Assembly: GCA_023664865.1 (NCBI GenBank)
Contig: JAMPEU010000015.1
Coordinates: 1-64,000 of the forward strand
Direction: 5' to 3'
DNA: 64,000 bases
DNA from: Butyrivibrio sp.
GTDB taxonomy: Bacteria; Bacillota; Clostridia; Lachnospirales; Lachnospiraceae
Shown in pieces: positions 1 through 64,000 of this stretch. The translations under genes were made by a program, and so were the position numbers. The notes beneath the pieces are model-generated. The model made no database searches and was not told the origin of the DNA. It saw only the letters and a list, made by a program, of their open reading frames with translations. Numbering within the stretch: the stretch's first letter is position 1; the number at the start of each line of letters is the position of its first letter.

Positions 1-521
1 ACCTGAGAACCTGCCTCAGAGATATTGCTCAGGGTATGAAGGTTATCTTCTACCAGTTTCTTTAAGGAGTTACCCAGCATATCGTCGTTTGAAGACGGTT
101 TTACTACAACTGTCAGATTACCATGCGCCACTTCTTCTGCGATGCCCGACTGGTATTTGCTGTTATCTATTACTGCCTTAAACTCGTCAATCAATTCACC
201 AAATTCGTTGTTGCCATGTTTCTTAAGGTCAATATTAACACGGCCTTGCGCTATTTCCTTAGACGCTCCTACGAGCTGTTTTAAGGAAGTATCGATTTCC
301 TTAATAATGGACAAGGCAAGCGCCACTGTAACAATTATGGATACTGCCAAAATTATAAAGGAAAACATAACTGCATTATCTGCATATTTCTGTTCAGCCT
401 CTGCATCTGTTTTCGTCATGTTTTCAAGCGCCATCATTCCAAAGATTACATTGATTACCATCAACACCATTGAAATACCAAATGCACCAATCAATCTTAC
501 TTTAATTTTCACATTTTTCAT
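1..521 (-). CDS. Methyl-accepting chemotaxis protein, N-terminal part (gene runs off the left edge)
   Basis: Reading from the ATG at 521 toward coordinate 1, the frame stays open to the window edge. It begins MKNVKIKVRLIGAFGISMVL, a membrane segment (about residues 9-28), followed by a very short extracytoplasmic part and a second membrane segment (about 50-70). Next comes a HAMP-like stretch with the SLKQLVGASKEIAQG pattern and a further HAMP-like or linker region. The very short loop between the two membrane segments means there is no conventional periplasmic-type sensing domain, so it may sense an intracellular or membrane signal. A GAGAGG ribosome site precedes the ATG. It starts 12 bases after the cheW stop, so it is the downstream member of the che operon. 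The signalling hairpin that would prove the family lies outside the window. Confidence 0.8.
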   Translation of the reverse strand, partial: MKNVKIKVRLIGAFGISMVLMVINVIFGMMALENMTKTDAEAEQKYADNAVMFSFIILAVSIIVTVALALSIIKEIDTSLKQLVGASKEIAQGRVNIDLKKHGNNEFGELIDEFKAVIDNSKYQSGIAEEVAHGNLTVVVKPSSNDDMLGNSLKKLVEDNLHTLSNISEAGSQ

Positions 522-533
522 CTCTCATACCTC

Positions 534-1076
534 TCATTCTTCATCAATATTTACTTCATTTGCCTGCTCTACAACTGATAAATCTTCATCATTTAATAAT
601 TTATCAGGATCAAGCAAAAGTTTGACTGCATCTCCGACCTTGCCGATACCATAAACATATTTGTTCTTTACATCGCCACGGCCGAAAGTCGGAGGCGGGA
701 GAATGTCTTCTTCCTTGATTTCGACCACTTCTGCGATTTGTTCTACGATTAACCCGACCATCATGGACCTTATATTAATGACAATGATACAGGTCCTGTC
801 GTTATATTCAAACGGTTCTTGCCTGAATCTCAGTCTGACGTCAACAACAGGAATAACCTTGCCTCTTAAATTAATCAATCCCTTAATATAATCCTCTGTT
901 TCGGGAATCGCCGTAATCGCCTGTAATTGAATGATTTCATTGACATATTGGATTCCCAAGCCGAAGTACTCATTTTTGGACTTAAAAGTCATGTACTTGC
1001 CCTTCTGTGCATCATGCTCATTAGAAGCAGCCTGATTATCTTCAATCTGTCTCTTCAATTCGCTTACTTCTTCCAT
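534..1076 (-). CDS. cheW: Chemotaxis coupling protein CheW
   Basis: CheW is the scaffold that joins the kinase CheA to the cytoplasmic tips of chemoreceptors. The 180-residue protein has one CheW-like beta-barrel domain (about residues 27-160). Family hallmarks are FGLGIQYVNEIIQ, the GLINLRGKVIPVVDVRLRF loop, and VGLIVEQIAEVVEI. The first 26 residues and the acidic C-terminus (SVVEQANEVNIDEE) are extra compared with minimal CheW proteins of about 150 residues. It lies 36 bases after cheA and 12 bases before a chemoreceptor gene in the same orientation, as expected for an array-forming unit. Identification is firm; the function of the tails is unknown. Confidence 0.93.
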   Translation of the reverse strand: MEEVSELKRQIEDNQAASNEHDAQKGKYMTFKSKNEYFGLGIQYVNEIIQLQAITAIPETEDYIKGLINLRGKVIPVVDVRLRFRQEPFEYNDRTCIIVINIRSMMVGLIVEQIAEVVEIKEEDILPPPTFGRGDVKNKYVYGIGKVGDAVKLLLDPDKLLNDEDLSVVEQANEVNIDEE

Positions 1077-1112
1077 ATGATTACCGTTCCTTTCTTTATA
1101 TTTTCTTATTCT

Positions 1113-3308
1113 TTATTCTATCAATCCGGGAGCGTCTAATATTAGAGCAATGCTTCCGTCGCCAAGCTGTGTACAACCGGATAAGCCCTTAACCTTCTTA
1201 ATATATGAAGGAATAGGTTTTACTACTATTTCCTGTTCTCCAATCAGCCTGTCTACGAGAAGACATACTTTCTTATCTTCTACCTCCAGAATCAACATTA
1301 CCCCTTCTTCTACGGACTTCTTATACTCTGCAAGACCATACCACTCGCCGAGCCGCCGTACCGGTAAACATTCGCCCCTTATCATGATGTATTCATCGCC
1401 GTTAGGCTCGTGAATGAGCATATCTTCACTTACGCGAATGAATTCCTTGATAGCGCCCGTTTCCAGTACGAATGAAGAAGTTCCTATCTCCATAACGATA
1501 CCGTCGATAATCGCCAATGTCAGCGGAATCTTCAGACTCATAATACTGCCAAAGCCCTGTGTGCTTTCAATCTCAAGCGCTCCGCCGATTGCCTGAATAT
1601 TCTGGACTACAACGTCCATGCCGACTCCTCGTCCCGATATCTCCGTAACCTGATCATTAGTGGAAAAACCAGGCAGGGTAATGAACTGATATACCTCTTT
1701 GTCTGTATAAGCGCTGTCGGGCTTATTATCATCGAGCAGCCCTTGTTTCCTTGCCTTGGCAAGTATCTTGTTCCTGTCAAGTCCTGCTCCGTCATCCTCT
1801 ACGCTTATCCATACTTTTCCGGCTTCTGTCTTAGCGGACAATGTAACCCTGCCTTTTTCAGGCTTGCCGCTGTCAAGACGTTTCTGTCGTTCCTCAATTC
1901 CGTGGTCTACGGAGTTACGAACGATGTGCATAAGCGGATCGGAAATATGCTCGATTATGTTTTTATCCACTTCCGTCTGGTCTCCGACCATAACAAACTC
2001 AATATCTTTTCCCAGCTTCCTTGAGGTATCGAATACGATACGGTTCATCTTCTGGAAGGTATTGGTAAGCGGAACCATCCTCATTGACATGATGACGTTC
2101 TGCAAATCCGTGGATATCTTGGATAACTGTACTGCCGCCTTATTGAAGTTATCAAGGTTAAGCCCCGGAACTTTAAGGTCTGAATTCTGTAATACAACCG
2201 ACTCCGAGATAACAAGCTCTCCGATTAACTCCATAAGCTGATCCATCTTGTTTACATTTACGCTGATGAACGAAGCTTTTTCGGTCTTCGGCTTATCCTT
2301 CGCCAGTTTCTTCTTCTTACCGGGTTCTTTGGACTGGATAACGAAATCACCGGGCTTGATTGCCGGCGCCGCAGGCTTGGGCGCTTCTTTTTCTTCCGCT
2401 TCCCCTTCTTTTCCGCCTTCAGCGGCTTCCTGTGTGCGCGCGTCTATCTCTTCCACGCTGGAATCAAGGTCAATCGCCGGTGCCGGATGGTCGGTATCGC
2501 CTCCAAAGTCAAAGCCTTGATGAAATTCCTCAGCTTTACATTCAAAAATGTCAACTTTCTGAATATCATATCCTACACCGATAACCTTACGTATCTCTTC
2601 CTCAGTGCTCTGTGCCTGTAAGAGAATACGGAAACCTTCGTTGATAATGATATCCGCCGTGTCCGGATCAGAGACGATGTCCTCAGGTGAATACAGAATA
2701 TCTTCCGCAATCTCCTTTAAGGCATATACTGTCTTGTAAGCATGGACATTTGACATATCCGTTTCCGGAAAAAACGTAATATAAATTTTGTAAAAATGGC
2801 TGGCGCTTGTGGCAACCGGAGCTATGTAGAACTGCTTAGGCTCCTCATGATGATTCGCGGGCGGTTCTTCCTTTTTCCCTTTTTTGCCCTTCTTGCCATC
2901 GCCTTTAATGGAATCCAGGAACTCATCAAGCCCTTTAATGATATCGCCTGACTTACCGTCCGCCGGATCTCCGTTTCTTATCTTTTCCATCTCGCCTGAG
3001 ATAAAATCTTCAACTTCCAATACGTGGTCCACCAGTTCCAGATGTGGTACGTTATCGGGATGTGATTCTCTCAGAAAATAAAAGATATCTTCAAGCTTAT
3101 GCGCCACAGCCGTTATTTCATCGAACATCATAATGCCCGAAGAACCTTTTATGGTATGCATCGTTCTGAATATTTCATTGATGCTGTCTTCATCAAAACT
3201 GTCTGCATCTTTCTGCTCAAGAACTATTTCCTGCAGCTGTTCCAAAAGCTGCCCGTTCTCGAACAGGTACATATCAAGCATACCGTCTGTGCTAAACTCT
3301 TCTGCCAT
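1113..3308 (-). CDS. cheA: Chemotaxis histidine kinase CheA
   Basis: CheA autophosphorylates in response to receptor state and passes phosphate to CheY and CheB. The 731-residue protein shows the class II layout: P1 phosphotransfer domain (about 1-110, phospho-accepting His51 in RTMHTIKGSSG), a P2-like domain (about 165-265), a charged Ala/Lys/Glu linker, the P3 dimerisation helix pair (about 345-410, NKMDQLMELIGELVISES), the P4 ATP-binding domain (HIVRNSVDHGIEER N-box, DDGAGLD, GRGVGMDVV), and a C-terminal CheW-like P5 domain (from about 595, PLTLAIIDGIVMEI). It follows the stand-alone receiver gene by 39 bases and precedes cheW. All catalytic motifs are intact, so it should be active. Between P1 and P2 there is a lysine/glycine-rich stretch. 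Confidence 0.96.
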   Translation of the reverse strand: MAEEFSTDGMLDMYLFENGQLLEQLQEIVLEQKDADSFDEDSINEIFRTMHTIKGSSGIMMFDEITAVAHKLEDIFYFLRESHPDNVPHLELVDHVLEVEDFISGEMEKIRNGDPADGKSGDIIKGLDEFLDSIKGDGKKGKKGKKEEPPANHHEEPKQFYIAPVATSASHFYKIYITFFPETDMSNVHAYKTVYALKEIAEDILYSPEDIVSDPDTADIIINEGFRILLQAQSTEEEIRKVIGVGYDIQKVDIFECKAEEFHQGFDFGGDTDHPAPAIDLDSSVEEIDARTQEAAEGGKEGEAEEKEAPKPAAPAIKPGDFVIQSKEPGKKKKLAKDKPKTEKASFISVNVNKMDQLMELIGELVISESVVLQNSDLKVPGLNLDNFNKAAVQLSKISTDLQNVIMSMRMVPLTNTFQKMNRIVFDTSRKLGKDIEFVMVGDQTEVDKNIIEHISDPLMHIVRNSVDHGIEERQKRLDSGKPEKGRVTLSAKTEAGKVWISVEDDGAGLDRNKILAKARKQGLLDDNKPDSAYTDKEVYQFITLPGFSTNDQVTEISGRGVGMDVVVQNIQAIGGALEIESTQGFGSIMSLKIPLTLAIIDGIVMEIGTSSFVLETGAIKEFIRVSEDMLIHEPNGDEYIMIRGECLPVRRLGEWYGLAEYKKSVEEGVMLILEVEDKKVCLLVDRLIGEQEIVVKPIPSYIKKVKGLSGCTQLGDGSIALILDAPGLIE

Positions 3309-3347
3309 ATCCTTCTCCTTTCCTGCATATTCTTATAAGTTCCTTGG

Positions 3348-3740
3348 TTAAATCAGATTAAGTTTTTTAAGAGCCTGCTCAAACCTTTCCTGATCTATAG
3401 GCTTACCCGAATATATTGTACAGCCCAGCTCGAAAGCCATTTTAACGTTTGCCTCATCATTAAGCGCAGTCGTCATAATAACTTTCACAGCCTTGTCTTC
3501 CGGAATATTTCTTTCTTTTTCAAGATTTCGTATTCCCACAAGCGACTGATATCCGTCCATGACCGGCATCATGATATCGAGACAGACTAAATCATACGGC
3601 TCTCCGTCTTCTAACGCCATCATAAAGGCGTCTACCGCTTCCATTCCGTCCACGGTAACATCACATTCACCGTACTTTGACAGGAAACTTACCATGAATT
3701 TCCTTGTCACAAAATCATCTTCTGCCAATAGAATCTTCAT
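3348..3740 (-). CDS. Stand-alone response-regulator receiver (CheY-like)
   Basis: A 130-residue single receiver domain with every conserved residue: acidic pair Glu7/Asp8/Asp9, phospho-acceptor Asp55 in LVCLDIMMPVMDGY, the Thr in VIMTTALND, and the switch Lys in YSGKPID. It lies between cheB (12 bases upstream) and cheA (39 bases downstream), so a role as the diffusible output of CheA (CheY) or as a phosphate sink is likely. The sequence, with the aromatic position occupied by Tyr in TIYSGKP, is nearer to generic Clostridia receivers than to enteric CheY. For that reason no gene symbol is assigned; a flagellar motor target cannot be tested from this window because no flagellar genes are present. 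Confidence 0.88.
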   Translation of the reverse strand: MKILLAEDDFVTRKFMVSFLSKYGECDVTVDGMEAVDAFMMALEDGEPYDLVCLDIMMPVMDGYQSLVGIRNLEKERNIPEDKAVKVIMTTALNDEANVKMAFELGCTIYSGKPIDQERFEQALKKLNLI

Positions 3741-3752
3741 GTCTTCTCTCCT

Positions 3753-4787
3753 TTACATTTTATTTAATAACGCATAGGTTCTACCTGCGATATCATTCAG
3801 TTTTTCCTGATATTCAACAGCCCCGCAGTCATATGCGACTTTGGGCATTCCATATACTACGCAGGTAGATTCATCCTGCCCGATCGTCCTGGCTCCCGCT
3901 TTTCTCATGGACAGCAGTCCTTTGCCTCCGTCGCCGCCCATACCTGTCAGAATGATTCCTACTGCATCGGAACCGGCTACCTTTGCCACTGATTCAAACA
4001 GCACTTCTACCGACGGACAGTGACCGTTGACTCTCGGTCCCGCTTTTACTTCTACCTGATATACTCCATTTACTTTTACAAGCCGCATGTGCCTGTCGCC
4101 GCCTGGCGCAATCAGCATATGACCCGGCATTACCCTGTCGCCGGTTTCTGCCTCCTTTACGCTAATCCTGCACTGGTCATCAAGCCTTTTCGCATACATC
4201 TTCGTAAATCCCGGCGGCATGTGCTGCACACAGACGATTCCCGGAATATCTGTACCGAAATCTTTTACCACGGAGTAGATTGCTTCCGTTCCGCCCGTAG
4301 ACGCGCCGATTGCAACTATCAGGTTGTTGCGCGCGGACGCCAAATGCTGTGAGGGTTCCTTATTCGTAAGTACGGTTTTCTTGATATTGCTTATCTTCGC
4401 CGTAGATGCAATCTTAATCTTTACAAGCAGCTCATTTCTGATAAAATCTTCCAACTGCGCCCTGTTGGTTACGGCAGGCTTTGCTACAAAGTCCACTGCG
4501 CCCGCGTTCATCGCATCAAATACCTTATCGCTTAAAGAACTGATAACTACGACAGGCAAAGGATACTGTGGAATCAATTTTCTCAAAAAATCAATGCCGT
4601 TCATTCTGGGAAGCTCTACATCGAGAGTCATAACATCAGGGTGATGCTGTAAGATAAGATCCCTTGCCTCAAAAGGATCCTTAGCAGTCGCCACAACCTG
4701 TATCGCCGGATCTCTCCCCATATTCTGAACCAATAACTCTCTGAAAACAATCGAGTCTTCAACTACTAACACTTTAATAGGCTGCAT
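3753..4787 (-). CDS. cheB: Chemotaxis protein-glutamate methylesterase CheB
   Basis: CheB removes methyl groups from receptor glutamates when phosphorylated by CheA and also deamidates glutamines, giving adaptation. The 344 residues comprise an N-terminal receiver (about 1-120, Asp11/Asp56 with TLDVELPRMNG, Lys in AKPAV) and a C-terminal esterase domain (about 153-340). The catalytic triad is visible: Ser163 in AIGASTGGTEAI, His189 in VQHMPPGFT, and Asp286 in TGMGGDGGKG. It follows cheR by 28 bases and precedes the receiver gene by 12. The length and domain order match the family exactly, with no missing residues. Confidence 0.96.
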   Translation of the reverse strand: MQPIKVLVVEDSIVFRELLVQNMGRDPAIQVVATAKDPFEARDLILQHHPDVMTLDVELPRMNGIDFLRKLIPQYPLPVVVISSLSDKVFDAMNAGAVDFVAKPAVTNRAQLEDFIRNELLVKIKIASTAKISNIKKTVLTNKEPSQHLASARNNLIVAIGASTGGTEAIYSVVKDFGTDIPGIVCVQHMPPGFTKMYAKRLDDQCRISVKEAETGDRVMPGHMLIAPGGDRHMRLVKVNGVYQVEVKAGPRVNGHCPSVEVLFESVAKVAGSDAVGIILTGMGGDGGKGLLSMRKAGARTIGQDESTCVVYGMPKVAYDCGAVEYQEKLNDIAGRTYALLNKM

Positions 4788-4815
4788 ATTTTTCTCCTCT
4801 CATACCATCCCATGC

Positions 4816-5631
4816 CTACGGTCTTTTTCTGAATATCGACGGCTGAATAATCTGGAACGGGGTACTGCTCCTGTCAATTGTCTCCGTCGTTCCGATAAAG
4901 AAATATCCGCCCGGCTCCATTACATCATATATCCTTTGAACCAAATCTCTCTTCGTATTATCATCAAAATAAATCATAACATTCCGTAAAAACACGATGT
5001 GCAGCTTCTTTTTGAATGGAAGAGGATCCATCAAATTAAACGGTCTGAAAAGCACTTCTTTCTTAAGCTCATCCCTTACCTGATACTGTTCGCCTCCGGC
5101 AATCTCTTTAAAGAAATGCCGTTTCCATTGTTCAGGAACGTTCTTAAGCTCTTCAGCGCCGTAAATTCCCAGCATAGCTTCTTTTAAAACTTTCGTGGAT
5201 ATGTCGGTTGCCAGTACGGTCTTATCCCACTGGTCTTTCTCCAAACCGAAGAAATCCGCCAATACCATCGCTATCATATAAGGCTCTTCGCCTGTAGAGG
5301 CTGCACCGCACCAGATACGTAAATCTTTGGTAGCCGCCGCCTTCTGTTTCGCCCACGGAAGCGCAACAGACTTCATGTAATCGAAATGCTCAAATTCCCT
5401 CATGAAATATGTATGATTTGTGGTGAGGAAATTGACTAATATTTTTTCGAGCGTTCCGGTCCTGTCATGTTCCACAGCCTCCATGTACTCCATGTAATTG
5501 TTCCAGCCATTTCTCTTAAGGTAATTCTGCAGTCTTCCGTTTACAATGACTTTCTTCTGTCCCAGCTCTATGCCGTAGCGCTGTTTCATAAAAACGGAAA
5601 TTCGTTGCAGTTCTTCATCTGTCATTGTCAC
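4816..5631 (-). CDS. cheR: Chemotaxis receptor methyltransferase CheR
   Basis: CheR transfers methyl groups from S-adenosylmethionine to receptor glutamates, opposing CheB. The 271-residue protein has the helical N-terminal CheR_N domain (about 1-75) and the SAM-binding fold with IWCGAASTGEEPYMIAMVL, VLATDISTKVL and the HIVFLRNVMIYFD motif before the last strand. The start shown is a GTG with a GGGGGA site seven bases upstream; an ATG two codons later (5625) is an alternative preceded by AAGGTG at short spacing. It lies 44 bases after the REC/HD-GYP-like gene and 28 before cheB. Identification is firm; only the exact start is open. Confidence 0.95.
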   Translation of the reverse strand: MTMTDEELQRISVFMKQRYGIELGQKKVIVNGRLQNYLKRNGWNNYMEYMEAVEHDRTGTLEKILVNFLTTNHTYFMREFEHFDYMKSVALPWAKQKAAATKDLRIWCGAASTGEEPYMIAMVLADFFGLEKDQWDKTVLATDISTKVLKEAMLGIYGAEELKNVPEQWKRHFFKEIAGGEQYQVRDELKKEVLFRPFNLMDPLPFKKKLHIVFLRNVMIYFDDNTKRDLVQRIYDVMEPGGYFFIGTTETIDRSSTPFQIIQPSIFRKRP

Positions 5632-5675
5632 CTTACATTCCCCCTGTCATTAATATTTCTTATAACAGACGAATC

Positions 5676-6734
5676 TCAACTTAATTGACGTGATATTTTA
5701 CAGCATATCTTATAAATCTCCGGAGAATATCTGACACCCGCTTCGCCCTTCATAATGTCAAGCGCCTCCTCCCTCGTATGGGCGTCATTCTCAGTCAGCA
5801 GGGTATACCTGCTCATTATAGCGACAACCTGCGCCGCCAGCGGAATCTTATCCTCCTTTAAGTTATCCGGATACCCGCTTCCGTCCCAATTCTCATGATG
5901 ATTGCGGACAACGTCAATAGCCGTACTGATAAATTCATTATAATCATTGTTTAAGTATAAATCGGAGAGCAGCCTGGCTCCTATATCTGCGTGGGTTTGC
6001 AGAATCTCCGTTTCTTCATCCGTCAGTTCCTTCTTCTTAAGAATTTCCATCGGCACGCCGATATTGCCGATATCGCAAAGCGGCGCTGAAAGCTCTATCG
6101 AATCTATATAAGTATCTGAAATCCTGTCCTCATAAAGCGGTGAAAGCTGCATACCCTGTGCTAAAATCCTGCAGTTTTTTCTCAGTCTGTCAATGTAGTC
6201 TGTGGCATAGTTTGAATTTTGCAGGGCAATATTGGCAAGCGCATACAAGATGTTCTTTTTTTCAAGCTCCATCTGTGCAAGCTGCTCATTGACGGAAGCC
6301 TGAAGCCGCCTGTTCATTTCAAGCATCTCCTGCCTTGCCTCGCGAAGCCGCAGCTGCACTCCTACACGTGCCTGAACCACTTCTGAGATAAACGGCTTGG
6401 TGATATAATCTTCCCCGCCGATTAAAAATCCTTCAACGATATCCATCGGATCGCTGAACGCCGAAATAAATACAATCGGAATATCCCTGGTCTTTTTATC
6501 ATTCTTAAGAAGTCTGCACAGTTCATACCCATCCATACCCGGCATGGATATGTCGCTAAGAATCAGGCTCGGCGAATATTGCTTCGTCATTTCCAAAGCC
6601 TGTTTCCCGTCTTCTGCCAAAATAGGGGAACAGCCCATGTCCTCAATAATAGCTTCAAGAACAAGCCTGTTTGTTTCCACATCATCTACAATCAGAATTT
6701 TTTCATCATACGATTTCATTTTGTCAGAAGCCAC
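5676..6734 (-). CDS. Response regulator: receiver + catalytically degenerate HD-GYP domain
   Basis: The 352 residues hold a receiver (about 12-130; Asp17/Asp18, phospho-acceptor Asp61 in LILSDISMPGMDGYE, Lys113), a coiled linker (about 131-165) and an HD-GYP fold (about 170-350). HD-GYP domains hydrolyse cyclic di-GMP, but here the metal-binding HD is replaced by Cys220-Asp221 (PLCDIGNIGVP instead of HDIGKIGVP), and the Lys after it is Asn. The first conserved His upstream (EH in active relatives) is also missing. The later His248, His279-His280 and the DGSGYP segment remain. It is therefore probably a non-catalytic binder or partner. The start is a GTG preceded by AGGAGGAG six bases upstream. 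The start lies 13 bases after the stop of the neighbouring kinase gene, suggesting a two-component pair. Confidence 0.85.
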   Translation of the reverse strand: MASDKMKSYDEKILIVDDVETNRLVLEAIIEDMGCSPILAEDGKQALEMTKQYSPSLILSDISMPGMDGYELCRLLKNDKKTRDIPIVFISAFSDPMDIVEGFLIGGEDYITKPFISEVVQARVGVQLRLREARQEMLEMNRRLQASVNEQLAQMELEKKNILYALANIALQNSNYATDYIDRLRKNCRILAQGMQLSPLYEDRISDTYIDSIELSAPLCDIGNIGVPMEILKKKELTDEETEILQTHADIGARLLSDLYLNNDYNEFISTAIDVVRNHHENWDGSGYPDNLKEDKIPLAAQVVAIMSRYTLLTENDAHTREEALDIMKGEAGVRYSPEIYKICCKISRQLS

Positions 6735-6747
6735 TGGACTCCTCCTC

Positions 6748-8178
6748 TCACAGATAAGTATTTAATTCTTCATACCCGGCATTTACTTTTTCGTAGTTCT
6801 CTTTCTGTACCGCCATCTTTAGCTTCAAAATCACACGGGATACTTCGCGCGGCGCTCCCTGAGTGAGCTGCCTTATGGTCTCCATAAACATCTCCGCCTT
6901 CTCCCAATTCTCCATTTCCACGCAGAGAATAAGCTTGGAAAGATTTTTCTTGAGAGTCTCGATATTTTCCGGAGTTCCATACTCTATTATTTCTTCGGTA
7001 TCATCATCGTCCTCGGACGGTGCGGCAGTATACATTGCCTGACGCAGGGCATTGCCTTCATCGGGCTGCATAGGCGCATTTTCTTCTTCGCTCACACCTA
7101 CCCAAATAGAGAATGAGAAGGTTGAACCCTTATTCTTTATGCCTTCTGCCTCAATTTTTCCGCCCATCAGTTCAACTAACTGTTTACATATATTAAGTCC
7201 CAGACCGGTTCCGCCATATTTTCTGGAAATAGAAGCGTCCGCCTGTGAAAAGCTCTGGAACAGTTTATCCTTATCGGATTTATCAATACCGATTCCGGTA
7301 TCCTTCACTATAAAAAATAATTCTATTTTATCCTTGATACGCGCCGTTCTGACAACTTCAAGACTAATCTTGCCCACGGTCGTGAACTTCAGCGCATTGG
7401 ATAAGAGGTTGTTAAGTATCTGTACGATACGCAGTTCATCGCCTATAACATGTTCAGGTATCTGCGGGGATACCGTCATGAAGAACCTCAGGCCTTTTTC
7501 GGTAATTTTAGCCGTATGCTGCGCCTTCACATAATCAAGCATGTTCCTGAAATTGAATGAGCGCGGCTCTAAGGTAAACTTTCCCGCCTCCAATTTGGAA
7601 AAATCCAGAATGTTATTTATTATCTTATTCATGTCTCCGCAGCAGCGTTCTATCAGTCTGAGCGTTTTTAAAGCCTTTTCGTCAGTTACTGTCTCAAGCA
7701 GTTCCTTGACGTTTCCCAGTACCCCGTTTACCGGAGTGCGAAGCTCATGCGTTACATTCGATACAAATTCAGACTTCACTTTCAAAGCCTGCTCGGCTTC
7801 CTGCTTTACATGTTCAATCTCCCTGCCAAGATGCTCTTTTTCCAGAGTATCGTTCGCCATACATATGTATGTCCCCGGTTTATTCTTGCTTTCTATAATC
7901 TTCGCCTCTACCGGAAAGCAGGTGCGGTTCTTACGGTATGCTATAAGGTTCTGCTGTTCATGTCCAAACGGATAATCCGTCTCGAAACCTTCTTCCGTAC
8001 TCTTAAAAGTATTTAAAAAGATGTCGCTTATATGGCTGCCGCATAAGTCGTCTTCGTATTCCAGTTTCTTTTTGGCTGCCGTATTAGAATAGAAAATCAC
8101 TCCGGCCTTATCAAACGCAAAAATCATTTCCAGCGCATCTTCTACCGGAAATAAGCTGTCTTCGTTCCACTCCTCCAT
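6748..8178 (-). CDS. PAS-domain sensor histidine kinase
   Basis: A cytoplasmic kinase with no membrane segment. From the chosen start it is 476 residues: a PAS domain (about 10-115, FDKAGVIFYSNTAAKKKL), a coiled linker, HisKA (phospho-accepting His144 in SNVTHELRTPVNG) and HATPase_c (ILNNLLSNALKFT N-box, VKDTGIGID, GGTGLGLNI). A C-terminal helical tail of about 80 residues resembles the Hpt-like tails of hybrid kinases but has no histidine. The open frame extends 13 codons further upstream to 8217, but GGGGAGG lies six bases before the ATG at 8178, so that start (or the ATG at 8181) is preferred. The stop is 13 bases before the REC/degenerate HD-GYP gene, its likely phosphate acceptor. Confidence 0.88.
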   Translation of the reverse strand: MEEWNEDSLFPVEDALEMIFAFDKAGVIFYSNTAAKKKLEYEDDLCGSHISDIFLNTFKSTEEGFETDYPFGHEQQNLIAYRKNRTCFPVEAKIIESKNKPGTYICMANDTLEKEHLGREIEHVKQEAEQALKVKSEFVSNVTHELRTPVNGVLGNVKELLETVTDEKALKTLRLIERCCGDMNKIINNILDFSKLEAGKFTLEPRSFNFRNMLDYVKAQHTAKITEKGLRFFMTVSPQIPEHVIGDELRIVQILNNLLSNALKFTTVGKISLEVVRTARIKDKIELFFIVKDTGIGIDKSDKDKLFQSFSQADASISRKYGGTGLGLNICKQLVELMGGKIEAEGIKNKGSTFSFSIWVGVSEEENAPMQPDEGNALRQAMYTAAPSEDDDDTEEIIEYGTPENIETLKKNLSKLILCVEMENWEKAEMFMETIRQLTQGAPREVSRVILKLKMAVQKENYEKVNAGYEELNTYL

Positions 8179-8224
8179 CATATTCCTCCCCGTAAAAGCA
8201 ATATTTCCCGATTTCATTCATAAA

Positions 8225-8256
8225 GGCAACAAAAACCTATTAATGTTTTTGCTGCC
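8225..8256 (-). other. Hairpin between the HD-GYP regulator and the PAS kinase
   Basis: Arms GGCAACAAAAAC and GTTTTTGCTGCC pair over 12 positions with one mismatch around an 8-base loop. It sits between two same-strand genes and is followed on the minus strand only by a short TTT, so it may attenuate rather than fully terminate read-through. Confidence 0.45.
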
Positions 8257-8271
8257 TATTGGGGTGTTCTA

Positions 8272-9369
8272 TCAGGTAAAATCAAACATCTTAATTACTT
8301 CTACAATATTGAAGAAATCTTCCTTAGCAAGCCCAAAACATTCAAGTACGTCAGGTGCGAACTGACCACATTCTCCATTCATTATCATTTCATATGCAAT
8401 GTTATTAGCATATGCGCTCTTATATACTCTCGGACTTACCAGCGCGTCGTAAACATCTGCAATGGCAACAACCTGTGTATAAATCGGTATTTCGTCTCCC
8501 GCCAAATGGTCCGGATATCCTTTCCCATCCCATCTCTCATGATGGTGGCGGCAGATGTTATAGCTGTAACGATAAAAATCGGTTTCTCTATTCTTAAAGC
8601 TCTTTTCCAATATTTCACTGCCGATAGTCGAGTGAGTCTTCATAATTTCAAATTCTTCCGGTGTAAGTCTTCCCGGCTTAAGCAGTATTGCGTCCGGTAT
8701 GCCTATCTTACCGATATCGTGAAGCGCTGACGCCTGACATATCAAATCCGCCTGTTCGGGGGTAATTCCGTACTTCGGGAAATACTTCATCAGGTATTTG
8801 AGCATGATTCTTGTAAAATACTTGATGCGTCTGGTATGCTCGCCTGACTCGGCGCTCCTTGCTTCAACTACGGAGCTGAGCATTTCAATCATAAACTCGT
8901 TATTGGAACGGATTTCCTTCTCCTGAGCCCTGATTTCCGCTTCCTGCTCTTTCAGGCGCTGCTCCATATTGTTTTTATTCTGGAACAGCTCAATAATATT
9001 TTTACTTCTCCGCTTTACAATATGTGGGTAAAACGGCTTATGTATAACATCCATAACTCCGTATGAATATGCCTGATCCTCACTGTCCAAGGCATCCTCG
9101 CTGGTAATTAAGATAACCGGGATGCTGTCTAAGAAGTTGTTCTCGTGCATATACTCGAGTACGCCGAACCCATCCATAATAGGCATTACTATGTCTAACA
9201 GCACCAAAGACAAATCGGGGTTCTCGCTTATAATATGCGTAGCGGTTTCTCCGTCTTCCGCCTCGAGGATATTGTATTTCGCATTCCTGAACATCTCTTT
9301 GAGTATGTCTCTGTTTACCTCTTCATCATCAACAATAAGTATCTTTAGTTTATCCGTATTCATACGCAT
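8272..9369 (-). CDS. Response regulator with HD-GYP cyclic-di-GMP phosphodiesterase domain
   Basis: The 365 residues carry a receiver (about 8-125; Asp14/Asp15, phospho-acceptor Asp59 in LVLLDIVMPIMDGFG, Lys in IHKPF), a charged coiled-coil linker (about 130-160) and an HD-GYP domain (about 160-350). Here the metal and substrate motifs are complete: the early EH (SGEHTRRI), HDIGKIGIPD, the middle His in MKTHSTIG, CRHHHERWDGKGYPD and the IADVYDAL segment. The expected activity is hydrolysis of c-di-GMP to pGpG or GMP, controlled by phosphorylation. Two in-frame ATGs (9369 and 9363) follow GGAGG; either could serve. A sigma-A type promoter lies about 65-90 bases upstream. It is the first gene of the chemotaxis cluster and contrasts with the degenerate copy at 5676-6734. 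Confidence 0.9.
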   Translation of the reverse strand: MRMNTDKLKILIVDDEEVNRDILKEMFRNAKYNILEAEDGETATHIISENPDLSLVLLDIVMPIMDGFGVLEYMHENNFLDSIPVILITSEDALDSEDQAYSYGVMDVIHKPFYPHIVKRRSKNIIELFQNKNNMEQRLKEQEAEIRAQEKEIRSNNEFMIEMLSSVVEARSAESGEHTRRIKYFTRIMLKYLMKYFPKYGITPEQADLICQASALHDIGKIGIPDAILLKPGRLTPEEFEIMKTHSTIGSEILEKSFKNRETDFYRYSYNICRHHHERWDGKGYPDHLAGDEIPIYTQVVAIADVYDALVSPRVYKSAYANNIAYEMIMNGECGQFAPDVLECFGLAKEDFFNIVEVIKMFDFT

Positions 9370-9431
9370 CTTCCTCCACTTACTTTATAGAAAAATCCGT
9401 GAATTTAACCTCCACTTTTTATTTCAATAAT

Positions 9432-9461
9432 AAAATACTACTAATCTATTATAATTGTCAA
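9432..9461 (-). promoter_or_regulatory. Sigma-A type promoter for the HD-GYP regulator and che operon
   Basis: On the minus strand TTGACA (9461-9456) is followed by an 18-base spacer and TATTTT (9437-9432). The predicted start would be near 9425, giving a 55-base leader before the ATG at 9369. Confidence 0.6.
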
Positions 9462-9483
9462 TAAAAATCATAAAAAATTCTTC

Positions 9484-9553
9484 AAAAAAAACCAGAAAAA
9501 TCGACAAAAACATATCTTTCAATATTAATGTCGCAAATTTTGTCTGGTTTTTT
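9484..9553 (-). terminator. Long-loop inverted repeat, possible terminator of the EAL gene
   Basis: AAAAAACCAGA (about 9486-9496) pairs with TCTGGTTTTTT (9543-9553) across a long AT-rich loop. On the minus strand it follows the stop of the gene ending at 9608 and is followed by T residues. The direct repeat GTCGCAAATT at 9530-9539 and 9562-9571 is of unknown meaning. The large loop makes termination uncertain. Confidence 0.4.
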
Positions 9554-9607
9554 AATAAAAAGTCGCAAATTAAGGCGCGCATATATAAATAAATGTTTAT
9601 TTATTTG

Positions 9608-11356
9608 TTAAGAAAGCCTATGTTTTTTCAAAAGTTCAAAAAATTCTTCTTCCGGCATGGGCTTAGCATAATAATATCCCTGTACCTGGTCACAGCCGAT
9701 GCCTTCTAAGAGTTCGGTCTGTTCCTTGGTCTCTACGCCTTCCGCCAAGAGTCCAAGGTCAAGCTTATTCACCATAGAGACTATCTGCTCTAAAATAAGC
9801 CTTCCTTTGCTCGATATCATCATATTCTCCATGAATTTCTTATCCAGTTTGATTACGTCAAACGGCGTCTCCAAAAGGATGTCCAATGAAGAATACCCGC
9901 TCCCGAAGTCGTCCATAAGCAGGGTATAGCCCTTTTCTTTAAGCTGCAGCGCCTTCTTGCTTATTTCCTGATTGCCCGCAGTCTCCGTAATCTCAAGTTC
10001 CAGCATTTTCTTAAGGATACCGTGCCTTGCTATCATCTCGTCAAGCACATGTATACATTCATTATCGCGCAGATGGATTCTGGATACGTTGACGGACACA
10101 GGACAGTCATTTATCCCCGCTTCACTGCATTTTTTTATAAACTTACACGCCTCTTCCCATATGTAATAATCCACTTTCTTGATAAATCCGTTCTCTTCTA
10201 TGATTGGAATAAACTGGTCGGGATATATCATGCCACGCTCCGGATTACGCCATCTGACAAGCGCCTCCGCACCGATGATTTCATTGCGCGCTATGCTGTA
10301 CTTAGGCTGCAGATACATCAAAAACTGCCTTTCGTTAATCGCAGCCTGCATATTCTCTTCAATGAACTTCCTGTTATAAAGAGTCTCTTTAAACTGTTCC
10401 TGATAGAAAAGAATGTTAGTCAGCACATTGTTCTTTGCCGCTTTCCTCGCCATGGACGCCCTGTCCTGCATCTGGCGCTGTTCCATAGTCTTATCTTCCA
10501 CCATGTATACGCCATAGACCATGTAAAGCCTTACGCCTTTATAGTTGTTAATCTTTTCATCCAGCCTATGTATAAGTTCGGTTATATCCTTTACGTCGTC
10601 ATACTCTGTCACTATCATGAACACATCGCTGCGCAGATTGACAAAATACTGGTCGCTGCTGCAGACTTCTCCCATAGTGTTCCTGATAAAATCCAATATC
10701 TCGTCGCCGAACCTTTCGCCGTATGAGTCATTGATAATCTTAAATTTCCTGATATCGAACTGGATAAACGCTATCTTCTCCTTATCGGAATGTAGAAGGG
10801 CGTTGACATTTTTCCTGAAACGGTTCTTCTTATTCGTCTGCTTAAGCAGTCTTTCCACATCTTCTCCTGCCGGAATGTCTTCAAGATTAAATGCGCTCTC
10901 TTTTACATCTTTAAGAATATCCGCCAGCATGTCTTCCAGTATATCAATGCTTATGTTAATCGCTTTCGGACACTTCTTTAGAATAAGCCCTTCTTTTCGT
11001 ATCACTGCGACTTCGTCAGGCTTGGAGATATCTTTGCCGAGAATATCGCGGCAATCGACTACCCCTTCCATCTTTTCGGTAAAACGCCTTATAAACTCTT
11101 CGGTCTTCTTATTCGCATAGACTTCCAGCTCCCTGTCCTGGGAATCATAAAAGCCTACCGCCATTCCAATTATCAGCAGCGAAGCCGTGATACATCCGCA
11201 GGTTCCGCCCTGCCTCATTCCGCCGCCGAAACAAGTGCTGACTTTAAACGCGGTCTTTAAATCCATCCCTAAGTCCTGCGCAAACGCCCCAAATAAAGCC
11301 TGTGAGCAGTGATACTGCTGGTTAAGCAGTTCTCCCGCTTTCTCCTTATGCGTCAT
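9608..11356 (-). CDS. Redox-motif (C_GCAxxG_C_C) + degenerate GGDEF + EAL phosphodiesterase fusion
   Basis: Three parts in 582 residues. Residues 1-135 match the C_GCAxxG_C_C putative redox-active family: Cys17 in YHCSQALFGAF, FGGGMRQGGTCGC with Cys53 and Cys55, Cys102 in VDCRDILG, and Cys129 in KKCPK. Residues about 180-320 are a GGDEF fold (DIRKFKIINDSYG) whose signature is replaced by RSDVF (242-246), so cyclase activity is not expected. Residues about 325-582 are an EAL domain with Glu364-Ala-Leu, LEITE, MDDFGSGYSSLD and LLAEGVET, consistent with active c-di-GMP hydrolysis to pGpG. Inference: a redox or metal signal sensed by the cysteines may control the phosphodiesterase. It follows a hybrid kinase gene by 21 bases. 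Confidence 0.88.
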   Translation of the reverse strand: MTHKEKAGELLNQQYHCSQALFGAFAQDLGMDLKTAFKVSTCFGGGMRQGGTCGCITASLLIIGMAVGFYDSQDRELEVYANKKTEEFIRRFTEKMEGVVDCRDILGKDISKPDEVAVIRKEGLILKKCPKAINISIDILEDMLADILKDVKESAFNLEDIPAGEDVERLLKQTNKKNRFRKNVNALLHSDKEKIAFIQFDIRKFKIINDSYGERFGDEILDFIRNTMGEVCSSDQYFVNLRSDVFMIVTEYDDVKDITELIHRLDEKINNYKGVRLYMVYGVYMVEDKTMEQRQMQDRASMARKAAKNNVLTNILFYQEQFKETLYNRKFIEENMQAAINERQFLMYLQPKYSIARNEIIGAEALVRWRNPERGMIYPDQFIPIIEENGFIKKVDYYIWEEACKFIKKCSEAGINDCPVSVNVSRIHLRDNECIHVLDEMIARHGILKKMLELEITETAGNQEISKKALQLKEKGYTLLMDDFGSGYSSLDILLETPFDVIKLDKKFMENMMISSKGRLILEQIVSMVNKLDLGLLAEGVETKEQTELLEGIGCDQVQGYYYAKPMPEEEFFELLKKHRLS

Positions 11357-11377
11357 AATAACCCCCGTTTCCGCTTT

Positions 11378-14107
11378 TCAGCACAATATGCTATCCAAAG
11401 TTTCAAAAAGATTGCCTATGTCAATCGGCTTGGCAATATGTCCGTTCATACCGCACTTTATCGCCTCCTGCTTATCTTCCTCAAAAGCATTCGCCGTCAT
11501 GGCGATAATCGGTATGGTTGAAAGTTCCTGGTCTTCAAGCTTGCGGATTTCCTTAGCTGCCTCGTAACCGTTCATAACCGGCATCTGTACATCCATAAGC
11601 ACAAGCTTATAGTAGCCCGGTTTCGATTTCTTAAGCATATCCACGGCAATCTGTCCGTTATCCGCAATCTCTACCTCAAATCCCGCATCCGAAAGAATAG
11701 CCGTAGCTACTTCCTGATTCAGTTCGACGTCTTCCGTAAGCAGAATACGCCCCGTGTGCCGCTTAGAGTTAGAAACGCTCTCTTTATCCGTCTGAACAGG
11801 CTGCTGCTTAAGCTCTTCGGAATACAGGCGCATCATCAGGCAGAGCGTGAACTCCGTTCCCTTGCCAAGTTCACTCTTAACGTCTATTGAGCCTGCCATC
11901 ATGTCTACGATATTTTTGGTAATCGCCATGCCGAGTCCCGTTCCCTGAACCCCGCTAAGCGTCGAATTTTTTTCCCTTTCAAACGGTTCGAAGATATGCT
12001 GTACAAATTCCTCGCTCATGCCTATTCCGTTATCCTTGATTAAGAACTCATAGTTGGCGTAACCTTCCGGCGCACCGCCCTTTTGTGTAACTTTCACGCT
12101 GACCGTGCCGCCGTTACGCGTATATTTTACGGAATTGCTTACCAAGTTTAAAAGCACCTGGTCGAGCCTTAATACGTCGCAATATATATTTATGTCTTTA
12201 ATATGCTCCGTGTCAATTTCAAGCTGCATATGTTTCGCGTTGATATCCGCCTGTAAAATACTGCGCAGCCCGTTCATAATATCAATCAGGTTGCACGGCT
12301 TTTCTTCCAGCTGCACCTTGCCGCTTTCAATACGGCTCATATCCAATACATTGTTAATCAGCCTGAGCAGATGGTTGCCCGACGTCATAATCTTGCCTAA
12401 ATATTCTTTAACCTGTTCCGTATTGTCTATGTGCGCAATGGCAAGGTTCGTAAATCCGACGATGGCGTTCATCGGAGTGCGGATGTCATGCGACATATTG
12501 GAAAGGAACGCGCTCTTAGCCTCGCTTGCCTTATTCGCCTGCAGAAGGGCGTTCTCAAGCAAATCCCTCTTCTCCATATCCTTGCGGATTTCATCATCAA
12601 CACACCTTACGCCTATAACAATACCCTGATTATCTTCCCATGTGCCGGCGCGTACCGCTTTCATCTGGTAATATAAAATCTTGCCATTTATGAACGCCCT
12701 ATAATATACATAGAACATCTTCTCATACGAAAGTTCTGCTTTCAGGTTTTCCAAAGACAGGGCGTGTGTCATAAGCGGCTTATCATCTTCGTACACAAAA
12801 TTATCTATATAGAGCCTCACGCTTTCCTCTATTGGCTTCTCGCCATCAAACATTGCCATATATTCCCTATCTACGGTTCCATCATTCTGTATTACCATGC
12901 CCTTGCTCGTATTCAAGTCTAAAAAGCATACGAATTTATAGTCTACGCTCAGCGCATAAACCAGTTCCATATTGCGCCGCTCGTTCAATTTCTGGTCGGT
13001 ACAGTCTAAGAGGAAACGCTGGTAAATAAGTTCCCCGTCTTCCATCATCAGCTTAATATCGGCTACAACATACACAATATCGCCGTTCTTATGGCGCACA
13101 CGGTAATTCACCCCGATGCTGTCGCCCTCTTTTTTAAGTGTCTGGATCTTCTCCCGAAGCTTCTTTTTATCCTTCTCTATAACTGACGGTGAAATCAACT
13201 TAAAGCCAGCCGCTATCAATTCATCTTTGGATTCATATCCTAAGATTTCAAGCGCCGCCCTGTTTATGCTTAAAATATTCCCATCAAGGGTATGACGTAT
13301 TACGCCGCAGTCTATATTGGTAAAAATCTTTTCCAAAGTCTGATTTTTCTTAAGTATTTCCTGCTGATATGTGCGCTCCTGCGTTACATCAACCGCCACG
13401 CCTGCCGTTCCCATTACGCTGCCGTCAATGTCATAAAGCGGGGATTTATAGGTTTCGAGAATCTTCATGCCGTCGTCAGCCTTAATAATCTCTTCCGATA
13501 TACAGGTATGTCTCTGGGTTATCGCTTCGTTATCCGAATCTGAGCAGTCCGGATCGCCCGGCTTGGCATTCCAGATATATGCGTGGTCGCGCCCTATTAC
13601 CTGTTTTTTCGTCTTTCCTACCATCTGACAGAAACTGTCGTTTACTACATTATGTAAACCATCTATATCCTTACACCAGACAAGATTCGGAGTGCTGCTC
13701 ATAAGAGTGTCCATATAATTCTTGCTCTGCCATAAGTCCTTGCTGACCTTATACGCCTGCTGCCATCTGCTAAAACGGAACCGCACTTCTTCGTCCGTCA
13801 TATCAGGCTGCCAGATATCCGTAATCTGAGATTCTTCCTTAAGGGCGCACACGCTCCCTGCGTCCGCGAACAGAATAAGCTCTGCATCCTCTTTTTTATC
13901 TGATACAAGCGCCTTAACCGTATCTTTTATATCTTCATCTTTTAAATAAGCCAAAATCACATCTGCACCGGCGGTCAGCTTTTTCTCAGGTATGTCGCTT
14001 TGTGTAAATTCATGGGTGAAATGTTCAAGCGGCTGCATTTTCTTAATGATTTCAAATGCGCTGCGCTGACTGCCGACTAGGTAGAACTGAATATGGCAAT
14101 GGTACAT
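11378..14107 (-). CDS. Hybrid sensor histidine kinase (receiver-like N-terminus, PAS repeats, HisKA, HATPase, REC)
   Basis: A soluble 909-residue kinase. The first about 115 residues look like a receiver-type fold without a recognisable phospho-Asp motif. They are followed by PAS domains at about 125-245 (YKSPLYDIDGSVMGTAGVAVD) and 255-375, and a PAS-like region at 385-505. HisKA carries His540 (SNMSHDIRTPMNAIVG). HATPase_c shows VLLNLVSNSVKYT, IKDNGIGMS and GTGLGMAIT. The C-terminal receiver (about 785-905) has LMDVQMPVMNGYEA and AKPID. It would relay phosphate internally and then to an unknown Hpt or regulator. The downstream gene, 21 bases away, is the EAL phosphodiesterase, so the pair may link a signal to c-di-GMP turnover. 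A consensus promoter precedes it. Confidence 0.88.
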   Translation of the reverse strand: MYHCHIQFYLVGSQRSAFEIIKKMQPLEHFTHEFTQSDIPEKKLTAGADVILAYLKDEDIKDTVKALVSDKKEDAELILFADAGSVCALKEESQITDIWQPDMTDEEVRFRFSRWQQAYKVSKDLWQSKNYMDTLMSSTPNLVWCKDIDGLHNVVNDSFCQMVGKTKKQVIGRDHAYIWNAKPGDPDCSDSDNEAITQRHTCISEEIIKADDGMKILETYKSPLYDIDGSVMGTAGVAVDVTQERTYQQEILKKNQTLEKIFTNIDCGVIRHTLDGNILSINRAALEILGYESKDELIAAGFKLISPSVIEKDKKKLREKIQTLKKEGDSIGVNYRVRHKNGDIVYVVADIKLMMEDGELIYQRFLLDCTDQKLNERRNMELVYALSVDYKFVCFLDLNTSKGMVIQNDGTVDREYMAMFDGEKPIEESVRLYIDNFVYEDDKPLMTHALSLENLKAELSYEKMFYVYYRAFINGKILYYQMKAVRAGTWEDNQGIVIGVRCVDDEIRKDMEKRDLLENALLQANKASEAKSAFLSNMSHDIRTPMNAIVGFTNLAIAHIDNTEQVKEYLGKIMTSGNHLLRLINNVLDMSRIESGKVQLEEKPCNLIDIMNGLRSILQADINAKHMQLEIDTEHIKDINIYCDVLRLDQVLLNLVSNSVKYTRNGGTVSVKVTQKGGAPEGYANYEFLIKDNGIGMSEEFVQHIFEPFEREKNSTLSGVQGTGLGMAITKNIVDMMAGSIDVKSELGKGTEFTLCLMMRLYSEELKQQPVQTDKESVSNSKRHTGRILLTEDVELNQEVATAILSDAGFEVEIADNGQIAVDMLKKSKPGYYKLVLMDVQMPVMNGYEAAKEIRKLEDQELSTIPIIAMTANAFEEDKQEAIKCGMNGHIAKPIDIGNLFETLDSILC

Positions 14108-14157
14108 AAGTTATCCTCCCTGTACTTTTTAGTTTCCGATATGCTATACTTATATTA

Positions 14158-14187
14158 ATTTTAACAGTTTATCATACACTATGTCAA
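14158..14187 (-). promoter_or_regulatory. Sigma-A type promoter for the hybrid kinase-EAL operon
   Basis: On the minus strand a perfect TTGACA (14187-14182), 18-base spacer, TAAAAT (14163-14158), about 50 bases before the ATG at 14107. Confidence 0.65.
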
Positions 14188-14246
14188 CATTTGGTTTAAT
14201 ATTGAATGGGATTTGAGGGGTGGGATTTTGGGTTCGGTTTGTTGGC

Positions 14247-14380
14247 GGCATGGACGCATATGTTATCTTTGCAGCACGCTCTCGCTCCGTGGAAAATCGC
14301 AGCGGTACTAAGCTCGAAAATACCTCGCTAAGTACCGGCGTTTTCCAAGGGCTGCGGCAGAGAACATATGCGTCCATGCC
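14247..14380. repeat. Nested palindromic element in a gene-free stretch
   Basis: The interval 14108-14472 holds no convincing gene. Its centre is a large inverted repeat: GGCATGGACGCATATGTT (14247-14264) pairs perfectly with AACATATGCGTCCATGCC (14363-14380). Inside are further paired arms: GCAGC/GCTGC (14271-14275, 14351-14355), GGAAAATCGC/GCGTTTTCC (14291-14300, 14338-14346, one bulge) and CGGTACT/AGTACCG (14303-14309, 14331-14337). The whole can fold as one long branched or rod-like hairpin of about 134 bases. The outer arm and its left flank recur in a shorter palindrome at 32318-32377. An 84-codon open frame across it is a by-product of the repeat. Confidence 0.8.
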
Positions 14381-14472
14381 GTGCAAAGGTTGTGAATAGT
14401 ACATCCAAATTACCTCTTTTTCTCATAGAATAGTAAAAGCCCTGCTTTCGCAGAGCTTTCCTGACGTTTCCT

Positions 14473-15066
14473 TTAATTCAATTTTCCATTTTCCATATTA
14501 TCACAAGCTGTCAATATCCGAATATCTTCAAATTGCCAGTCAGCACATTCATCAAAATAAACCTTATCTTTGCGCTTCTTAAATATTCGGAATGGTTTAC
14601 TGCCTGAATTGTCGTATATATGGCACACATCACAGATTTTAACCAAATCTTTTATCAACTCAAGTGCCCTGTCATATCTCTTAATAATTTTATCCTCTGG
14701 CACATCATGCCCGCCTGACTCTACTCTTGATTTAACTCGCCAAACATTAATCATTGGATCAGCAGTCAACACATAATAACATCGTATAAAATACCCCTTC
14801 TCTTTTGCCTTTTTTAATAAATTTAAATTTCTCTCTGTTGACAAAACTGTTTCAAAACAGAACTCATTCATATGCTCTATATGCTCTTCCCGTTGATTTT
14901 CTGCTAATTGCGCAGCTTCCAAGTCAGAGCATTTAAGATTTTTCTTGATTTCATCAGCATTAATATAATCCATCGGTGGTTTTAGTAATTCAGTAATGGT
15001 ACTTTTACCTGAGCCATTGGGACCGGCAAAAATAACAATTTCAGGCTTTTTTAACAACCCGCTCAC
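14473..15066 (-). CDS. Zeta-toxin-like P-loop kinase (putative toxin)
   Basis: The 197-residue protein has a Walker A motif FAGPNGSGKST (residues 13-23), the acidic INADEI segment, FCFETVLST, and the Arg-rich lid KSRVESGGHDVPEDKIIKRYDRAL. These are features of zeta-type kinases (COG4185), which phosphorylate UDP-N-acetylglucosamine or related nucleotide substrates and are held inactive by a small partner. Its start overlaps the 3' end of a small upstream gene by 26 bases, the usual antitoxin-toxin arrangement with translational coupling. Toxicity is inferred from family and context; some members of this ATPase group have no known toxin role. The gene is more AT-rich than the flanking signalling operons. 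Confidence 0.8.
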   Translation of the reverse strand: MSGLLKKPEIVIFAGPNGSGKSTITELLKPPMDYINADEIKKNLKCSDLEAAQLAENQREEHIEHMNEFCFETVLSTERNLNLLKKAKEKGYFIRCYYVLTADPMINVWRVKSRVESGGHDVPEDKIIKRYDRALELIKDLVKICDVCHIYDNSGSKPFRIFKKRKDKVYFDECADWQFEDIRILTACDNMENGKLN

Positions 15067-15271
15067 TATAGCGCTCCTTCCGCATTCTCTTTCCTACTTC
15101 TACCCTAGAACCATCGCTGTTCTGCTGATATATAACCTGTTTTTCACTATCATATATAAACACCGGAACGTCCATTGCCTTCTTTTTCTCCAACTCAATC
15201 CTTATCGCTTCATTCACACGTTTAACAACTAACTCATCGGAAATGTAATCTTCTCGCTTCATACCCTTCAT
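15041..15271 (-). CDS. Small partner of the zeta-like kinase (putative antitoxin)
   Basis: A 76-residue charged protein from the ATG at 15271. A longer open frame begins at 15358, but a GGAAGG site lies just before the 15271 ATG, and the extra N-terminal residues look like translated leader. An ATG at 15262 is also possible. The sequence is helical and basic/acidic (DELVVKRVNEAIRIELEKKK), followed by a strand-like VPVFIYDSEKQVIYQ and a basic tail. I see no recognisable DNA-binding motif. It overlaps the kinase start by 26 bases. Assignment as antitoxin rests on position, size and co-translation, not on a recognised family signature. Confidence 0.65.
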   Translation of the reverse strand: MKGMKREDYISDELVVKRVNEAIRIELEKKKAMDVPVFIYDSEKQVIYQQNSDGSRVEVGKRMRKERYSERVVKKA

Positions 15272-15383
15272 TACCTTCCTTCTTAATTCTGAATTAATAC
15301 GAAATAATATACTTATATTATACATCGTGTGATGTCTTTTGAAAACTGAAATTTCCATAAAAAAAGTCTAACCAAAAATTCAA

Positions 15384-15412
15384 TGGACTTGCGAGAGTAT
15401 TTGTGTTAAGAT
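15384..15412 (+). promoter_or_regulatory. Promoter-like box upstream of the methyltransferase gene
   Basis: TGGACT (15384-15389), 17-base spacer beginning TGCGAG, TAAGAT (15407-15412). The surrounding AATGGACTTGCGAG starts exactly 79 bases before the ATG at 15461, the same spacing as a near-identical box before the gene at 17566. Confidence 0.6.
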
Positions 15413-15460
15413 AACAATATTTAACAATTTAATGAATAGACAATTTGAGGTAGGAAAAGT

Positions 15461-16078
15461 ATGAGCGATAATTTAGTTCCGTTTTGGGAAAAATCATATC
15501 AGGAATATGATACTATTACATTTTCCAACAAGCCTAATTCAACTATTACTGAATTTGAGCACTTAATCAACAATCCGGCAAAGATATTAGATGTAGGTTG
15601 CGGCGAAGGTCAAAATGCCATATATTTAGCTAGACAGGGACATCATGTTGATGCGTTTGATTTGTCTGAACATGGAATTGCAAAGTTAAAACATATTTGT
15701 GAATTATCCAATGTACAAGTAAACTCATTTGTAGCAGATTTAACTACATATAAATTTGTACAGTATTATGACATGATTACTTGTTTTGGAACATTGCATT
15801 TTGTAGCAAAGAATGAGTGGAAAAAATTTGTAAATAGCGCAAAAGAACATACAAATATAGGCGGTATTCATATAATACAAATATTTACAGATACTGTACC
15901 GGCATCTGAGGATATTGCACCATTTGCAATTGGTCTGTCAAAAGATGGAGAGCTTAAAGAGTTGTATGCTGATTGGGAAATATTGCAGTTTAAATCATAT
16001 GTGTTTGAAGATGAACATCCAAATGTGCCGAAACATTTGCACGCATCAAACAAAATTGTTGCTAGGAAAGTAAAATAA
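15461..16078 (+). CDS. Class I SAM-dependent methyltransferase (TehB-like)
   Basis: The 205-residue protein has a Rossmann SAM-binding core: motif I ILDVGCGEGQNAIYLARQG (about residues 43-61), the acidic strand-2 end VDAFDLSE, FVADLTTY, and MITCFGTLHFV. The overall pattern resembles TehB and related small-molecule methyltransferases that detoxify tellurite, thiol compounds or other xenobiotics; the substrate cannot be predicted. A GAGGTAGG ribosome site precedes the ATG. It is the first of four plus-strand genes in a locally AT-rich stretch that differs from the minus-strand operons around it, which suggests an accessory, possibly acquired, block. A GNAT gene follows 27 bases downstream and is probably co-transcribed. 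Confidence 0.85.
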   Translation: MSDNLVPFWEKSYQEYDTITFSNKPNSTITEFEHLINNPAKILDVGCGEGQNAIYLARQGHHVDAFDLSEHGIAKLKHICELSNVQVNSFVADLTTYKFVQYYDMITCFGTLHFVAKNEWKKFVNSAKEHTNIGGIHIIQIFTDTVPASEDIAPFAIGLSKDGELKELYADWEILQFKSYVFEDEHPNVPKHLHASNKIVARKVK

Positions 16079-16105
16079 TTATCAAAGAAAGATGTAGGTA
16101 GGGTA

Positions 16106-16717
16106 ATGGATATTTCAATCAGAACCGAACTGGAAAAGGATCATCGAAGAGTTGAAGACGTAACAAGGGCTGCATTTTCATATCCTGAAAGAATTGAACG
16201 GGGTGGTATTGGATGCCCATATGAACACTGGATGGTTCATGAGTTGCGGACACGTGATGGTATTCCCGAATTAAGTCTGGTTGCGGAAGTTGATAATATT
16301 GTCGTTGGACATATTATCTGCAGCAAAGCAGAAGTGAGGACTTCCGATAGCATTATCCCAGTTTTGGATTTTGGACCGCTTAGTGTACTGCCTGAGTATC
16401 AGCAAAAAGGTGTTGGAAAAGCACTCATCAAGAGCATGATATGTAAAGCGACTGAATTGGGATTTGGGGCAATTTTGTTTTTTGGAAGACCTGAGTATTA
16501 TCCACAATTTGGGTTCAAAGAGGCTTCTACATGGCTGATTACCGATTCGGATGGGTATAATTATCCGGCATTTATGGGAATGGAACTTATTTCCGGTTAT
16601 CTATCATGTGCAAAGGGTGGGAAATATTATGAATCGGACATTTATGATGATAACCTAAATCGTAATAAAGTGAAAAATTTTGATAACTTACATTATGCTT
16701 CTCATTTGAAAATTTAG
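16106..16717 (+). CDS. GNAT-family N-acetyltransferase
   Basis: The 203 residues show a GNAT fold: an N-terminal RTELEKDHRRVEDVTRAAF strand-helix, core strands VGHIICSKAEV and VLDFGPLSVLPEYQ, and the acetyl-CoA pyrophosphate loop QQKGVGKALIKSM, followed by FFGRPEYYPQFGF, typical of the YhbS-like subgroup. That subgroup acetylates small molecules or protein N-termini, but the substrate is unknown. The ATG is preceded by GTAGGTAGGG. It lies 27 bases after the methyltransferase gene in the same direction and probably shares its promoter. Confidence in the family is high; function beyond acetyl transfer is not predictable. Confidence 0.88.
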   Translation: MDISIRTELEKDHRRVEDVTRAAFSYPERIERGGIGCPYEHWMVHELRTRDGIPELSLVAEVDNIVVGHIICSKAEVRTSDSIIPVLDFGPLSVLPEYQQKGVGKALIKSMICKATELGFGAILFFGRPEYYPQFGFKEASTWLITDSDGYNYPAFMGMELISGYLSCAKGGKYYESDIYDDNLNRNKVKNFDNLHYASHLKI

Positions 16718-16797
16718 TAGAAGTATGAGTGTGGTTATGGTATTATTAGAAAAATACACATTGGGACTGCCAAAAATAAAATCACGGGGGAAAGAGT

Positions 16798-17211
16798 ATG
16801 AGTTACGATTTAATGGTTTTTGAAAAGACAAAAGCGCCGAAAACAAGGGAAGAGTTTCTTGAATGGTTTGAGGAACAGACAGAATGGGGGGAAGACCATG
16901 ATTATCAGACAATCAGCGTATCATCTCCCGCTTTGCAGAATTGGTTTTTGGAGATGAAAGCAACCTTCCCGCCAATGAATGGAGAATATGCTCCTGATTC
17001 TGAACTTCTTGACGAGAATGAAGATTTGGAGAACCATGTTACGGATTACAGTATCGGCAAGGATATAATCTATGCCGCTTTTTCATGGTCTACTGCAGAA
17101 GAAGCCTATGACCTGACTAAAAAATTGGCTAAAAAGCATGATGTGGGATTTTTTGATGTAAGTGAAGATGATGGAGATATTATTTTACCGGATGGCACAA
17201 AACTGGAATGA
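16798..17211 (+). CDS. Uncharacterised acidic 137-residue protein
   Basis: I do not recognise a functional family with certainty. The sequence begins MSYDLMVFEKTKAPKTREEF, a start pattern seen in small cytosolic proteins that occur near effector-immunity or toxin loci. It is strongly acidic and Trp/Tyr-rich, with no signal peptide or membrane segment, and a strand-helix pattern (KDIIYAAFSWSTAEEAYDL, VGFFDVSEDDGDIILPDG). A GGGGGAAAGAG ribosome site precedes the ATG. It lies 80 bases after the GNAT gene and is followed directly by an intrinsic terminator. An immunity-like role is conceivable but unsupported here, since no partner effector is visible. Confidence 0.75.
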   Translation: MSYDLMVFEKTKAPKTREEFLEWFEEQTEWGEDHDYQTISVSSPALQNWFLEMKATFPPMNGEYAPDSELLDENEDLENHVTDYSIGKDIIYAAFSWSTAEEAYDLTKKLAKKHDVGFFDVSEDDGDIILPDGTKLE

Positions 17212-17221
17212 CACATTCTAA

Positions 17222-17267
17222 CGCCCATCAGTTTATGGCTGGTGGGCGCATTTCAAATTTTTTACGT
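17222..17267 (+). terminator. Intrinsic terminator after the 137-residue protein gene
   Basis: CGCCCATCAG (17222-17231) pairs with CTGGTGGGCG (17239-17248), ten pairs including one G-U, loop of seven. It is followed by CATTTCAAATTTTTT. It starts ten bases after the stop codon. Confidence 0.75.
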
Positions 17268-17269
17268 TT

Positions 17270-17298
17270 TTGACAAACAGCTTTGCATATGCTACTAT
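17270..17298 (+). promoter_or_regulatory. Strong sigma-A promoter of a candidate small RNA
   Basis: Perfect TTGACA (17270-17275), 17-base spacer, TACTAT (17293-17298). No open reading frame with a ribosome site starts in the next 150 bases. Confidence 0.7.
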
Positions 17299-17304
17299 GG
17301 GTTT

Positions 17305-17456
17305 ATCAACAGTAAGTCCTATGTAAGTGCCGTTTTCGAGGTAAGCGTCATGTGTTGGCATCACTATTAGGCGATTGGTAAATCGAAAAATTAAAGGTTG
17401 TCGCTTTAACAAATGAGAATTTGTGAGGTGACAACCTTGTTTTCTTTGTTTTTAGG
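17305..17456 (+). ncRNA. Candidate independently transcribed small RNA (about 150 nt)
   Basis: Bounded by a consensus promoter (17270-17298) and a hairpin terminator (17394-17456). The body has no convincing coding frame. It contains short paired segments and GTAAG repeats (CAGTAAGTCC, ATGTAAGTGCC, GAGGTAAGCG) at 17311-17347. It lies about 110 bases before the CPBP protease start and could instead be a leader, but the terminator and a second promoter-like box at 17489-17517 argue for a separate transcript. It matches no RNA family I recognise. Confidence 0.5.
17394..17456 (+). terminator. Intrinsic terminator of the candidate small RNA
   Basis: AAGGTTGTC (17394-17402) pairs with GACAACCTT (17430-17438), with an inner ACAAA/TTTGT pair (17409-17413, 17420-17424), followed by a T-rich tail TGTTTTCTTTGTTTTT. 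Confidence 0.7.
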
Positions 17457-17488
17457 ATACTCTCTAGAAAAGATTAAGCAAAATTTAA

Positions 17489-17517
17489 TGGAATTGCGAG
17501 TGCGTTTATGATAAAAT
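17489..17517 (+). promoter_or_regulatory. Promoter-like box upstream of the CPBP protease gene
   Basis: TGGAAT (17489-17494), 17-base spacer, TAAAAT (17512-17517). The block AATGGAATTGCGAG begins 79 bases before the ATG, matching the box at 15382 in sequence and spacing. Confidence 0.6.
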
Positions 17518-17565
17518 ACCTACGTTGGACTATTCACAAATCCAAGTTTGTGGAGTTGATAGCAT

Positions 17566-18243
17566 ATGAAAAAAGAACTCACATCGAAATATATCATATT
17601 AACACTATTTGGATTCATTATCTTATGGGCAATCGTTACGGACGCTTGGGGATATTCAAATTATATTTTCAAAAATAATGTTAGCATTGGGGCGTATATT
17701 TATAGTTATATAAGCAGAGTTATATGGGTATTGCCTGCAATATTCCTAATTACCAGAAATAGCGATAAATTGAATTTGAACAAAAATAAATTGTTTTCCC
17801 GACCTGTATTTAATACATCTTTGATTTTAACGATAATAATTTCATTACTTTATATAATTATAATGATGCTGATAAATCATAACGGATTTTGGTTTAATAA
17901 TGAAATTATCTTATGGTTCATAATCATAAAATATATTATTGTCGGCTTTGTTGAGGAAGTTGTTTTTAGAGGTTGGGGATATAACGCATTAGCAAATATA
18001 ACGTCGCAAAAAAAAGCAATGATAATAACCACCTTATTATTTATAGCATTGCATTTTCCAACTTACTTTATTAAATTATTAAGATTTGGCGTTTTTGATT
18101 TTGCTGGAATAATCGTTCAAAGTTTTAGTGCGTTAATTTGGGGAATAGTTTTTTGCATATTATTAAAAAAAGGGAAAACCATATGGAACTCAGTAATAGC
18201 ACATACAATATATGACCTAATGTCTATATTATTTATTGGTTAA
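17566..18243 (+). CDS. CPBP (CAAX/Abi) family intramembrane metalloprotease
   Basis: A 225-residue, strongly hydrophobic protein with about six membrane segments. It carries the family motifs EEVVFRGWGYNAL (two catalytic glutamates and Arg), and a His in LLFIALHFPTYF, with IWGIVFCILLKKGKTIWNSVIAHTI as the last motif with its His. CPBP proteins cleave or process prenylated or secreted peptides, and in Firmicutes many act in bacteriocin self-immunity. No bacteriocin gene is visible here, so the substrate is unknown. The ATG has GGAG ten bases upstream, rather far. Base composition is markedly AT-rich. It is the last plus-strand gene of the accessory block. Confidence 0.88.
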   Translation: MKKELTSKYIILTLFGFIILWAIVTDAWGYSNYIFKNNVSIGAYIYSYISRVIWVLPAIFLITRNSDKLNLNKNKLFSRPVFNTSLILTIIISLLYIIIMMLINHNGFWFNNEIILWFIIIKYIIVGFVEEVVFRGWGYNALANITSQKKAMIITTLLFIALHFPTYFIKLLRFGVFDFAGIIVQSFSALIWGIVFCILLKKGKTIWNSVIAHTIYDLMSILFIG

Positions 18244-18321
18244 GTGTACAGCATTATATGGCAGTCAATTTTGAACCAAAGAATTAGCAGAAAACATATT
18301 CTGATAATAAATGATACTTGA

Positions 18322-18357
18322 GCAGAAGGTAGGGGCATATATGCCTCTGCCTCCTGC
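18322..18357. other. Hairpin between convergent genes
   Basis: A 16-pair stem with wobbles (GCAGAAGGTAGGGGCA against TGCCTCTGCCTCCTGC, loop TATA) between the CPBP gene (plus) and the end of the VWA gene (minus). The tails are not T-rich, so it may block convergent read-through or stabilise 3' ends rather than terminate. Confidence 0.5.
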
Positions 18358-18370
18358 GTACTGAACCGTT

Positions 18371-21300
18371 TTACAGGTTCCTATCATCCTTCTTCTTAAG
18401 CAGGCTGGAAGTATCCAAAGACGGCTCTGCCTGTGCATTTTTTTGTTTCTTTTTAGTGGATTTGCGTGCTGCTCTGCTCATTTCTTGAGCCTTGCTATTT
18501 TCCTGACTCTCACTTGTCACTGTTTCCGTTATATTTTCTGTTTGCTGCATTGCTGAAAATTCATCCGCATTCTCATTCTGTCCGCCGCGCCTAGCCGCCA
18601 TTGCCATAACAAATGCAGGCGTCTTCGGCGCATACTGGAAACGCCGCAGCGCTATGTCCGCTAAGAATAGGCAGATTGCAAGCGCAATCAGAATATTCGC
18701 CAGCGAATATTTCTCTCCCGCCGTCGCCTTTATCTGAGACCATATGGCGTCTTCCTTAGTGATAAGCTGTCCGTATTTCTCCATAAAATTAAGATACGCA
18801 GCCGTGCTTACGTCGAATTTGTATTCGTCCGAAAACTGTACCGCCGCTGCCGTCGTTATATAATTCTGAATATCGCCCCCCGATGTACGGCGTATATTAA
18901 AGTGGTACAAGCCTGTCTGCGGCGTGAAGAGTTCCGCCTCATATTTGCCCGGCGCAGTAGCATGGAGTTTCTCTTCCCGCGTTTCGCCGTCCGGCTCGAT
19001 AAGCGTCACATATATCTCGGTATCAGCGTCGTATTCTTTTGCCCTGTAAACCACTTCGGTATATTCTCCTGCGGTAACTACATCTACACTGTCCTCGTTT
19101 ATATTGGAGTTGCCTGTAGAATAATCCACTATCCTCTTCCATAACTGGACATAGTCCTCTTCTCCTGCAAAGCCGCCGCTCCATTCGCCGGAAACGTCGC
19201 AGTTCCATGCCGCCGTCCTGCCTAAACCATACTGCCATACCGTAAGAATCGGATCGTCTTTCTGCTCTGAGGCAATCACTACGCTTGACGCCGTCTTGGG
19301 CGAGGCTGAAATATAACCATAAATCAAGGGCCAGCCATCCACAAAGAGATTGTTGGTCAGCTCATGGTTTCTAAGTACGGACAATGAAAACTCGCCGTTC
19401 TGGATATAGCTGTCGCCGCCTAAGAACACTTCCTGCGCAAAAATCTTCGGTATATCGCTGGATATATCGGAATAGTAATATCTGCCCCCGCACTCATCCG
19501 CTAAGTCTTCAAGCAGCTGCGTATCCGAAAGCTGCCCTACGGCTACCGTTGAAAGCGTAATCCCGCTGTTGGAATAAGAGTTGACTACGTCCGAAAAATC
19601 CTGAGTCTCGCCCATTCCGTCTGTCAGGAGAATCACATGCTTAATTGACGCCTCGCACTTAGCCATTGCCATAAACGCTTCCTTAAGCGCCGGTTTAATC
19701 GTAGTTCCGCCGCCTGCACTTATTTTCTCAATAGAGTCCTTGATTGCGGATTTATCGTCCGCCGTCGTCAACTCTACCTGCCAGTCATATTCATCATCAA
19801 AAACCAGCACGCCCACATAATCTTCGTCCCTTAAGTTATCCACAGCCACAGAAGCCGCTCTGATAGCAACGTCTAAATTGCTCGTGCCTGCAGCGGCTGC
19901 AGAAACGTCCGCCGTCATACTGCCCGAATGGTCAATGACCATTATCATAGCCATTGAAGGCATTTCATTTACGCCTTTAAGCTGCATGTCCACAGGCAGT
20001 ACCGTCTCTATCACGGTATCACGATAACCGCCGAGCGCAAAACTGTCCTCGCCGCCACAGCAGATAAAGCCGCAGCCGTAATCCTTCACATAGGTTTCCA
20101 GATTATTAATAAAGCCCTCAGGCAAATCGCTGATATAAGTATCCGCGAGGATAATCGACTTATATTCCAGCATTTCGTTAATCGTATCGGGCGCATTAAT
20201 CGCAGAGACCATGCTGTAATCACAGCCCGCTGCCTTAAGCACGGAAGAAAAGCCCGATACATTCGCATTAAGGCCTGAGATAACCAGCACGCGCGGCGGT
20301 GCTTCCACTACCGAATACGCGCTGTAAAAATCATTTTCCACGCAAGTGTCGCCCGGAGCCTTAACCTGAATACGCAGATTTTCCATAGAGCCGGCGCTTA
20401 CGTCCGCTGCAACCTGTTTGGTAAAGACAAAGCGGTTGCTGCCTTTATTAAGGTGTACGCTGTTTTCCTCTATAAGGCTGCTGCCGTTATAAAGCGCGAT
20501 TACCGCATCGGTATCATAGTTGCTTGACACCATAACGGTTATGGAATACTTATCACCCGGATGCAGATATGACGGAAGAGTCACATTGTCAATATAGGCG
20601 TCGTCCCCCGCCTCATCCTCATACATAAGGGTAAGCAGTTCCACCTGCCCTGCCGATAATGCAGACGCCATATTATCAATATCGCCTCTGGTTTCCTTGC
20701 CGTCAGTAATGACTACAAGCCTTTTCTTATAATCGCCCGGAATCAGCGTCAGCGCCTTAGAAAGCGCATCTTCAAAATTCGTAGCCGTTTTCTCCGGCAC
20801 GCTCATAAGGCCCATATAGTTTTTCTCGGAAGTAAGGAACTGTTCCACCAGCGTATTTTTTCCAAATGTCACAATGCCGTAGACATTGCCGCCCGGCATT
20901 TTATCCACGGTATCACGCAGATATTTCTCGGTCTCTGCCAGATGTTCTTCATTGCTGTTGGAAAGGTCCACGACAAACACAGTCGCGGTACGCCCGCTGC
21001 CTATGCGGATGCTTATGCCTAAAACAGCTAAAATGACGCATAACGCTACAGCTCCCCGCACCACGAGATAGAACTTTCCGTGATAACGCATTTTACGCAC
21101 ATATATAATCCATTCGACAATCAACAGAATAAACGCAAGCAGCAGAAAGACATTGCGCAGGGTACGTTTAACTTTATTAAGCTGCAGCCCTGATGAATCA
21201 AGCACAGATTCAGCCGTTTTGCGTCCGTCAGACTCGGTACTCGTACAGAAACGCACCACATAAGATTCTTGATATTCGTCATTGCCAAGCTGGTACAATC

Positions 21301-22891
21301 CCGCCTTAGCAGGACGTTTCTCAAATGAACTTCTGTCAATCTCCGCCCATGGCTGGAGCGCAATTTCCTCACCCGCATAATAGATATTCGTCGCAAGCCA
21401 TGAAGTATCCGAAAGATACAGCATAGCATTGGCGAGAAAAATCGGAAACTCGGCGCGCAGCGGAAAATCGGACTCCCTGATATCAAAGCCGACTACAATC
21501 TCCTTATGGTTGGCAGCCTCCCTGTAATAGCCTACGCATTTGCCGTCATATTCCAAGAAACTTACCGCACCCTCCGGCAGTTCAAAGCAATACGCCGTAT
21601 TTACGCCGATGGTAAATCCGGATAATGAGGCGGTCAAATCGCAGTCCGTCATATCCAGCACTACATTTTCCAGTTGCTCTATATAGCCGCCGCCCAATCT
21701 GCCAAATACCAGACGGTTGCAGCCTTCTGCCTTCGGCGTCTGTCCTGCGTCATATATAACTACATTGTAACCGCTGCTGCCCAGCGTTCCTGTTACGTCA
21801 TCCACTTCATATCCTGCTGCGGCATCATCCTCCGACTTACTTATGCTCTGCCCTGTCACAGCCGTATACGCCTTCTCGATAAAGGTATTGCCGTCTCCGA
21901 CTAAAAGCCCGTTAATATTGTTTTCCCTGCCTTTTACCGCCCGCGATACGTTATCCTGTAAGAGACTGTCGGACGCATTTCCCGCAAAAGCGATGCCGTC
22001 AATCCTTGATGTAAGCGTCTGCCCCTTCCATTCGGTTTCCTCGAACAGATACGCCCTGCTTTCCATGGGATTAAGGCTCATATTGGCAAGCGCAATCAGC
22101 TTATCGTCTTCATCATACAGCCCTAAATCAAAAGAAACGTCCTCGTCGCCGTAGTTGGTTACGCTTACGACCACGTCATACAGACCGTCCTCACGTGCGG
22201 AGAACACTGTATATTCGTTCGCCACATTATACACGGCAGAACCGACTACATGAAGCTCTTTTCCTCCCGCGGCGCGCAGTTCATCAAAGTCCTCTGCTCC
22301 GTTTCCATCGGTAAACACCACCAGATTGGCGGCGTTCTCTTCCGTATCGCCCATAAGCATGTCTATGCTCTCCTGCGCCAACGTAAGGCTGCCGCCGCTG
22401 TCGCTGCATGTAATGCCCCTTAAAGTCTGAATCAGGCTGTCGGTATCCGTGATGTCCACGGCAAGAAGTTTCGCTCCTGTTTCATCCGCCGTCATAATGC
22501 AGTATTGCATGCCTTCAGATGATCGCACATAATCAATTGCCTGCCCTTTTGCCTCTTCAAGGCGGCTTTTCCCTGATGCGCCCGTATGCTGCATGCTTCC
22601 GCTTGTGTCTATAAGCAGTATGCTCCTGCCCTGCGTCTTACTGTTCATATTAATAAACGGCGACATCAGCGCGACAATGAGCAGCACGGTAATCAAAATC
22701 TGCAGATACATGAGAATATTGTTTACAAATTTCTCAAAGAAGGTTTTTGCCTGCTCGTTCTTAAGAAGCTTCTGCCATAAAAGGTTGGAAGATATCAGAT
22801 AATCCCTGCCCTTAGGCCTTAGCAGATATAAAATTATAATAATCGGAACCGCCGCCAGAAACAGCAGCGGTAATAAGCTCTCAAATATCAT
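18371..22891 (-). CDS. Giant BatA-like membrane protein with three VWA-type domains
   Basis: The 1506 residues start with a BatA-type N-terminus: two membrane helices (about 5-24 and 57-80) around the PKGRDYLISSNLLWQKLL segment. VWA1 follows, with an intact metal-ion motif LLIDTSGSM (from residue 92). After a beta-rich region and two membrane helices (about 580-640) comes VWA2, with a degenerate motif VVDLSNSNEEH. Next are a beta-rich and amidotransferase-like region (VLVISGLNANVSGF...LADTYIS) and VWA3 with the intact motif MVIDHSGSM. It ends with a membrane helix near residue 1400 and a Lys/Gln/Ser-rich tail. Normally the BatA and amidotransferase-VWA types are separate proteins of 300-900 residues, so this looks like a fusion. 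Its start overlaps the DUF58 gene by 11 bases. Likely role: cell-envelope assembly or stress, controlled by the MoxR ATPase. Confidence 0.88.
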   Translation of the reverse strand: MIFESLLPLLFLAAVPIIIILYLLRPKGRDYLISSNLLWQKLLKNEQAKTFFEKFVNNILMYLQILITVLLIVALMSPFINMNSKTQGRSILLIDTSGSMQHTGASGKSRLEEAKGQAIDYVRSSEGMQYCIMTADETGAKLLAVDITDTDSLIQTLRGITCSDSGGSLTLAQESIDMLMGDTEENAANLVVFTDGNGAEDFDELRAAGGKELHVVGSAVYNVANEYTVFSAREDGLYDVVVSVTNYGDEDVSFDLGLYDEDDKLIALANMSLNPMESRAYLFEETEWKGQTLTSRIDGIAFAGNASDSLLQDNVSRAVKGRENNINGLLVGDGNTFIEKAYTAVTGQSISKSEDDAAAGYEVDDVTGTLGSSGYNVVIYDAGQTPKAEGCNRLVFGRLGGGYIEQLENVVLDMTDCDLTASLSGFTIGVNTAYCFELPEGAVSFLEYDGKCVGYYREAANHKEIVVGFDIRESDFPLRAEFPIFLANAMLYLSDTSWLATNIYYAGEEIALQPWAEIDRSSFEKRPAKAGLYQLGNDEYQESYVVRFCTSTESDGRKTAESVLDSSGLQLNKVKRTLRNVFLLLAFILLIVEWIIYVRKMRYHGKFYLVVRGAVALCVILAVLGISIRIGSGRTATVFVVDLSNSNEEHLAETEKYLRDTVDKMPGGNVYGIVTFGKNTLVEQFLTSEKNYMGLMSVPEKTATNFEDALSKALTLIPGDYKKRLVVITDGKETRGDIDNMASALSAGQVELLTLMYEDEAGDDAYIDNVTLPSYLHPGDKYSITVMVSSNYDTDAVIALYNGSSLIEENSVHLNKGSNRFVFTKQVAADVSAGSMENLRIQVKAPGDTCVENDFYSAYSVVEAPPRVLVISGLNANVSGFSSVLKAAGCDYSMVSAINAPDTINEMLEYKSIILADTYISDLPEGFINNLETYVKDYGCGFICCGGEDSFALGGYRDTVIETVLPVDMQLKGVNEMPSMAMIMVIDHSGSMTADVSAAAAGTSNLDVAIRAASVAVDNLRDEDYVGVLVFDDEYDWQVELTTADDKSAIKDSIEKISAGGGTTIKPALKEAFMAMAKCEASIKHVILLTDGMGETQDFSDVVNSYSNSGITLSTVAVGQLSDTQLLEDLADECGGRYYYSDISSDIPKIFAQEVFLGGDSYIQNGEFSLSVLRNHELTNNLFVDGWPLIYGYISASPKTASSVVIASEQKDDPILTVWQYGLGRTAAWNCDVSGEWSGGFAGEEDYVQLWKRIVDYSTGNSNINEDSVDVVTAGEYTEVVYRAKEYDADTEIYVTLIEPDGETREEKLHATAPGKYEAELFTPQTGLYHFNIRRTSGGDIQNYITTAAAVQFSDEYKFDVSTAAYLNFMEKYGQLITKEDAIWSQIKATAGEKYSLANILIALAICLFLADIALRRFQYAPKTPAFVMAMAARRGGQNENADEFSAMQQTENITETVTSESQENSKAQEMSRAARKSTKKKQKNAQAEPSLDTSSLLKKKDDRNL

Positions 22892-23762
22892 ATAGCGTCC
22901 TTAAATCCTTAAAAATAAGTTGATAGAAATCCGTCTGCGTATTGCATACGGCGTAAAATGCCTCCGACTTGTCACACTCCCGCTTAAGGCGGATTGTATA
23001 ATCCTTAAGCGCCGTCTCATACAGGCGTATGCTCGTATCATCAAGCGTCAGGCGCAGCGCGCTCATTTCCTCCATATCGATTAAATTCCGCGTACCCGTA
23101 AGCTCCACGGACATTTCTTCCCCTGCAAGCACATGCAAAAGCACGGTCTTCTGTCTGCAGTAATTAAGAAATCTAATCAATTTCTTCACGCTCTCCTGCT
23201 TTTCGTCAAGAAATGCCTCCTGCCAGAAATCGCTGATAATAACCGCCACTCCCTGTCCCCTTGCAGGAAACTGCATCACAGCTTCACTTATGTCAACCTT
23301 TCCGTCAAAGGAAAGCCTTTCAAGCCACTCAGTAAGCTGCGGGAGCGCCCTTTTTCCGCTGCCAGCCACAAAAGGCATATTCATCTTCTGCATGTCATAC
23401 AGCACAACCCTGTCCATATTGTTAAGCCCGATATAGGCAAATGCCGCCGCAAGCATACAGGCAAGACCGCTCTTCTTCTTAACCCCATAGTCCATGGACG
23501 CGCTGGTATCAAGCAGAATGGAGACAACTGCTTCCTTCTCTTCCATATATTCTTTTACGAAAAATCTGTCCAGCCGTCCGTAGGCATTCCAGTCGATACG
23601 GCGGATATCGTCTCCCGGCATGTATTCCCTGAAATCCGAAAACTCCGTCGATGAACCCTTCTGCATAGACTTACGGTTGCCGGTAAGGTTCATCGTGGAC
23701 TTATGCCACATGGCAAGCCGCAGCCTGGACAATGTGTCAAAAAATGCAGCGTCAAGTATCAT
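22881..23762 (-). CDS. DUF58 domain protein (VWA-fold partner of MoxR)
   Basis: The 293-residue soluble protein shows the DUF58 signature: STEFSDFREYMPGDDIRRIDW (split here as FSDFREYMPGDD and RRIDWNAYGR), then FVKEYMEEKEAVVSILLDTSASM, a VWA metal-ion-like motif. DUF58 proteins occur next to MoxR ATPases in nearly all bacteria and are thought to be chaperoned or activated by them. The start overlaps the moxR stop by four bases and its end overlaps the giant VWA gene by 11, so the three are translationally coupled. The sequence lacks the N-terminal membrane helices often fused to DUF58, which may be supplied by the neighbouring membrane proteins. Confidence 0.9.
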   Translation of the reverse strand: MILDAAFFDTLSRLRLAMWHKSTMNLTGNRKSMQKGSSTEFSDFREYMPGDDIRRIDWNAYGRLDRFFVKEYMEEKEAVVSILLDTSASMDYGVKKKSGLACMLAAAFAYIGLNNMDRVVLYDMQKMNMPFVAGSGKRALPQLTEWLERLSFDGKVDISEAVMQFPARGQGVAVIISDFWQEAFLDEKQESVKKLIRFLNYCRQKTVLLHVLAGEEMSVELTGTRNLIDMEEMSALRLTLDDTSIRLYETALKDYTIRLKRECDKSEAFYAVCNTQTDFYQLIFKDLRTLYDI

Positions 23763-24739
23763 TTCCCATTATAACTCCCATTCTCTGAAAGAATCCTGTT
23801 AATAACATCGTCTTCTGTTACGCCCTCGCTGATGGCATCGAAACTCAGAATAATGCGGTGCCTTAAGACCGGAAACGCCATCTGCGCCACATCCGCAAAG
23901 GATACGTTAAACCGTCCTTCCAAAAACGCCTTTGCCCTTGATGCGCGAATCAGGTTCTGCGCCGCCCTGGGGCTTGCGCCCTCTCTGATATAGCGGTTGG
24001 ACGCATGGGTAGCCATAACGACATCCAGTATATAGTTCATTACCGCCTCGGCAATCGGCACCTGATTTACCAACGCCCTTGCCGCCAACAGCCCTTCCCT
24101 ATCCATCTGTTTCTCAATCATGGGCGCGCGGTTTCCTTCCGTCAGCGCGACTATTCCTATAAGTTCAGCCTTAGAAGGAAAACGAACCAGAATCTTGAAC
24201 ATGAAACGGTCAAGCTGCGCCTCCGGCAAAGGATAAGTCCCTTCATTCTCAATAGGGTTCTGGGTGGCAAGCACGAAAAACGGCTCGTCCAGCACATGGC
24301 TGTCGTTTCCCACAGTAACCGTATGTTCCTGCATGGCCTCTAGCAGCGCCGACTGCGTCTTGGGCGTGGCGCGGTTTATCTCATCAGCAAGGATAAGGTT
24401 GGCAAAAATCGGTCCTGGCTCGAAAGAAAAAGCGCTGCCCTGTTCGTTTTTTACTATAATATTCGTGCCTGTCACATCGCCGGGCATAAGGTCAGGCGTA
24501 AACTGAATCCTTTTAAAAGATAAGTCAAACACTTGGCTTATCGTACTGACAAGCCGCGTCTTGCCAAGCCCGGGCATGCCTTCCAAAAGCACGTTGCCTC
24601 CTGTAAGCATGGCAAGCATAACCTCTCTTATGACCTCGCGCTGGCCTATTATCCCTTTCTGAATCTCCGCTTCACATGCCGCAGCCCGCTGCGCCATATA
24701 TAAAGGCTCATTAAGCCTGTTTTTATCCAATTCGCTCAT
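23759..24739 (-). CDS. MoxR-family AAA+ ATPase
   Basis: A 326-residue AAA+ protein: Walker A EGMPGLGKTRL, Walker B ANLILADEINRA, sensor 1 VLATQNPIENEGTYPLPEAQ, Arg-finger region DRFMFKI, and sensor 2 ASPRAAQNLIRASRAKA. MoxR ATPases act as chaperones that mature VWA-domain protein complexes. The open frame reaches a TTG at 24766, but the ATG at 24739 has AAAGGA at good spacing and gives a normal N-terminus, so it is preferred. It overlaps the DUF58 gene by four bases. A large palindrome (24781-24866) lies between it and the preceding gene. Confidence 0.93.
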   Translation of the reverse strand: MSELDKNRLNEPLYMAQRAAACEAEIQKGIIGQREVIREVMLAMLTGGNVLLEGMPGLGKTRLVSTISQVFDLSFKRIQFTPDLMPGDVTGTNIIVKNEQGSAFSFEPGPIFANLILADEINRATPKTQSALLEAMQEHTVTVGNDSHVLDEPFFVLATQNPIENEGTYPLPEAQLDRFMFKILVRFPSKAELIGIVALTEGNRAPMIEKQMDREGLLAARALVNQVPIAEAVMNYILDVVMATHASNRYIREGASPRAAQNLIRASRAKAFLEGRFNVSFADVAQMAFPVLRHRIILSFDAISEGVTEDDVINRILSENGSYNGK

Positions 24740-24780
24740 ACTAATATCCTTTCTTACATTCTCCAATTTCCCAGTACCCA

Positions 24781-24866
24781 GAGTCCAGTAAACATGAACA
24801 AAATAAGGGGCGACTTACCGCTTTTCAGGCATTGGAGTCCCGTTTTTGTTCATGTTGACTGGACTC
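24781..24866. repeat. Intra-operon palindrome with 23-base arms
   Basis: The arms are 24781-24803 (beginning GAGTCCAGTAAACATGAAC) and 24844-24866 (ending TTCATGTTGACTGGACTC). They are complementary at 22 of 23 positions around a 40-base loop that holds a smaller GGGACT/AGTCgCCC pairing. It occupies most of the gap between the 451-residue protein gene and moxR. It has no T-tract, so it is not an obvious terminator. Confidence 0.85.
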
Positions 24867-24887
24867 GTCACTATAATATTGTCTTTC

Positions 24888-26243
24888 TTAATTAAAACTC
24901 GAAAAATAATCCTTTATCACATCTTCCATGCCGCTCGGATACTTCCCTGCCGCGATGCCTTCATAGGCGTTCTGCTCATAACTGCCGATAACGGCGTCAT
25001 GGGAAATATGCTCCCCTTCCCAGCTTAAGCCGTTCGGAGCGCGGAAAAATTCAGATTCCTCATGGTCTACGGAACTGCCTGTAAGGTTTTCGCTGTCGGC
25101 AATTTCATTCGGCACGCTGACATAATCTCGCGGCGTATCGCTGCTGCCTGTTCCCCTGCCGCTGCCGTTTCCGCCCTCTCCATCGTTGCCCTGGCCATTG
25201 CCGCTTTGACCGTCTCCATTTTGTCCGCTGCCATTCTGCCCACTGCCGCCTTGTCCATCTCCGTCCTGTCCGCCGTTTTGACCGTTTCCGTCCTTAGAGC
25301 CGGCACCGTTTCCATTTTGACCGTTTCCGCCTTGATTTCCGTCATTTTGTCCGTTGCCGTTTTGTCCTTTATTGCCTCCTTGGCTTTGAGCAAGCTCCCC
25401 TTCACCCGGAGATTTTTCCCCGCTCATTTCCTGCATCTTCTTCGCCATAGCCTGCATCGCCTGAGCCGTCACGGGCGAAACCTCTGCGGCGTTTTGAAGG
25501 CTCTGCGCCATCGCCGATAACTGATTGCCCATATCGTTATATTTATAATTCAGCTTTTCATCCGCTGTCTTAACAGCCTCCGCAGAAGACGCCTGCTGGT
25601 ATTCCGACATTGAAGATTCAAGGCTCTCTATCATTTCCTGTATCATCGCCTGCTGCTCTGCGCTCAATTCGTCCTGTCCAAGCTGCTTTAGATCTTCCAC
25701 CGTCTTTTTTATCTCTTTAGTCTTCTCTTTGGATGCCTGCCTGACTGCATGAAGTTCCTGCGCGCGTTCTTTAGATGCCGAGGGAATAAAGGCAAGCCCT
25801 ACAAGCAGGGCGCACATAAGGGCAAACAGCGTCGGTTTTTTCCATGAATTAAAAAGCGGAATGTGAATCTTATCCCTATTCCCATTAAGCTTGTGCATGG
25901 CGTCCTCGCGCTGCAGCCTGATAAACTCCCCATCTTCGTCCATATTTTCATAAGCCGTGACAATACGCTCCCCGAAGCCGAAACTGTCCATAATGAGCGC
26001 AGCGTGCTTCATATCAATATGCTGCGCAGCCATTACCCCTGCTGCCGAGAAAATAGCAAGAAACAGGGCAATCACAGTATATAGGTTGACATAATATATC
26101 GGCACTATAAGCGCTGCCGCCTGAAGGATGATTCCCACTCCGGCTCCCACGCATAACGAGAGCAGCGCCATATCGACAAATCTCGCCAGATTAATCTTTC
26201 GGCAATACGTGCGTATTGTCTGTAAGAAAGCTTTCTTTTCCAT
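24888..26243 (-). CDS. Membrane protein with coiled coil and long Gly/Asn/Gln-rich low-complexity segment
   Basis: Of 451 residues, 1-75 hold two membrane helices (VDMALLSLCVGAGVGIILQA, LYTVIALFLAIFSAAGVMAA). A third helix lies near 137-155 (PTLFALMCALLVGLAFI). Residues about 157-275 are charged and coiled-coil-like, and 276-370 are a GQNG-type repeat tract of Gly, Asn, Gln, Ser and Asp. The C-terminal 70 residues are acidic and end DVIKDYFSSFN. No enzyme motif is visible. The two-plus-one helix layout resembles membrane components that accompany MoxR/DUF58 proteins. The low-complexity tract could be a flexible linker. It shares one base (TGATG) with the upstream ABC permease stop, so it is co-translated. 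Confidence 0.75.
   Translation of the reverse strand: MEKKAFLQTIRTYCRKINLARFVDMALLSLCVGAGVGIILQAAALIVPIYYVNLYTVIALFLAIFSAAGVMAAQHIDMKHAALIMDSFGFGERIVTAYENMDEDGEFIRLQREDAMHKLNGNRDKIHIPLFNSWKKPTLFALMCALLVGLAFIPSASKERAQELHAVRQASKEKTKEIKKTVEDLKQLGQDELSAEQQAMIQEMIESLESSMSEYQQASSAEAVKTADEKLNYKYNDMGNQLSAMAQSLQNAAEVSPVTAQAMQAMAKKMQEMSGEKSPGEGELAQSQGGNKGQNGNGQNDGNQGGNGQNGNGAGSKDGNGQNGGQDGDGQGGSGQNGSGQNGDGQSGNGQGNDGEGGNGSGRGTGSSDTPRDYVSVPNEIADSENLTGSSVDHEESEFFRAPNGLSWEGEHISHDAVIGSYEQNAYEGIAAGKYPSGMEDVIKDYFSSFN
25143..25404 (-). repeat. In-frame low-complexity repeat region within the 451-residue protein gene
   Basis: Imperfect tandem units of 9-15 bases encode GQNGNGQ / GGSGQNG-like blocks (for example GQNGSGQNGDGQSGNGQG). 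This is coding-sequence repetition prone to length change; units vary and there are no unique spacers. Confidence 0.8.
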
Positions 26244-27181
26244 CAGTTTCTCCCCTTCTTGCTTTTCTTCTTAACAGAAGACGCGTGTATAGGATTGACT
26301 TTCCACGCTGCTGCAAGCATAAACATAAGCGACATAAGAATGATACATACGGCTGACGCATACATCCACAGCCTGCCCCTTGCAAGGGCGAAAGTCAGGA
26401 TGCCCACTTCATCGCTGACAAATCCTGAAGTACTCCAGTCGGCAGTCCCAAACAGTGAAGTTCCCGCCATAATATTTGCAAAAAATTCTTCCAAAAACAC
26501 AATCGGGTTAAACAATAAAAGCAATAGGCTCTCTGATCTTATTCCTTCGCCCGCTGCATTTACGCTTACACTCAAGACAATCCCTGTCAGCGCCGGCACA
26601 AACGTCATAAAATAAATCACAAAATATATGATAAACGACATAACTACGGAAGTTATCGACCTGCGGCAGAACGACGAGCAGAAAATCCCGATGCTTCCTG
26701 AAAGCACGGCAATAAGTACGACTACCAGCAGAAAGTAAATCAGGCTGCTCCATTTTAATCCGCCTACCACAAACGGCAGCGCCATAATCGGCATTCCCGC
26801 CGCCACATAGAAGAGGATGCGCAATACGGCGGAAAATACCTTTCCAAGCACAATCGAAAACGGCGACATACATGTAGTCATCATAATATCAAAAGTCTGC
26901 CTCTCCTTCTCGCCTGAAATGGAAGAAGACGTCATAATCGGCATAATCATCGCGACAATGACAATCTGCGCCACGGCGAGAACCGGAAACAGGTATATCA
27001 ACGATTTATATATATTGCCATCTCCGTAAATATTGTCATTGATTCCCTGAATGACTGAAATCGCAAGCATATATGTCAGCGCCAATGCCGCCTCATAAGC
27101 AAACAGCCCCCAGCTTATACGCATACTGCGCGCCGCCACCTGAAAATCTTTCTTAATAATCGGATTCAACCTTATCTTCAC
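26243..27181 (-). CDS. ABC-2 type transporter permease
   Basis: A 312-residue integral membrane protein with about six helices. It starts MKIRLNPIIKKDFQVAARSM, typical of ABC-2 permeases. The ISGEKERQTFDIMMTTCMSPFSIVLGK motif (here SGEKERQTFDIMMTT and PFSIVLGK) is the coupling-helix region. It overlaps the ATPase gene by four bases and the downstream 451-residue protein gene by one, which makes a full ABC-2 exporter with the adjacent ATPase. In related loci (gld-type and similar) such exporters accompany secreted or membrane partner proteins; the tandem paralogues just upstream are the likely partners. The substrate is unknown. Confidence 0.88.
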   Translation of the reverse strand: MKIRLNPIIKKDFQVAARSMRISWGLFAYEAALALTYMLAISVIQGINDNIYGDGNIYKSLIYLFPVLAVAQIVIVAMIMPIMTSSSISGEKERQTFDIMMTTCMSPFSIVLGKVFSAVLRILFYVAAGMPIMALPFVVGGLKWSSLIYFLLVVVLIAVLSGSIGIFCSSFCRRSITSVVMSFIIYFVIYFMTFVPALTGIVLSVSVNAAGEGIRSESLLLLLFNPIVFLEEFFANIMAGTSLFGTADWSTSGFVSDEVGILTFALARGRLWMYASAVCIILMSLMFMLAAAWKVNPIHASSVKKKSKKGRN

Positions 27182-28104
27182 CTTGCGCCACCTCCCGTCA
27201 ACTGCATAAACAGCGATTCCAGACTGCCTTCCTCCATATGGAAGTCGGTAAGGACCACGCCGCTTTGAATAAGCCGTCCTATCAGCCTGCTTATTTCCTC
27301 ATCCGCCGCACCATAGGAAATAATTATTTCATTCTCCCTGACAGACTCTATCTTAACCATCGCCTGTTCCTGCATGATACGCACGGCATGTTCCATATTG
27401 GAAATAATGCGGATATGGATGCGCTTTCCGCCGGATATCTGTTTCATAATATCCTCAATGCGTCCGGCAAGCATCAGATTACCATAATTCATCACGCCGA
27501 TACTGGTACACATCTCCGAAAGTTCCGAAAGGATATGCGAACTTATGATAATGGTTATCCCCATCGAGTGAAGGTTCTTAAGCAGTTCCTTCATTTCCAC
27601 CCTCGCCCTTGGATCAAGCCCCGAACTGGGTTCGTCCAAAATAAGCAGTTTAGGGCTATGGAGCAATGCCCTTGCTACGCACAGACGCTGTTTCATGCCC
27701 CTTGAGAGCGTGTCCACATAAGCTTCCTTTTTATCGGAAAGATTGACAAGCTCTAACAGGTCGCCTGATAACTTCGCAATGTCCCGCGAGTACATGCCGT
27801 ACATGGAGCCGTAAAAGTCCATATATTCTTTAACCTTGAGGTTATCGTACACGCCAAAGAAATCCGGCACATAGCCAATCAAGCGTTTCATTTCCTTGCT
27901 GCCCACGGCGGACGACGCAGAGCCGATACGCACAGAACCTGAACTTGCCTTTAACAGACCGCAGACTATACGGATAGTCGTAGTCTTACCCGCTCCGTTA
28001 GGCCCTACAAAGCCGAACAAATCCCCTGCCGGAATATGCAGCGACAAGTGGTTGACCGCCAGATAAGAACCGTAAATTTTCGTTAAGTCATTGATATAGA
28101 GCAT
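27178..28104 (-). CDS. ABC transporter ATP-binding protein
   Basis: The 308-residue ATPase has Walker A FVGPNGAGKTTT (about residues 32-43), Q-loop YVPDFFGVYDNL, signature LSRGMKQRL, Walker B LLILDEPSSGLDP and the H-loop SSHILSEL. The C-terminal 80 residues form the accessory domain common in ABC-2 exporters of this kind. It overlaps the permease gene by four bases. One ATPase with one permease suggests a homodimer of each, or an additional permease-like role for the paired membrane proteins upstream. Confidence 0.92.
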   Translation of the reverse strand: MLYINDLTKIYGSYLAVNHLSLHIPAGDLFGFVGPNGAGKTTTIRIVCGLLKASSGSVRIGSASSAVGSKEMKRLIGYVPDFFGVYDNLKVKEYMDFYGSMYGMYSRDIAKLSGDLLELVNLSDKKEAYVDTLSRGMKQRLCVARALLHSPKLLILDEPSSGLDPRARVEMKELLKNLHSMGITIIISSHILSELSEMCTSIGVMNYGNLMLAGRIEDIMKQISGGKRIHIRIISNMEHAVRIMQEQAMVKIESVRENEIIISYGAADEEISRLIGRLIQSGVVLTDFHMEEGSLESLFMQLTGGGAR

Positions 28105-28129
28105 TTTCTCCCTCCATGTTTCCCTACAA

Positions 28130-30121
28130 TTATTGTATTATATAGAAACAACCATAAGATTCTTCATTGCAGTTATCGTCTACCGCTTTAGCATAGTCGG
28201 ACGTAACGCCGATTACAGCCATTTCATCAGTTCCAAGGCGGTAATACGCTGAGTTGATTCCCATGCCAAGCGCCGCTATAATGTCAACATTATCGGTTTT
28301 CAACGCCTTCTGCGCTTCGCTCATATAATCATAGTAGTAATAACTGTCCACATTAATCTTAAAAATTTCCTTCATTTTAGCCGGATTGCAAGTTTCTCCC
28401 GCTGCAAGCCCTTTATAAACCCACAAGTAATCCTTATCAAGCACGGCAAGATATTCAAAATCATATTCCGTATTATTGGCAATTCTGTTTATTTCTTTAT
28501 TATATATATACAAGGGCGCATTACATTCGATGCCGCCCATGTTCTGCATGTCCATTTTTTTACCCGCATAAAAGTACGCGTCTTCAAAACCGGTCTCAGG
28601 ATCTGTCCCGAAAAACAGCCTTTCGCCTTCTTTCAAAATACGGTAATCATAGGCGATATCATCTGCAAGCGTATATGTTGAAGTAGACGATGCAAACTCA
28701 TACCCTTGGGAAAGACGCAGCTGCCATTCATTATGCCCTGCATCATAACAGTGCATGTATGTCATGCAATCAGCATACTTTGACAAATCACAGACCGCCA
28801 CGGAATACACCCTTATACGAGCCACTTCAAACCCTCTTCCGGCAAACATGACCACCATAATCCCCGCCAGTGACAACACTGGCACAGTCACCCAGTACAA
28901 GTCCCTCTTCTTTAAAAAGCGTAAAACCAGATAGAGTACGGGGCCGGCAAGAATAACATAAATCACTATAATGATTTTCAACGCTCCGAAACTTAGGGAA
29001 TTACCGCCATTGCCAAGTGCAGATAAAAACCTGCCGCCGATATAGCCTACATTATAATTGGACGCAATGGGAGAATCATAACGTCTACTGGCATTTGAGC
29101 TTATATTATTCAGCACTTCATAAACGAAATCGCTCTGCGAGATATAGAATTGGTTATAGGCATCACTGCCCGCTTTTCCAAGCTCCGTTAAGGAATAATG
29201 CAGCACCCCTATAGCGCCATCGCCCTTATCTGTCAGCAGCGCGTGAATATAATCGTCCGAATAATACGAGGGATCCGATATACCGAGTGCGGCAATTTCC
29301 ACCTCGTCCGCATCAATCCAACTGTCCTCATCATAAGTTAAATCTCCCGCATCAAACATTTCTATATGTTCAACATTCAGATAATCCAAGCCTGCAAGCG
29401 TATCATCTGCGTACTTTCCGCTTCCGACAATCAGCACCCCGCCGCCATTATTCCATTTCTCAATAGCCGCAGTTTCTTCGGCTGTCAACACGCCCGTATC
29501 ATAATTATCTATCACCAGAAACTCCAGAGATTCCAGCAAATCTGTCAGGTTATCCTGATTAAGCTCCACAAGCTTAATCGGATATGAACCACCATAATAG
29601 TTAATCTTATCCCCGCCCATATCCATAAAAGTAAGGGAAGCGTAATCATCGCTCAATATCCCCATATTCAAAGCGTCTTTTCTATCAAACAGGAGTTTAT
29701 CGAACTCTTTTGAAAATACGTGCTTTGAATTCCTATCAATCAGGAATATTCCTATATTGCCATTTATATTGGTAGTATTATAGCTATAGCTGTATTTAGG
29801 CACTTTTACCACAAACTGTTTCACACTGCCCTGCGGCAGGGATACAGCCGTATCATAAGCGCAGTCGGTATAGGCGCTATAACCGCCTTCAACTTTAAGC
29901 CTTGCCACGCCTTCCCAATCATCTCCCGTATTCTCAATCGTCACGCTGATGTCGAAGGTCTCATCATTGGAAGACAATAGCTGCGCATCAATGGTAAAAT
30001 CTCCGACATCGGCATATGCCGTCATTTTCACAGCGCCAAAGCACAGGCTCACGCAGAATGTAAAAAGCAGCGCCGTTAAAATTGTAACAGATTTTATATT
30101 TATCCTTGTTTGGGTTTTCAT
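28130..30121 (-). CDS. Secreted/membrane-anchored protein, paralogue B of a tandem pair
   Basis: I do not recognise a named family. The 663 residues start with a signal peptide or anchor (SVTILTALLFTFCVSLCFGA, then MTAYAD). A beta-sandwich-like extracytoplasmic part follows, then an amidotransferase-like segment (LEFLVIDNYDTGVLTAEE, GGGVLIVGSGKYADDT). Two membrane helices lie around residues 380-440 (LKIIIVIYVILAGPVLYLVLR, WVTVPVLSLAGIMVVMFAG). The C-terminal part is beta-rich and ends GCFYIIQ. It is closely related along its whole length to the gene immediately upstream (30151-32184), including the promoter-proximal flank, so this is a tandem duplication. The layout resembles the extracytoplasmic partner of ABC-2 exporters in Gld-type systems; that is inference. 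The ABC ATPase gene follows 25 bases downstream. Confidence 0.78.
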   Translation of the reverse strand: MKTQTRINIKSVTILTALLFTFCVSLCFGAVKMTAYADVGDFTIDAQLLSSNDETFDISVTIENTGDDWEGVARLKVEGGYSAYTDCAYDTAVSLPQGSVKQFVVKVPKYSYSYNTTNINGNIGIFLIDRNSKHVFSKEFDKLLFDRKDALNMGILSDDYASLTFMDMGGDKINYYGGSYPIKLVELNQDNLTDLLESLEFLVIDNYDTGVLTAEETAAIEKWNNGGGVLIVGSGKYADDTLAGLDYLNVEHIEMFDAGDLTYDEDSWIDADEVEIAALGISDPSYYSDDYIHALLTDKGDGAIGVLHYSLTELGKAGSDAYNQFYISQSDFVYEVLNNISSNASRRYDSPIASNYNVGYIGGRFLSALGNGGNSLSFGALKIIIVIYVILAGPVLYLVLRFLKKRDLYWVTVPVLSLAGIMVVMFAGRGFEVARIRVYSVAVCDLSKYADCMTYMHCYDAGHNEWQLRLSQGYEFASSTSTYTLADDIAYDYRILKEGERLFFGTDPETGFEDAYFYAGKKMDMQNMGGIECNAPLYIYNKEINRIANNTEYDFEYLAVLDKDYLWVYKGLAAGETCNPAKMKEIFKINVDSYYYYDYMSEAQKALKTDNVDIIAALGMGINSAYYRLGTDEMAVIGVTSDYAKAVDDNCNEESYGCFYIIQ

Positions 30122-30150
30122 ATTGGTTTATCCCCCATACTTCTTTATAA

Positions 30151-32184
30151 TTATTGTATTATGTAGAAACAGCCGTAAGCTTCCTCGCTGCAGTTATCGT
30201 CTACCGCCTTAATATAATCAGATGTAACGCCGACGACCGCCCTTTCGCCATCCCTAAGGCGGTAATTCGCCGTGTTGATCCCCAGGCCGAGCGCTGTTAT
30301 AACGTCAATATTACCGGGGTTCAGCTTATCCTGCGCTTTACCTATATAATCATAAATATAGAAGAAATAACTGTCTGTATCAATTTTTAAAATTTCCTCC
30401 ATTTGCACGGGATTGCATGTTTCTCCCGCCGCAAGCCCTTCATAAAGCCACAGGCAGTCATCATCAATCACGGCAAAATATTCAAAATCATACTTGGTAT
30501 TATTGGTCACTTTGTTTATCCTCTTGACATCAAATGCATATAAAGACACATTGCAATCAATACTGCCAATGCTCTGCACGTCTGACTTTTTATCCGCATA
30601 AAAATATATGTCTTCAAAAACGCCCGCAGGATCTGCTCCGAAAAACAGCCTTTCACTTTCTTTCAATACACGATAATTATAGCTGACGCCATCTGTAACA
30701 GAGTCGCATAAGTTAGGCGCTGCATATTCGTAATCCTGAGAAAGGCGCAGCTTCCATTCGCTATTATCGGCATTATAACAGTGCATGTATGTCAGACAAT
30801 CATCCCGCCCTGACGAATCGCATACTGTCACGGAATATACCCTTATCCGAGCTATCTCAAATCCCTTTCCGGCAAACATGATTATAATGACTCCCATAAA
30901 TGCCAATACCGGCACTGCCGCACAATACAGGTCCCGCTTCTTTAAAGATTTTAACACCAGATATAGCACAGGACCAACAATAATGACATAAACAGCCATA
31001 ATGACCTTCAGCCATCCGAAACTTAAGGAAGCGCTGCCATTACCAAGTACGGATAAAAGGCCTGCACTGTTATTGACGCCGAAACGGTGTGCAGAAGACG
31101 CAGCACTGTAGCGTCTGGCTGCATTTGCGCTTATATCATTCAGCATGTAATAAATAAAATCATTCTGCATGGTATAGATATAGGCATCGCTGTGCTGCCC
31201 GGCAAACTCTGTTAAAGAATACGGCAGCACCCCTATAGCGCCGTCGCCTTTAGGCATTGTCAGGGCTGCAATAGAACTATCTTCATCATATAAATCATTC
31301 GGATAAACAAGTTCAGCAGTTTCCAACCCCTCCACGTCAATCGCACTGCCGCCCCATGCGTAATCATCATCTTCCGCATCGGACATCCCCTTGTATTCGA
31401 CTTCCAGATAATCCAAGCCTGCAAGCGTATCCTCCGCATACTTTCCGGTTCCGACAATCAGCACTCCGCCGTCATTATTCCACTCTTCAACAGCCGCGCT
31501 CTCATCAGGCGTCAGAATGCCCGTACCATAATTATCTATCACCAGAAACTCCAAAGAATCCAGTGAGCCTATAAGGTTATCCTGATTAAGCTCCACAAGC
31601 TTAATCGGATACGATACCCCATAATAGCTAATCTTATCTCCACCCATATCCATAAAGGTAAGGGAAGAATAATTATCGCTCAATATCCCCATATTAAGGG
31701 CATCCTTTTTCATAGAGCGGAAAAATCTATCGAACTCTTGGGAAAATACGGGCTTTGAATTTTTATCAATCAGGGATATTACTATGCTTCTTGTCATTCT
31801 GCCTGATATCATGCTGCTTGTTAAGCTACTGGGTATGTATGAAAAATTGTATCTGTGCTTAGGCACTTCTACCACAAATTGCTTTAAGCTGCCATGGGGC
31901 AGGGATATCGCAGTGTCATAGGCGCAGTCGTCGTAATAATTTGAATCGATTCCGACTTTAAGCCTTGCCACGCCCTCCCAATCTTCCCCCATATTCTCAA
32001 TCGTCACGCTGATGTTATATGTATCTTTGCTTGAAGGCAGCATCTGCGCGTCAATGTTAAAATCGCCGTTATCGGCGTACGCCGTCATTTTCACAGCGCC
32101 AAAGCACAGGCTTAAAACAAACGCCAAAAGCAGCATGGATAAAATTGTATGCGATTTTATATTTATCCTGCGCTGGCGGGGCAT
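30151..32184 (-). CDS. Secreted/membrane-anchored protein, paralogue A of a tandem pair
   Basis: The 677-residue protein is a paralogue of the next gene. It has the same signal/anchor (HTILSMLLLAFVLSLCFGA), the same amidotransferase-like motif (LEFLVIDNYGTGILTPDE, GGVLIVGTGKYAEDT), two membrane helices (LKVIMAVYVIIVGPVLYLVL, AAVPVLAFMGVIIIMFAGKG) and the same ending YGCFYIIQ. It is slightly longer, with an insertion after the beta-sandwich region (SLTSSMISGRMTRSIV). It is the first gene of the eight-gene envelope operon. The stretch 32185-32393 upstream carries a candidate promoter and a palindrome. Function is unknown; duplication suggests a heterodimer or substrate variants. Confidence 0.78.
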   Translation of the reverse strand: MPRQRRINIKSHTILSMLLLAFVLSLCFGAVKMTAYADNGDFNIDAQMLPSSKDTYNISVTIENMGEDWEGVARLKVGIDSNYYDDCAYDTAISLPHGSLKQFVVEVPKHRYNFSYIPSSLTSSMISGRMTRSIVISLIDKNSKPVFSQEFDRFFRSMKKDALNMGILSDNYSSLTFMDMGGDKISYYGVSYPIKLVELNQDNLIGSLDSLEFLVIDNYGTGILTPDESAAVEEWNNDGGVLIVGTGKYAEDTLAGLDYLEVEYKGMSDAEDDDYAWGGSAIDVEGLETAELVYPNDLYDEDSSIAALTMPKGDGAIGVLPYSLTEFAGQHSDAYIYTMQNDFIYYMLNDISANAARRYSAASSAHRFGVNNSAGLLSVLGNGSASLSFGWLKVIMAVYVIIVGPVLYLVLKSLKKRDLYCAAVPVLAFMGVIIIMFAGKGFEIARIRVYSVTVCDSSGRDDCLTYMHCYNADNSEWKLRLSQDYEYAAPNLCDSVTDGVSYNYRVLKESERLFFGADPAGVFEDIYFYADKKSDVQSIGSIDCNVSLYAFDVKRINKVTNNTKYDFEYFAVIDDDCLWLYEGLAAGETCNPVQMEEILKIDTDSYFFYIYDYIGKAQDKLNPGNIDVITALGLGINTANYRLRDGERAVVGVTSDYIKAVDDNCSEEAYGCFYIIQ

Positions 32185-32261
32185 GTAGGGTTCCTTTCAC
32201 GGTTATGATGATTGGATTAGCAATTACTGTCACGAGTTACTGCAAACTTGTCATGTGTTAA

Positions 32262-32289
32262 ATTATATTGTATCATAGCTTTAGTTTAA
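32262..32289 (-). promoter_or_regulatory. Candidate promoter of the envelope operon
   Basis: On the minus strand TTAAAC (32289-32284), 16-base spacer, perfect TATAAT (32267-32262), about 78 bases before the ATG at 32184. The -35 match is weak. Confidence 0.5.
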
Positions 32290-32317
32290 TCTACAATAAA
32301 ATTTTAAGAAAGATTGA

Positions 32318-32377
32318 CAGCGGTTCGGCTTGGCGGCATGGACGCATATGCTTCCGTGCCGCCAAGCCGAACCGCTG
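32318..32377. repeat. Near-perfect 60-base palindrome related to the element at 14247
   Basis: Arms 32318-32338 (beginning CAGCGGTTCGGCTTGGCGGC) and 32357-32377 pair perfectly over 21 bases. The 18-base centre is itself nearly palindromic around GCATATGC. The segment GGCGGCATGGACGCATATG (32332-32350) also occurs at 14244-14262, again preceded by GGTTCGG. It lies between the divergent envelope operon and the APH-like kinase and ends 16 bases before that kinase's ATG. Confidence 0.88.
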
Positions 32378-32393
32378 CCATAGGTACGAAAAT

Positions 32394-33188
32394 ATGTTTA
32401 TCCCTGAAAAAATAAGCAGACTGCTTGCCGAGGAAAAGTATGAAACAGACAGTATCGGCATGTCCGATGCTTCCGTCTTAATATATAAGGATAAAGTTTT
32501 AAAGATACAGGAGCATAACGAAGAAGCGGATAACGAATGCCGCATGATGCGGTATCTTCAAGGCAGGCTGCCCGTGCCTGAACTGTACGCCTATGAGACA
32601 GCAGACGGCAGGTCCTATATGTTAATGAGCAAATGCCCCGGTGAGATGTCATGTTCCGGCGGATATATGAATAATCCGCAGCTTTTGTGCAGACTGCTCG
32701 CCAATGGCCTTAAAATGCTATGGGATACGGACATTTCCGATTGTCCGTCAAATCAGGGGTTGTCGCGCAAGCTTGCGCAGGCGGAATATAACGTAAAAAA
32801 CGGACTCGTTGACATTGATAACGTAGAACCTGACACTTTTGGCGAGAACGGATTCAAAAATCCCGCGGGATTATTGCAATGGCTGTATGACAACCAGCCT
32901 ATGGAAGAACCTGTTTTATCACATGGGGACTACTGTCTGCCGAATATATTCGGCAGCGGCGAACAGTTAAGCGGCTATATAGATTTAGGTAAAACCGGCA
33001 TCTCCGATAAGTGGTGCGATATTGCCATATGCTACCGCAGCCTGCTGCATAATTATAGTGGAAAATATGCTAATATTGATAAAACCGGCTATCCCGATTT
33101 TGATGAAATGCTTCTGTTTAGTGAATTAGGCATAGAGCCGAACTGGGAGAAGATACGGTATTACCGCTTGTTAGATGAGCTGTTCTAA
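32394..33188 (+). CDS. APH(3')-like aminoglycoside/choline-type phosphotransferase
   Basis: From the ATG at 32394 the protein is 264 residues, the usual length of APH(3') aminoglycoside kinases. Catalytic features: Lys in KVLKIQE, the loop LSHGDYCLPNIF with Asp179 and Asn184, and the metal site SGYIDLGKTGISDKWCDIA with Asp197. The C-terminus WEKIRYYRLLDELF is typical of APH(3') enzymes, though overall divergence suggests a chromosomal relative whose substrate may not be an aminoglycoside. The open frame extends 42 codons further upstream, but that part lies in the palindrome and reads as nonsense, so the internal ATG is chosen; its ribosome site is weak. It is transcribed away from the envelope operon. 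Confidence 0.85.
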   Translation: MFIPEKISRLLAEEKYETDSIGMSDASVLIYKDKVLKIQEHNEEADNECRMMRYLQGRLPVPELYAYETADGRSYMLMSKCPGEMSCSGGYMNNPQLLCRLLANGLKMLWDTDISDCPSNQGLSRKLAQAEYNVKNGLVDIDNVEPDTFGENGFKNPAGLLQWLYDNQPMEEPVLSHGDYCLPNIFGSGEQLSGYIDLGKTGISDKWCDIAICYRSLLHNYSGKYANIDKTGYPDFDEMLLFSELGIEPNWEKIRYYRLLDELF

Positions 33189-33207
33189 TTGCCGCATCTT
33201 CTCCCAG
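33143..33207. repeat. 12-base inverted repeat across the APH-like gene stop codon
   Basis: CTGGGAGAAGAT (33143-33154, coding) is exactly complementary to ATCTTCTCCCAG (33196-33207, after the stop) across a 41-base loop. It lies between convergent genes and has no T-tract on either side. Confidence 0.7.
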
Positions 33208-33218
33208 CTACGGAGTAT

Positions 33219-34325
33219 CTATTTAGATAACGTCGCAAGTTCTGACATAATATCCGGCACTTTAATGCTCTGCGGGCAATGTCCCGTACACGCGCCACAG
33301 CCGATACAGTCGGAGGGTTTGCCTTCGCTTTCGATACTGCTCATGCGTTCTAATACCCACTCGCCGTCAGTCTTATATTTATTATACAGGCTAAGATAAG
33401 CCGGAATATCTATTTTCATCGGGCAGTCGTCGCAACAGTAGCGGCATGCCGTACAAGGCACGTTCAGATGGTTTTTAAATACATCGCATGCCTTAAGCAG
33501 GAGTTCAGCGTCCTCGTCGCTTAAAGCACCGGGTTCTGCAAATGTTGCGACGTTATTCTTAATCTGCTCCATATTTGACATTCCGCTTAAGATTACCTGC
33601 ACCTGCGGCAGACGCTGTATCCAGCGGAACGCCCATGATGCCATGCTCCAATCGGGATGCGCCGCTTTAAGCATGCTTTCAGCCTCACTTGAGAGAGCCG
33701 CCAACTTGCCACCGCGCACAGGCTCCATTACCATGATGGGGATGTTCCTGTCTTCAAGAACTTTATACTCCCTAGCAGTGTCCGAATACTGCCAATCGTA
33801 ATAATTAAGCTGTAGCTGCGCAAAATCCCACTGATGATGGTCCGCCATTTTGGCAAGCGACTCTACGCTCGCGTGTGAGGAAAAGCCGAGATAACGGATT
33901 CTGCCCGCCTTTTGCTGCTCAAGGAAATAATCGACGCTGCCGCTCTCAATATATTTCATATAATTTCCGTCACTGATGGCGTGAATGAGATAGAAATCGA
34001 TATAGTCCGTCTTAAGCCTGTCAAGCTGCTCCTCGAACACAGCCTTATAATCGGGACCTGCCGATAATATGTATTTCGTCGCAAAATAAAAACTTTCCCG
34101 CGGATACTTCTTCATTGCCTCTCCGAGGAACTTCTCTGATTCACCGCTATGATACACATAAGCGCTGTCGTAATAATTGATTCCGTTTGCCATCGCATAG
34201 TCGATGATTTCCTGCGCCCGCACACGGTCAATGGGCGCTCCTGCCTTGTCTTCCTGAACCGGCAACCGCATATTGCCCATTCCAAGCCTTGAGAGTGAGA
34301 TGTCTTTAAACGGTTTGTAAATCAT
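33219..34325 (-). CDS. Aldo/keto reductase with C-terminal 4Fe-4S ferredoxin domain
   Basis: Residues 1 to about 285 are an aldo/keto reductase barrel: LGMGNMRLPVQ, INYYDSAYVYHSGESEKFLG with the catalytic Asp/Tyr, FYFATKY with Lys, YIDFYLIHAIS with His, and the NADPH-site RWIQRLPQVQVILSGMSNMEQ. The last 80 residues carry two cysteine clusters, CTACRYCCDDCPM and CIGCGACTGHCPQ, fitting a [4Fe-4S] ferredoxin-like domain. This is a common clostridial oxidoreductase type. The substrate is unknown. The ATG has GGAGGG eight bases upstream; TATAAT on the minus strand at 34378-34373 may be its -10. It converges on the APH-like gene. Confidence 0.92.
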   Translation of the reverse strand: MIYKPFKDISLSRLGMGNMRLPVQEDKAGAPIDRVRAQEIIDYAMANGINYYDSAYVYHSGESEKFLGEAMKKYPRESFYFATKYILSAGPDYKAVFEEQLDRLKTDYIDFYLIHAISDGNYMKYIESGSVDYFLEQQKAGRIRYLGFSSHASVESLAKMADHHQWDFAQLQLNYYDWQYSDTAREYKVLEDRNIPIMVMEPVRGGKLAALSSEAESMLKAAHPDWSMASWAFRWIQRLPQVQVILSGMSNMEQIKNNVATFAEPGALSDEDAELLLKACDVFKNHLNVPCTACRYCCDDCPMKIDIPAYLSLYNKYKTDGEWVLERMSSIESEGKPSDCIGCGACTGHCPQSIKVPDIMSELATLSK

Positions 34326-34443
34326 GCTGTTTCCCTCCTGAATTTTAGATTGATACGAAATAGTATATTTTTATTATACAGCATATGACATGTTTAGGAA
34401 AATGAAATTTTTGTGAAATACACGAGGAATTAAATCCAAAAAA

Positions 34444-35028
34444 TTAAAAGAAACGCAGCAACTGTATGTATCTTGTCTGGTCGCTGTCCGAAAATCTCTC
34501 ACCATATACTTTGAAATTATTGTGTTCATTTTGATAAAATTCCAGCAATCCCGGCTTATCCTCACATTCCAGAAAAACAACCCCGCCGCCAGTCTGTCTC
34601 TGCACACTTTGAAGAACGCTGATTGCAAAATCCATCAACTGATCCCCACTGATATGCTCATTTCCCCTTACATTTTCATTTTTTCCAAACTGTGCAATCA
34701 AAAAAGCAGATACACTATATACATGGTTTTCCGGTTCAAGCCTTGCATGTCTTGACAATTTCTTTTGCCATGTCTTACTCAACAACCCATCTCCCACTGT
34801 AGATGGTTTATGTGTCAAAGTAAAAAAGGCTTCTATCTGTCCTTCTTCATCAAAAATAAGATGCGTGATAGACATTTTTTTCTTTGCAAAATCTATAGCA
34901 TTATTATGTATAAAATCCTCTATTTCCATATTTCTTGAACAAGAAAATTCGGAGAGGGCAAAACTTACTTTGTCCTCCCCGATTGTTTCCAATAAATCCA
35001 AAATATTTGCTACTATATATTCTTTCAT
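34444..35028 (-). CDS. GNAT-fold protein, candidate toxin of a two-gene module
   Basis: The 194 residues have a GNAT-like pattern: THLIFDEEGQIEAFFTLTHK (a strand-turn-strand core), SVSAFLIAQFGKNENVRG, DFAISVLQSVQRQTGGGVVFLECE, then LLEFYQNEHNNFKVYGERF, the typical last GNAT motif where a distal residue is addressed. The acetyl-CoA loop is weakly conserved. Similar small GNAT proteins paired with a short upstream protein act as tRNA-acetylating toxins or remain uncharacterised. It overlaps the upstream 61-residue gene by four bases (ATGA), the usual antitoxin-toxin coupling. A toxin role is inference; a free-standing acetyltransferase is the alternative. Confidence 0.65.
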   Translation of the reverse strand: MKEYIVANILDLLETIGEDKVSFALSEFSCSRNMEIEDFIHNNAIDFAKKKMSITHLIFDEEGQIEAFFTLTHKPSTVGDGLLSKTWQKKLSRHARLEPENHVYSVSAFLIAQFGKNENVRGNEHISGDQLMDFAISVLQSVQRQTGGGVVFLECEDKPGLLEFYQNEHNNFKVYGERFSDSDQTRYIQLLRFF

Positions 35029-35210
35029 CTATTTTGCTCCCTTTTCGCCCATAATTCCAGAATTGCATTCTTATCTGTAAGAGGCGGCTTGACAGGAGCG
35101 ATTGGTTTCCATTCCGGTCCATTTACCGATTCATCTAATGCTTTTACAAATTTCTCTGCTGTTTCTCTATCTTTTATATCAAAACTTGCAAATATACTAG
35201 ATGTAGCCAT
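35025..35210 (-). CDS. Small 61-residue protein, candidate antitoxin of the GNAT-fold protein
   Basis: The protein begins MATSSIFASFDIKDRETAEK, has a helix (AEKFVKALDESV) and a Pro-rich middle (GPEWKPIAPVKPPLTDK), and ends with a short helix. A consensus AGGAGGT site lies six bases before the ATG. Its stop overlaps the GNAT-fold start (ATGA). A TATAAT on the minus strand at 35245-35240 is a likely -10. It carries no ribbon-helix-helix or helix-turn-helix motif that I can see, so if it is an antitoxin it would act by binding the partner, perhaps through the Pro-rich segment. I recognise the sequence type as recurrent in Firmicutes but not its function. Confidence 0.7.
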   Translation of the reverse strand: MATSSIFASFDIKDRETAEKFVKALDESVNGPEWKPIAPVKPPLTDKNAILELWAKREQNR

Positions 35211-35299
35211 ATTGATACCTCCTTGATTCCTATATTTCTATTATATCAGAATACCATCAAATTACACCATATTTTCAGCATTTTGATTATTTTTATAGT

Positions 35300-38200
35300 T
35301 TATAACAAAAACTTCTTAAGCACGGATATGAATACGTCTATGTCAATCGGTTTGGAAATGTGGGCGTTCATTCCGTTTTTAAGCGCCGCCTCTTTATCCT
35401 CTTCGAGCGCATTCGCCGTCATAGCGATGATAGGCAAAGCTTCCACATCTTTTCTCGGAAGCCTGCGGATAGTCCTGGTCGCCTCATATCCGTCCATGAT
35501 AGGCATCTGGATATCCATTAAAATCGCGTCGTAATAATTTTCTTCCGCCTTCTCCATAATGGATACCGCATCCGTTCCGTCCGGAGCCGTATCCACGACA
35601 AATCCCGCCTCTTCCAGAATTACCTGCGCTATCTCGCGGTTAAGTTCGATATCTTCCACAAGCAAAATACGTTTGCCGTTGAAATCTTCCGCCGTCCACG
35701 CCGGAGCTTCTTCCTGCTTTTCCATCAGATTGTTAGCGGCAAGCAGCACCGTCTTTAAATCGGACATAAACATAGGTTTGGCACAGAAAGCGGTAACGCC
35801 CGCCGCCTTTGCCTCTTCCTCGATATCCGTCCAGTCATATGCCGTGAGAATGATGATGGGAGCCTCGTCGCCGACAGCTTCCCTAATCCTGCGCGCCGTC
35901 TCTACTCCGCTAAGCCCCGGCATCTGCCAGTCAATAATATAAGTATGGTAGGAATCGCCTTCGTCATGCGCCATCTTAGCGCGGTATACCGCCTCTCTGC
36001 CGGAAGTCGTCCACTCGGAGCGCAAGCCTATCTGCTTTAACATTTTGTTGACGCTGTCGCATACGTTCAAATCATCGTCCACAACCAGTGCGCGCAGATT
36101 TTCCAGCTCTTTAATCTGTTTCTCAATATTTTCCGCATCCTGCAGCTTTAATCCTAATTCTATCGTAAATGTGCTGCCTTTGCCGGTTTCGCTCTCAACG
36201 CTTATGGTGCCGTTCATCATTTCCACGATATTCTTGGTAATCGCCATGCCTAAGCCCGTTCCCTGAATGCCGCTCTGCGTCACGGTAGACTCACGCTCAA
36301 ACGGTTCAAATATATGCTCCACGAAACTCGGCGACATGCCGATGCCGTTATCTTTGACGATAAATACATAATCCCCGTATCCGTGCCTGAACGTAGTCTT
36401 CTGCATAATACGGAAGGAGACCGTACCTCCGGCAGGCGTATATTTTACGGCGTTGCTGAGCAGATTGATAAATATCTGGTTCAATTTTAAAGGATCTGCA
36501 ATAACGTCTTCGTTTGTAACCTCGAAAGTATCTATAAAAAATTCAAGTTGTTTTGCTTTGACCTGCGGCTGGATAATATTTACCAGATTATGTATTACTT
36601 CGGAGATATTACACTCCTGCTCTTTAATCTGTACTTTACCGCTCTCAATCCTGCTCATGTCAAGCACATCGTTAATCAGGCTGAGAAGATGGTTGCTCGA
36701 GGAAAGAACCTTCTGTAAGCTGTCCAAAACCTGATCTTTATTGTCAATATGGCTGACCGCAATAGTGGCAAATCCGATAATCGCATTCATAGGAGTCCTG
36801 ATATCGTGCGACATATTGGATAGGAACGTAGTCTTTGCCTTATTAGCGTGCTGCGCCTGCAAAAGCGCGTCCTGCAGCGCCTGAGTCTGCTCTTTCTGCT
36901 TGATAACCTGCTGCGTAACATCTTTGGTAAGCACCATAACCATAATATCGTTCGTATCTTCATCTTTTGTCATTACAAAGGACTGGCGCAGGCACATCTG
37001 TTCATCTCCCGGCACGCCGTCCCAATACTCAATTACGACTTCCCTCTCACCCTGCTCATAACACCTGTTCAGGTTCTCCATATTGACAACTGCGCCATAA
37101 TTTTCCTTAAACTCCTCAAGAACAAACTCTCCGCGCCTCTCAAAATATTCTGAAGCCCTGCACGGAACTGCCAGTCCCACTTTCTCAAGCATGGATATCT
37201 TCTCTCCGCCTACATTTCTGGCAATATCCTGCTCTATCAGGTCTTTAGTCAGGTTAAACTCAAAATTATAGAAAGCTGTGGACAAAATCGCGGTCTGGTA
37301 CTGCCTCTCCCTGCGGTTGGCAAGAGAGCGTTCTCTTTGAATACGCAGCTCTTCTTCTTTTAATTCCGTTATATTCTGGCGGATAAACAACACCTTAGCC
37401 GCCCTATCGCCTTTTCTTTCAAGGCAGATGATATTTATATGCTCCCACTCTGCATGCCCATCCTTGATTACACAACGCTCATAACGCAAATCGTTATGCC
37501 CTTTCATGGCATTAATAATGTTGTCTTTATCCATAAAGTTGAGAAAATCTTGACGGCGGTCTTCCCGCACTACCGCAGACAGATAAGCAATGAGGCTGTC
37601 ATAGCTTCCGCTTTCTGCAATCTCTTTATCCTCAGGCTTCGTCCCCGCCAGATATTGATAAGCGCCTTCTTCCAAATCAACCATCGCAAACCGTGAAAAC
37701 AGCGTATTGACGCCGCTTATTATATAGCCCATCTCCCGATTTTCTTTCTCTAGCAGCTTACGCCTGTGTCCGGCTCGGATAATGATAAGGACAATATAAA
37801 TAACAAACAGGACAATCAGCATAATCTCTAATTGAACGCCGACAAGGTTTTCCTCCACAATCATCTGATGGGTGACATTTTTGGGAAATGTCTGTACAAG
37901 TACGTATTCGTACTGCGGCAGATAGGAGACGCATATATTATCCGTCCCGCTTGAAGAATCACATTCAAACGCGCCGCTGCCCCCATTTTCAAAAATCTGC
38001 TGCACCTTAACAGCAGCATCCTTGTCTATAGTTCCCATTTCGGTCAAAGAATCAAGAATCTGCTTTTCGTAAGAAACGCCGTCGGAACTGGCAATCACCT
38101 TGCCATCAGGAGTACACAGGAAGACCTGAGCGGCTTCGCCAAAATATGTGGTAGAAAGCATGCTTTTCAAGTATTCCTCAGCAAGGAATACTCCCCTCAG

Positions 38201-38686
38201 CACGCCGATAATCTGTCCATCGTAGTATACAGGCGCATAGAAACAAGCCATCGTTTCATCAAAAAACCGAGAATCAAATATAATCTCTATACCACTGTTT
38301 CCGCTGATGCCGTCCTTATAGTAATGGCGTTCGGCAACTTCGGCAGTTCTCCCGTCTGTGGCATAATCCACGCCGTTAATGTCTGTAAACATAATCGCAT
38401 CAAACTGTGATTTCCCTTCAATCGCCGCAATTTGATGCATATCAACCACAGGCTCTGAGAGCCCTTCTCCTACGAAATATGAATAAGTTTCAATCCTGCC
38501 TAATGCGTTTCTCAAATCGGCGTCAATCTGCGCGGACTTCATCTGTGTGGAATCCGCCGCATAATCACGGTTCTGTTTCTCCGTCCTCGCACTGTTCTGA
38601 GCCGTAAACCATAAAAACAAGAAGACAATAGCAATTAAAAGGAATATGGCATAACCGATTTCCTGTAAATGTTTTTTCTTTTTCAT
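35300..38686 (-). CDS. Membrane hybrid sensor kinase (dCache-like, PAS, HisKA, HATPase, two receivers)
   Basis: From the ATG at 38686 (GGAGGG five bases upstream) the protein has 1128 residues; the open frame reaches 38734 but that start has no ribosome site. Order: membrane helix (AIFLLIAIVFLFLWFTA), an extracytoplasmic dCache-type sensor of about 260 residues, a second helix (LEIMLIVLFVIYIVLIII), PAS-like regions, HisKA (SNMSHDIRTPMNAIIGFA), HATPase_c (IFINLLSNAVKYT, VKDNGIGMS, GTGLGMAIT), then two receivers with phospho-Asp in YIIDWQMPGLSGVE and ILMDIQMPIMDGYEA. dCache domains bind amino acids, sugars or other small ligands. No cognate regulator gene is adjacent. The architecture parallels the soluble kinase at 11378-14107. 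Confidence 0.9.
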   Translation of the reverse strand: MKKKKHLQEIGYAIFLLIAIVFLFLWFTAQNSARTEKQNRDYAADSTQMKSAQIDADLRNALGRIETYSYFVGEGLSEPVVDMHQIAAIEGKSQFDAIMFTDINGVDYATDGRTAEVAERHYYKDGISGNSGIEIIFDSRFFDETMACFYAPVYYDGQIIGVLRGVFLAEEYLKSMLSTTYFGEAAQVFLCTPDGKVIASSDGVSYEKQILDSLTEMGTIDKDAAVKVQQIFENGGSGAFECDSSSGTDNICVSYLPQYEYVLVQTFPKNVTHQMIVEENLVGVQLEIMLIVLFVIYIVLIIIRAGHRRKLLEKENREMGYIISGVNTLFSRFAMVDLEEGAYQYLAGTKPEDKEIAESGSYDSLIAYLSAVVREDRRQDFLNFMDKDNIINAMKGHNDLRYERCVIKDGHAEWEHINIICLERKGDRAAKVLFIRQNITELKEEELRIQRERSLANRRERQYQTAILSTAFYNFEFNLTKDLIEQDIARNVGGEKISMLEKVGLAVPCRASEYFERRGEFVLEEFKENYGAVVNMENLNRCYEQGEREVVIEYWDGVPGDEQMCLRQSFVMTKDEDTNDIMVMVLTKDVTQQVIKQKEQTQALQDALLQAQHANKAKTTFLSNMSHDIRTPMNAIIGFATIAVSHIDNKDQVLDSLQKVLSSSNHLLSLINDVLDMSRIESGKVQIKEQECNISEVIHNLVNIIQPQVKAKQLEFFIDTFEVTNEDVIADPLKLNQIFINLLSNAVKYTPAGGTVSFRIMQKTTFRHGYGDYVFIVKDNGIGMSPSFVEHIFEPFERESTVTQSGIQGTGLGMAITKNIVEMMNGTISVESETGKGSTFTIELGLKLQDAENIEKQIKELENLRALVVDDDLNVCDSVNKMLKQIGLRSEWTTSGREAVYRAKMAHDEGDSYHTYIIDWQMPGLSGVETARRIREAVGDEAPIIILTAYDWTDIEEEAKAAGVTAFCAKPMFMSDLKTVLLAANNLMEKQEEAPAWTAEDFNGKRILLVEDIELNREIAQVILEEAGFVVDTAPDGTDAVSIMEKAEENYYDAILMDIQMPIMDGYEATRTIRRLPRKDVEALPIIAMTANALEEDKEAALKNGMNAHISKPIDIDVFISVLKKFLL

Positions 38687-38705
38687 ATGTACCCTCCATA
38701 TATCA

Positions 38706-38734
38706 ATAATATCCTTTTTCCTTGCGCAAATCAA
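38706..38734 (-). promoter_or_regulatory. Promoter of the dCache hybrid kinase gene
   Basis: On the minus strand TTGATT (38734-38729), 17-base spacer, TATTAT (38711-38706), 20 bases before the ATG at 38686. The leader would be very short. Confidence 0.55.
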
Positions 38735-38743
38735 GGGCGAAAG

Positions 38744-39577
38744 CTATTCCTCCCCGGCTGCGGAATCTTCATTTTTCCTATTTTTGTATGTAGAGAGCGT
38801 CTGCTTCATTCTGCGTCCAAACTCTTCATAACGAGACCGCCGCGAAAAGGAAACTGATGAGCGCAGCGCCCGTCTCTGTCCCCAATTCATGACGCTTAAA
38901 GCATTTTTTATTTCCTCTTTTACCCTATGCTCCCTAAATTCTTCCATGGAGATTTTATTCTTTAAAGAACCAAGTTCCGTATGAAGACCTTTGTAATGGC
39001 TCTCGATAAAGGCGCTGTACTTCTCTGAAATCTGATTGTCCACTGCGCTGAGTACGGCTTCCAGTTTTACATTAAGAGCAATCAACGAATCTGCAGTCAA
39101 AGCACAGTCCGCCGCAAATACCGCCATAAACAACATGGCAAGCGGCTCCTGCCATACTAGGGGAATAAGGTCTGTTAAACGAGCCATCCATGGATGAAGC
39201 ACATACATAACGAATATTCCTGCTGCGCCAAAGCCTAAAGAACAGGGCAGGCAGATTCTTCCGTTAAGATTCAGGGGCATATTACTATAATCCCACCAGA
39301 CTGCATGAAATATCCGTTCCGTGGAATAAGATGTGGCATACTCCAAGACGGCGGAGCCGATTATGCAGACCAGGAATACCGTAACCGCACTTTCAAACCT
39401 TCCGCAGACCAAAACATCAAGCACAGCCCCTACGCCATATATCGGACAGTATGGTCCTATGAGCATGCCTCTATTATCCCATTTCAACCCTTTCAGACTG
39501 CAAAAGACAGTCTCCCATATCCAGCCTAGGATACTATATAAGATAAACCAGATAAATATCGTAGTTATATGCGTCAT
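38744..39577 (-). CDS. Putative ABC-transporter-type membrane protein of the CmpB family (COG4905)
   Basis: The 277-residue protein has about five helices in the first 170 residues: IFIWFILYSILGWIWETVF is the family's start, followed by GMLIGPYCPIYGVGAVLDV, VFLVCIIGSAVLEYATSY and the VWWDYSNMPLNLNGRICL motif. The C-terminal 100 residues are basic and cytoplasmic. Despite the database name, no ATPase partner is known for the family and its function is undefined. It is preceded by a consensus promoter and followed by the hybrid kinase promoter, so it is probably monocistronic. Confidence 0.85.
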   Translation of the reverse strand: MTHITTIFIWFILYSILGWIWETVFCSLKGLKWDNRGMLIGPYCPIYGVGAVLDVLVCGRFESAVTVFLVCIIGSAVLEYATSYSTERIFHAVWWDYSNMPLNLNGRICLPCSLGFGAAGIFVMYVLHPWMARLTDLIPLVWQEPLAMLFMAVFAADCALTADSLIALNVKLEAVLSAVDNQISEKYSAFIESHYKGLHTELGSLKNKISMEEFREHRVKEEIKNALSVMNWGQRRALRSSVSFSRRSRYEEFGRRMKQTLSTYKNRKNEDSAAGEE

Positions 39578-39615
39578 ATTTTCATCCGCCTTTTTTCTGA
39601 CATGTGTTGTTTATA

Positions 39616-39644
39616 AATATATATAATTAGGAAAACAATGTCAA
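39616..39644 (-). promoter_or_regulatory. Consensus sigma-A promoter of the CmpB-family gene
   Basis: On the minus strand TTGACA (39644-39639), 17-base spacer, TATATT (39621-39616), about 39 bases before the ATG at 39577. Confidence 0.7.
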
Positions 39645-39716
39645 TGACATATTACACGCTGCTTTACTCATCTACTTTACTCGCGCCATATTGCATACTT
39701 AATGATATACTTGATT

Positions 39717-41627
39717 TTACTCCGGCAGACTGTCCCCTAAACAAAGCGCTCCGTAGCCAACCCTCTCATTAGGGTATACTTTTTCTCCCCTTATTGATTT
39801 TGCGCCCTTTCGCAAGTATGCTTTTATCTTTTCACCATAAAGATATTGGTCATTGCCGTTCACGATTCCCCACTGCATAAGCAATGCCGCCGCTCCCGTG
39901 ACAAAAGGAGTGGCAAAGGAAGTGCCTGTGACCGACGCATAATCGCCGTCTCTGGTCGGAGCTATAATATCGACTCCGGGAGCTGCTAAATCCGGTTTGA
40001 CAAAAGCCCCTTCCGTGCGACTGCCAAGTCTGTCCTGATACAGATAGCCGCGCCCCGAGAAATCAGCATAGGCATCTAAAAACGTGTGATAAGCGCCAAC
40101 TGTAATTACCTTAGAAGCCGTGGAAGGAATCGTCAACGTCACATCAGGCGTAGGTCTGACGAAGCGAGTCTGCCCCGAGCGCACAGTTTCGGACGGCAGA
40201 TATAAGGTATAGTTTCCCGTCACTGTTTTGACCGCTTCCAAAACAAATGTCCATATGCCGCTGTTAATATAACTCCTATTAGCCTCCGGCAAAAAGTCGA
40301 AATAGATTTCCTGACTGGTAAGGTATGGGGCTGGTTCTCCGTTATATAAAAGAATCCTCGTCTGCTCCAAAGTATAACTTTGTTTTCCGGTTCTGGCGGT
40401 ATTTATGGTAAACTCTTCCCCTATAGGAGATATCAATCTTACATTATATACATCTGCATAATCCTTCCAAAGCTGGACATTTAGTCCTGTCTCATAATTC
40501 CCCACAACCAATTCTATACGCGCCCGTGTCCCAGCAAACGCGCCACCTGCTGCATTATTGCCTGTTGCCGTATCCTCAAACGCCTGACCTGTACTCACGC
40601 CGACGCTGCCATATGTATGTCCGCCTGATGCTCCCTCGTTGCCGCTGCCGACACAGATTACGTTTCTTCCTATCTCCGATACATTGTCAATGAATCTCTC
40701 TAAGAGCGAAGTGCCGTTATGTGCGCCGTAAGTATTGCCGAAGCTTAAATTAACCGCAAGCGGCATCCGCAGTTCCACAGACTTCCTTATTACATAGGCC
40801 AGCGCCCGCATAAGTTCTGTGGTCCGCGGGAAAGAATCCGCTCTCGGAGTTCCGAGTTTCACGATAATAAGTTCGCTCTCCGGAGCCACCCCTTCATAGA
40901 CGCTTCCATAATTTTCCCCGCTGCCGGCTGCAATCCCCGCTACCGCCGTTCCGTGTCCCGACGTATCCAGACTCGGCACTAAAAGGCTGCCGTCAGCCAT
41001 GGACGAAGCATTCAACGCTTCATTAATCTGCGCACGGCTAAACTCTACGCCTGTCAGAAAGCCCTCCGGCGGAGCATAATCCCGCCTTCTCTCTTCATTA
41101 AGAAGCCCTCTTTCTTCAATCTGTTCCCATACCCGCTCCGCCTGTAAGCTCTGATCCCACAAGTATAAAATTCTGCTGCTGCCGTCAGCATTGCGGAAAT
41201 CTCTGTTTCTCCACGCTATTCCCGAGTCGATAACGGCTACCAAGACTCCCTGACCGCGCAATGAAGAAACCGCCTGATTCCCTGTAAATATGCACGATGC
41301 AGTCTTTCCCTGCAGGGTTTCAAAAAATAACCGCTTGGGCTTTTCAACATATTCAATCTCTTCGACTGCCGCTACTTCATCCATCAATGAGGCAGGAACT
41401 GTCAGAATCGCATAGCCCGCTATCAATTCCTCTATCTGTATTAAATTTCCCCGCGGCAGCGCAAAAAGAGAGGACAACCCCTGCTGCAGATTACCATGAT
41501 ATTTTATGATAATTTCCCAAGTATTGTCCTCTTGTTCATAACCGATATTCAATTCCAGCGATTTATTCCGTTCCTCTATTGAAGTATCCAGTGCAAGATT
41601 CAGCAGATTTTCAAACTTTTGAGACAC
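39717..41627 (-). CDS. S8 (subtilisin-like) serine peptidase, apparently intracellular (Csp-like)
   Basis: The 636 residues include the full catalytic triad: Asp134 (VAVIDSGIAW), His225 (DTSGHGTAVAGIAAG) and Ser570 (TGTSFATPFVTGAAAL), plus oxyanion Asn330 (GSGNEGASGG). A prodomain-like N-terminus of about 110 residues (IIIKYHGNLQQGL, IEELIAGYAILTVPAS) and a large insertion between Asn and Ser (about 370-500, beta-rich) match the clostridial Csp-like subgroup that includes spore-germination proteases CspA/B/C. There is no signal peptide. The start is GTG with GGAG seven bases upstream. It sits between unrelated genes. Spore or intracellular processing roles are both possible. Confidence 0.88.
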   Translation of the reverse strand: MSQKFENLLNLALDTSIEERNKSLELNIGYEQEDNTWEIIIKYHGNLQQGLSSLFALPRGNLIQIEELIAGYAILTVPASLMDEVAAVEEIEYVEKPKRLFFETLQGKTASCIFTGNQAVSSLRGQGVLVAVIDSGIAWRNRDFRNADGSSRILYLWDQSLQAERVWEQIEERGLLNEERRRDYAPPEGFLTGVEFSRAQINEALNASSMADGSLLVPSLDTSGHGTAVAGIAAGSGENYGSVYEGVAPESELIIVKLGTPRADSFPRTTELMRALAYVIRKSVELRMPLAVNLSFGNTYGAHNGTSLLERFIDNVSEIGRNVICVGSGNEGASGGHTYGSVGVSTGQAFEDTATGNNAAGGAFAGTRARIELVVGNYETGLNVQLWKDYADVYNVRLISPIGEEFTINTARTGKQSYTLEQTRILLYNGEPAPYLTSQEIYFDFLPEANRSYINSGIWTFVLEAVKTVTGNYTLYLPSETVRSGQTRFVRPTPDVTLTIPSTASKVITVGAYHTFLDAYADFSGRGYLYQDRLGSRTEGAFVKPDLAAPGVDIIAPTRDGDYASVTGTSFATPFVTGAAALLMQWGIVNGNDQYLYGEKIKAYLRKGAKSIRGEKVYPNERVGYGALCLGDSLPE

Positions 41628-41700
41628 AGCTATACTCCTTTGATTTGCTTATCAAATCAGATATTATCATATATATTATATGGGTGTGTCTCTTACTTTA

Positions 41701-44118
41701 TTAACCATTTGCAGCAGATGCATAAAATGCTCTGTCTCTTCCGGCTACCCAGCCATTCTCTTTTACTTTATATTCTCCCGTCAGGCGGATATCTTCGGAA
41801 GAACTTCCGATTTCCACATCAATCGTTCCCTTTTCTATACGCCAGCGCATATCCTTATCAAGGAACGCCATCTGGCTTGCAGATACCTCGAAGACAACTT
41901 TCTTTTTCTCACCCGCTCTCAATTTAATCCGTTTAAATCCTGCCAACTCTTTTACCGGCCTTGTCATGCTTGCATATCTGTCCCTTAGATAAAGCTGCAC
42001 TACTTCATCGCCTTCCCTGTCGCCAATATTAGAAACCACAACTTCAATCTGCACCTTCTCATTCGGCGCAATTTCTTTCTTAGAAATCTTCAAATCGGAA
42101 TAGGCAAATTTCGTATATGAGAGTCCATGTCCAAAACAATATCTGGGCGTATGCGGAAGGTCCACATAGTTTACGAATCCGATGCTGTCCCCCTGATGCC
42201 ATGCAGAACCGTTAGGGTGATTATAATAAATCGGAATCTGCCCTGAATTATAAGCAACCGATACCGGCATTTTTCCTCCGGGATTATAATCTCCCATAAG
42301 GACGCTTACTGCAGCCTCCGCCCCTGCCTCTGCCGGATTCCACGTCTCGAGTATAGCGTTAAGATGCTTATCCGCCTCGTCAGATGAAATCGGTCTGCCG
42401 TTAAAATGCACCCCGACAAGCGGCGTTCCTAACTTTGACGCCATTCGTATAAATTCATCCTGGCAGAATGGCAGATTGATATCGCCCGCATCAACCCCTT
42501 CGCCCATAGACGCCATAGAACAAGTCCCATGTTTTCCCCCAAGAGTCAATATCGCAATATCGGCTTCTTCCACCAGTTTAAGCGCCTCTTCAAAATGCTG
42601 TTGTCCGTCTCCGGCAATATAATACCCATAAGCATAGTTTATCTCTGTATCGGGTAATTTTTCCCGCAGTTCTTCTAAAAGACTCTTACATTCCGGTTTC
42701 TGTCTGCGCAGGATATCATCAAAGACCTTTCCTTCGTCCAACTGAATATTTGTCCCCGGAACAGTTTCAACTTCCATATCATCTCCACTATAACTTCCGT
42801 TTACCCCCGCAATGGAATTAGCGACTGCATATGTAGATTCCATCATGCACATATGCGTATAGCCGCCGAAAAATTTCCTTGCGCAGTCTGCATGCGGACC
42901 GATTAAGGCAATTTTTTTCACATTCCGTTTTATAGGAAGTGTGCCGTCATTCTTTAGCAGCACAATTGACTCCTTTGCCGACTGAAGAGAAATCTCACGG
43001 TCTTCCTTCCGGTAAAATGCTTTTCTCAATTCTTCGCCTTCAAGAGCATATGGGTTCTCAAACAGCCCCATGCGGAATTTTGCCGTAAGCACCCGCAGTA
43101 CCGCCCGATCAAGGACGGCAATATCCGCTTTGCCGGATGCAAACATCTCCTTAAGTTCTTCTCCGTATCCCGTGGGGCTTGGCATCTCTATATCCATTCC
43201 CGCTTCCATGCACAAAAGCCCTGCTTCCCCTTCTGTATCTCCTACATGCTGGACGTTATGCACTCCGCCCACTGCGCCATAGTCGCTTACACAAAGCCCA
43301 TCAAATCCCATATCTTCCCGCAGAAGTTCCGTCAACAGCCCATACGATGCCGAAAGCGGCTCACCATTGATGGAACAATAACAGGGCATGATGCCTCTCA
43401 GTTGTGATTCCGCAATAGCCGCTTGGAACGGTTTAGCATATACCTCCTGCAAAAGACGCGGTGGCGTGTCAGAATGAGTCCCATGTATGCCGCCCTGCGA
43501 ATTATGGAAAGCAAGAAAATGTTTCGCCACGCTATCGGTTCTTCTTCCTGCGGTTTCACGTTTCTGCGCTCCTTTAGTATAAGCGCTGCCAAGTGATGCC
43601 GCCAATGCAGGATCTTCTCCATAAGTCTCTCCCTGTCTTCCCATGCGGGAATCCCTTGAAATATCAAGCACCGGAGCCAGTATATGCGTAATGCCGCAGG
43701 CAGCCTCCTGCCTGCTGACAATCTCTGCAATCTGCTCTTCCAGTTCCGGATTAAAGCCTGCGCCCCTTCCGATTCCCGATGGAAAGCTAGTACTATCCTG
43801 TATAAACGCCCCACACAAGCCTTCCATATGGAAAATCGCCGGAATATGATGTGGGCTGTTCTCCATCACAATCCCCTGCACCTTTCTCTGCCATGCCGCC
43901 GCTTCTTCCAATGTTTCAATCCTGCGCATTTCCAGCGTGCTTACCTCGCCTATTCCTGCTTTGGTCTGCCCTGAAATATAATCAAAATCCATATAGACCG
44001 TATCAAAAGGAAATACCGTATTGACCTGAGCCATTTTTTCTTCCAGACTCATCTTAGCAAGAAGTATTTCGGCACGCTGTTCAGGCGTTAAGGCAGTATC
44101 CATATAATCTTTACTCAT
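41701..44118 (-). CDS. Glycoside hydrolase family 3 enzyme (beta-glucosidase/xylosidase type), conventional order
   Basis: The 805-residue enzyme has an N-terminal TIM-barrel domain (about 10-340), an alpha/beta sandwich (about 370-600) and a C-terminal fibronectin-III-like domain (about 680-790). The nucleophile is Asp279 in GFDGLCVSDYGAVGG. Substrate-site motifs GETYGEDPAL and VAKHFLAFHNSQGG are present. There is no signal peptide, so it acts on imported oligosaccharides. The SDY context (rather than TDW) sets it apart from the other two GH3 enzymes here and suggests a different linkage or sugar. A GGGGGG ribosome site lies eight bases before the ATG. Confidence 0.92.
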   Translation of the reverse strand: MSKDYMDTALTPEQRAEILLAKMSLEEKMAQVNTVFPFDTVYMDFDYISGQTKAGIGEVSTLEMRRIETLEEAAAWQRKVQGIVMENSPHHIPAIFHMEGLCGAFIQDSTSFPSGIGRGAGFNPELEEQIAEIVSRQEAACGITHILAPVLDISRDSRMGRQGETYGEDPALAASLGSAYTKGAQKRETAGRRTDSVAKHFLAFHNSQGGIHGTHSDTPPRLLQEVYAKPFQAAIAESQLRGIMPCYCSINGEPLSASYGLLTELLREDMGFDGLCVSDYGAVGGVHNVQHVGDTEGEAGLLCMEAGMDIEMPSPTGYGEELKEMFASGKADIAVLDRAVLRVLTAKFRMGLFENPYALEGEELRKAFYRKEDREISLQSAKESIVLLKNDGTLPIKRNVKKIALIGPHADCARKFFGGYTHMCMMESTYAVANSIAGVNGSYSGDDMEVETVPGTNIQLDEGKVFDDILRRQKPECKSLLEELREKLPDTEINYAYGYYIAGDGQQHFEEALKLVEEADIAILTLGGKHGTCSMASMGEGVDAGDINLPFCQDEFIRMASKLGTPLVGVHFNGRPISSDEADKHLNAILETWNPAEAGAEAAVSVLMGDYNPGGKMPVSVAYNSGQIPIYYNHPNGSAWHQGDSIGFVNYVDLPHTPRYCFGHGLSYTKFAYSDLKISKKEIAPNEKVQIEVVVSNIGDREGDEVVQLYLRDRYASMTRPVKELAGFKRIKLRAGEKKKVVFEVSASQMAFLDKDMRWRIEKGTIDVEIGSSSEDIRLTGEYKVKENGWVAGRDRAFYASAANG

Positions 44119-44186
44119 TTAAAGTTCCCCCCTATTCCTTTTATTGCACCATTTCAACGTCTTGACTGCCTTCATAATCTCTTTGT

Positions 44187-44215
44187 ATTTTATGCAAGGC
44201 TAAATACATTTTAAA
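44187..44215 (-). promoter_or_regulatory. Possible promoter of the GH3 gene at 41701
   Basis: On the minus strand TTTAAA (44215-44210), 17-base spacer, TAAAAT (44192-44187), about 69 bases before the ATG at 44118. It starts directly after the acyltransferase stop and has only moderate matches. Confidence 0.4.
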
Positions 44216-44217
44216 TT

Positions 44218-45258
44218 TTACTTTAATCTTTTAATCTCAAATTGGTAAAACATAGACAATAAAACTGCAGTTAAAAATACTACCGCCATTTTTATGCCTA
44301 ACGTAATTCCATGAATTGCATAATCCGTCAAATTAAGCATAACCGGATGAATTAAATATATTGGCAGTGAAATTGTCCCAAGATAACCAAAAATACCATT
44401 TATTCTATCATTTGTTATCTGCATGCCCTTCCCCGAAAACGTGATGGTAATAGCTGCAAATGTTCCTACTACCGTTACTATCATACAAAGCGGCTGTAAA
44501 GATGAGCTAATGGGAATCAAGCCAAGAATGACCGGAAGGCAGTATCCTGTCAATTCTACGAACCTTAATATCTTTAAGCTTATTCCACCATATTCATGCT
44601 TTGCAACATACTCAGAAAGATAATATGCCAGCATACCAATAATAAGTTCCGCCGACGCTCTCACATCATAAATGAAATTCTGCCGGATATGTCCATTTAA
44701 CATAATGCCACTTATCAGGAAAAAGACGCCGATAATACCCAATGCGCAAAAAGAAGCAGGTACGGTTTTTAGTTTTTTCCTTAACAATAATACTAATGGA
44801 AATATCACAATCATACTAAGAAGCATAGCCGACAAATACCATTCGGGAACAATCAACGCTTCATTGAATGATTCATTCCAAAATGATATCATTTGCACAA
44901 ACAATAAACCTGGCAGGCCTCTTTTTAACTTTGGCAAAAATGCAGGCGTTTCAAATATCAAAATGATTAGCAGCATTGCAATATTTGCTACAATATGTAT
45001 TGGTAAGATTCCCTTAACCTTTTTAACCATAAACTGCAACGTGGATTTTCCTATCTTTACATCTCCACCAGCACTTAATTTTTCTATCGAACGTGCCATA
45101 AAATATCCGGAAATTATGAAAAAAAATTCAACTGCAACCGCCCCATTTTCAAAAAAGTTGATTTCACTATTATTCATCGACATCTGAACATGGTATCCAA
45201 CTACTAATAACGAAAAAAGGAAGCGCATCAATTCAACTATATTATTTCTATTCTTCAT
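44218..45258 (-). CDS. Acyltransferase family 3 membrane protein (OafA/YrhL type)
   Basis: From the ATG at 45258 (GGAGAG seven bases upstream) the protein has 346 residues and about ten membrane helices. Family markers: IVELMRFLFSLLVVGYHVQ with the catalytic-region His, AVEFFFIISGYFMARSI, and GTISLPIYLIHPVMLNL. Such enzymes O-acetylate cell-surface polysaccharides, peptidoglycan or lipids. A longer open frame to 45300 lacks a ribosome site. The composition is AT-rich. It is transcribed away from the AraC regulator gene and into the GH3 gene at 41701, with no clear terminator between them. Confidence 0.88.
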   Translation of the reverse strand: MKNRNNIVELMRFLFSLLVVGYHVQMSMNNSEINFFENGAVAVEFFFIISGYFMARSIEKLSAGGDVKIGKSTLQFMVKKVKGILPIHIVANIAMLLIILIFETPAFLPKLKRGLPGLLFVQMISFWNESFNEALIVPEWYLSAMLLSMIVIFPLVLLLRKKLKTVPASFCALGIIGVFFLISGIMLNGHIRQNFIYDVRASAELIIGMLAYYLSEYVAKHEYGGISLKILRFVELTGYCLPVILGLIPISSSLQPLCMIVTVVGTFAAITITFSGKGMQITNDRINGIFGYLGTISLPIYLIHPVMLNLTDYAIHGITLGIKMAVVFLTAVLLSMFYQFEIKRLK

Positions 45259-45338
45259 AAACTTACTCTCCTGCCATACGCTATAGACTGGGTTATTCAT
45301 CTACATTCCTAAATATAGGAATAATTTGTGTAATTTAT

Positions 45339-45366
45339 TTGATTTTTTTCCATTCTGTTTTATAAT
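45339..45366 (+). promoter_or_regulatory. Promoter of the AraC-family regulator gene
   Basis: TTGATT (45339-45344), 16-base spacer, TATAAT (45361-45366), followed after 39 bases by AAAGGAG-CAAAA-ATG. Confidence 0.6.
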
Positions 45367-45405
45367 TTAAAGTATAGTATATTTCTTTACCGCAAAGGAG
45401 CAAAA

Positions 45406-46602
45406 ATGGACTATATTTCTTTTTGTAAAAATTATTTTTCAGTAACCCAGATTCCCGTAAGCTTGCTGCTTAAGAACAAACCTCTGTATTCTTCCTTAGG
45501 CGAATTGCTTGATTCCGAATATAAGAACACCCATGAAATTTTTTGGGATTTCCCCTATGAATATAACAACCCCGTTTTCTGCCGCTACTCCCCGGATATT
45601 GAATACGGCTGCGTCCATGTGGAGAATACTGATTACCGCGTAATCTTAGGTCCTTCCTTCGGCGTACCTGTCACAGAACAGCTTATCCAAACCTATATGC
45701 ACGAAAATGCAATCCCTCTTGAATATAAAGAAGCCGTAACTGAATTTTTATGCGCTATTCCCTGCATCAGCCATCAGCAGTTCTCAAGGCATCTTGCCCT
45801 AGTCTACCAGAGCCTTAACCAAAAAGATATACAACTGGATGACCTATTTGCCTGGGAAACAAATGCCACCCGAAAACGCACATCTGAGCAGTTGCTTAAG
45901 CGGATTGACAATCTGGAAAATAATAACCTGCACAATACATGGGGCTATGAACAGGAGCTTTATTCCTTTATCAAAAATGGTGATGTCCGCAAACTGGAAG
46001 ATTTTCTGGCATCTTACCCTAAGTCTCCAAATGAAGGAAAGCTTGCAAACACGCCGCTGCGCCATGCCAAAAATCTCTTTATCCTAAATGCTGCAAAAAT
46101 AGCTGTCTTAAGCGCCATTCCCGCCGGTATTGATATTGAAAAAACATATCACCTGACCGACCTTTATATACAAGAATGCGAACAACAGCTTACCATCGAA
46201 GGCGTCAAATCCCTTCAGCTTTCTATGGTCAGGGACTTCTGCACTCAGGCTGGGGAAGCCCATATTCCCGACGGCATTTCTGCTGAAACCTACCAGTGTA
46301 TTAATTATATCCGCAGCCACACTAATTCACCTATAAGCATAAGCAGTGTAGCACAGCATGTTCATCGCAGTAATTCTTATGTCCTAAAACTATTTAAAAA
46401 AGAACTGGGCATCAATATGGGTTCTTTTATCACCAGATGCAAACTGGAGGAAGCAAAAAGCCTGCTAACCTATAGTGAAAAAAGTCTGGCTGAAATCAGC
46501 AGTTATCTGTGCTTCTCCAGCCAGTCTTATTTTCAAAATGTGTTCAAAAAGAAATACGGTATGACTCCCCTGCAATACCGAAAGGAACACCAAAAAATCT
46601 GA
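45406..46602 (+). CDS. AraC-family transcriptional regulator of the carbohydrate locus
   Basis: The 398-residue protein has an N-terminal ligand region of about 290 residues unlike classical cupin-type AraC sensors (PVSLLLKNKPLYSSLGELL...CVHVENTDYRVILGPSFG, similar in style to YSIRK/GGDEF-like clostridial regulators). The C-terminal DNA-binding domain has two helix-turn-helix units: ISISSVAQHVHRSNSYVLKL and SLAEISSYLCFSSQSYFQNV, followed by YGMTPLQYRKEH. It is the only gene of the sugar locus on the plus strand; its stop (46602) directly abuts the stop of the convergent permease gene (46603). Codons for the second helix-turn-helix contain an inverted repeat that reads as a terminator on the minus strand. 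It probably activates the sugar operons through ATTACAATAT boxes (inference). Confidence 0.9.
   Translation: MDYISFCKNYFSVTQIPVSLLLKNKPLYSSLGELLDSEYKNTHEIFWDFPYEYNNPVFCRYSPDIEYGCVHVENTDYRVILGPSFGVPVTEQLIQTYMHENAIPLEYKEAVTEFLCAIPCISHQQFSRHLALVYQSLNQKDIQLDDLFAWETNATRKRTSEQLLKRIDNLENNNLHNTWGYEQELYSFIKNGDVRKLEDFLASYPKSPNEGKLANTPLRHAKNLFILNAAKIAVLSAIPAGIDIEKTYHLTDLYIQECEQQLTIEGVKSLQLSMVRDFCTQAGEAHIPDGISAETYQCINYIRSHTNSPISISSVAQHVHRSNSYVLKLFKKELGINMGSFITRCKLEEAKSLLTYSEKSLAEISSYLCFSSQSYFQNVFKKKYGMTPLQYRKEHQKI
46478..46528 (-). terminator. Intrinsic terminator for the importer operon, embedded in araC coding DNA
   Basis: On the minus strand AAGACTGGCTG (46528-46518) pairs with CAGCCAGACTT (46492-46482) at 10 of 11 positions across a 25-base loop, directly followed by a run of six T (46483-46478). 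It lies 75 bases after the permease stop at 46603, with no other terminator between. The same DNA on the plus strand encodes the regulator's second helix-turn-helix. Confidence 0.65.
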
Positions 46603-47502
46603 TTATCCTTTTACACCGCCCATCTGTACGCCTGTAACAAAATACTTCTGAGCAAAAGGATATGCACACAAAATCGGCAGCGTACCAACAATTGTCATAC
46701 AATATTTAACAAGATTACCTACCATGTCTGCTGCCTGTTTAGCATCATCTCCTGATATATTGGTTGCAACCTTACTGGCGTCATTTTGAATCAGTATCTC
46801 CCTCATGAACAACTGCAAAGGCCAGTAATCCCTTGCCTTAGGCAGATAGATACTTGCAGAATACCATGAGTTCCACTGCATAATAACATTGAACATTACC
46901 ACTACTGCAATTGTTGCTTTTAACAATGGTGCAAGGATTCGGAACAGTATCACCAGCGGACCTGCCCCATCCAACTTGGCTGACTCTTCATAGGAATCCG
47001 GCAACTGTTCAAAAGCAGATTTCATCATCATAATGTAAAAAGCATTCAGCACTCCGGGAACTATAACCGCCCATCTTGTATTAATCATGCCAAGGCTCCT
47101 GACTACCATGTAACTCGGAATCAAACCACCGTAAAACATCATAGTGAACATAATCATAATCGCCAAAGGACCTTTTAATTTAAAATTCTTACGGCTAAGG
47201 AGAAAACCACCAATCAGTGTACCGATTGCCATGATAATAGTAGTAATCAAAACATAAAAAATAGTGTTAGCATAGCCGGACATAATACTTTTGTTATTCA
47301 AAACCAGCTTATATCCTTCAAACGTTATGTCACCTAATGGCTTTAACAACAGCCCGCTCGAACCCATTAAAAGTCTTGGGTTGCTGATTGAAGCCATGAC
47401 CACATGCCAGATTGGAATAATACATATAAAACTGAATAAAGCCAAAAATCCATAATTTACAATATTAAAAATAATACGGCTCGGACTCGATTTTTCAACC
47501 AT
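46603..47502 (-). CDS. ABC sugar importer permease (LplC/YtcP type, CUT1)
   Basis: A 299-residue permease with six helices (NYGFLALFSFICIIPIWHVV first). The EAA coupling loop reads ESAKLDGAGPLVILFRILAP. The C-terminus QKYFVTGVQMGGVKG is the hallmark of LplC/YtcP-type permeases for oligosaccharides. The gene begins 12 bases after the upstream permease stop, with AAGGGGG overlapping that stop. No ATP-binding gene follows, so the importer presumably uses a shared MsmK-type ATPase encoded elsewhere. Confidence 0.93.
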   Translation of the reverse strand: MVEKSSPSRIIFNIVNYGFLALFSFICIIPIWHVVMASISNPRLLMGSSGLLLKPLGDITFEGYKLVLNNKSIMSGYANTIFYVLITTIIMAIGTLIGGFLLSRKNFKLKGPLAIMIMFTMMFYGGLIPSYMVVRSLGMINTRWAVIVPGVLNAFYIMMMKSAFEQLPDSYEESAKLDGAGPLVILFRILAPLLKATIAVVVMFNVIMQWNSWYSASIYLPKARDYWPLQLFMREILIQNDASKVATNISGDDAKQAADMVGNLVKYCMTIVGTLPILCAYPFAQKYFVTGVQMGGVKG

Positions 47503-47514
47503 GATTCTACCCCC

Positions 47515-48471
47515 TTAAAGCAATGACTGATCAGCTAATTTCGCGCTTAAATAATTTGCCAGCAATAGTAAAATTGTATTGACTACCGAGTTAAAAAGAC
47601 CTACTGCCGTAGAATATCCGAATCTTCCGCCTTCCAAACCTATACGCTGTACATATGTAGTAATAACATCTGCCGTGGAATAAATGCTTGGATTATACAG
47701 ATTCAGGATTTTATCCATGCCTACTGTCAAAAGAGTTCCACATTTTAAAATCAACATGCTTACCACCATGGGTTTAATTCCCGGCAAGGTGATATGCCAC
47801 ACCCTCTGTAAACGATTCGCTCCATCAATAGCAGCAGCTTCGTGCAATTCCCCTGATACATTAGTGATTGCCGCGACAAATACAATTGAGCCATAGCCCA
47901 AACCCTGCCACTGGTCTGAAATCAGGTTAATCATCCAGAAATAATTTGGATTTGTCAACATATTCTGTCTTTCTATTAGTCCAAGATTCACCAGCAGATT
48001 CGTAATAAGTCCCTTAGATGAGCAAAAGTCAATAATCAATCCGCAGACAACAACTGTCGAAATAAAGTAGGGCATATAGCTGATAGTCTGCACACCCTTT
48101 TTAAACCGCCTACCCCATTTTACTTTGTCGTTTATCTCATTAAGCAGAAGCGCAAAACCTATTGACAGCGGAAATCCCACAAACAGTCCCAGTGCGCTGA
48201 TAACAAACGTATTCCTTAACACTGTAAAGAAGTTCGGGGATGTAAAAAATTCTACGAAGTTCGCAACCCCCACCCATTGACTGCCAAATATTCCTTTCGC
48301 CGGCTTAAAGTCCTCAAAAGCCATGATAAGACCGCCCATCGGAATATAGTTAAAAATAATGAAATAAATAATGATGGGAATCGCCAGAAGATATAATCTC
48401 CAATTCATCTGGAAGTCTCTTTTCCATGTCAGTTTTCCACGGTTCTTCTTTTCCAACTGAATTTCATTCAT
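47515..48471 (-). CDS. ABC sugar importer permease (LplB/YteP type, CUT1)
   Basis: From the ATG at 48471 (AAGGGG seven bases upstream) the protein has 318 residues; the open frame continues to a TTG at 48489. It has six membrane helices (LYLLAIPIIIYFIIFNYIPM first) and the coupling loop ELHEAAAIDGANRLQRVWHITLPG (seen as EAAAIDGANRLQRVWHI). This is the partner of the downstream LplC-type permease; together they form the channel for oligosaccharides delivered by the lipoprotein encoded just upstream. Confidence 0.93.
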   Translation of the reverse strand: MNEIQLEKKNRGKLTWKRDFQMNWRLYLLAIPIIIYFIIFNYIPMGGLIMAFEDFKPAKGIFGSQWVGVANFVEFFTSPNFFTVLRNTFVISALGLFVGFPLSIGFALLLNEINDKVKWGRRFKKGVQTISYMPYFISTVVVCGLIIDFCSSKGLITNLLVNLGLIERQNMLTNPNYFWMINLISDQWQGLGYGSIVFVAAITNVSGELHEAAAIDGANRLQRVWHITLPGIKPMVVSMLILKCGTLLTVGMDKILNLYNPSIYSTADVITTYVQRIGLEGGRFGYSTAVGLFNSVVNTILLLLANYLSAKLADQSLL

Positions 48472-48544
48472 TCTAATACCCCTTTTCAAACATCATTTCC
48501 TTCCCAATTCTTATATTATAAAAACCTTGTTTTAAAAATGCAGA

Positions 48545-50278
48545 TTAGCGTGCAAGATACCTGTCATATGCAGACTGTTCAGCTTCAAGGAAAGTATCAA
48601 GCCCTAATTTATCAAGCTGGTCAAGATACGCCTGCCATGATTCTTCCGTCAGTTCCTCAGTTCCCATAATGAACTTGGGCACCATAGTATCCACATAATC
48701 AAAAATATTGGTTGCCACTGACGTATATTTTGTACTCTCTTCTGTATTCAGGGTTGCACCGCCGGGGAATACTCTGTCCCTGCCGTATTTTACCCATACG
48801 TCACCTGCATTGTCCTGTGCGTCGTCATTTGCTGTACGTTCCAAATTAAACGCTACATACTCGTCGCTTGCAACCGATAAACCCGGAAGGCGCTCGCCAT
48901 AGAATGAAAAAGCTTTTATATCATAATCATCACCACGAAGCAGCTTTTCGTTTACACAGAAGTTTCCATTTTCATCATAATAATAAGCTGCCGGAATATC
49001 ATACTGTTGATACAATTCATCGCTTGCCGCCTGCTCAGCATTCAGCCCCTTTGCCCTCAGCAGCTTACCTTCTTCCGAATAAAGATAATCCATTACCTTA
49101 AATATACGCGCCAATTTATTTTCGTCACATGCAGATGAGATACAAAACGGATTGCTGGCAACGCCGTTAAAGATATAAAATCCAGCGTCTGCTTCTGTAA
49201 TGCCATGCTCAGTGTCAAGCGGCGCTGTAATAGGCACGACATCTACATTCAGACCATAATCGGGCATACTCATTACATCCCCTACCTGCTCTAACAGTGC
49301 AAACCATACGCCTGCAGCGCCGCCATAGGTCAGGGCTGGATTTGGCAGATAAAACATATCATTGGTACGGCTGGCAAAATCCTGATATACATATCCCGCC
49401 TCATACCACTCATGCATTTTCTGCAGATAGTTATAAAAATTATCGGTAGCTGCGCCAAATTCTACAGTCTTCCCATCTGAAGCAAGCTGATAGATTGCCC
49501 CTGTACCAAATCCTGATGACAGCTCGCCGCTGGTAATATAACCGCAGGCAGGAATAATCAGACACGCTGTATCTGTCATTCCTGAGGCATCAAAATACTG
49601 CTTCATAAGCGGCAGCATATAATCCCAATCTTCTACAGTCACCGGATTCTCGTTTCCACTAGGGAACTGTACATTGCCACCGGTCATGGTTTCCAAAATA
49701 TCACGACGGTATGCAAGTCCGCCCCACTGGTTTCTTGTCTGGTCTTCGATAAAATATATCCCAAAGGCATGACCTTCATCATCATAAACAAGCTTACGGA
49801 GTTCTTCATCCGCCTGGATCAGTGCGTAATAATTCGGCATATACTCTTCCAGATAGGGAGCGATGTCTATAATAACCCCATCCTCATAAAGCGAAGACAT
49901 GGAATCACTTGAATATGTAGTATTCATGATATCCGTATAGTCGCCCGTTCCTATCATTACCTGAAAGTTTTCAGCCTCAGCACCCATTGCCGGAAGCTGA
50001 TAGGTCATCTCCACATTGAACATTTCATTCAGGCATTTTACCACCGGATTCTCATCATAAGTTGTATAATGCTTATAATCGTCCGCGTACATCCAGGTAG
50101 AAAATTCAATGGTCTTGCTTTCGTCATCTGCGGGGAGCAGGCTTGCAGAAGAAGCATCATTCCCCTGTGAATCACCTGTTGTGCCGCTTGAAGCATTATT
50201 ATCTCCTCCACCACAACCTGTAAGCAGACCAACAACCATTGTCAAACTTAGTAATACTGAAACTATTTTCTTTCTCAT
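48545..50278 (-). CDS. Extracellular sugar-binding lipoprotein of the ABC importer
   Basis: The 577-residue protein has a lipoprotein signal peptide (KKIVSVLLSLTMVVGLLTGC, lipobox Cys22) followed by a Gly/Asn/Ser linker, and then the large two-lobed family 1/LplA-type binding fold (KTIEFSTWMYADDYKHY, MIGTGDYTDIMNTTY, GAAGVWFALLEQ). The size above 500 residues fits the LplA group that binds larger oligosaccharides. AGGAGGAAC precedes the ATG. A promoter at 50309-50336 and an ATTACAATAT box just upstream make it the head of the importer operon. Confidence 0.93.
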   Translation of the reverse strand: MRKKIVSVLLSLTMVVGLLTGCGGGDNNASSGTTGDSQGNDASSASLLPADDESKTIEFSTWMYADDYKHYTTYDENPVVKCLNEMFNVEMTYQLPAMGAEAENFQVMIGTGDYTDIMNTTYSSDSMSSLYEDGVIIDIAPYLEEYMPNYYALIQADEELRKLVYDDEGHAFGIYFIEDQTRNQWGGLAYRRDILETMTGGNVQFPSGNENPVTVEDWDYMLPLMKQYFDASGMTDTACLIIPACGYITSGELSSGFGTGAIYQLASDGKTVEFGAATDNFYNYLQKMHEWYEAGYVYQDFASRTNDMFYLPNPALTYGGAAGVWFALLEQVGDVMSMPDYGLNVDVVPITAPLDTEHGITEADAGFYIFNGVASNPFCISSACDENKLARIFKVMDYLYSEEGKLLRAKGLNAEQAASDELYQQYDIPAAYYYDENGNFCVNEKLLRGDDYDIKAFSFYGERLPGLSVASDEYVAFNLERTANDDAQDNAGDVWVKYGRDRVFPGGATLNTEESTKYTSVATNIFDYVDTMVPKFIMGTEELTEESWQAYLDQLDKLGLDTFLEAEQSAYDRYLAR

Positions 50279-50308
50279 TGTTCCTCCTATCCGTCAATTG
50301 CTGACTTT

Positions 50309-50336
50309 TTTATATAGGTTAAAAATAACATGTCAC
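50309..50336 (-). promoter_or_regulatory. Promoter of the ABC importer operon
   Basis: On the minus strand GTGACA (50336-50331), 16-base spacer, TATAAA (50314-50309), 31 bases before the ATG at 50278. Confidence 0.6.
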
Positions 50337-50339
50337 GAA

Positions 50340-50355
50340 TGTTCAATATTGTAAT
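50340..50355 (-). promoter_or_regulatory. Candidate AraC operator, importer operon
   Basis: ATTACAATATTGAACA on the minus strand lies four bases upstream of the -35 hexamer. The same ATTACAATAT-NGAACAT string stands before the gene at 55331, and ATTACAATAT twice before the gene at 60383. Confidence 0.55.
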
Positions 50356-50390
50356 ATATGATATTTTTTTTTGATATTTAATAAATGTTA

Positions 50391-52874
50391 TCAAATTTCT
50401 ATTTTCCCCGCTTTTTGCAGCATCATAAAAAGATTCAACACTCCGGCATCCAGTTTTTCATGTGTCAGGCGTCCTTCCTGCAATCCTTTAAGTATCTGTT
50501 CTATTACCGGCGGACCGCCGGGCATTATCACGTCATTTCCTGCCATAACCGCGTCTGCGCCGTCAACCACAATATCCATGTCGCCCCAATCAGTTACCAC
50601 CATGCCCTGATATCCCCACTCATTCCGCAGGATTGCCGTACATAGATCACTGTTCCCACCGGCAAAGGTACCGTTTATCTTATTGAATGATGTCATAAGG
50701 CAATATATATCAATGCCTTGAATGACCATCTGAAAAGGCTTTAAATACAGTTCTCTGGCAGCTCGTTCTGTAAGAATAGAATCTGCCGCGTCATAATTTC
50801 TCTTACTGCTCCCGCGCCGGAATGTCTCCTGTTCATTAGCCGCAAAATGTTTCGGACAGGCAAGTACTGGATTGTTTTCCTGCACTCCCTTGACAACAGC
50901 CATACCACAGATCCCCGCTAAGAACGGATCCTCTGAAAAATATTCAAAATTCCGCCCGCAAAGGGGATTCCGATGAAGATTTAACGCAGGTCCCAGCCAG
51001 ACATCAACCTTTTCCCTTTTACATTCATCACCAACGGCGCTGCCAAATTCATATAAAAGTTCTATATCAAAGCTGGCTGCTAAAAGCATCTGCGTAGGCC
51101 ATGCAGTACGCCCGATTCCCGCCGGTCCGTCTTTATACGATACAGAATGAATGCCCACGTCTAGAATTGCCGGTGAGACATATCCGTTCATGCCTACTTG
51201 ATGGTCATTTAGCGTAATTGGCATGCCTTCTTCATCAAACCATGTTTCAGGATCTTCATTGTCTTTAAATGCTGAAAATGCTGTTCCCGGACCATACCCC
51301 ACCAATAAACACGCTTTTTGCAATTCTGTAAGGGCGCCTGTCTTTTTTAATGCGCTTTCCTTAAATTGCCTACAATCAATTTGCACCTCTTTATTACATA
51401 ATTCTTCTTTGCCACATGTTTTCAGGACATCTTCTGCGCTTAAACAAATACGCCTTGCGCATGCTGCGCTATATGGTTCCCTATCAGCCCCCGACACATG
51501 CAGGAATGAAATTTTCCCCTGATTGCAGGCTCTTAAGTTAAGCCTGTTTTGGCAGCAGAATACTTTTATGTCGCTCCCTACCACTATATCAGCCGCCTTT
51601 TCAAAACTATGCGAAGAGTTACCTATTAAGATCGCATACCTTCCAGCTTCAATTATCCATGCCGCTTCCTGCTCACTGTAACAGGCAAGCTCCCGCCATG
51701 GAAGAAAAATATAAACTTCCTGCTGCCTGGCGGGTTCAAGCAGACATGTCTTCCTAATTCCTTTTAACTCCTTTTTTGCATGTTCGCTTCTGGTGCCATG
51801 TGTGGAAATGTAAAGCTGTATGACTTCTTTTCCGGGATAATCCCCTGTATTAGAAACAGAACTCAAAATCCCGATTCCGCCATCTTCCTTTCGCACGTTT
51901 ATTACACGAATTGCAAAGCTTGTATAGGAAAGGCCATAGCCAAAAGGATAAAGCGTATCCACGCCAAAACTGTCAAAATAGCGGTATCCCATGTAAATAT
52001 CTTCCCTGTATACCGTCACCGGACTAAGAATATGCCCTATACTTCCGTTTTCCACTGCTGGAAGCCCGTAGCTCTCATATGTCTTTATCTCTTCCGGCAA
52101 GTCTTTATTACATGAAAAATCTTCCGCCGTCGGATAATCCTGATACTTCCATGCAATCGTAACCGGCAGTTTCCCGGACGGATTTACCTTCCCGACAAGA
52201 ATCCCCGCCAATGCGTCTGCGCCCTCTTCACCCGGTATCCCGATAAACAGAATACTTTGTATCTGCGGATAATTTTTCGTCCAGCCTAAGTCTATTAGTC
52301 CGTTTGCATTCACAATCAGCACAATCCTGTCAAAGCACTGGCACGCCTGAGCGATCAAATCCTGTTCTGATACCGTCAATTCATAATCTCCTATCAGGCG
52401 GCGGTCACACTCTTCTCCGCCTGAATTCCGTGTAAGGACGCAAACCGCCGTTCCGGTCAGGAGTGATGCGCGGCGCAGCATATCGTTAGGAACCACATAT
52501 TCCTGAATAGGCGGATGATACTTCCCAAATATCTCATACATTAAGCCGCTGTTCACCAGTTCTTTTCCACGCGACCAGTCGATTTCACCTTCCTTAAATG
52601 CAGGCTCCTGCTGCATTTTGGATTGATAAAATGTTTCCAATTCACGAAGCGGAAAAATACCGCATTTTTTACATGCTTCCAAAATAGAGCGCACTTTTTG
52701 GCTGCCCGCAGAACCGGAACCATTTCCGGAGTAAATCATATCAAGCTGCCCCCTGCCCAAAAACGCCACGCTGCTCCCACTTTGTAAGGGAAGAAGGTTT
52801 CTCTCATTTTTTAATAGGATAATTGATTCTTCCGCCAGCTTTCTTGCCAATTTTTTCCGCTTTATTTTATCCAT
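50391..52874 (-). CDS. Glycoside hydrolase family 3 enzyme with swapped domain order
   Basis: In this 827-residue protein the usual C-terminal half comes first. Residues about 1-270 are the alpha/beta sandwich (EESIILLKNERNLLPL, IPGEEGADALAGILVGKVNP). Residues about 300-410 are the fibronectin-III-like domain (YGLSYTSFAIRV). The TIM barrel with the nucleophile lies at the end (about 515-827): WLGPALNLHRNPLCGRNFEY, KHFAANEQETFRR, and Asp762 in YQGMVVTDWGDMD. Such inverted GH3 beta-glucosidases are known from Ruminococcus and Butyrivibrio. There is no signal peptide. It lies 21 bases after the upstream hydrolase gene and shares its promoter. The ribosome site is weak. Confidence 0.92.
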   Translation of the reverse strand: MDKIKRKKLARKLAEESIILLKNERNLLPLQSGSSVAFLGRGQLDMIYSGNGSGSAGSQKVRSILEACKKCGIFPLRELETFYQSKMQQEPAFKEGEIDWSRGKELVNSGLMYEIFGKYHPPIQEYVVPNDMLRRASLLTGTAVCVLTRNSGGEECDRRLIGDYELTVSEQDLIAQACQCFDRIVLIVNANGLIDLGWTKNYPQIQSILFIGIPGEEGADALAGILVGKVNPSGKLPVTIAWKYQDYPTAEDFSCNKDLPEEIKTYESYGLPAVENGSIGHILSPVTVYREDIYMGYRYFDSFGVDTLYPFGYGLSYTSFAIRVINVRKEDGGIGILSSVSNTGDYPGKEVIQLYISTHGTRSEHAKKELKGIRKTCLLEPARQQEVYIFLPWRELACYSEQEAAWIIEAGRYAILIGNSSHSFEKAADIVVGSDIKVFCCQNRLNLRACNQGKISFLHVSGADREPYSAACARRICLSAEDVLKTCGKEELCNKEVQIDCRQFKESALKKTGALTELQKACLLVGYGPGTAFSAFKDNEDPETWFDEEGMPITLNDHQVGMNGYVSPAILDVGIHSVSYKDGPAGIGRTAWPTQMLLAASFDIELLYEFGSAVGDECKREKVDVWLGPALNLHRNPLCGRNFEYFSEDPFLAGICGMAVVKGVQENNPVLACPKHFAANEQETFRRGSSKRNYDAADSILTERAARELYLKPFQMVIQGIDIYCLMTSFNKINGTFAGGNSDLCTAILRNEWGYQGMVVTDWGDMDIVVDGADAVMAGNDVIMPGGPPVIEQILKGLQEGRLTHEKLDAGVLNLFMMLQKAGKIEI

Positions 52875-52895
52875 TTGAATACCCGTCCCCTTTTC

Positions 52896-55331
52896 TTAAC
52901 TAATTACCAGATGGAACATAATTCCTTTTGTCTCCTTAAGTTCAAATAAAACGACATCTTTGTCAGTTATTCCTTCCAAAGTCTCAATCACTTCTCCTAC
53001 CGGATTTAATACTTCCAGACTGGCTTTTTTAGCCTTTACTTTCAGCGTTCCTTCAATGGTATTTGCATAAAGTTTTCCCTTTATTGACACATTGGTCAAG
53101 GTTATCCCCATCATCTGCTCCCCTGCTTCATAGGTGGTTTCGTCGCAGCCTGTCTCACCCATAGCCGTTAAAATAAATTCAGTCGCCGTATTAAGCGGTT
53201 CCGCATTTTTAGCCATCACAGACACAGACATTCGCTCATTTTGGATATTAAGGCTGATTTTATCCGTAAGCTGTATCTCATCTGTCGGCGCGCCGGAAAA
53301 ATATCCGCAATACGACGTATTTAGCGCAAATTGCTTCTGATCCGGATCAAAACATATCTCGCCTGTATCGGATACTAGCCTGCCGTCTACATAACCTGCT
53401 GTCTCGCCCCACAGCCCCCACGATTTAAAAGCTTTATCCAAAACTTTCGCATATTCCGTGTAATTGCCTGTGCCGGCAAGACTGCTTATGTCTTTGATTA
53501 CAAGCTGCTGTGCGCCCTGATAAACGCCGTCCTCTATTTCCTTTGCTCCTTCGGCTGCCAGCGCAAGACGCTTCTTATCTTCCGACTCCCTGAACGCATC
53601 CCTGTACTTCGACCATGCGTAATATACGCCGTGCTTTGCCTCGCTTAAATCCCCTCCGTTGAAAAAGCCTGCATTGATAGCAGCGTCGCCATCGCCGCGG
53701 TACTTGGAACCACCGTCGATAAAGACATTCCTAAGCGATGAAATATACGGTATAAACGTATGATTCATAGCCTGCCAGTTTGGAAGCGTCTTAAGGTCTT
53801 CCTGCGTATAAACAATATCAATCTTATTTTTTGCCGTCTGTACCATTCCTTTTAAGAACATGGATGCCATAAATCCCCACTGGCATGCAACTGCCGGATC
53901 GTTATAAGCATCAAACACATTGAAAATCTGATCTGCCGGCTGGTCGTCCCAGTTCTCCGAAGTCTGATAATTATATAAAATCAGACCGTCCCAATCATTT
54001 AAACACGCGTATGCGATTGTATGTACAAAAGCAGTCGAATGGAACGGGTGCAAACCATATTCATTCCACTCCGTAATCATAAACGGTTTTTTATCTACAA
54101 CAGCTTCCGACGCCATAGAAAGAAGAGTCGTGGCAATGCTTCCTGCCCCTGTCTGCAAGGTCAGAGGATTGACACTGACATACTCCGTCGGACCGGCAAC
54201 AGTAAATGTCGTGCCATGGAACGGCAAAATCGGATGATTGAAATAAACATTATTCTCCATGATATCGCCATCCGTATGTCCATACACATCCGCCGCCCCG
54301 CCAAGCAGATTGCTTGTTGCAATCGGAACTCTGACGCCAAGTGAAATCAGGAAATTCTTAAATCTCCTGTAAAACCTGCGGTTATTCGCAATGCCGAATT
54401 CCATAAAATCCGCATATCTTGCCGGGGAAGGCATCCAGTCGTTTCCTTTCCAGTCGCCATTCGGATCATTGACCGGCTGCACGAATCCTCCCTGAACCCT
54501 GCGCACAGTATTCTTTGTCGGATCTTCATCATCGCCCAGCGCGCATACGCCGTCTACTGTCCACGCCTCTTTCAGTCTCTCCCTTGTGCCATATTTATTC
54601 AAAAGAAAGGCGTTAAACTTCTTAACAACCTCTTCCTCATACGGAATAAGCTCAGGATTCCCCTGCACTTCCCCTGTTCCTTTGATTGCCGAATCTTCAT
54701 TGTTAATCTGGACTACCACAACCGCCGGATCATCGACAAGCGCAAGACCTGTATAAGGATTGACATGTGTCAACATCTTACGTGCATAATCCATCTGCAG
54801 TTGTATCAAACGTTCATTTATCATCGTGAACAGTTTCACGCACTCTTGGAAATAACCGGGATAATCCAGTCCATCTCCGGGAATCATACGTCTTGCCACC
54901 ATCAAATCAACGTGCAGATAAATTCCTTTTTCCTTCAGCTTCGCCGCAAAATAGTCAAAACGATCCAGCCCTTCTTTATTAAATTCTATGCTGGAACCAC
55001 TTTCATAATCTAACAGTGGAGCTTCCTTGGTCTGTGACCAACTGCAAGGTTCTTCGCCAATCGGTGCATCAGCGGCATGCAGGCGTACAATATTTACGCC
55101 CATTGAGGCAAATCTTTCCGCCATTTTATCAGCAGTTTCATGCGTCGGCGTTGCCGACCTTGTCGCCATGCAGAAACCAAGAAATCTGGCTCTTGTACCG
55201 TCTTCAAAATAAAGATGACCGTTTCGTTCCTTCACAAACCCGTGTTTGCCAGCCGGTGCATCCAAAAGCCATGAATAATCCAGTACCCCTTTATTTGCTT
55301 CCGCCTTATGAATCCTAATATTTTGTTTCAT
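52896..55331 (-). CDS. Intracellular glycoside hydrolase of clan GH-A type (GH5/GH2-like barrel)
   Basis: The 811-residue protein lacks a signal peptide. The first about 480 residues look like a clan GH-A barrel: FEDGTRARFLGFCMATRSAT at the entrance, MGVNIVRLHAAD, a probable acid/base Glu after VVVVQINNED, and a probable nucleophile Glu in PFMITEWNEYGLHPF. The remainder is beta-rich (TEFILTAMGETG, ASLEVLNPVGEVIETLEG), resembling accessory sandwich domains. I cannot place it in a specific GH family; GH5-, GH39- or GH2-related groups are possible, so the substrate is open. AAGGAGGAG precedes the ATG. A candidate operator lies about 58 bases upstream of the start. Confidence 0.75.
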   Translation of the reverse strand: MKQNIRIHKAEANKGVLDYSWLLDAPAGKHGFVKERNGHLYFEDGTRARFLGFCMATRSATPTHETADKMAERFASMGVNIVRLHAADAPIGEEPCSWSQTKEAPLLDYESGSSIEFNKEGLDRFDYFAAKLKEKGIYLHVDLMVARRMIPGDGLDYPGYFQECVKLFTMINERLIQLQMDYARKMLTHVNPYTGLALVDDPAVVVVQINNEDSAIKGTGEVQGNPELIPYEEEVVKKFNAFLLNKYGTRERLKEAWTVDGVCALGDDEDPTKNTVRRVQGGFVQPVNDPNGDWKGNDWMPSPARYADFMEFGIANNRRFYRRFKNFLISLGVRVPIATSNLLGGAADVYGHTDGDIMENNVYFNHPILPFHGTTFTVAGPTEYVSVNPLTLQTGAGSIATTLLSMASEAVVDKKPFMITEWNEYGLHPFHSTAFVHTIAYACLNDWDGLILYNYQTSENWDDQPADQIFNVFDAYNDPAVACQWGFMASMFLKGMVQTAKNKIDIVYTQEDLKTLPNWQAMNHTFIPYISSLRNVFIDGGSKYRGDGDAAINAGFFNGGDLSEAKHGVYYAWSKYRDAFRESEDKKRLALAAEGAKEIEDGVYQGAQQLVIKDISSLAGTGNYTEYAKVLDKAFKSWGLWGETAGYVDGRLVSDTGEICFDPDQKQFALNTSYCGYFSGAPTDEIQLTDKISLNIQNERMSVSVMAKNAEPLNTATEFILTAMGETGCDETTYEAGEQMMGITLTNVSIKGKLYANTIEGTLKVKAKKASLEVLNPVGEVIETLEGITDKDVVLFELKETKGIMFHLVIS

Positions 55332-55382
55332 TTTCTCCTCCTTTTAAAAGTATTTTTATATGCTATTATAAAAGTTTTTTTA

Positions 55383-55398
55383 TGTTCTATATTGTAAT
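55383..55398 (-). promoter_or_regulatory. Candidate AraC operator, hydrolase operon
   Basis: ATTACAATATAGAACA on the minus strand, one mismatch in 16 from the site at 50340-50355. A TATAAT follows downstream (about 55370) with no good -35, as expected for an activator-dependent promoter. Confidence 0.55.
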
Positions 55399-55433
55399 TA
55401 AAAATTATAAATTATAATTTTTAACATATAACG

Positions 55434-57737
55434 CTATTGCAAAGTTACACATACTTCATGCCTCTTACCATCTCGGAAGTCAGGAATCACATTTCCATCT
55501 ATCTTAGCGTTATCTACAGTAAGCGAATACTCCCCGCCGCCCTTATGATGCGGATTGCGGATCACAATATGATACGCTGCCCCGCGGAACTGTCGCGTAA
55601 TCTCTGCTGCTTCCCATTCCTTCGGAATACATGGTTCAACTTTAAGTCCGTTATAATCCCTCTTCACACCAAGTATTCCTTCCACCATACAGCGCAGGGA
55701 CCATGCCGATGTGCCGGTCGTCCACGACTGGTATGATTTTCCATAATATTTAGGATGCGTTGCATAACAGTTTGTAAATACATAAGGTTCCGCACCGGAG
55801 CGTTCTGAAGGGTTCTTATCACTGTCCGGCATAATCTTTTTTAATGTGCGGATTGCGTCCTGCGCACGCCCAAGCTTACAGTCCGCAAGCAGCTTAAAGG
55901 CGGAAGCATGGCAGTAGACGCCGCCATTTTCAAACAATCCGGGCAGCATGCCGGACATCCTTCCTGTTTCGGGAAGATACTCATCATACGGCGGCATATT
56001 AAGCGGAAACCCGAAGTCCTGCTCCATACTGTCAATTGCCGCCTCCACCTGCCCAAGCCTTCCTTCCGGTGCCACATCTCCAAGAATTGCCCATATCTGT
56101 GCATTCAGGTAAATTTTACTGCCCTTGCTGTCTTTACTTCCGATTTTTCCGTCTTTAGTCAGCGCACGGGCATACCATTCACCGTCCCACGCATATTCAT
56201 TAATTGCCGTTTTCAAAATCCCATACTGCTCCTTCATGTATGCGGCATACTCAGCGTCCCCGGCAGCTTCCATCAGATTAGATAATTCTAAAAATCCCAG
56301 ACACGCCTGCTCAGAAAGCATGACGGACTCTGCTTCTAAGTCCGTCGTAATATTTAATGCGTCATTCCAGTCGGCAAAATAAATCCTAATTAGCCCATTT
56401 CTCCCTTTGTCTGCAAGAAGGCATGAAACGGCAGCCTGCACATGTTCCAGTACAGTTCCTTCTCCCCCATCCTGCCATTCAAGCTCCCGGCTCAGAATAG
56501 AAAAGTCCCCGGTTTCTTTGATAAGGGCACAGACCGCCCATATAATCCAGAACGGCTGATCAGAATAACGTGTATCGTCGTACGGATACCATGTCAACAC
56601 AGTATGCCCATCTTTAAATTGATGGCGCAGGCATTCCAGTATTTCAGCTTTTGCCTTTTCCGGTCTAAAATTTAACAAGGCGACTGCGATTTGAAGATTA
56701 TCACGCACTCCCTTTTTCCCGACTATACAGAAATCCACCTGTTTTTTAATCCATGAATTTAACTGCACGCCCAATTTTTCATCCGGTATATGTAGAGAAA
56801 GGGCATTATATTTTTGTAAAACCGCGTCCTTTGTCCGCTGATATTCCTTATCAAAAGCTTCTTTATTTATGTATCTTCCAACAGTCTCATATGCTTCCTC
56901 TTTTGACTCGCAAACGCCAAACGCCAGATAAATCTCTTTTTCCTCACCCGGTTCAAGCGTTAGCCTATACTGCAGCACGCCTCCCGGAATAAAGAGCGCT
57001 GCCTCAGAACCCGTACAATCCTTCCCCTCCGCTACAATCTTTGGCCGTACAAACAACGCCACCGGCGAAGTGTCAAGGCGCGTCTGCGTTTGTGTAGGAC
57101 CGCAAAAAGCCGTCAGATCCCCATCATAAGCAAACGCCTTTTCCGACGATGCCAGAAAGCCATTGTACCGCTTATGCGGGGCAAAGGGATGACTCGATTT
57201 ACAGAATATGCCATTCAGCTTATCATCAAAACCTGTTTCAAGGCAGCGGTACATCTCATAGTAGCGTGGATACGAAAATCCTTCCAGTTCAAAGGAAACA
57301 GCCGCAAAAATGCTGATTGTCCGGCTTCTTGTATCTTCATTGCGCACCGTCAGCCTCCACATTTCATGGAAAGCAGCCTGTGGGACAAAAATCTGCCAGT
57401 CAGAGCTTATTTTGCCTTTTCCTGTTTTAATCGTTGAATCCCATATACTGTGCCTGCACTCATAGCTGTCTACCGGCTGGTCAGACGGTCCCTTGCCGAT
57501 ATTCCAGAATGCTCTGCTCTCTTCATCCCTAATATAGATGAAACGAGCGTCTCCCTGATTAATACGGCACATATTCGCCTGCTCGTCAATATAATAACTG
57601 CGTCCCTGCCCTGTCTGGGCAATCTGAGCACAATATCCGTTTTCATTCCACAGATAGTTATACCAGAAACGCGGCGTATTGGGATTTGTGATCACGCATG
57701 TATTCCCATCATCTGAAAAATGATATAGCCCACTCAT
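55434..57737 (-). CDS. GH94 family glycoside phosphorylase (cellobiose-phosphorylase-like)
   Basis: The 767 residues follow the GH94 plan: N-terminal beta-sandwich with CVITNPNTPRFWYNYLWNENG, helical linker (about 275-310), and (alpha/alpha)6 barrel with the catalytic acid in RIYFADWNDALN, plus NGGVYCHASAFKLLA and the jelly-roll end. GH94 enzymes phosphorolyse beta-linked disaccharides or oligosaccharides to sugar-1-phosphate without ATP. It is related to but clearly divergent from cellobiose phosphorylase, so the linkage specificity (beta-1,4, beta-1,3, beta-1,2 or cellobionate) is unknown. AGGAGGTAAG precedes the ATG. It is the third gene of the symporter operon. Confidence 0.88.
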   Translation of the reverse strand: MSGLYHFSDDGNTCVITNPNTPRFWYNYLWNENGYCAQIAQTGQGRSYYIDEQANMCRINQGDARFIYIRDEESRAFWNIGKGPSDQPVDSYECRHSIWDSTIKTGKGKISSDWQIFVPQAAFHEMWRLTVRNEDTRSRTISIFAAVSFELEGFSYPRYYEMYRCLETGFDDKLNGIFCKSSHPFAPHKRYNGFLASSEKAFAYDGDLTAFCGPTQTQTRLDTSPVALFVRPKIVAEGKDCTGSEAALFIPGGVLQYRLTLEPGEEKEIYLAFGVCESKEEAYETVGRYINKEAFDKEYQRTKDAVLQKYNALSLHIPDEKLGVQLNSWIKKQVDFCIVGKKGVRDNLQIAVALLNFRPEKAKAEILECLRHQFKDGHTVLTWYPYDDTRYSDQPFWIIWAVCALIKETGDFSILSRELEWQDGGEGTVLEHVQAAVSCLLADKGRNGLIRIYFADWNDALNITTDLEAESVMLSEQACLGFLELSNLMEAAGDAEYAAYMKEQYGILKTAINEYAWDGEWYARALTKDGKIGSKDSKGSKIYLNAQIWAILGDVAPEGRLGQVEAAIDSMEQDFGFPLNMPPYDEYLPETGRMSGMLPGLFENGGVYCHASAFKLLADCKLGRAQDAIRTLKKIMPDSDKNPSERSGAEPYVFTNCYATHPKYYGKSYQSWTTGTSAWSLRCMVEGILGVKRDYNGLKVEPCIPKEWEAAEITRQFRGAAYHIVIRNPHHKGGGEYSLTVDNAKIDGNVIPDFRDGKRHEVCVTLQ

Positions 57738-57781
57738 AAAATCTTACCTCCTATTCGGATATCCTTATCAAGAAACGCCCC

Positions 57782-58672
57782 CTAATCAGCAGGAAAACAA
57801 AGCGCTAATTTAGCAAACAAATCTCCAAGCACCAGTGATGCGTTCATCTTATGATATACGCGGATACAACGGTATCCTGTGTTATGAATATAAGTCATGT
57901 CATCGTTAAATTCGGGCGCTTCCTGCATTGTATACGCATAAATATCTTGATGTAAAAGTGCGCCTACCGTACAGTTATCGCCAAGACACCATGTTTCGCC
58001 CGATGTCCAATGGGCGTTCTTTGAATCATTAAATTCAACAAGCTGTTCAAACAGATATCGTCCTATATTCCCATATGGCCTGACTTTCTGCTCCAGCTCT
58101 GCGATGCCAACTGCCATCTGCGCTACCACATCGGCAGGAATCTGCCAAATATCCAACTTGGAACTCATAACAATATTGGCAGCTAAGATATCGTTGCTTA
58201 AGTTAAATTCCGTCCCGCCATCAGGATACTGCCCACCGCCATTCCAAATTGCAGTGACACGTCCTTCAATTTCCGGGTGTTTTAGCAATGCACACGCCAT
58301 ATCGGTGATAGGTCCCATAAAAAGAACATACAGCGGTCGGGAATCGTCTAAAAGCGCCTCGCGGACAATTAAGTCCGCGCCCTCTGAATACTCATAATCC
58401 GTTTTAGAGTTAATCGCACATTCAGCGCCATGATAAATATCTGTATCAGTTCCCATGTACTTATTTATGCGTATACATTCCTCATAGCTGTCAAGCATTG
58501 AATGTTCAGAATGAAAATTTCCAAAATGCGCCGCAATGATTCCACGCACATCAAATTTCTCTGTCAAAAGTGCATGTACGATTGCATACTGGTCGTCTGC
58601 TTCATTTTTGGCATCTGTATCAATAATGACACGGACTTTCTTATGCTCTGGAACATGATAATGGTATTTCAT
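57782..58672 (-). CDS. Nucleoside-hydrolase-like (DUF1593-type) protein
   Basis: From the ATG at 58672 the protein has 296 residues. The N-terminal motif VRVIIDTDAKNEADDQYAI matches the calcium-binding Asp cluster (DTDxxNEADD) of the inosine-uridine hydrolase fold, followed by MGPITDMACAL and IWNGGGQYPDGGTEFNLSND, which in the family binds ribose. In carbohydrate loci related DUF1593 proteins are thought to act on glycosides rather than nucleosides. The start lies one base after the symporter stop (TAAgATG), so it is translationally coupled. The longer open frame to 58717 overlaps the symporter and lacks a better ribosome site. Confidence 0.8.
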   Translation of the reverse strand: MKYHYHVPEHKKVRVIIDTDAKNEADDQYAIVHALLTEKFDVRGIIAAHFGNFHSEHSMLDSYEECIRINKYMGTDTDIYHGAECAINSKTDYEYSEGADLIVREALLDDSRPLYVLFMGPITDMACALLKHPEIEGRVTAIWNGGGQYPDGGTEFNLSNDILAANIVMSSKLDIWQIPADVVAQMAVGIAELEQKVRPYGNIGRYLFEQLVEFNDSKNAHWTSGETWCLGDNCTVGALLHQDIYAYTMQEAPEFNDDMTYIHNTGYRCIRVYHKMNASLVLGDLFAKLALCFPAD

Positions 58673-58673
58673 C

Positions 58674-60383
58674 TTATTTTGCCCCTTTAGCTTCCTTTTT
58701 CTTTTTCTTAGCCTCAACTTTTGCTATGTATTTAGCATTCTCTGTATCAAAATCCAAGCCTTTCTTACGGCAGCGTTCTTTTAAGTCAGCGATACGGTTC
58801 TCTTCATATTCCCTCTCTGCCTGTTCTCTTTCACGACGCTCAAGTTCTTCGGGTTCAACCCACTCTTCGCCGCGGGCAAGCACAGCTTCTTTACGACGGC
58901 GAGCCAGCTCTGTATTAATCTCAGGCAGATGTTTCTCCACGTCCATAAACGGTAAAAGAACCAGATATGCGACCGCCAGAATAATATCAAATAAATAGAA
59001 GGCAAGAGTCATAAAACGAATTACTTCCGCACTTGGCGTTACGCCTACCACATCGACAAAACCCAGTTTCAATATAGAAGCTTCAAAGCCGCCTGCAAAC
59101 GGCGCGTAGATTCCTGCCTGAATCGCCGTAATAATCGAAACGCCTAACAATCCTTCCAGACGCAGCCCCGATTTAAACTCCACACTGTCAAAGGCAAAGC
59201 ATAGCAATGTCGCAGTAACATAGGCATTAGGCAGCATTCCCGTCTGCCTTAAGAAACCTGCAACCATAGCAAGCGTAACGTTGCTTGGAAACAGCCAGCC
59301 CATAATGCTTCCTACCAACGCCATAGCATAGCCCGCCATAGAAACATTTCTAATTCCGAATTTCTTTGCCAGCGGATAAATCGCAATCGCGCCCAAGCCT
59401 AACGGTATGCCTGTAATCACCTGATAAAGGGTAAACATCAAAGGATTCTGGTCGCCGCCCAATAAAAATTTAACGTAAAAATACTGGACATTTCCGCCTT
59501 TAAAATTATCTACAATGCCGCCGACTGTCATAAGTATCATGAATATAACGTAATATTTATTGGTAAGCAGCGCTTTCATCTGGTCACGCAGCGGAATGCT
59601 GTTTTCTTTATCCAAACCGACTTCCTGCGCCACATCTTCAATAATTCTCTCTTTAGTATAAAAATACTCAATCAAAAGCAGCGGAACCGCAATAATGGAA
59701 AGCGCCACTAAGAGCTTCGCGTATCCGGTAATGTCATGCTCCAGCCACATTGGCAGCACTACCATGTTAATCAACATGCCGATAATCATACCGGAAATCA
59801 AGGTCCACGACATCTGCCTGATGAATTTCACCCTAGTCTTTTCTACCGGATCACGGGTAATCAGTGAACAAACAGTATCCCTGAACAGATAAAAGTACGA
59901 AGAACCCACAGTATGATAACAAATAAGCAATATAAAGAAGTAATACCAGTAGGATTCACCTAATGTCGTACCGGGGAATAAGAAAATCAATCCGCCGATT
60001 ATAATTGAAACAAAGCCAAATATCAGATGCCACGGGCGCATCCTTCCCTGACGTGATTTGGTGTGCTGCATAAGCCAGCCGTTTAACAGTCCTGTAAATA
60101 TCGCCAGAATTTTGGCAACTGTCATGATTACTTCATAGTATCCGCCCATTTTCTGTATCATTGCGACGTTTTCTGTCCCATACATGGCTCCTGTCTGCTG
60201 GGTAAAGAACTTCTCCACCAACGCCGCAATCGTATTGACGACGAAAATAAGCCCCAATGGTCCTACAAGATGCCCTAAAATTAATTCCTTCTTTGACACA
60301 GCGCGGGTTTTAACTTTAGAATCCATAACAGGCTTATCAAATAACCCGCCGCTTAACAATGTAATCGTTTTCTTTTCTGTCAT
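58674..60383 (-). CDS. GPH-type (glycoside-pentoside-hexuronide) cation symporter
   Basis: The 569-residue protein has about 12 membrane helices and the GPH features GHLVGPLGLIFVVNTIAALV, KSRQGRMRPWHLIFGF (cytoplasmic loop with basic residues), and later FKGGNVQYFYVKFLLGG. The C-terminal about 90 residues form a soluble, charged, coiled-coil-like tail ending in a Lys-rich block, longer than in most GPH transporters. It heads the operon symporter / nucleoside-hydrolase-like / GH94, giving the locus a second uptake route besides the ABC importer. It starts 52 bases after a weak promoter-like pair, with two ATTACAATAT boxes further upstream. Confidence 0.9.
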   Translation of the reverse strand: MTEKKTITLLSGGLFDKPVMDSKVKTRAVSKKELILGHLVGPLGLIFVVNTIAALVEKFFTQQTGAMYGTENVAMIQKMGGYYEVIMTVAKILAIFTGLLNGWLMQHTKSRQGRMRPWHLIFGFVSIIIGGLIFLFPGTTLGESYWYYFFILLICYHTVGSSYFYLFRDTVCSLITRDPVEKTRVKFIRQMSWTLISGMIIGMLINMVVLPMWLEHDITGYAKLLVALSIIAVPLLLIEYFYTKERIIEDVAQEVGLDKENSIPLRDQMKALLTNKYYVIFMILMTVGGIVDNFKGGNVQYFYVKFLLGGDQNPLMFTLYQVITGIPLGLGAIAIYPLAKKFGIRNVSMAGYAMALVGSIMGWLFPSNVTLAMVAGFLRQTGMLPNAYVTATLLCFAFDSVEFKSGLRLEGLLGVSIITAIQAGIYAPFAGGFEASILKLGFVDVVGVTPSAEVIRFMTLAFYLFDIILAVAYLVLLPFMDVEKHLPEINTELARRRKEAVLARGEEWVEPEELERREREQAEREYEENRIADLKERCRKKGLDFDTENAKYIAKVEAKKKKKEAKGAK

Positions 60384-60434
60384 ACATTTCCTCCTTTAAG
60401 GTTTATTTCATTCCGCTTTTCCATGACAATTAAA

Positions 60435-60463
60435 ATAATCGTTCTATCATGTATTTATAACAA
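60435..60463 (-). promoter_or_regulatory. Weak promoter of the symporter operon
   Basis: On the minus strand TTGTTA (60463-60458), 17-base spacer, GATTAT (60440-60435). Both hexamers match only 4 of 6, which fits an activator-dependent promoter. Confidence 0.4.
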
Positions 60464-60486
60464 CTATAAATCTTATTTTCGTTTTT

Positions 60487-60516
60487 ATATTGTAATTTTT
60501 GGGATAATATTGTAAT
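60487..60516 (-). promoter_or_regulatory. Two tandem candidate AraC operators, symporter operon
   Basis: ATTACAATAT occurs at 60516-60507 and again at 60496-60487 on the minus strand: direct repeats exactly 20 bases apart (two helical turns), upstream of the weak promoter. The rest of 60384-60669 is AT-rich, without a gene, and ends in the araC-derived terminator. Confidence 0.6.
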
Positions 60517-60597
60517 ATTCTATATATATTTAGATATGTATTAGATATATATTGTATTTTTATAAATATTCGATAGAGAAAGTTTTTAGAGAACTCC

Positions 60598-60666
60598 CTT
60601 ATACAGTAAAAAAGCCTGTCTGAAATCAGCAATTATTTATGCTTTTCCAGTCAGGCTTTTTCAAAA
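60598..60666 (-). terminator. Terminator of the GH3 gene made from a decayed araC coding fragment
   Basis: On the minus strand AAAAAGCCTGACTG pairs with CAGACAGGCTTTTT (one mismatch in 14, loop 25 bases) plus a T-run, nine bases after the GH3 stop. On the plus strand the same DNA aligns with the araC helix-turn-helix codons at 46471-46535: TGAAATCAGC is identical, and GCTTTTCCAG and AATTATTTAT match GCTTCTCCAG and AGTTATCTGT closely. Its frame TCT-GAA-ATC reads SEISNYLCFSSQ but is broken by single-base deletions on both sides, so it is no longer coding. Confidence 0.75.
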
Positions 60667-60669
60667 AGT

Positions 60670-62967
60670 CTAATTTCCAAGCATCTGATTCAATGTCCCC
60701 ATCAGCTCTTCAATCTTAGAAGCCATCTCTGCACCAGCAAAGCTTGCTATAGATTTAAGCGGCATTCCCGTCATCATTGCTTCCATCATTTCTGTACCGG
60801 TACCAAGCGCCTCCGCCGCGCTTTCAGCATCTACGGCATCTGCTCCCTGAGGCTGCATTGACTGCTGCATACTCTTCATCATCTCGCCAACGACAGGCGC
60901 AGTCACAGGATGCGCCAGAAGCTGCCCTATGGTAGTAGCTCCGTTTACATACAGCGGCGGAAGTTTCTTCGTTTCAAACGTAAGTTCACCACGCAAAATT
61001 ATTTCATCGCACGCATGTCCTACCAATACCTCATATTTTCCGGAAGGCGCATACCAATCTCCAAGTCCTTCATGATAGAATGACAGATCTCTCGCCTTCA
61101 GTATGAACTCCACGGTCTTCGTCTCCTTTGGTGCAAGCGCGACTTTGGCAAATCCTTTCAGTTCTTTTACAGGCCTGCCCGGCGTGCCGTTTTTATCGCT
61201 GACATAGAGCTGTACTACTTCCTTGCCCGCCATGTTTCCGACATTCTTCACATCGACCGTTATCTTTACACAGTTATCGTCATTCAACGCCTCCGTAGGC
61301 ATTTTTAAGTTACTGTACTCATAAGTTGTGTAGGACAAGCCATGTCCAAACGCCCAGCGCACAGGCATTTTCTTAGTATCGTAATAACGATATCCCACAT
61401 AGACGCCCTCCGCATAATCCACGTTATCGCCGTCTCCGGGGAAATTCAGATAACTCGGATTATCCTCAAGATGCAGCGGGAAAGTCTCGGCAAGACGCCC
61501 TGAAGGATTTGCCTCACCGTAAAGAATCTTGTCTGTGGCTTCTCCTACGCCCTGACCGCCAAGATACATCTCGAGAACCGCCGCTGCTTTGTCCGCCCAC
61601 GGAGTCTCGACCGGGCTTCCATTGTGCAATACAACCACAGTATTCGGCTGTACCTGTGCTACCGCTTCAATCAGTTTATTCTGGCATGCCGGAAGCTTCA
61701 TGTCTTTTCTGTCGTATCCTTCCGATTCAATCACATCGGGAAGTCCTGCAAAAATCACGGCTGTTTCCGCCTCTTTCGCCGCCTGCACTGCCGCTTTTAA
61801 TTCTTCCTCATTCTCCTCGTCCTTATCAAACGGAAAGCCTTTTACATAGGTTACTGCACGGTTTTTCGCTTTCGCGCTCTCCAATGCTGAAGACACCTTG
61901 CTTGAATTGATATGGCTCGAACCGCCGCCCTGATAGCGCGGTTTGGCAGCATACTCGCCGATATAGACAACCTTAGCATCCGCTGTTAACGGAAGCACGC
62001 CGTTATTCTCTAAGAGGACTGCGCTCTCTGTCTCGATTTTAACTGCTTTTTCATGGTCCGCATCTCTATCAAATACTGCTTCCGCATGACGGTTATCAAT
62101 ATAAGAAAATACAACTTTTAAAATACGTTCCACAGCAATGTCAAGAAGAGCCTCGTCCAGACTTCCGTCCTTCACTGCCGCAATAATCTTAGCGTCATTA
62201 AATCCACCGCTGCCCGGCATTTCCAGATCAAGTCCCGCCTCAATGCCTTTCACACGGTCTGAAACCGCGCCCCAGTCTGTCATTACATAGCCTTCAAAGC
62301 CCCACTCGTCCCTTAAGATTTCCGTCAAAAGGTGGCGGTTTTCAGAAGCATAAACCCCATTAATCTTATTGTAACTGCACATAATCGTCTTAGGCTGCGC
62401 CTCTTTGACTGCCATCTCAAAAGCAGGCAGATAAATTTCCCGCAATGTCCGCTCAGACATATTGGAAGAACAGCTCATGCGGTTATACTCCTGATTGTTT
62501 GCCGCATAATGCTTTATGCTTGTGCCTACGCCACGGCTCTGCACGCCGTCTATATAAGCCGCCGCCATTTTACCGGCAAGATACGGATCTTCGGACATAT
62601 ATTCAAAGTTACGCCCACATAAAGGGCTTCTCTTGATATTAACCGCCGGTCCCAAGAGTACGCTTATATCTTCCGCCTGACATTCCTCGCCCAGCGTCTC
62701 CCCCATCTCATGAATAAGTTCCGTATCGAAACTGGATGTCACGGCACACGCTGCCGGAAAGCATACTGCGACAATGCTTTCTCCCATTCCGAGATGGTCT
62801 GCCGTCTCCGGCTGTTTACGCAGTCCATGAGGTCCGTCTGATACCATTACTGCCGGAATTCCCAGCCGTTCTACGCTTTTCAGGTGCCAGAAATCCTCGC
62901 CTGAGCACATTCCTGCTTTTTCCTCAAGCGTCATTTGTGAAATGATTTGTTTGATGTCTCTTTCCAT
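60670..62967 (-). CDS. Glycoside hydrolase family 3 beta-glucosidase-type enzyme with C-terminal helical extension
   Basis: The 765-residue enzyme has the normal order: TIM barrel (MTLEEKAGMCSGEDFW...), nucleophile Asp231 in GYVMTDWGAVSDR, substrate-site ISVLLGPAVNIKRSPLCGRN and KHYAANNQE; alpha/beta sandwich (about 305-500); fibronectin-III-like domain (about 560-665). A last segment of about 100 residues (VNGATTIGQLLAHPVTAPVV, MKSMQQSMQ, AAEALGTGTEMMEAMMTGMP) is helical, Met/Ala-rich and not part of the catalytic fold. There is no signal peptide. A -35-like TTGACA and a palindrome lie upstream, and the gene is followed by the araC-derived terminator. Confidence 0.93.
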   Translation of the reverse strand: MERDIKQIISQMTLEEKAGMCSGEDFWHLKSVERLGIPAVMVSDGPHGLRKQPETADHLGMGESIVAVCFPAACAVTSSFDTELIHEMGETLGEECQAEDISVLLGPAVNIKRSPLCGRNFEYMSEDPYLAGKMAAAYIDGVQSRGVGTSIKHYAANNQEYNRMSCSSNMSERTLREIYLPAFEMAVKEAQPKTIMCSYNKINGVYASENRHLLTEILRDEWGFEGYVMTDWGAVSDRVKGIEAGLDLEMPGSGGFNDAKIIAAVKDGSLDEALLDIAVERILKVVFSYIDNRHAEAVFDRDADHEKAVKIETESAVLLENNGVLPLTADAKVVYIGEYAAKPRYQGGGSSHINSSKVSSALESAKAKNRAVTYVKGFPFDKDEENEEELKAAVQAAKEAETAVIFAGLPDVIESEGYDRKDMKLPACQNKLIEAVAQVQPNTVVVLHNGSPVETPWADKAAAVLEMYLGGQGVGEATDKILYGEANPSGRLAETFPLHLEDNPSYLNFPGDGDNVDYAEGVYVGYRYYDTKKMPVRWAFGHGLSYTTYEYSNLKMPTEALNDDNCVKITVDVKNVGNMAGKEVVQLYVSDKNGTPGRPVKELKGFAKVALAPKETKTVEFILKARDLSFYHEGLGDWYAPSGKYEVLVGHACDEIILRGELTFETKKLPPLYVNGATTIGQLLAHPVTAPVVGEMMKSMQQSMQPQGADAVDAESAAEALGTGTEMMEAMMTGMPLKSIASFAGAEMASKIEELMGTLNQMLGN

Positions 62968-63008
62968 AGCATTTACCCTTTCCTGCTTTTTGATATTATC
63001 TATCTATA

Positions 63009-63038
63009 ACACTACACAAGAATTGTGTGTGCTGTCAA
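63009..63038 (-). promoter_or_regulatory. Promoter with embedded palindromic operator, GH3 gene at 60670
   Basis: On the minus strand perfect TTGACA (63038-63033), 18-base spacer and a poor -10 (TAGTGT). The palindrome ACACAA-gaa-TTGTGT (63014-63028) fills the spacer, a classical repressor position. Confidence 0.45.
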
Positions 63039-63149
63039 TCTATATTTTTGATTCTCTTTCCTATAAGTTATGGCAAAAAAATACCGGAAACCCTTTCTTA
63101 ATGCACAGGTGGCATAAAGTAACATAACAATAAATACAGGCAGCAATAA

Positions 63150-63356
63150 CCTCTATTCCGTATAAAATGGCATGATAGCATTTCACAAGATGTTAGAGTT
63201 TGCGGAACTGTACAAGATGAAGAATATCGTGGTGCTTATTGCGGGCAGATATATGGCTTTGTCGAATTGAAATATTGCAAACTGCCGCACGGATTTGAGG
63301 AAGATGCGACTTTCACTGACAGCAGAGCATTGTTCGAGGAACTCTGGCAGGAATGA
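63150..63356 (+). pseudogene. 3' remnant of a small gene
   Basis: An open frame without a start codon runs from the codon after a TAA (63147-63149) to the TGA at 63354-63356. It encodes about 68 residues with protein-like composition (EEYRGAYCGQIYGFVELKYC, then LPHGFEEDATFTDSRALFEE). It looks like the C-terminal part of a small cytosolic protein of the kind carried on Firmicute mobile elements; the 5' part is missing. It has no ribosome site or promoter, so it is probably decayed. Function unknown. Confidence 0.6.
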
Positions 63357-63495
63357 CTCAATTCAAAATTGTATCTAATGGGACGAAATCAGAGGTTTTT
63401 CAAAGCATACAAACATCACCTTTTTGACATTTGATAGAAAACCAACACAGAGCAAAAAAATGTCGGATTGATAGCACAGACGGGATTATTGATGG

Positions 63496-63524
63496 TTGAA
63501 ACTGTTATTTTTCCAGGCTATTAT
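63496..63524 (+). promoter_or_regulatory. Promoter of the 47-residue membrane protein gene
   Basis: TTGAAA (63496-63501), 17-base spacer, TATTAT (63519-63524), about 61 bases before the ATG at 63586. The interval 63357-63495 shows no gene. Confidence 0.6.
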
Positions 63525-63585
63525 ATGGGTGTAAGTTAAAAAGGAAACAGCTTGCGGTAAAAACAATCAGAAAGGAAGGCTCATT

Positions 63586-63729
63586 ATGTTGACACCTACA
63601 TCAATTTTCACGATTCCCATAGTCATCTTCATTGCCATAGGTTCAGTTCTGCTGATTTCTAAATTTGGTGGGAAAGCAGCAGGTAAGAAAATCCGCTATC
63701 TTCATGGCATAGATGATGATGAAGAGTAG
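63586..63729 (+). CDS. Small single-pass membrane protein (47 residues)
   Basis: The protein starts MLTPTSIFTIPIVIFIAIGS, one hydrophobic segment (about residues 5-25), followed by a basic stretch (KFGGKAAGKKIRY) and an acidic tail (DDDEE). A GGAAGG ribosome site lies six bases before the ATG, a sigma-A promoter about 61 bases upstream and an intrinsic terminator 20 bases downstream, so this is a complete minimal gene. The positive-inside rule places the C-terminus in the cytoplasm. I do not recognise the family. It converges on a TetR-like gene, and a regulatory link is possible. Confidence 0.7.
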   Translation: MLTPTSIFTIPIVIFIAIGSVLLISKFGGKAAGKKIRYLHGIDDDEE

Positions 63730-63748
63730 CTGCAAACGGAAAGCAGGA

Positions 63749-63788
63749 GGCAGGGCAACATCAAAAATTGGTTACCCTGCCATTTTTT
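63749..63788. terminator. Bidirectional intrinsic terminator
   Basis: GGCAGGG (63749-63755) pairs with CCCTGCC (63775-63781), with an inner AAC/GTT pair, followed by six T on the plus strand. The stop codon of the convergent TetR-like gene lies within the T-run. Confidence 0.75.
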
Positions 63789-64000
63789 ACTGGTTTAGAA
63801 AAGGTGTATTGAAGTTGGCAATCCAGTCTGCCATTGTATCAATTTCTATGGCATTGTTATTGTCCGTAATCCAGTAATAAATCAAACCGAAACTTCCTGT
63901 GCTGGCATATATATATTGATATGCTTTTTTGACAGCCTTGATGTTCCCCAGATGCTCTTTTTGGAAGATGCGTTCACCAAAAAATGTCAAAATGTCACGT
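63787..64000 (-). CDS. TetR-like transcriptional regulator, C-terminal part (runs off the right edge)
   Basis: The frame is open from the window edge to the stop at 63787-63789. The last 67 residues (KEHLGNIKAVKKAYQYIYAS, then FGLIYYWITDNNNAIEIDTM, ADWIANFNTPFLNQ) resemble the C-terminal dimerisation/ligand helices of clostridial TetR regulators, where a helix with G-L-x-x-x-W is followed by a short acidic loop and the last helix. The DNA-binding half is outside the window, so the assignment is tentative. No in-frame start with a ribosome site is seen within the window, supporting a partial gene. Confidence 0.5.
   Translation of the reverse strand, partial: RDILTFFGERIFQKEHLGNIKAVKKAYQYIYASTGSFGLIYYWITDNNNAIEIDTMADWIANFNTPFLNQ

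Follow-up and report, generated by a model that had tools for sequence, protein, structure and literature searches.

The hairpin directly behind the GH3 gene of the window (the whole stretch of 64,000 nucleotides of Butyrivibrio sp. that was analysed) is probably the intrinsic transcription terminator of that gene, made of DNA that descends from the antisense of the second helix-turn-helix (HTH) codons of an AraC-type regulator gene. In intact araC genes the antisense hairpin would end the transcripts of the facing operon. A rearrangement would have removed the body of araC together with its last codons, and the hairpin would have remained since the upstream gene required an end. As it left GH3 on the minus strand, RNA polymerase would then make a 57-nt hairpin followed by a U run and release. 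The origins of terminators are rarely visible in sequence, and related genomes here allow the coding sequence, the antisense hairpin and the gene-less descendants to be lined up, which makes it possible to test both how a gene gives rise to a terminator and how a protein code conflicts with a stop signal. This would be a case, visible with unusual clarity, of a stop signal that lay hidden within a gene and outlived it. The features concerned are collected in Table 1.

Table 1 Features of the window around the GH3 element and its araC counterpart, with the gene-less copies of the hairpin.
Feature	Position or place	Strand	Basis or remark
araC-derived piece, antisense of second-HTH codons	60602..60669	-	frame lost outside core; homology to 46471-46541
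Hairpin of the likely intrinsic terminator of GH3	60607..60663	-	-26.9 kcal/mol, z -6.97; model R1 79 bits at 60604-60669, this copy belonged to the R1 training set
T run, six T on the minus strand, 3' foot of hairpin	60608..60613	-	sequence
GH3 gene, transcript proposed to end at the hairpin	60670..62967	-	Pfam Glyco_hydro_3, Glyco_hydro_3_C, Fn3-like
MFS_2 sugar transporter gene, next unit on the GH3 strand past a 286-bp gap	58674..60383	-	Pfam
Intact araC gene, subfamily from which the element derives	45406..46602	+	Pfam HTH_18, HTH_AraC
Homologous antisense hairpin in intact araC, proposed to end the facing permease operon	46471..46541	-	-24.7 kcal/mol, z -6.14; codon-shuffle z -3.46
ABC permease gene facing araC, zero gap	46603..47502	-	Pfam BPD_transp_1
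Gene-less copies, locus 1	behind GH3		window genome and G020
Gene-less copies, locus 2	behind transporter		G328:C17 and G016:C181, equal gene order
Gene-less copy, locus 3	behind ABC permease end		G328:C35

Sequence comparison leaves almost no doubt that the element descends from araC coding DNA. Its plus strand can be aligned to the intact araC gene over the second-HTH codons, at 83% identity (E 1.3e-11, blastn within its own genome), which bears out the alignment reported in a preliminary description of this DNA. The local alignment score is 74, and the best other stretch of the window outside that araC region reaches 28. In tblastn with proteins of the araC subfamily the element was matched at E of about 1e-6 across 24-32 residues, and no further araC stretch appeared in 60200-60800 at E<=0.01 among the matches listed (the best eight per target). 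Across 77 genomes of the genus, the G020 locus aside, its closest match is an intact araC gene in G318 (87% over 60 bases, E 9.3e-14). The homology stops at the GH3 stop codon. The core of the element, KSLSEISNYLCFSSQA, aligns without indels and its reading frame is open, while gaps of 1 base on the left and 2 bases on the right flank it; the earlier statement that single-base deletions had broken the plus-strand frame is thus roughly right outside the core. AraC-family genes (Pfam HTH_18, HTH_AraC) are the source of the sequence, from which the element differs in that only about 16 codons are kept in frame and a regulator cannot be encoded. A repeat element, a better match to which had been named as a refutation, is rejected: the genome itself holds a single gene-less copy, and the other strong matches are araC genes. 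A known RNA family is likewise rejected as its identity, since a search of Rfam brought no family to its gathering score and returned only the S15 leader (17 bits against 39.5, E 0.21).

On the minus strand the hairpin begins 6 nt past the GH3 stop and is slightly stronger than its counterpart in the intact gene (-26.9 kcal/mol, z -6.97, vs -24.7 kcal/mol, z -6.14), in agreement with the earlier claim that it exceeds the latter; the fold of the plus strand of the element is weaker (-20.7 kcal/mol). T residues had been placed nine bases after the GH3 stop, but the T run, at 60613-60608, is found at the hairpin's far end, where its six T are partly paired with an A run in the fold. A stable hairpin with a G+C-rich stem close behind the gene and a T run after the stem are the marks of an intrinsic terminator, and this is the likely role predicted for the hairpin at GH3. 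A strict consensus scan for terminators (unbroken stem, loop of 3-8, T run) gave no site in 59800-61400, probably because its pattern disallows the A.A mismatch and the inner bulge that the stem contains. Leaving gaps uncounted, 61 of 65 positions of the element are conserved against 210 of 222 in the remainder of its intergenic region, and an excess of conservation over the flank is seen via fewer gaps only, not via substitutions.

The same hairpin recurs without its gene. Searching the 77 genus genomes with the covariance model R1 at E<1e-4 gave 31 sites within araC genes (20 classified directly and 11 through overlap with known araC places) and five outside; three extra rows were the reverse strand of gene-less copies. 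The training set of R1 included four of the five gene-less copies, which leaves the copy in G016 (E 3.1e-11) as the sole independent one. The five represent three loci in four genomes, and each stands directly behind a gene in terminating orientation, the transporter at the second locus being a weak match to the MFS_2 protein of the window (23% identity). All five fold with z between -5.1 and -7.4 and finish in a run of at least four T on the strand of the gene directly upstream. One outer-stem G-C pair is changed to A-U in the G016 copy, the sole pair altered on both sides among the copies, and covariation among them is weak, as much being reached in 105 of 500 shuffles. A scan of the genome contigs with an exact pattern, possibly excluding the window genome, found six matches in five stretches, three gene-less and three in araC by the author's assignment; judged by length, the contigs concerned had all been covered before. 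In a protein search of ten genomes for further araC pieces, the matches listed were filled by whole AraC genes.

Retention of the hairpin through selection would fit this recurrence, the common orientation and the conservation of the stem in intact genes (below). G020, whose GH3 is 93% identical, matches the window in the element, in the end of GH3 and in gene order. Only these two of 30 GH3 loci (strands set by hand) carry the element; within 300 nt of the stop nothing scores above 24 at the other 28 (56-89% identity), compared with 144 in the window itself and 119 in G020. Within the loci sampled, the element is a feature of the lineage that comprises the window and G020. Neither a GH3 gene facing an araC of this kind nor an intact orthologue behind GH3 was found in the 30 loci, and the tblastn matches listed hold no araC remnants alongside the element. 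Of the earlier proposal that an ancestral convergent araC was lost here while its antisense terminator was kept, the descent and a probable terminator role stand; a convergent araC may have decayed in place at GH3. Between the window and G020, the AT-rich stretch at 60550-60600 contains about 31 gap positions.

Alternatively, the element could be a recombination scar, in which module joining fused the GH3 end to an araC piece from elsewhere, perhaps creating a terminator, without a convergent araC ever having stood beside GH3 and with nothing kept by selection. We consider this possible, if somewhat doubtful. It would account for the absence of the element from 28 of 30 GH3 loci and for a homology that ends at the GH3 stop, and it matches the identity profile between the window and G020 over 57000-63000, where the GH3 bins are 85-93% identical and most of the listed bins beyond GH3 93-100%. 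A scar would not lead one to expect three loci that are all in terminating orientation and all equipped with T runs, nor that a facing gene is the common arrangement in this araC subfamily (27 of 41, see below).

The third gene-less locus bears on the same question. In G016:C127, from another species, an intact araC faces an intact permease with 17 nt between them. The permease end in G328:C35 has identical last residues, and the bare hairpin comes next. On our reading of this pair, the sequences are consistent with the araC end having been lost between two short stretches rich in T. The permease of G328:C35 is, however, truncated to some 100 residues, and past an insert, at a distance of 1.1 kb, there is an intact araC; the locus thus illustrates a possible origin of the bare hairpin and not its retention by selection, and a bare copy that arose beside an insert is also what a recombination scar would look like. 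The decayed region of G328:C35 (L111 / L202) holds, besides the inserted stretch, a second araC remnant beside a GH3 gene. This second araC is related to L135 and L139, both genes with a weak hairpin; what remains of it is a different piece, from which the hairpin codons have been lost.

Within intact genes, the hairpin was compared with what the codons alone would give. From 55 araC loci, 41 passed a motif filter and 14 were dropped, and each gene was shuffled 300 times with codons redrawn from its own usage. The antisense hairpin beats these shuffles at p<=0.01 in 10 of the 41 genes, with z down to -5.45. A tree of 39 genes, two of the 41 being too short to be placed, puts eight of the ten in a single clade of 20 members (support 100/99); of the remaining two strong-hairpin genes, L140 lies outside the clade and L131 is one of the two short genes. 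Codon identity at shared residues was then taken from 11 representatives of the clade, one or two per close group and unselected for the hairpin, with stem and loop codons assigned by the author from the fold. It amounts to 0.712 in the stem (408/573), 0.414 in the loop (53/128) and 0.452 in the remaining gene (4457/9851); a stem value of 0.754 was set aside as circular, its members having been chosen for strong hairpins. Among 379 windows of 15 codons in the clade, the top one begins one codon ahead of the stem and the window at the stem start ranks eighth. For 14 members of other clades the corresponding identities are 0.478, 0.364 and 0.429; in rank, the same window comes 126th of 381, yet a window starting at +1 comes third. 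The conservation of stem codons suggests that in the clade DNA or RNA is constrained over and above the protein. Perhaps, then, the second-HTH codons of one AraC clade double as an antisense terminator for the facing operon, with synonymous sites under selection, and after loss of the regulator the terminator survives as a fossil that still ends the operon; we put this forward tentatively, as a proposition with nearly as much for it as against it.

The arrangement of neighboring genes gives this proposition a mixed reception. Since no gap separates araC from the permease in the window, a terminator of the permease would have to sit within araC. A gene on the opposite strand lies within 100 nt of the araC stop in 27 of the 41 loci by the author's count and in 29 by script; the former, with labels set by hand, omits two doubtful small ORFs (L122, L127) and retains two uncertain ones (L083, L094). 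The facing genes include ABC permeases and GH94 and GH1 enzymes. A dependence of hairpin strength on the present facing gene was not borne out, strong hairpins being found in 7 of 27 convergent loci and 3 of 14 others (8 of 29 and 2 of 12 by the script count). In L072, L122 and L140 an intact araC has a strong antisense hairpin and no clear facing gene nearby. Six araC genes (L074, L096 and L123-L126) face GH94 at distances of 1-23 nt and offer no good antisense terminator, only weak candidates, in their last 400 nt; the transcripts of GH94 and the facing araC may overlap. Strong hairpins apart from convergent genes, together with the weak GH94-facing candidates, are the main evidence against a simple account. 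Ordinary hairpins occur at the extreme araC end in some members of other clades (L077, L079, L084, L085).

Strong hairpins where no gene faces araC could also mean that the conserved sequence is an operator, that is a protein-binding site, or a structure of the sense araC mRNA, the terminator look being secondary. The sense strand does fold well too, and two of the three gene-less loci are upstream of another gene. We nevertheless hold this to be unlikely: each gene-less copy ends in its T run on the strand of the gene just upstream, the antisense of the window copy folds better than the sense, and at the third gene-less locus no gene start on the same strand lies downstream.

Beyond these sites the model also reaches generic terminators. 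Five weaker matches in the genus, at E 1e-3 to 6e-3, resemble ordinary terminators and lack an araC frame. Family-wide, R1 matched in 37 of 397 genomes (49 rows). Of the 28 new loci that were classified, 15 are intact AraC genes (13 by pattern and two by eye) and 13, with E from 5.5e-6 to 2.3e-3, are without an araC frame and resemble ordinary terminators. That the GH3 element and the araC hairpin are merely two ordinary terminator-like hairpins, alike by chance or convergence, is a reading that such generic matches invite (L157, L159, L160 and L161 among them) and that we reject as extremely improbable, as the match spans loop and inner stem at E 1e-11 to 1e-13 and none of 20,000 random hairpins of equal make-up scored 74 against the araC piece, the highest reaching 33.

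Ju, Li and Liu reportedly described bidirectional intrinsic terminators between convergent genes in 2019. Intrinsic (Rho-independent) terminators include bidirectional ones in that position, according to two papers (PMC7566282, PMC3027695). Like the terminators covered there, the GH3 element consists of a hairpin and a T run behind a stop codon with an A run ahead on the other side; unlike them, its sequence originates in regulator-coding DNA and, in relatives that are intact, sits inside the facing gene and not between genes. Convergent genes with overlapping 3' transcripts are treated in a review of excludons (PMC7154746). Here too the ends of convergent units share sequence, whereas at GH3 one partner would be gone and the stop signal alone left. 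By title or abstract, the open-licence literature yielded work on terminators of convergent genes and no paper on antisense terminators encoded in AraC genes.

Two further genes of the window deserve mention. GH3 enzymes with permuted domain order are already known, and a second GH3 enzyme at 50391-52874 has its domains reversed, with Glyco_hydro_3_C at 18-317, Fn3-like at 350-421 and Glyco_hydro_3 at 588-812. In the same gene row, 52896-55331 encodes an 811-residue protein that has no Pfam match at E<=0.001; its counterparts in G327 and G328 are 91-93% identical across the parts compared.
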